Shown: one piece after another, positions 1-10,524 of the stretch | Layout of the letters: each line of letters starts with the position of its first letter | Numbering within the stretch: the stretch's first letter is position 1 | Source: an uncultured Bacteroides sp. | GTDB taxonomy: Bacteria; Bacteroidota; Bacteroidia; Bacteroidales; Bacteroidaceae | Direction of reading: 5' to 3' | Length of the DNA: 10,524 nt | Assembly: GCA_900546355.1 (NCBI GenBank) | Contig: URCM01000102.1 | Span: forward strand, 1 to 10,524 | Notes under the pieces: generated by a model | The model's input: only the letters and a program-made list of their open reading frames with translations | Told to the model about the DNA's origin: nothing | Database searches by the model: none | Program-made: the position numbers and the translations under genes

Positions 1-568
1 ATTTATCCTTGCTTCTATCGCAGTTGAAGCATAGTTTCATTTGTAAGGGAGTAATTGGGCAAAATGCGGATATTCATTAAATCTATTTATATATACTTTC
101 CATATGCCGCTGTTTGTGTTCGCAAGTGGATATGTGTATATCGCGACTGTAAAAGAATTTCCTTTGGTCTTGTTTTGCATTATACGTCATTGCCACTGAC
201 AGACTTGTTTTGTATTGAGCAATTCAAGAAGATGCTTGTGCTTTTTGGGTAATTGCGTTTGAACATATCGGGCCGCATTCCTTCATCAAGGATTTCAAGG
301 TGAAACAATCAGTAATCATATCCTTATTGTTTGCTGTTTGCCAATATATTCAATTCGGGATGGAGAAACAAGGCGCAATTATTTGTTCCATACCACATTT
401 GAAGGTTTTATAAAAGCTGTATTTAGAAAATTGCCGTTGGACACAGACTTGTGGTATATTTTCTTAGCTGAAGCCATTGTTGTGATTACGGTCGGAGTGA
501 TTGGGCCAATGTTGTGTTTCAAGATATTCAAGAAGTACAGGTTGACAAAATTTCTGTTTGGTATGTAA
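1..568 (+). pseudogene. Decayed acyltransferase-3 family membrane O-acyltransferase (remnant)
   Basis: Pieces of a polytopic acyltransferase of the kind that O-acylates surface polysaccharides are spread over all three plus frames. The second-position frame (codons from base 2) reads FHMPLFVFASGYVYIA at about 98-145, matching the family's FHMPLF...SGY motif, then stops at 197-199. A second frame (stop just after 249) and a third (about 255-400, containing CQYIQFGMEK) carry plausible middle pieces. The second-position frame resumes at about 338-568 with a hydrophobic C-terminus ending KKYRLTKFLFGM, which resembles the usual family end. Stops at 32 and 41 break the upstream part. The whole relic could encode at most about 190 residues, whereas the family usually has about 330-350, so internal deletions are likely as well as frameshifts. 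The 5' end lies outside the window. The family call rests on motif recognition only; sequencing errors could account for some frameshifts but not the missing length. Confidence 0.6.
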
Positions 569-570
569 TG

Positions 571-681
571 TCATTTTGTTTTACGTTTCTGAACGAAAAG
601 CCATAAAGCAGACAACAGTGACAGGCAAATTATCCCTGTATATTGTAATGTTTCTTTTATGTTCGATAAGGTTTTACGCAT
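571..681 (-). CDS. Possible 36-residue single-pass membrane peptide
   Basis: A 36-codon frame on the minus strand starts at the ATG complementary to 679-681 and ends with TGA at 571-573. The peptide has a basic N-terminus (MRKTLSNIKETLQY), one hydrophobic segment (TGIICLSLLSALWLFV, residues 15-30) and a strongly basic end (QKRKTK), the layout of a small inner-membrane protein. A leftward Bacteroides-type promoter lies directly upstream (703-736), which would give a leader of roughly 16-20 bases. The frame is open further upstream to 807, but that longer version would start inside the glycosyltransferase gene and run through the promoter, so the short start is preferred. Its stop is two bases from the stop of the acyltransferase remnant. 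I do not recognise the family and assign no function. A chance frame is the main alternative, because the call rests on promoter plus topology only. Confidence 0.38.
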   Translation of the reverse strand: MRKTLSNIKETLQYTGIICLSLLSALWLFVQKRKTK

Positions 682-702
682 GAGTCTTTGCCTATTTTCT
701 TG

Positions 703-736
703 CAAAGTTAAAAATAAAATCCTTTTAACCATCAAA
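703..736 (-). promoter_or_regulatory. Leftward Bacteroides-type promoter
   Basis: On the minus strand TAACTTTG (complement of 703-710) matches the -7 consensus TAnnTTTG and is followed by the common GC step. TTTG (complement of 733-736) lies 22 bases upstream, slightly longer than the usual spacing of about 19-21. It faces the small minus-strand frame at 571-681, and its -33 box is only eight bases from the ATG of the divergent glycosyltransferase gene. An inverted repeat CTTTGC/GCAAAG (686-691 and 702-707) overlaps the -7 element and the expected start point and could be an operator or a hairpin in the transcript. Confidence 0.5.
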
Positions 737-744
737 CATTTATT

Positions 745-1842
745 ATGAAAATAGTTGTTACCGGCACTCGTGGCATCCCAAACATAATGGGTGGTGTTGA
801 AACACATTGTGAAGAGTTATTTCCGAGGATTGTCGCACATGGATTTGATGTCACCATAATACGTAGGACTAATTATGTCAAGGATGACCTGGATGAATGG
901 AAGGGTGTACGGTTGATAAACATAGATAGCCCTAAGAAAAAGTCATTTGAGGCCATCATCCATACTTTCAGGGCGATAAACGAAGCAAAACGTTTGAAAG
1001 CAGACATCCTGCATATACATGCCATTGGGCCTGCACTACTTGTACCTTACGCAAAAATATTAGGGATGAAAGTGGTGTTCACTCATCACGGACCCGATTA
1101 TGACAGAGATAAATGGGGATGGATTGCAAAAACGATGTTGAAGCTCGGTGAACGCATGGGCTGTATGTTTGCAGATGAGGTGATAGTGATTTCAGATGTC
1201 ATCCGTAACCTGATAAAGCGGAAATACAATCGGACAAGTCACGTACACCTTATATATAATGGAGTTCCTGAGCCGGACTTATGTGATTATCCGGAATACT
1301 TTGAAGAGTTGGGTATAGAAAAAGGCAAGTACATATTGGGCATGTGCCGTTTTGTTCCGGAAAAGAACTTGCACCACCTGATAGAGGCATTCGTTAAAGT
1401 GAAAAATATCCATTCGGATATAAAATTGGTATTGGCTGGTGATACGGATTTTGAAGATGATTATTCTCGGCATTTGAAACAGATGGCAAAGGAAAACGGA
1501 GTGGTGCTTACCGGATTCATCAAAGGGAAAAAGCTTCATTCACTGCTTACCCATACCCGTTGCTTTGTGCTTCCTTCTTCTCACGAGGGCTTGCCTATCG
1601 CTTTGCTGGAAGCCATGAGCTACGGTAATCCGGTTATAGTGAGCAACATACCTGCCAATTTGGAGGTGGGTTTGAATGATGAAAGTTATTTTCCCGTAGG
1701 CGATGTAAACGAACTTGCCCGAAAGCTGCAAGAGAATATTGAAAAGCCTTATCAGAAAGTGTCTTATGACATGGCGGAATATGATTGGAACCATATTGCG
1801 CGGCAAGTGGTGGAGGTATATCGGCAATGCGGAAAACCATGA
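745..1842 (+). CDS. Family 4 (GT-B) glycosyltransferase
   Basis: A 365-residue retaining glycosyltransferase of the GT4 type, expected to transfer a sugar from a nucleotide donor to a lipid-linked or polysaccharide acceptor at the cytoplasmic face of the inner membrane. The N-terminal Rossmann half opens with TGTRGIPNIMGGVETHCEE (residues 6-24), the glycine-rich acceptor-side loop seen in this family. A THHGPDYDRDKW segment follows near residues 112-123. The C-terminal half has a GMCRFVPEKN stretch around residue 200 and the donor-binding EX7E motif HEGLPIALLE (Glu281 and Glu289). Length and both halves are normal, so the gene looks intact, unlike its upstream neighbour. The ATG at 745 is preceded by an AT-rich leader without a Shine-Dalgarno, as is usual here, and no plus-strand promoter was found just upstream. 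Donor and acceptor cannot be told from sequence. Base composition is AT-richer than the ilv genes, consistent with a transferred polysaccharide locus. Confidence 0.9.
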   Translation: MKIVVTGTRGIPNIMGGVETHCEELFPRIVAHGFDVTIIRRTNYVKDDLDEWKGVRLINIDSPKKKSFEAIIHTFRAINEAKRLKADILHIHAIGPALLVPYAKILGMKVVFTHHGPDYDRDKWGWIAKTMLKLGERMGCMFADEVIVISDVIRNLIKRKYNRTSHVHLIYNGVPEPDLCDYPEYFEELGIEKGKYILGMCRFVPEKNLHHLIEAFVKVKNIHSDIKLVLAGDTDFEDDYSRHLKQMAKENGVVLTGFIKGKKLHSLLTHTRCFVLPSSHEGLPIALLEAMSYGNPVIVSNIPANLEVGLNDESYFPVGDVNELARKLQENIEKPYQKVSYDMAEYDWNHIARQVVEVYRQCGKP

Positions 1843-1897
1843 GCGTCCAACAAACAGACATATTGTTTATCTGAACACGATTCTTTAAACGTTCTAA

Positions 1898-1951
1898 AAA
1901 CGTCCAATTTTGATTACTGCTTGGGAGCAGGGAGGTCAGAATTGGACGTTT
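1898..1951 (+). terminator. Large terminator-like hairpin after the glycosyltransferase gene
   Basis: AAACGTCCAATT (1898-1909) and AATTGGACGTTT (1940-1951) form a perfect 12-bp stem. It can be extended inward by five more pairs (1910-1914 with 1935-1939, two of them G-U). The loop holds a second small hairpin, CTGCT TGGG AGCAG (1917-1930). A weak T-rich run (TTTGTGTTATATTT) follows. It lies 55 bases past the glycosyltransferase stop and upstream of the ilv promoter, so it probably separates the two units. The modest T-tract leaves room for a protein-binding or RNA-stability role instead. Confidence 0.55.
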
Positions 1952-2082
1952 GTGTTATATTTACGGATATGCCGTTGGCCTGAAATCGGTTGAAAATGGA
2001 GCTTTTGGGTAGGAACTTATGTCGTAACAGGAATTGGATGCTTACTAATGATAATTTTTTTCGATAAAAAACTTTCATTTTA

Positions 2083-2113
2083 TTTGTTTATTCGGGAAAA
2101 GGCTTTACCTTTG
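2083..2113 (+). promoter_or_regulatory. Promoter of the ilv operon
   Basis: TTTG (2083-2086), a 19-base spacer, then TACCTTTG (2106-2113) match the Bacteroides primary sigma-factor consensus of -33 TTTG and -7 TAnnTTTG with standard spacing. An AT-rich block (about 2048-2082) precedes it. Transcription should begin at about 2118-2122, some 22 bases before the leader-peptide ATG. Confidence 0.85.
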
Positions 2114-2143
2114 CAATCGTAAATAACTAAAAACAGAAAGATA

Positions 2144-2233
2144 ATGACAACGGATACACGAATTAACTTGGCAGTCCTGCATTTGATTCACGTCGTGGTG
2201 GTACCAGGAGGTGAGGAAGGTTCGTGTATGTAG
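2144..2233 (+). CDS. ilv operon leader peptide (29 residues)
   Basis: A 29-codon frame lies between the ilv promoter and ilvD, starting ATG 2144 and ending TAG 2231-2233. Residues 7-20 read INLAVLHLIHVVVV: ten of fourteen are Ile, Leu or Val, including four consecutive Val codons at 2192-2203 (GTC GTG GTG GTA). This composition, together with the overlapping antiterminator and terminator downstream, is the hallmark of a transcription-attenuation leader that senses charged branched-chain tRNAs. The peptide itself probably has no function beyond its translation. The remainder (PGGEEGSCM) is encoded by the strand that can form the antiterminator, so a ribosome reading to the stop would sit on that segment. 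By analogy it corresponds to the ilv leader peptides of enterobacteria, although the sequence is not homologous as far as I can tell. Confidence 0.82.
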   Translation: MTTDTRINLAVLHLIHVVVVPGGEEGSCM

Positions 2234-2269
2234 TTGAATGTGGATATACGTTGAAAAGCCTTTCTCACC
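2210..2269 (+). promoter_or_regulatory. Antiterminator of the ilv attenuator
   Basis: GGTGAGGAAGG (2210-2220) can pair with CCTTTCTCACC (2259-2269): eleven consecutive pairs, one of them G-U. The right arm includes 2259-2266, which is also part of the left arm of the terminator at 2255-2289, so the two structures exclude each other. A ribosome stalled at the first Val codons (2192-2197) leaves 2210-2220 free and favours the antiterminator. A ribosome at the TAG (2231) should cover most of 2213-2243 and release the terminator arm. Pairing was read by eye; no folding energy was computed. Confidence 0.78.
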
Positions 2270-2289
2270 TGAGTTGAGAGAGGCTTTTT
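2255..2289 (+). terminator. Rho-independent attenuator terminator before ilvD
   Basis: AAAGCCTTTCTC (2255-2266) pairs with GAGAGAGGCTTT (2276-2287): a 12-bp stem with one G-U pair, a 9-base loop and a T-run at 2285-2289. It sits after the leader-peptide stop and ends only 30 bases before the ilvD start. It is therefore a conditional terminator inside the operon leader, not the end of a preceding gene. Confidence 0.82.
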
Positions 2290-2302
2290 ACTTAATGACA
2301 AG

Positions 2303-2308
2303 AAGGAG
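2303..2308 (+). promoter_or_regulatory. Shine-Dalgarno of ilvD
   Basis: AAGGAG lies just after the attenuator terminator, 4 bases before an ATG at 2313 and 10 bases before the in-frame ATG at 2319. It rules out the far-upstream in-frame ATG at 2238, from which translation would run through the terminator hairpin. Confidence 0.65.
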
Positions 2309-2318
2309 ATATATGGAG

Positions 2319-4121
2319 ATGAAACATCAGTTACGCAGTTCAATGAGTACCGAAGGCCGCCGCATGGCGGGAGCCCGCGCTTTATGGGTAGCCAACGGAA
2401 TGAAGAAAGAAATGATGGGCAAACCGATTATCGCGGTGGTCAATTCGTTTACCCAGTTTGTGCCGGGGCATACGCACCTGCACGAAATAGGACAGATGGT
2501 GAAAGCTGAAATCGAACGGCAGGGATGCTTTGCCGCCGAGTTCAACACCATTGCCATTGATGACGGCATCGCCATGGGCCACGACGGAATGTTGTATTCA
2601 TTGCCTTCGCGCGACATCATCGCCGACAGCATTGAATATATGGTGAACGCGCACAAGGCGGATGCGATGATTTGCATTTCGAATTGCGACAAGATTACAC
2701 CGGGGATGCTGATGGCGGCGATGCGGCTCAATATTCCTACCGTCTTCGTATCGGGCGGACCGATGGAAGCGGGCGAGTGGGGAGGCATGCACCTCGACTT
2801 GATAGACGCGATGATTAAGTCGGCGGATACGAGCGTGAGCGATGCTGACGTGGCTGAAATCGAGCGTCACGCCTGTCCCGGATGCGGATGTTGTTCGGGC
2901 ATGTTCACCGCCAATTCGATGAATTGCCTGAACGAGGCGATCGGCCTTGCCCTGCCCGGAAACGGAACTATCCTTGCCACGCACGCCAACCGCAAGATTT
3001 TGTTTGAAGATGCGGCACGGCTCATCGTGGAGAATGCCTACAAATATTATCGTGATGGGGACGAAAGTGTATTGCCTCGCAGCATAGCTACCCGTGCGGC
3101 TTTTCTGAACGCCATGACGCTGGACATCGCCATGGGAGGCTCTACCAATACGGTGCTTCACCTGCTTGCCGTCGCCCACGAAGCGGAAGTGGATTTCCGC
3201 ATGGACGATATCGACCGTCTTTCGCGCCGTGTGCCCTGCCTTTGCAAGGTGGCTCCCAATACGCAGAAATACCATATTCAAGACGTGAACCGCGCGGGAG
3301 GTATTTTGAATATCCTGGGCGAGCTGGCAAAGGGCGGTTTGCTTGATACTTCGGTGCGCCGGGTAGACGGAACCACCTTGGCGGAAGCCATTGCCCGTTA
3401 TGATATAAATAAGGAGAATCCCGACTCGGAAGCATTGCGCATCTACCGGAGCGCGCCGGGCGGAAAGTTCTGCATCACGCTGGGCGCACAGGACGCGATG
3501 TATGACACGCTGGATACCGACCGTGCCACGGGATGCATCCGCGACTTGCAGCACGCTTATTCGAAGGACGGTGGGCTGGCGGTATTGAAAGGGAACATCG
3601 CACAGGACGGATGCGTGGTGAAGACGGCTGGAGTGGACGAGAGTATCTGGAAGTTCTCCGGTCCGGCGAAAGTGTTCGACTCGCAGGAAGCGGCATGCGA
3701 AGGTATTTTAGGTGGAAAGGTGGTGAGCGGTGATGTAGTGGTTATCACCCACGAAGGACCGAAGGGAGGTCCGGGTATGCAGGAGATGCTGTATCCTACG
3801 TCATACATCAAGTCGAAACACCTGGGCAAGGAGTGCGCGCTGATTACCGACGGGCGTTTCAGCGGAGGTACATCGGGACTGAGTATCGGACATATCTCGC
3901 CCGAGGCGGCTGCGGGAGGAAATATCGGTAAAATCGTGGACGGTGACATCATCGAGATAGATATCCCCAACCGTACGATAAACGTGAAGCTGAGCGACGA
4001 GGAGCTGGCGGCACGTCCGATGGCACCCGTTACGCGCGACCGCAAGGTGTCGAAAGCCTTGCATGCATACGCCGCAATGGTCAGCTCGGCGGATAAAGGT
4101 GGAGTGAGAATGATTGATTAA
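2319..4121 (+). CDS. ilvD: Dihydroxy-acid dehydratase
   Basis: Dehydrates 2,3-dihydroxy-isovalerate and 2,3-dihydroxy-3-methylvalerate to the keto acids that become Val (and Leu) and Ile; a cytoplasmic iron-sulfur enzyme of the IlvD/Edd family. Visible signatures are [11 protein letters not shown] with Cys123 and [16 protein letters not shown] from Cys186, plus the C-terminal [17 protein letters not shown] block. The N-terminal segment reads [11 protein letters not shown], as in the oxygen-labile [4Fe-4S] enzyme of E. coli, and lacks the extra cysteine of the [2Fe-2S] plant and mycobacterial type; this fits an anaerobe. From 2319 (MKHQLRSS) the protein has 600 residues, the length I recall for Bacteroides homologues. 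The ATG at 2313 would add Met-Glu, and an in-frame ATG at 2238 would overlap the attenuator terminator and is unlikely. First structural gene of the operon; ilvB follows after 22 bases. Confidence 0.95.
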
Positions 4122-4143
4122 GGAAACAGAAGAGTAAAGATAT

Positions 4144-5847
4144 ATGGCAAAAGAAAGAATAACAGGTTCGGAGGCATTGATGCGCTCTTTGGAACACGAA
4201 GGGGTAAAGACCCTCTTCGGTTATCCGGGGGGAGCTATCATGCCGGTATTTGATGCGTTATACGACCATCGCGATAGGTTGAATCATATCTTGGTACGTC
4301 ACGAACAAGGGGCGGCTCATGCGGCACAAGGCTTTGCCCGGGTATCGGGTGAGGTAGGCGTGTGCCTGGTGACGAGCGGACCTGGAGCGACGAATACCAT
4401 TACGGGCGTGGCGGACGCGATGATAGACAGTACGCCTATCGTGGTGATAGCCGGACAGGTAGGTGCTTCGTTATTGGGTACAGACGCGTTTCAGGAGGTG
4501 GATTTGGTAGGTGTGACCCAGCCGATTTCGAAATGGAGTTATCAGATACGCCGGGCGGAAGACGTGGCGTGGGCAGTATCGCGCGCGTTTTACCTCGCAC
4601 GGAGCGGACGTCCCGGTCCGGTGGTGCTCGACTTTGCGAAGAATGCGCAGACCGAACTGACCGATTACGAACCGTTGGATGTAGACTTTATCCGAAGCTA
4701 TGACCCCGACCCGGAGACCGACCCGAAGATAGTGGCAGAGGCGGTGAAGCTGATTAATGAAGCCCATCGTCCGCTGGTATTGGTGGGGCAGGGAGTAGAG
4801 CTGGGTAATGCGCAGGAAGAGTTGAAGGCGTTTGTCGAGAAAGCCGACATGCCTTGCGGATGTACCTTGCTGGGGCTTTCGGCATTGCCTTCCGACCACC
4901 GGTTGAATAAAGGAATGCTGGGCATGCATGGCAATCTGGCTCCGAACGTGAAGACCAACGAGTGTGACGTGCTGATAGCCGTGGGGATGCGTTTCGATGA
5001 CCGTGTGACGGGTAAGCTGGAAACATACGCCCGCCAGGCAAAGGTTATCCACTTGGATGTGGACCCGTCGGAGATTGGTAAGAATGTACCGGTGGATGTT
5101 CCTATCCTGGGAAACTGTAAACGCACATTGGCGTTGCTCACCGAGTTGATGCAGAGCCATAAGCACACGGAATGGATAGACAGCTTCGCTCCGTATGCCG
5201 AGAAAGAATACGAGCAGGTTATCCGTCCCGAAGTGTTCCCAGGCGAAGGATCGCTGAACATGGGCGAGGTGGTGAATGCGGTGAGTGAGGCTACCCGACA
5301 CGAAGCCATTCTGGTGACCGACGTGGGACAGAACCAGATGATGGCGTGCCGTTATTTCAAGTTTGCCCAGCAACGGAGTATTGTGACTTCGGGCGGCATG
5401 GGTACGATGGGCTTTTGCCTTCCTGCCGCCATTGGTGCCACATTCGGATGTCCGGGACGTACGGTATGCGCCTTTATGGGTGACGGAGGTTTGCAGATGA
5501 CATTGCAGGAATTAGGAACGGTAATGGAGCAGCAGGCACCCGTGAAACTGATTCTGATGAACAACAATTACCTGGGCAACGTACGCCAGTGGCAGGCGAT
5601 GTTCTTCAACAAGCGTTATTCGTTCACCCCGATGATGAACCCCGACTATATGCAGATAGCCGCCGCATACGGCATTCCGGGGCGCAGGGTGATGGAACGC
5701 GGGGAATTGGAAGAAGGCATCCGCGAAATGCTGGATACCGACGGACCTTTCTTGCTAGAGGTATGTGTGGTAGAAGAAGGCAATGTCCTCCCGATGACTC
5801 CTCCGGGAAGTTCGGTAAACGATATGCTGCTTGAATTGGATTGTTGA
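4144..5847 (+). CDS. ilvB: Acetolactate synthase, large (catalytic) subunit
   Basis: A thiamine-diphosphate enzyme condensing two pyruvates, or pyruvate plus 2-ketobutyrate, to acetolactate or acetohydroxybutyrate: the committed step of branched-chain amino acid synthesis. At 567 residues it has the usual length. The N-terminal Pyr domain shows FGYPGGAIMPVFDAL and the cofactor-activating Glu54 in RHEQGAAHAA. The middle FAD-binding region includes MRFDDRVTG. The C-terminal PP domain has GDGG (446-449) and the NNN at 473-475, forming the Mg-ThDP motif, followed by LGNVRQW. Trp483 appears to match the tryptophan (Trp464 in E. coli AHAS II) that favours 2-ketobutyrate, so both Val and Ile branches should be served. 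It lies 22 bases after ilvD and 26 before ilvN, its regulatory subunit, and shares their promoter and attenuator. Confidence 0.95.
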   Translation: MAKERITGSEALMRSLEHEGVKTLFGYPGGAIMPVFDALYDHRDRLNHILVRHEQGAAHAAQGFARVSGEVGVCLVTSGPGATNTITGVADAMIDSTPIVVIAGQVGASLLGTDAFQEVDLVGVTQPISKWSYQIRRAEDVAWAVSRAFYLARSGRPGPVVLDFAKNAQTELTDYEPLDVDFIRSYDPDPETDPKIVAEAVKLINEAHRPLVLVGQGVELGNAQEELKAFVEKADMPCGCTLLGLSALPSDHRLNKGMLGMHGNLAPNVKTNECDVLIAVGMRFDDRVTGKLETYARQAKVIHLDVDPSEIGKNVPVDVPILGNCKRTLALLTELMQSHKHTEWIDSFAPYAEKEYEQVIRPEVFPGEGSLNMGEVVNAVSEATRHEAILVTDVGQNQMMACRYFKFAQQRSIVTSGGMGTMGFCLPAAIGATFGCPGRTVCAFMGDGGLQMTLQELGTVMEQQAPVKLILMNNNYLGNVRQWQAMFFNKRYSFTPMMNPDYMQIAAAYGIPGRRVMERGELEEGIREMLDTDGPFLLEVCVVEEGNVLPMTPPGSSVNDMLLELDC

Positions 5848-5873
5848 TTTGTTGTAACTTTAACTGATAGCAA

Positions 5874-6431
5874 ATGGATAATAAGACCTTATATACAATC
5901 ATTGTTCACTCTGAGAACTTTGCCGGATTGCTGAATCAGGTAACGGCTGTATTTACCCGCCGGCAAATCAATATCGAGAGTCTGAACGTTTCGGCTTCTT
6001 CCATTAAGGGAGTACATAAATATACAATAACCTGTTGGACCACCCCCGATATAGTGGAAAAGGTGGTGCGTCAGATAGAAAAGAAAATTGATGTCATCCA
6101 GGCACATTATTTCACCGAGAAGGAAATCTTCCAGCGCGAGGTGGCGATGTACAAGGTTTCCACACCCGAATTCCAGTCGAATCCCGAGGCATCGAAGGTG
6201 GTGCGCCGTGCCAGCGCGCACATCGTGGAGGTGAACCCTACGTTCTGCATCGTGGAACTGACGGCTATGAGCGAGGAAATCACCGACCTCTATCAGAAAC
6301 TGAGAGACCTGAACTGTATGCTTCAGTTCGTCCGTTCGGGACGGATAGCCGTGTCTACCAGTTGTTTCGAACGGGTAAACGAATACCTGGCGCATCGGGA
6401 AGAACGTTATCTGAAAGAGAAAAAAGACTGA
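5874..6431 (+). CDS. ilvN: Acetolactate synthase, small (regulatory) subunit
   Basis: The regulatory partner of IlvB, raising its activity and conferring valine feedback inhibition. The N-terminal ACT domain (residues about 4-80) reads VHSENFAGLLNQ then RRQINIESLNVS. Gly18 and Asn33 have the same 15-residue spacing as the valine-binding Gly14 and Asn29 of E. coli IlvH, so end-product inhibition is probably kept. The C-terminal part (about 95-175), with VSTPEF, VEVNPTFCIVELT and LQFVRSGRIAVSTS, matches the ALS small-subunit C-terminal domain. At 185 residues it is somewhat longer than the roughly 160 of IlvH, consistent with Bacteroides homologues as I remember them. The thioesterase gene follows after 20 bases, so it is clearly operonic. 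Confidence 0.93.
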   Translation: MDNKTLYTIIVHSENFAGLLNQVTAVFTRRQINIESLNVSASSIKGVHKYTITCWTTPDIVEKVVRQIEKKIDVIQAHYFTEKEIFQREVAMYKVSTPEFQSNPEASKVVRRASAHIVEVNPTFCIVELTAMSEEITDLYQKLRDLNCMLQFVRSGRIAVSTSCFERVNEYLAHREERYLKEKKD

Positions 6432-6451
6432 TTCATTAAAATCTGACGGAT

Positions 6452-7198
6452 ATGGAAGCAAAAGAGAAAGTGGGCAGATACGAGTTTGTGGCAGAACCTT
6501 TCCACGTGGACTTTACCGGTAGGCTTACGATGGGCGTGCTGGGCAACCATTTGTTGAATTGTGCGGGATTCCACGCCGCCGACCGTGGGTTCGGGATAGC
6601 CGTATTGAACGAGAACCATTACACATGGGTGCTTTCACGCCTGGCGGTGGAAATGGACGAGATGCCGAAAGCGTATGAGAAGTTCAGCATCGAGACATGG
6701 GTAGAAAATGTGTACCGCCTTTTTACCGACCGCAACTTTGCGATTCTGAATGCGGAAGGCAATCCTATCGGTTATGCGCGTTCGGTATGGGCAATGATTA
6801 GCATGGAGACCCGTAAGCCTGCCGACCTGTTTCTTTTGCACGGTAATGAAATCACAGGTTATGTATGCACCGACAAGCCTTGTCCCATCGAGAAAGCGGG
6901 TAGGGTGAAGGTGAACCAGACGCAACCTGTGGCGGAATATCACACCAGATATAGTGACATTGATTTGAACGGGCACGTGAACAGTATCAAGTATATCGAG
7001 CATATCCTCGACCTGTTCCCGTTAGAGATGTTCCGCGAGAAGACGTTGCATCGTTTTGAGGTGGCATACGCTGCCGAAAGTCATTATGGCGATACGCTGG
7101 AATTTTACCGTGAACAAAAATCCGAGAACGAGTACGACATTGAGGTACGGAAGAATGGTACCGAGACTGCGATTCGGAGTAAAGTGATATTTTTTTAA
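6452..7198 (+). CDS. Acyl-ACP thioesterase (FatA/FatB-like, double hotdog)
   Basis: Predicted to hydrolyse acyl-ACP to free fatty acid in the cytoplasm. The 248-residue protein has the two-hotdog layout of the plant FatA/FatB family: an N-terminal half with FHVDFTGRLTMGVLGNHLLN and a C-terminal half with YHTRYSDIDLNGHVNSIKY. Asp171, Asn173 and His175 form the DxNxH catalytic motif. Glu209 lies 34 residues after the His, the same distance as between the catalytic His285 and Glu319 of plant FatB as I recall it. A Bacteroides thetaiotaomicron homologue in the same operon position was, from memory, solved by structural genomics (2ESS). It lies between ilvN (20-base gap) and ilvC (52-base gap). 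That placement suggests a link with branched-chain acyl chains, whose primers derive from the keto acids made here, but the acyl preference cannot be read from sequence. Confidence 0.88.
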   Translation: MEAKEKVGRYEFVAEPFHVDFTGRLTMGVLGNHLLNCAGFHAADRGFGIAVLNENHYTWVLSRLAVEMDEMPKAYEKFSIETWVENVYRLFTDRNFAILNAEGNPIGYARSVWAMISMETRKPADLFLLHGNEITGYVCTDKPCPIEKAGRVKVNQTQPVAEYHTRYSDIDLNGHVNSIKYIEHILDLFPLEMFREKTLHRFEVAYAAESHYGDTLEFYREQKSENEYDIEVRKNGTETAIRSKVIFF

Positions 7199-7214
7199 AC
7201 ATTTATATTAACCA

Positions 7215-7232
7215 GCGGTCGGTCAGGACCGC
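7215..7232 (+). other. GC-rich hairpin in the thioesterase-ilvC gap
   Basis: GCGGTC (7215-7220) and GACCGC (7227-7232) form a 6-bp stem with a 6-base loop in an otherwise AT-rich 52-base gap, ending 18 bases before the ilvC start. No T-run follows (GATAAAAAG), so it is unlikely to terminate. An RNA stability or processing element that lets ilvC differ in level from the upstream genes is a guess. Confidence 0.45.
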
Positions 7233-7250
7233 GATAAAAAGATTGTAATT

Positions 7251-8294
7251 ATGGCAAAAATGAATTTTGGCGGGGTAATTGAAAACGTAGAAACCCGCGA
7301 AGAATTTCCTTTGGAGAAAGCACGTGAAGTATTGAAAGACGAAACCATAGCCGTAATCGGTTACGGCGTACAGGGACCGGGTCAGTCATTGAACCTGCGC
7401 GATAACGGATTCAATGTTATCGTGGGCCAGCGTCCGGGCAAGACATACGATAAAGCCGTGGCAGACGGATGGGTGCCGGGCGAAACCCTTTTCGGCATCG
7501 AAGAAGCTTGTGAACGCGCTACGATTATCGCGGTATTGCTCTCGGATGCGGCACAAATCGCTTGCTGGCCGACTATCGAGAAACATCTTACCGCCGGCAA
7601 GGCGTTGTATTTCTCTCACGGATTCGCCATCACTTGGAACGACCGTACAGGCGTGGTTCCCCCGAAAGACGTGGATGTGATTATGGTAGCTCCGAAAGGT
7701 TCGGGCACTTCGCTTCGCACGATGTTCCTCGAAGGCCGTGGCTTGAACTCTTCGTATGCTATCTATCAGGATGCTACCGGCAAGGCTTGGGACCGTGTTA
7801 TCGCAATGGGTATCGGTATCGGTTCGGGTTATCTGTTCGAAACCACTTTCCAGCGTGAAGCTACTTCCGATTTGACCGGTGAACGCGGTACGTTGATGGG
7901 TGCTATCCAAGGCTTGCTTCTGGCTCAATACGAAACATTGCGTGAGCACGGACATACGCCTTCCGAAGCGTTCAATGAAACCGTAGAGGAGTTGACCCAG
8001 TCGTTGATGCCGCTTTTCGCAGCTAAGGGTATGGACTGGATGTACGCCAATTGTTCTACTACTGCTCAGCGTGGTGCGCTTGACTGGATGGTTCCCTTCC
8101 ACGATGCAACCAAGCCCGTGTTCGAGAAACTGTACAAGTCAGTAGCCGATGGCTTGGAAGCACAGCGTTCTATTGATTCGAATTCTCAACCCGACTATCG
8201 TGAAAAATTGAACGAAGAGCTGAAAGCATTGCGCGAAAGCGAAATGTGGCAGACGGGTGTTGTAGTGCGCAAGCTCCGCCCCGAAAACAACTGA
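7251..8294 (+). CDS. ilvC: Ketol-acid reductoisomerase
   Basis: Carries out the Mg-dependent alkyl shift and NAD(P)H reduction of acetolactate or acetohydroxybutyrate to the dihydroxy acids used by IlvD. The N-terminal Rossmann domain has GYGVQG (37-42). The specificity loop GQRPGKTYDKA (59-69) has Arg61 and Lys64 available for an NADPH phosphate but not the usual Ser. His123 in YFSHGF and Lys149 in VAPKGSG match active-site regions. The metal ligands are expected at Asp207 and Glu211 in SDLTGERG. At 347 residues it has a single knotted C-terminal domain (class I length), yet the sequence resembles fungal Ilv5 more than E. coli IlvC, down to the C-terminal VRKLRPENN. It is the last gene of the operon, followed by a strong terminator. 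Confidence 0.95.
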   Translation: MAKMNFGGVIENVETREEFPLEKAREVLKDETIAVIGYGVQGPGQSLNLRDNGFNVIVGQRPGKTYDKAVADGWVPGETLFGIEEACERATIIAVLLSDAAQIACWPTIEKHLTAGKALYFSHGFAITWNDRTGVVPPKDVDVIMVAPKGSGTSLRTMFLEGRGLNSSYAIYQDATGKAWDRVIAMGIGIGSGYLFETTFQREATSDLTGERGTLMGAIQGLLLAQYETLREHGHTPSEAFNETVEELTQSLMPLFAAKGMDWMYANCSTTAQRGALDWMVPFHDATKPVFEKLYKSVADGLEAQRSIDSNSQPDYREKLNEELKALRESEMWQTGVVVRKLRPENN

Positions 8295-8316
8295 TTCTTT
8301 GTAAAATAATAAAAGT

Positions 8317-8358
8317 GAACCCTTTCCTTGCTTTTACGGCAGGAGAGGGTTCGTTTGT
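8317..8358 (+). terminator. Rho-independent terminator of the ilv operon
   Basis: GAACCCTTTCC (8317-8327) and GGAGAGGGTTC (8342-8352) form an 11-bp stem with one G-U pair and a 14-base loop, followed by GTTTGTTTTTGT. It starts 23 bases after the ilvC stop and cleanly ends the operon. Confidence 0.88.
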
Positions 8359-8447
8359 TTTTGTATTGCATTGGAGGGAAGGAAACTGTGCTTGAAGTCT
8401 TTTGACTTTCTTAACACTGTAATTCCCCTTTAATAAGAAAAGCTTTG

Positions 8448-8455
8448 TACATTTG
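8448..8455 (+). promoter_or_regulatory. -7 element of the PepSY-like gene promoter
   Basis: TACATTTG matches the Bacteroides -7 consensus TAnnTTTG and is followed by the common C. It lies 25 bases before the ATG at 8481 and downstream of the ilvC terminator. I found no good TTTG at -33; the region there is CCCC-rich, so the promoter may be weak or need an activator. Its position argues against an upstream in-frame ATG at 8445. Confidence 0.55.
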
Positions 8456-8480
8456 CCTAAACCATAAAAACAGACGATTT

Positions 8481-9134
8481 ATGAAAATGCGTGTATTTTG
8501 GGGAATGCTGGCTATGTGCTTTGTAATGGGTGCGTATGCCGAAAGTGATCCGACCTCCTTTGTACGTAAACGTTATCCGAACGCCCGTATCTTGGATAAA
8601 GATTACGATGACGGGTTTATCGAAGTGAAGATGAATCATCGGGGAGCGGAAAAAATTGTGATTTTTAATCACGACGGGGATTGGTTGCGTACGATGTGGG
8701 AAGTGCGCCGAAGCCGCCTTCCTCGTGCAGTCATCAATGTGTTGAAGCGTTCAGGATTTGTTTATGAAGAAATAGACGATAACGATAACAAAGCGATGGA
8801 GAACCGTCGGGGGATGTATTACATCGTGCAAGCCGACCGGAACGACCGGAGCTACGTATTGGTTGTATCAGAAAGAGGCAATATCATCGAGCGTTTTTAC
8901 GATGACGAGTGGGATGATGAATGGGATGAAGGACGCTGGGAAGGTGAGTTCTGGGATGACGGGGAAGACCATTTCGATGAAGGAGACGATGAATGGGACG
9001 ACCGTCGTTATCGTCCGCGCCATCACCGCGACCATCGTCATCACGGTTGTTGCGGACATGACGATGAAGACGAAGACGATGGAGAAGACCATTTTGATGA
9101 AGGAGATGATGAATGGGACGACGGAGAGGCTTGA
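8481..9134 (+). CDS. Secreted PepSY-like protein with acidic, His/Cys-containing repeat tail
   Basis: A 217-residue exported protein. Residues 1-20 form a signal peptide (KMR, hydrophobic core WGMLAMCFVMG, cleavage after AYA), so it acts in the periplasm or outside. Residues about 23-145 resemble the PepSY-like domain common in secreted Bacteroidales proteins (FVRKRYPNARI, IVIFNHDGDWL, LPRAVINVL, YYIVQADRNDRSYVLVV). The tail from about 147 is dominated by Asp, Glu, Gly and Trp and contains the 16-residue unit DDGEDHFDEGDDEWDD twice (159-174 and 199-214). Between them lies a cluster with six His and two Cys in thirteen residues (181-193), which suggests divalent metal binding. The ATG at 8481 is chosen because the longer frame begins inside the promoter. 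The next gene starts 22 bases before this one stops. The function of this protein is unknown to me; the family and metal roles are inference. Confidence 0.82.
   Translation: MKMRVFWGMLAMCFVMGAYAESDPTSFVRKRYPNARILDKDYDDGFIEVKMNHRGAEKIVIFNHDGDWLRTMWEVRRSRLPRAVINVLKRSGFVYEEIDDNDNKAMENRRGMYYIVQADRNDRSYVLVVSERGNIIERFYDDEWDDEWDEGRWEGEFWDDGEDHFDEGDDEWDDRRYRPRHHRDHRHHGCCGHDDEDEDDGEDHFDEGDDEWDDGEA
8955..9122 (+). repeat. Two 48-bp direct repeats in the PepSY-like gene tail
   Basis: The copies are 8955-9002 and 9075-9122, 120 bases apart. Both encode the same 16 residues, DDGEDHFDEGDDEWDD. They differ at five bases by eye, each at a third codon position and each silent. Both also contain AAGGAG followed seven bases later by an ATG in the +2 frame; only the second of these opens a long frame. 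Confidence 0.9.
9100..9105 (+). promoter_or_regulatory. Ribosome binding site of the MFS gene inside the upstream gene
   Basis: AAGGAG is spaced 7 bases from the ATG at 9113. It lies within codons for Asp-Glu-Gly-Asp of the PepSY-like protein's repeat, so the two genes are expected to be translationally coupled. Confidence 0.6.
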
Positions 9135-10393
9135 CAAGAGATGCGGCGTGGGCATGGGTTCCCACGCTCTATTTTGCTGAGGGATTGCCATACATTGCCG
9201 TGATGACTCTGTCGTTGGTGATGTACAAGCGCATGGGCATCTCGAATACAGAGGTAGCTTTATATACGGGTTGGCTGAACTTGCCGTGGGTCATCAAGCC
9301 TTTATGGAGTCCGTTTATCGACTTACTCCGCACCAAGCGTTGGTGGATTGTTGCCATGCAAGTCTTGGTGGGTGCCGGACTGGCTGGTATTGCTTTCCTG
9401 ATTCCGGCTGACCATTTTTTTCAGTCGACGTTAGCTGTATTCTGGTTAATGGCTTTTGCGTCCGCCACGCACGACATCGCCGCGGACGGTTTTTATATGC
9501 TGGGGCTTTCTCCGCACCGGCAAGCCTTGTTTGTAGGTATCCGGAGCACTTTTTATCGCATAGCCACTATTGCAGGGCAAGGATTACTGATTATGTTTGC
9601 CGGCTATTTGGAAAAGTCGGAACGGGGCATTCCGTATGCGTGGAGCATGACGTTTCTGGTAATGGCAGGCTTGTTTCTGGCATTGTTTGTCTATCACGCT
9701 TTTGTACTTCCTCGTCCGGACTCCGACCGTCCTGCCGCCAATGTCTCGGCGCGCGGATTATTACGTGAATTTTTGCTTACTTTCCGTTCGTTTTTCCAGA
9801 AAGAAGGCATTGGGGCAGCACTCTTGTTTATGTTGCTTTACCGCTTTCCCGAAGCACAGTTGGCGAAGATGAGTATTCCTTTTTTGCTCGACCCGTTATC
9901 CGAAGGCGGATTAGGGATGACTACCGAACAGATTGGTTTTACTCAAGGCACGGTAGGTATCATCGGGCTTACGATTGGAGGTATCTTGGGAGGCATTGCC
10001 GTAGCCCGGAACGGATTGAAGCATTGGCTATGGGCTATGGTCTGGGCGATTTCCCTGCCTGATTTGGTGTACGTCTATTTGAGTTATTTCCCTGAAACAA
10101 GCCTGTTGTGGGTCAATGTCTGTATTTTCATCGAGCAGTTCGGGTATGGGTTTGGCTTTACTGCCTATATGATGTATCTCATTTACTTCTCGCGTGGAAC
10201 ACACAGCACGGCACATTACGCTATCTGTACAGCATTTATGGCATTGGGCATGATGCTTCCGGGTATGGCTGCTGGCTGGCTTCAGGAACAGTTGGGCTAT
10301 CGGTTGTTCTTTATCTGGATTATGGTATGTTGTGTGGCGACCTTTGCCGTAACAGCATTGTTGAAGATAGACCCAGAGTTTGGAAAGAAATGA
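9113..10393 (+). CDS. AmpG-like MFS transporter
   Basis: A 426-residue polytopic inner-membrane carrier of the major facilitator superfamily, similar to the AmpG (muropeptide permease) branch. It starts with WVPTLYFAEGLPYIAVMTLSL (first membrane segment, about residues 14-37), then LPWVIKPLWSPFIDLLRTKRWW (about 57-78) with the basic loop expected between helices 2 and 3. SATHDIAADGFYM (117-129) resembles the Asp-containing motif of AmpG helix 4. A hydrophilic central loop (about 200-232) separates two hydrophobic halves. Length and roughly 12 segments are normal. Substrate is uncertain: AmpG itself imports anhydro-muropeptides, but Bacteroidales have several relatives of unknown cargo. The start overlaps the PepSY-like gene by 22 bases with a good ribosome binding site; no separate promoter was seen, so the two are probably co-transcribed. 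Confidence 0.88.
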   Translation: MGRRRGLTRDAAWAWVPTLYFAEGLPYIAVMTLSLVMYKRMGISNTEVALYTGWLNLPWVIKPLWSPFIDLLRTKRWWIVAMQVLVGAGLAGIAFLIPADHFFQSTLAVFWLMAFASATHDIAADGFYMLGLSPHRQALFVGIRSTFYRIATIAGQGLLIMFAGYLEKSERGIPYAWSMTFLVMAGLFLALFVYHAFVLPRPDSDRPAANVSARGLLREFLLTFRSFFQKEGIGAALLFMLLYRFPEAQLAKMSIPFLLDPLSEGGLGMTTEQIGFTQGTVGIIGLTIGGILGGIAVARNGLKHWLWAMVWAISLPDLVYVYLSYFPETSLLWVNVCIFIEQFGYGFGFTAYMMYLIYFSRGTHSTAHYAICTAFMALGMMLPGMAAGWLQEQLGYRLFFIWIMVCCVATFAVTALLKIDPEFGKK

Positions 10394-10400
10394 GTAGATT

Positions 10401-10473
10401 TAATGTGCTAATGAATAATGTGCTAATGTGAGAATGAATCAGCACATTGCCACATTGGTTTATTAGCACATTA
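10401..10473 (+). repeat. TAATGTGCTAAT repeat and inverted-repeat cluster
   Basis: TAATGTGCTAATG occurs at 10401-10413 and 10416-10428, and its reverse complement ATTAGCACATTA at 10462-10473. Degenerate pieces (AGCACATT at 10441-10448, CACATT at 10451-10456) lie between. Either left copy can pair with the right one over 12 bp. The cluster starts eight bases after the MFS stop, and its right end contains the stop codon of the apparent convergent gene. It may act as a two-way terminator-like structure between convergent genes; similar TAATGTGC runs near gene ends are, from memory, common in Bacteroides genomes. Confidence 0.75.
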
Positions 10474-10524
10474 AGAAGCTGTTTTGAATTTCTTCAAAAA
10501 GTTTTTCTTGGCTTGATGTATCCG
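10471..10524 (-). CDS. 3' end of a convergent gene (partial)
   Basis: The reverse complement of the last 54 bases is open from the window edge to a TAA at 10471-10473 and reads RIHQAKKNFLKKFKTAS. A lysine-rich C-terminus ending right at a repeat cluster is plausible for a real gene converging on the MFS gene, but 17 residues are too few to recognise a family. The same DNA contains a small palindrome TTTTGAA TTTC TTCAAAA (10482-10499) that could instead be non-coding structure. Confidence 0.4.
   Translation of the reverse strand, partial: RIHQAKKNFLKKFKTAS

Follow-up and report, generated by a model that had tools for sequence, protein, structure and literature searches.

In the trp operon of E. 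coli, a ribosome stalled on the leader peptide favours an antiterminator, a completed leader favours a terminator, and a protector helix forces termination when the leader is untranslated. The ilv operon of E. coli is also preceded by a leader-peptide attenuator. Within the Bacteroidota, the Bacteroid-trp RNA has been read as a leader-peptide element, and Flavobacterium psychrophilum, for which similar proposals exist, represents another class of that phylum. The phylum is said not to rely on Shine-Dalgarno starts.

A leader-peptide attenuator of ilvBNC is described in Corynebacterium (PMC10272879; see also PMC11857589), and the Bacteroid-trp RNA, RF01692, has been tabulated as a candidate regulatory RNA of Bacteroidetes (PMC2864571). 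For Flavobacterium psychrophilum, one study speaks of 'strong clues' for leader-peptide attenuation before amino-acid operons (PMC9723704), and passages on the 5' UTRs of B. thetaiotaomicron mention leader-peptide clues in general words (PMC7366714). Here we analyse the region upstream of an ilv operon in a 10,524-nucleotide stretch of DNA, referred to as the window. Comparative sequence analysis and folding models indicate that this region very probably encodes an attenuator of the classical ribosome-mediated type, which would control transcription of the operon ilvD-ilvB-ilvN-thioesterase-ilvC.

The ilv operon and its leader region

The five genes of the operon (Table 1) lie downstream of a glycosyltransferase gene at 745-1842. 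Among the matches listed, the closest relative of the ilvD product is that of Candidatus Phocaeicola gallistercoris (Bacteroidales), with 98% identity over residues 2-551. Several features of the surroundings were recorded in passing. Behind the glycosyltransferase gene, an inverted repeat AACGTCCAATTTTGA ... TCAGAATTGGACGTT (about 1891-1950) was read by eye and is perhaps the terminator of that gene. A tblastn relative of the thioesterase gene, which stands between ilvN and ilvC, follows ilvN in 20 of 80 ilvD loci, and its presence in an ilv operon suggests a possible link to fatty-acid metabolism. The protein encoded at 8445-9134 has a repetitive tail rich in Asp, Glu, Trp and His, and the next gene, for an AmpG-like transporter, begins at 9113, within the same stretch; the protein had no match in Pfam or NCBIfam at E 0.001. 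A mobile origin was sought by a near-identity search of phage records, which gave no match.

Table 1. Positions of the leader elements and operon genes in the window
Feature	Position	Strand	Basis
Promoter of Bacteroidota type: TTTG 2083-2086, 19 nt, TACCTTTG 2106-2113	2083..2113	+	motif
Leader peptide ORF, 29 codons, MTTDTRINLAVLHLIHVVVVPGGEEGSCM, ATG 2144, stop TAG 2231-2233	2144..2233	+	ORF scan; codon content
Possible enclosing helix in ribosome-free RNA, 2154-2164 x 2219-2229	2154..2229	+	window MFE
Val run GTC GTG GTG GTA, proposed stall site	2192..2203	+	codon-to-arm distance, co-transcriptional folding
Antiterminator left arm AGGTGAGGAAGGTT	2209..2222	+	14-bp pairing with 2257-2270
Intrinsic terminator hairpin, 15 pairs 2253-2267 x 2275-2289, T-run 2285-2289	2253..2289	+	fold; equivalent helix covaries (42 loci)
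Antiterminator right arm AGCCTTTCTCACCT	2257..2270	+	pairing with 2209-2222; covariation of equivalent helix
ilvD, dihydroxy-acid dehydratase, first gene of the operon	2313..4121	+	TIGR00110, NF009103 above cut-off
ilvB, acetolactate synthase large subunit	4144..5847	+	TIGR00118 above cut-off
ilvN, acetolactate synthase small subunit	5874..6431	+	TIGR00119 above cut-off
Acyl-ACP thioesterase gene within the operon	6452..7198	+	PF01643, PF20791 above cut-off
ilvC, ketol-acid reductoisomerase	7251..8294	+	TIGR00465 above cut-off

The initial annotation described a 29-codon leader with ten Ile/Leu/Val codons in fourteen and four Val in a row, and the frame scan bore this out. The ten codons fall among leader codons 7-20, and the frame is the richest in Ile, Leu and Val among all 12-45 codon frames of the window that begin with ATG, GTG or TTG. 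The promoter placed before this leader was likewise upheld, as one of Bacteroidota type, with TTTG and TACCTTTG in what we take to be the roles of the -33 and -7 elements of that phylum; transcription would probably start near 2120. A sigma-70 consensus scan did not list this promoter, which belongs to a different type. Of the 87 leaders that have at least 60 nt of upstream sequence, 68 carry TAnnTTTG in the 120 nt before their ATG, whereas shuffling these upstream regions at constant composition would give 7.9.

Eleven Bacteroidaceae leaders, the window included, were compared more closely. They have in common a block like NLAVLHIIRVVV that extends beyond the branched-chain residues, with a pN/pS of 0.36 over a 12-codon leader block, and A-rich sequence precedes the start codon. 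Several third codon positions at 2165-2203 and in the Bacteroidaceae relatives (GTC GTG GTG, ATT ATT CGC) look conserved by eye, which might reflect an extra RNA-level constraint outside the attenuation model.

The RNA from 2120 to 2290 folds at -54.6 kcal/mol (z = -4.5, 200 shuffles). The 11-bp antiterminator first proposed, GGTGAGGAAGG at 2210-2220 with CCTTTCTCACC at 2259-2269, was correct and forms the core of the 14-bp pairing in Table 1, and the segment 2257-2267 is common to its right arm and the left arm of the terminator. A terminator with a T-run is present as claimed, at 15 pairs (2253-2289) and not the 12 bp (2255-2289) given earlier. Its tail is not ideal, because the stem in its longest form takes in all five T and ACTT comes next. 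The position of the T-run within the stem is also why a simple consensus scan, which expects the run after the stem, did not list this terminator.

The possible enclosing helix is topologically incompatible with the antiterminator. Among five leaders compared, equivalents of 11, 9 and 6 bp were seen in L002, L003 and L001, and L005 has an unrelated 10-bp pairing; the helix was rejected as a protector, not being kept beyond L002 and L003. RNAalifold on 10 Bacteroidaceae leaders gave a candidate protector helix with 0 compensatory pairs.

Distribution among relatives

Leaders were sought around the best 80 ilvD loci of at least 596 relatives (1.377 Mb, both strands). The detector took ATG frames of 10-45 codons in which the best 14 codons reached a threshold count of Ile, Leu and Val, followed by a terminator. 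At threshold 10 there were 34 matches, of which 33 lie upstream of ilvD, one upstream of leuA and none elsewhere. Threshold 9 gave 39 (36 ilvD, 1 leuA, 2 elsewhere) and threshold 8 gave 51 (40 ilvD, 2 leuA, 9 elsewhere), and the ilvD upstream windows make up 1.2% of the sequence scanned. Counted by locus, 33 of the 80 have a leader upstream of ilvD at threshold 9, in a set where 14 loci are non-Bacteroidota by title and six offer no more than 240 nt of upstream sequence. The detector needs an ATG and at least four T, and L007 was missed because its T-run is broken, though its leader is plain. Among loci titled Prevotella or Prevotellaceae, one of ten (L028) has a leader at threshold 9.

Sampling was then widened, with ilvD found in 69 of 148 genomes of the order and 147 of 198 of the phylum. 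Leader and terminator were detected in 51 of 70 order-drawn ilvD upstream regions at threshold 8 (48 at 9, 45 at 10), and the detector found no leader in the other 19 at threshold 8. The 70 phylum-drawn regions comprise, among the matches listed, the 30 best-scoring and 40 picked along the list; 12 had a leader at threshold 8, 10 at 9 and 3 at 10, some of them weak, and at threshold 8 none was detected in 58. The Ile/Leu/Val-rich frame is kept in relatives, a point that the initial annotation had proposed to check, with 33 of the 34 strong matches before ilvD and 51 of 70 order-level regions positive at threshold 8. At least six ilvD loci (L058, L067, L068, L291, L292, L296) carry two leader-terminator units, one behind the other.

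A covariance model was made from the leaders of 42 loci, with the window excluded, and it matches the window at 2206-2291 with E = 3e-7. When 20 whole genomes were searched with this model, with 150 candidates scored per genome, 18 of them gave matches at E up to 0.01, 22 in all; these are mostly ilvD leaders, with some leuA leaders, two at asnA and one (L367) at a contig end.

Covariation of the two helices

Alignment A1 holds 42 short-type leaders, in which the antiterminator has 8 bp or more and begins within the 8 nt that precede the stop, and was drawn from an earlier, smaller leader set than the final 90. Measured on a structure read from one sequence and the A1 consensus, which favours it over slid versions, 88.1% of antiterminator cells are paired versus 77.2% when shuffled and 44-58% when slid, and the terminator gives 90.2% versus 80.0% and 45-60%. 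Doubly changed cells number 38 in the antiterminator versus 12.2 shuffled and 35 in the terminator versus 8.9, values reached in 0 of 500 shuffles for either helix. The separation is smallest for the number of pairs that show a double change at all, at 8 versus 5.1 (7 of 500 shuffles) and 8 versus 4.9 (1 of 500), respectively. Both helices covary by shuffle tests over 42 loci.

In these aligned sequences the arm, the shared segment and the terminator change together: at one triple of columns 20 loci have A-T-A and 6 have T-A-T, and at another 30 have A-T-A and 3 have G-C-G. In a swap test on 90 distinct leaders, a set that excludes scores below 9 (L325 and L332 among them) and the second matches of tandem regions in L230-L339, the pairing sum with the own terminator was 1877.6 versus 1393.1 for exchanged terminators (sd 32.1; 0 of 20,000). 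Only 49 of the 90 ranked their own terminator in the top tenth; L123, L135 and L301 had been dropped by eye as unlike the other leaders.

Codon-to-arm geometry and folding

Geometry and folding were counted on the 74 of 90 leaders with an antiterminator of at least 7 bp, and since the 16 with shorter helices were left out, these counts favour the model. The first base of the last codon in the branched-chain run stands, at the median, 14 nt upstream of the arm, with an sd of 2.75, a range of 2-18 and quartiles at 12 and 15.75. The position of the stop codon relative to the arm has an sd of 8.94, and exchanging arm positions among loci gives a mean sd of 9.94 with a minimum of 6.83 in 5,000. The near-fixed distance is about one ribosome downstream edge, which PMC4833913 places some 12 nt beyond the translated codon. 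Such leaders would serve as a natural ribosome ruler in Bacteroidota, in which the 12-16 nt from last regulatory codon to arm predict the downstream edge of the ribosome and imply coordinated transcription and translation. In the window, the last Val codon starts 8 nt and the first 17 nt before the extended arm.

Two designs were found. In 58 of the 74 leaders, the short type, the arm starts at most 8 nt before the stop, and the remaining 16 are long leaders of the window type, in which the ribosome has to translate through the antiterminator arm. The arm of short Bacteroidaceae leaders, GTGAGAAAGG, itself supplies a TGA stop, and that of long leaders is read as GGT GAG GAA (window) or GGT GAG AAA; the same arm is thus a stop in one design and sense codons in the other, which argues that the RNA arm is kept and not the peptide end.

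Switching was modelled co-transcriptionally, with RNA made to the terminator loop, a ribosome edge at +13 and pairing across the ribosome disallowed. With the first codon of the run in the A site, the antiterminator formed in all 74 loci, and with the last codon in 71. A ribosome at the stop allowed it in 0 of the 74, and ribosome-free RNA formed it in 54. With the edge at +11 or +15, the last-codon count was 73 or 63 of 74. Stalling at the Val codons does leave the left arm of the window free in this model, as first proposed, with P(AT) at edge +13 of 0.99 at Val17, 0.99 at Val18, 0.85 at Val19 and 0.61 at Val20, falling to 0.38 at Pro21 and 0.01 at Gly22. The companion claim, that a ribosome at the TAG covers this arm, holds only in part: such a ribosome would reach just the 3' part, because the arm occupies the stretch from 22 to 9 nt before the stop. 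In the 58 short leaders the arm is covered more directly by a ribosome at the stop.

Equilibrium folding with the full terminator switched only 18 of 74 loci, the terminator winning in most; the window does switch, at Val17-18. This version was set aside as a switch test in favour of the co-transcriptional one. With so few loci switching at equilibrium, the choice would have to fall during transcription, the antiterminator persisting kinetically.

Related leaders at other amino-acid operons

Twenty genomes of relatives were surveyed for sister elements. Leu/Ile-rich leaders with a terminator precede leuA at 10 of 20 loci (L086-L096), at a distance of 13-16 nt. His-rich leaders with a terminator occur at 16 of 22 hisG loci, two of which are one place (L166-L186; median 18 nt, range 7-22), and Phe-rich leaders with a terminator at 13 of 20 pheA loci (L211-L229; median 15 nt, range 12-20). 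For trp, 25 trpE loci were fetched and 18 scanned, L159-L165 being left out, and a Trp-rich leader with a terminator is clear at 14 of the 18 (L141-L156), several of these leaders lying about 1.4 kb before trpE. A simple antiterminator helix does not fit most of the trp leaders at these 14 loci, and five scanned trpE loci with Trp-rich leaders gave no match to RF01692 at gathering score.

Leader and terminator were found at 2 of 21 asnA loci, both in Marinifilaceae. Immediately ahead of asnA, both loci have a tandem pair of Asn-rich leaders like MDKQFKNNNNNNNSRPE, at distances of 13-17 nt, and every leader has its own antiterminator and terminator. These units, at 1142-1360 of L392 and 1098-1350 of L394 (in the genomes of L067 Labilibaculum and L058 Marinifilum), were found via the ilv covariance model and likely represent an asparagine attenuator, judging from their codons. 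Tandem leader-terminator units were also seen upstream of hisG (L176) and trpE (L141). A threonine attenuator before homoserine dehydrogenase/aspartokinase genes was found in none of 17 regions, whose positions were estimated, so that the real gene start may fall outside them.

We give an even chance to the broader view that the Bacteroidales possess an order-wide set of footprint-tuned leader-peptide attenuators, at ilvD, leuA, hisG, pheA, trp and, in Marinifilaceae, asnA, some in tandem, that lack a protector helix and read through when the leader is untranslated. If so, leader attenuation would be a main mode of amino-acid control in the phylum, and ribosome and RNA polymerase would have to move in step.

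Proposed mechanism and alternatives

A short ORF rich in codons for the products of the pathway lies between promoter and operon. The antiterminator and terminator are mutually exclusive and share one segment, and in the co-transcriptional model the arm is free with the ribosome at the regulatory codons but not at the stop (18 of 74 loci at equilibrium). The frame, codon bias, pair of helices, covariation, geometry, promoter motif and conservation are computed results; that the leader is translated, that ribosomes stall on it, that transcripts end there in vivo and which amino acid is sensed are inferred. RNA polymerase would start near 2120, with a ribosome translating the leader close behind. 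When charged Val-tRNA, or to a lesser degree Ile- or Leu-tRNA, is scarce, the ribosome would stall on the Val run, its front reaching 2209 at most. The left arm, 2209-2222, would stay free and could pair with 2257-2270 as the latter emerges, so that the terminator is blocked and the operon transcribed. When the tRNA is charged, the ribosome would pass over the arm to the stop, 2253-2267 would pair with 2275-2289, and the terminator so formed would end transcription near 2289-2293.

Over the last six branched-chain residues, the 90 ilvD leaders contain 270 Val, 148 Ile and 122 Leu, and the ten leuA leaders 31 Leu, 26 Ile and 3 Val. The likeliest main signal for the ilv operon, to judge by these codons, is Val, with Ile and Leu contributing.

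Three other readings of the locus were weighed. The best of them, itself most improbable, is that regulation works through nascent-peptide arrest or translation re-initiation at ilvD, not through codon-dependent termination. The block like NLAVLHIIRVVV recurring in 11 Bacteroidaceae leaders and the several third positions that look conserved would suit it, but other leaders differ in peptide while branched-chain richness and the distance to the arm recur, and in the window 79 nt including the terminator separate the leader from ilvD. A direct RNA sensor (a T-box or amino-acid riboswitch) or a protein-bound antiterminator, using the same helices with the ORF incidental, is more improbable still. 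Any ligand able to expose or mask the left arm could work through these helices alone; however, what recurs upstream of that arm is a codon run, varying in sequence at a near-fixed distance, which changes with the operon from Val-weighted at ilvD to Leu/Ile at leuA and His, Phe or Asn elsewhere. An Rfam scan of the window matched no family at gathering score, T-box and amino-acid riboswitch models included, and at E up to 5 the scores lay far below cut-off, in line with the initial distinction of the element from a T-box or riboswitch. We give equally little credence to a plain terminator for upstream or antisense transcription beside a chance Ile/Leu/Val-rich frame, since the hairpin is strong by itself but the promoter motif precedes most leaders, codon-rich leader plus terminator is nearly confined to the regions ahead of ilvD and leuA, each antiterminator arm changes in concert with the terminator of its own locus, and the inverted repeat at about 1891-1950 could already end the upstream gene's transcript.

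Ribosome-mediated attenuation, the reading offered by the initial annotation, is the one that the sequence comparisons and folding models support, through the codon run, the exclusive helices, the three-way covariation, the fixed distance and the promoter motif across Bacteroidales. It suggests how the synthesis of branched-chain amino acids may be controlled in dominant gut bacteria, and the alignments could found a new Rfam entry.

Comparison with known systems

As in the E. coli trp attenuator, a stalled ribosome would favour the antiterminator and a completed leader the terminator. In contrast to that system, no conserved protector helix was found among the leaders compared here, and in the co-transcriptional model the ribosome-free RNA forms the antiterminator in most loci. 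The Bacteroid-trp RNA resembles the window element in being a candidate regulatory RNA of the same phylum, assigned by its name to trp genes; it differs in that the RF01692 covariance model finds no match in the window. Flavobacterium psychrophilum shares the phylum, and its 5' elements at pheA and hisG are shared within its family, but section 19 of PMC9723704 names no ilv element and contains no test of mechanism.

The nearest likeness is to the ilvBNC leader of Corynebacterium and to the ilv leader of E. coli, in which a leader peptide rich in branched-chain residues, an antiterminator and a terminator precede branched-chain amino-acid genes. Unlike these, the window leader precedes ilvD, is Val-weighted, has no Rfam match and, as in the 11 Bacteroidaceae leaders, is A-rich before its start. 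No ilv leader of Bacteroidales was found described in the literature searched. A comparative survey of attenuation by Lopatovskaya et al. from 2010 may already contain such predictions. The initial statement that an ilv version was undescribed holds for the Bacteroidota within that literature, with reservations for PMC9723704 and that survey. The type of mechanism is known, including its ilv form in Corynebacterium, and the window element is therefore a new example of a known control.
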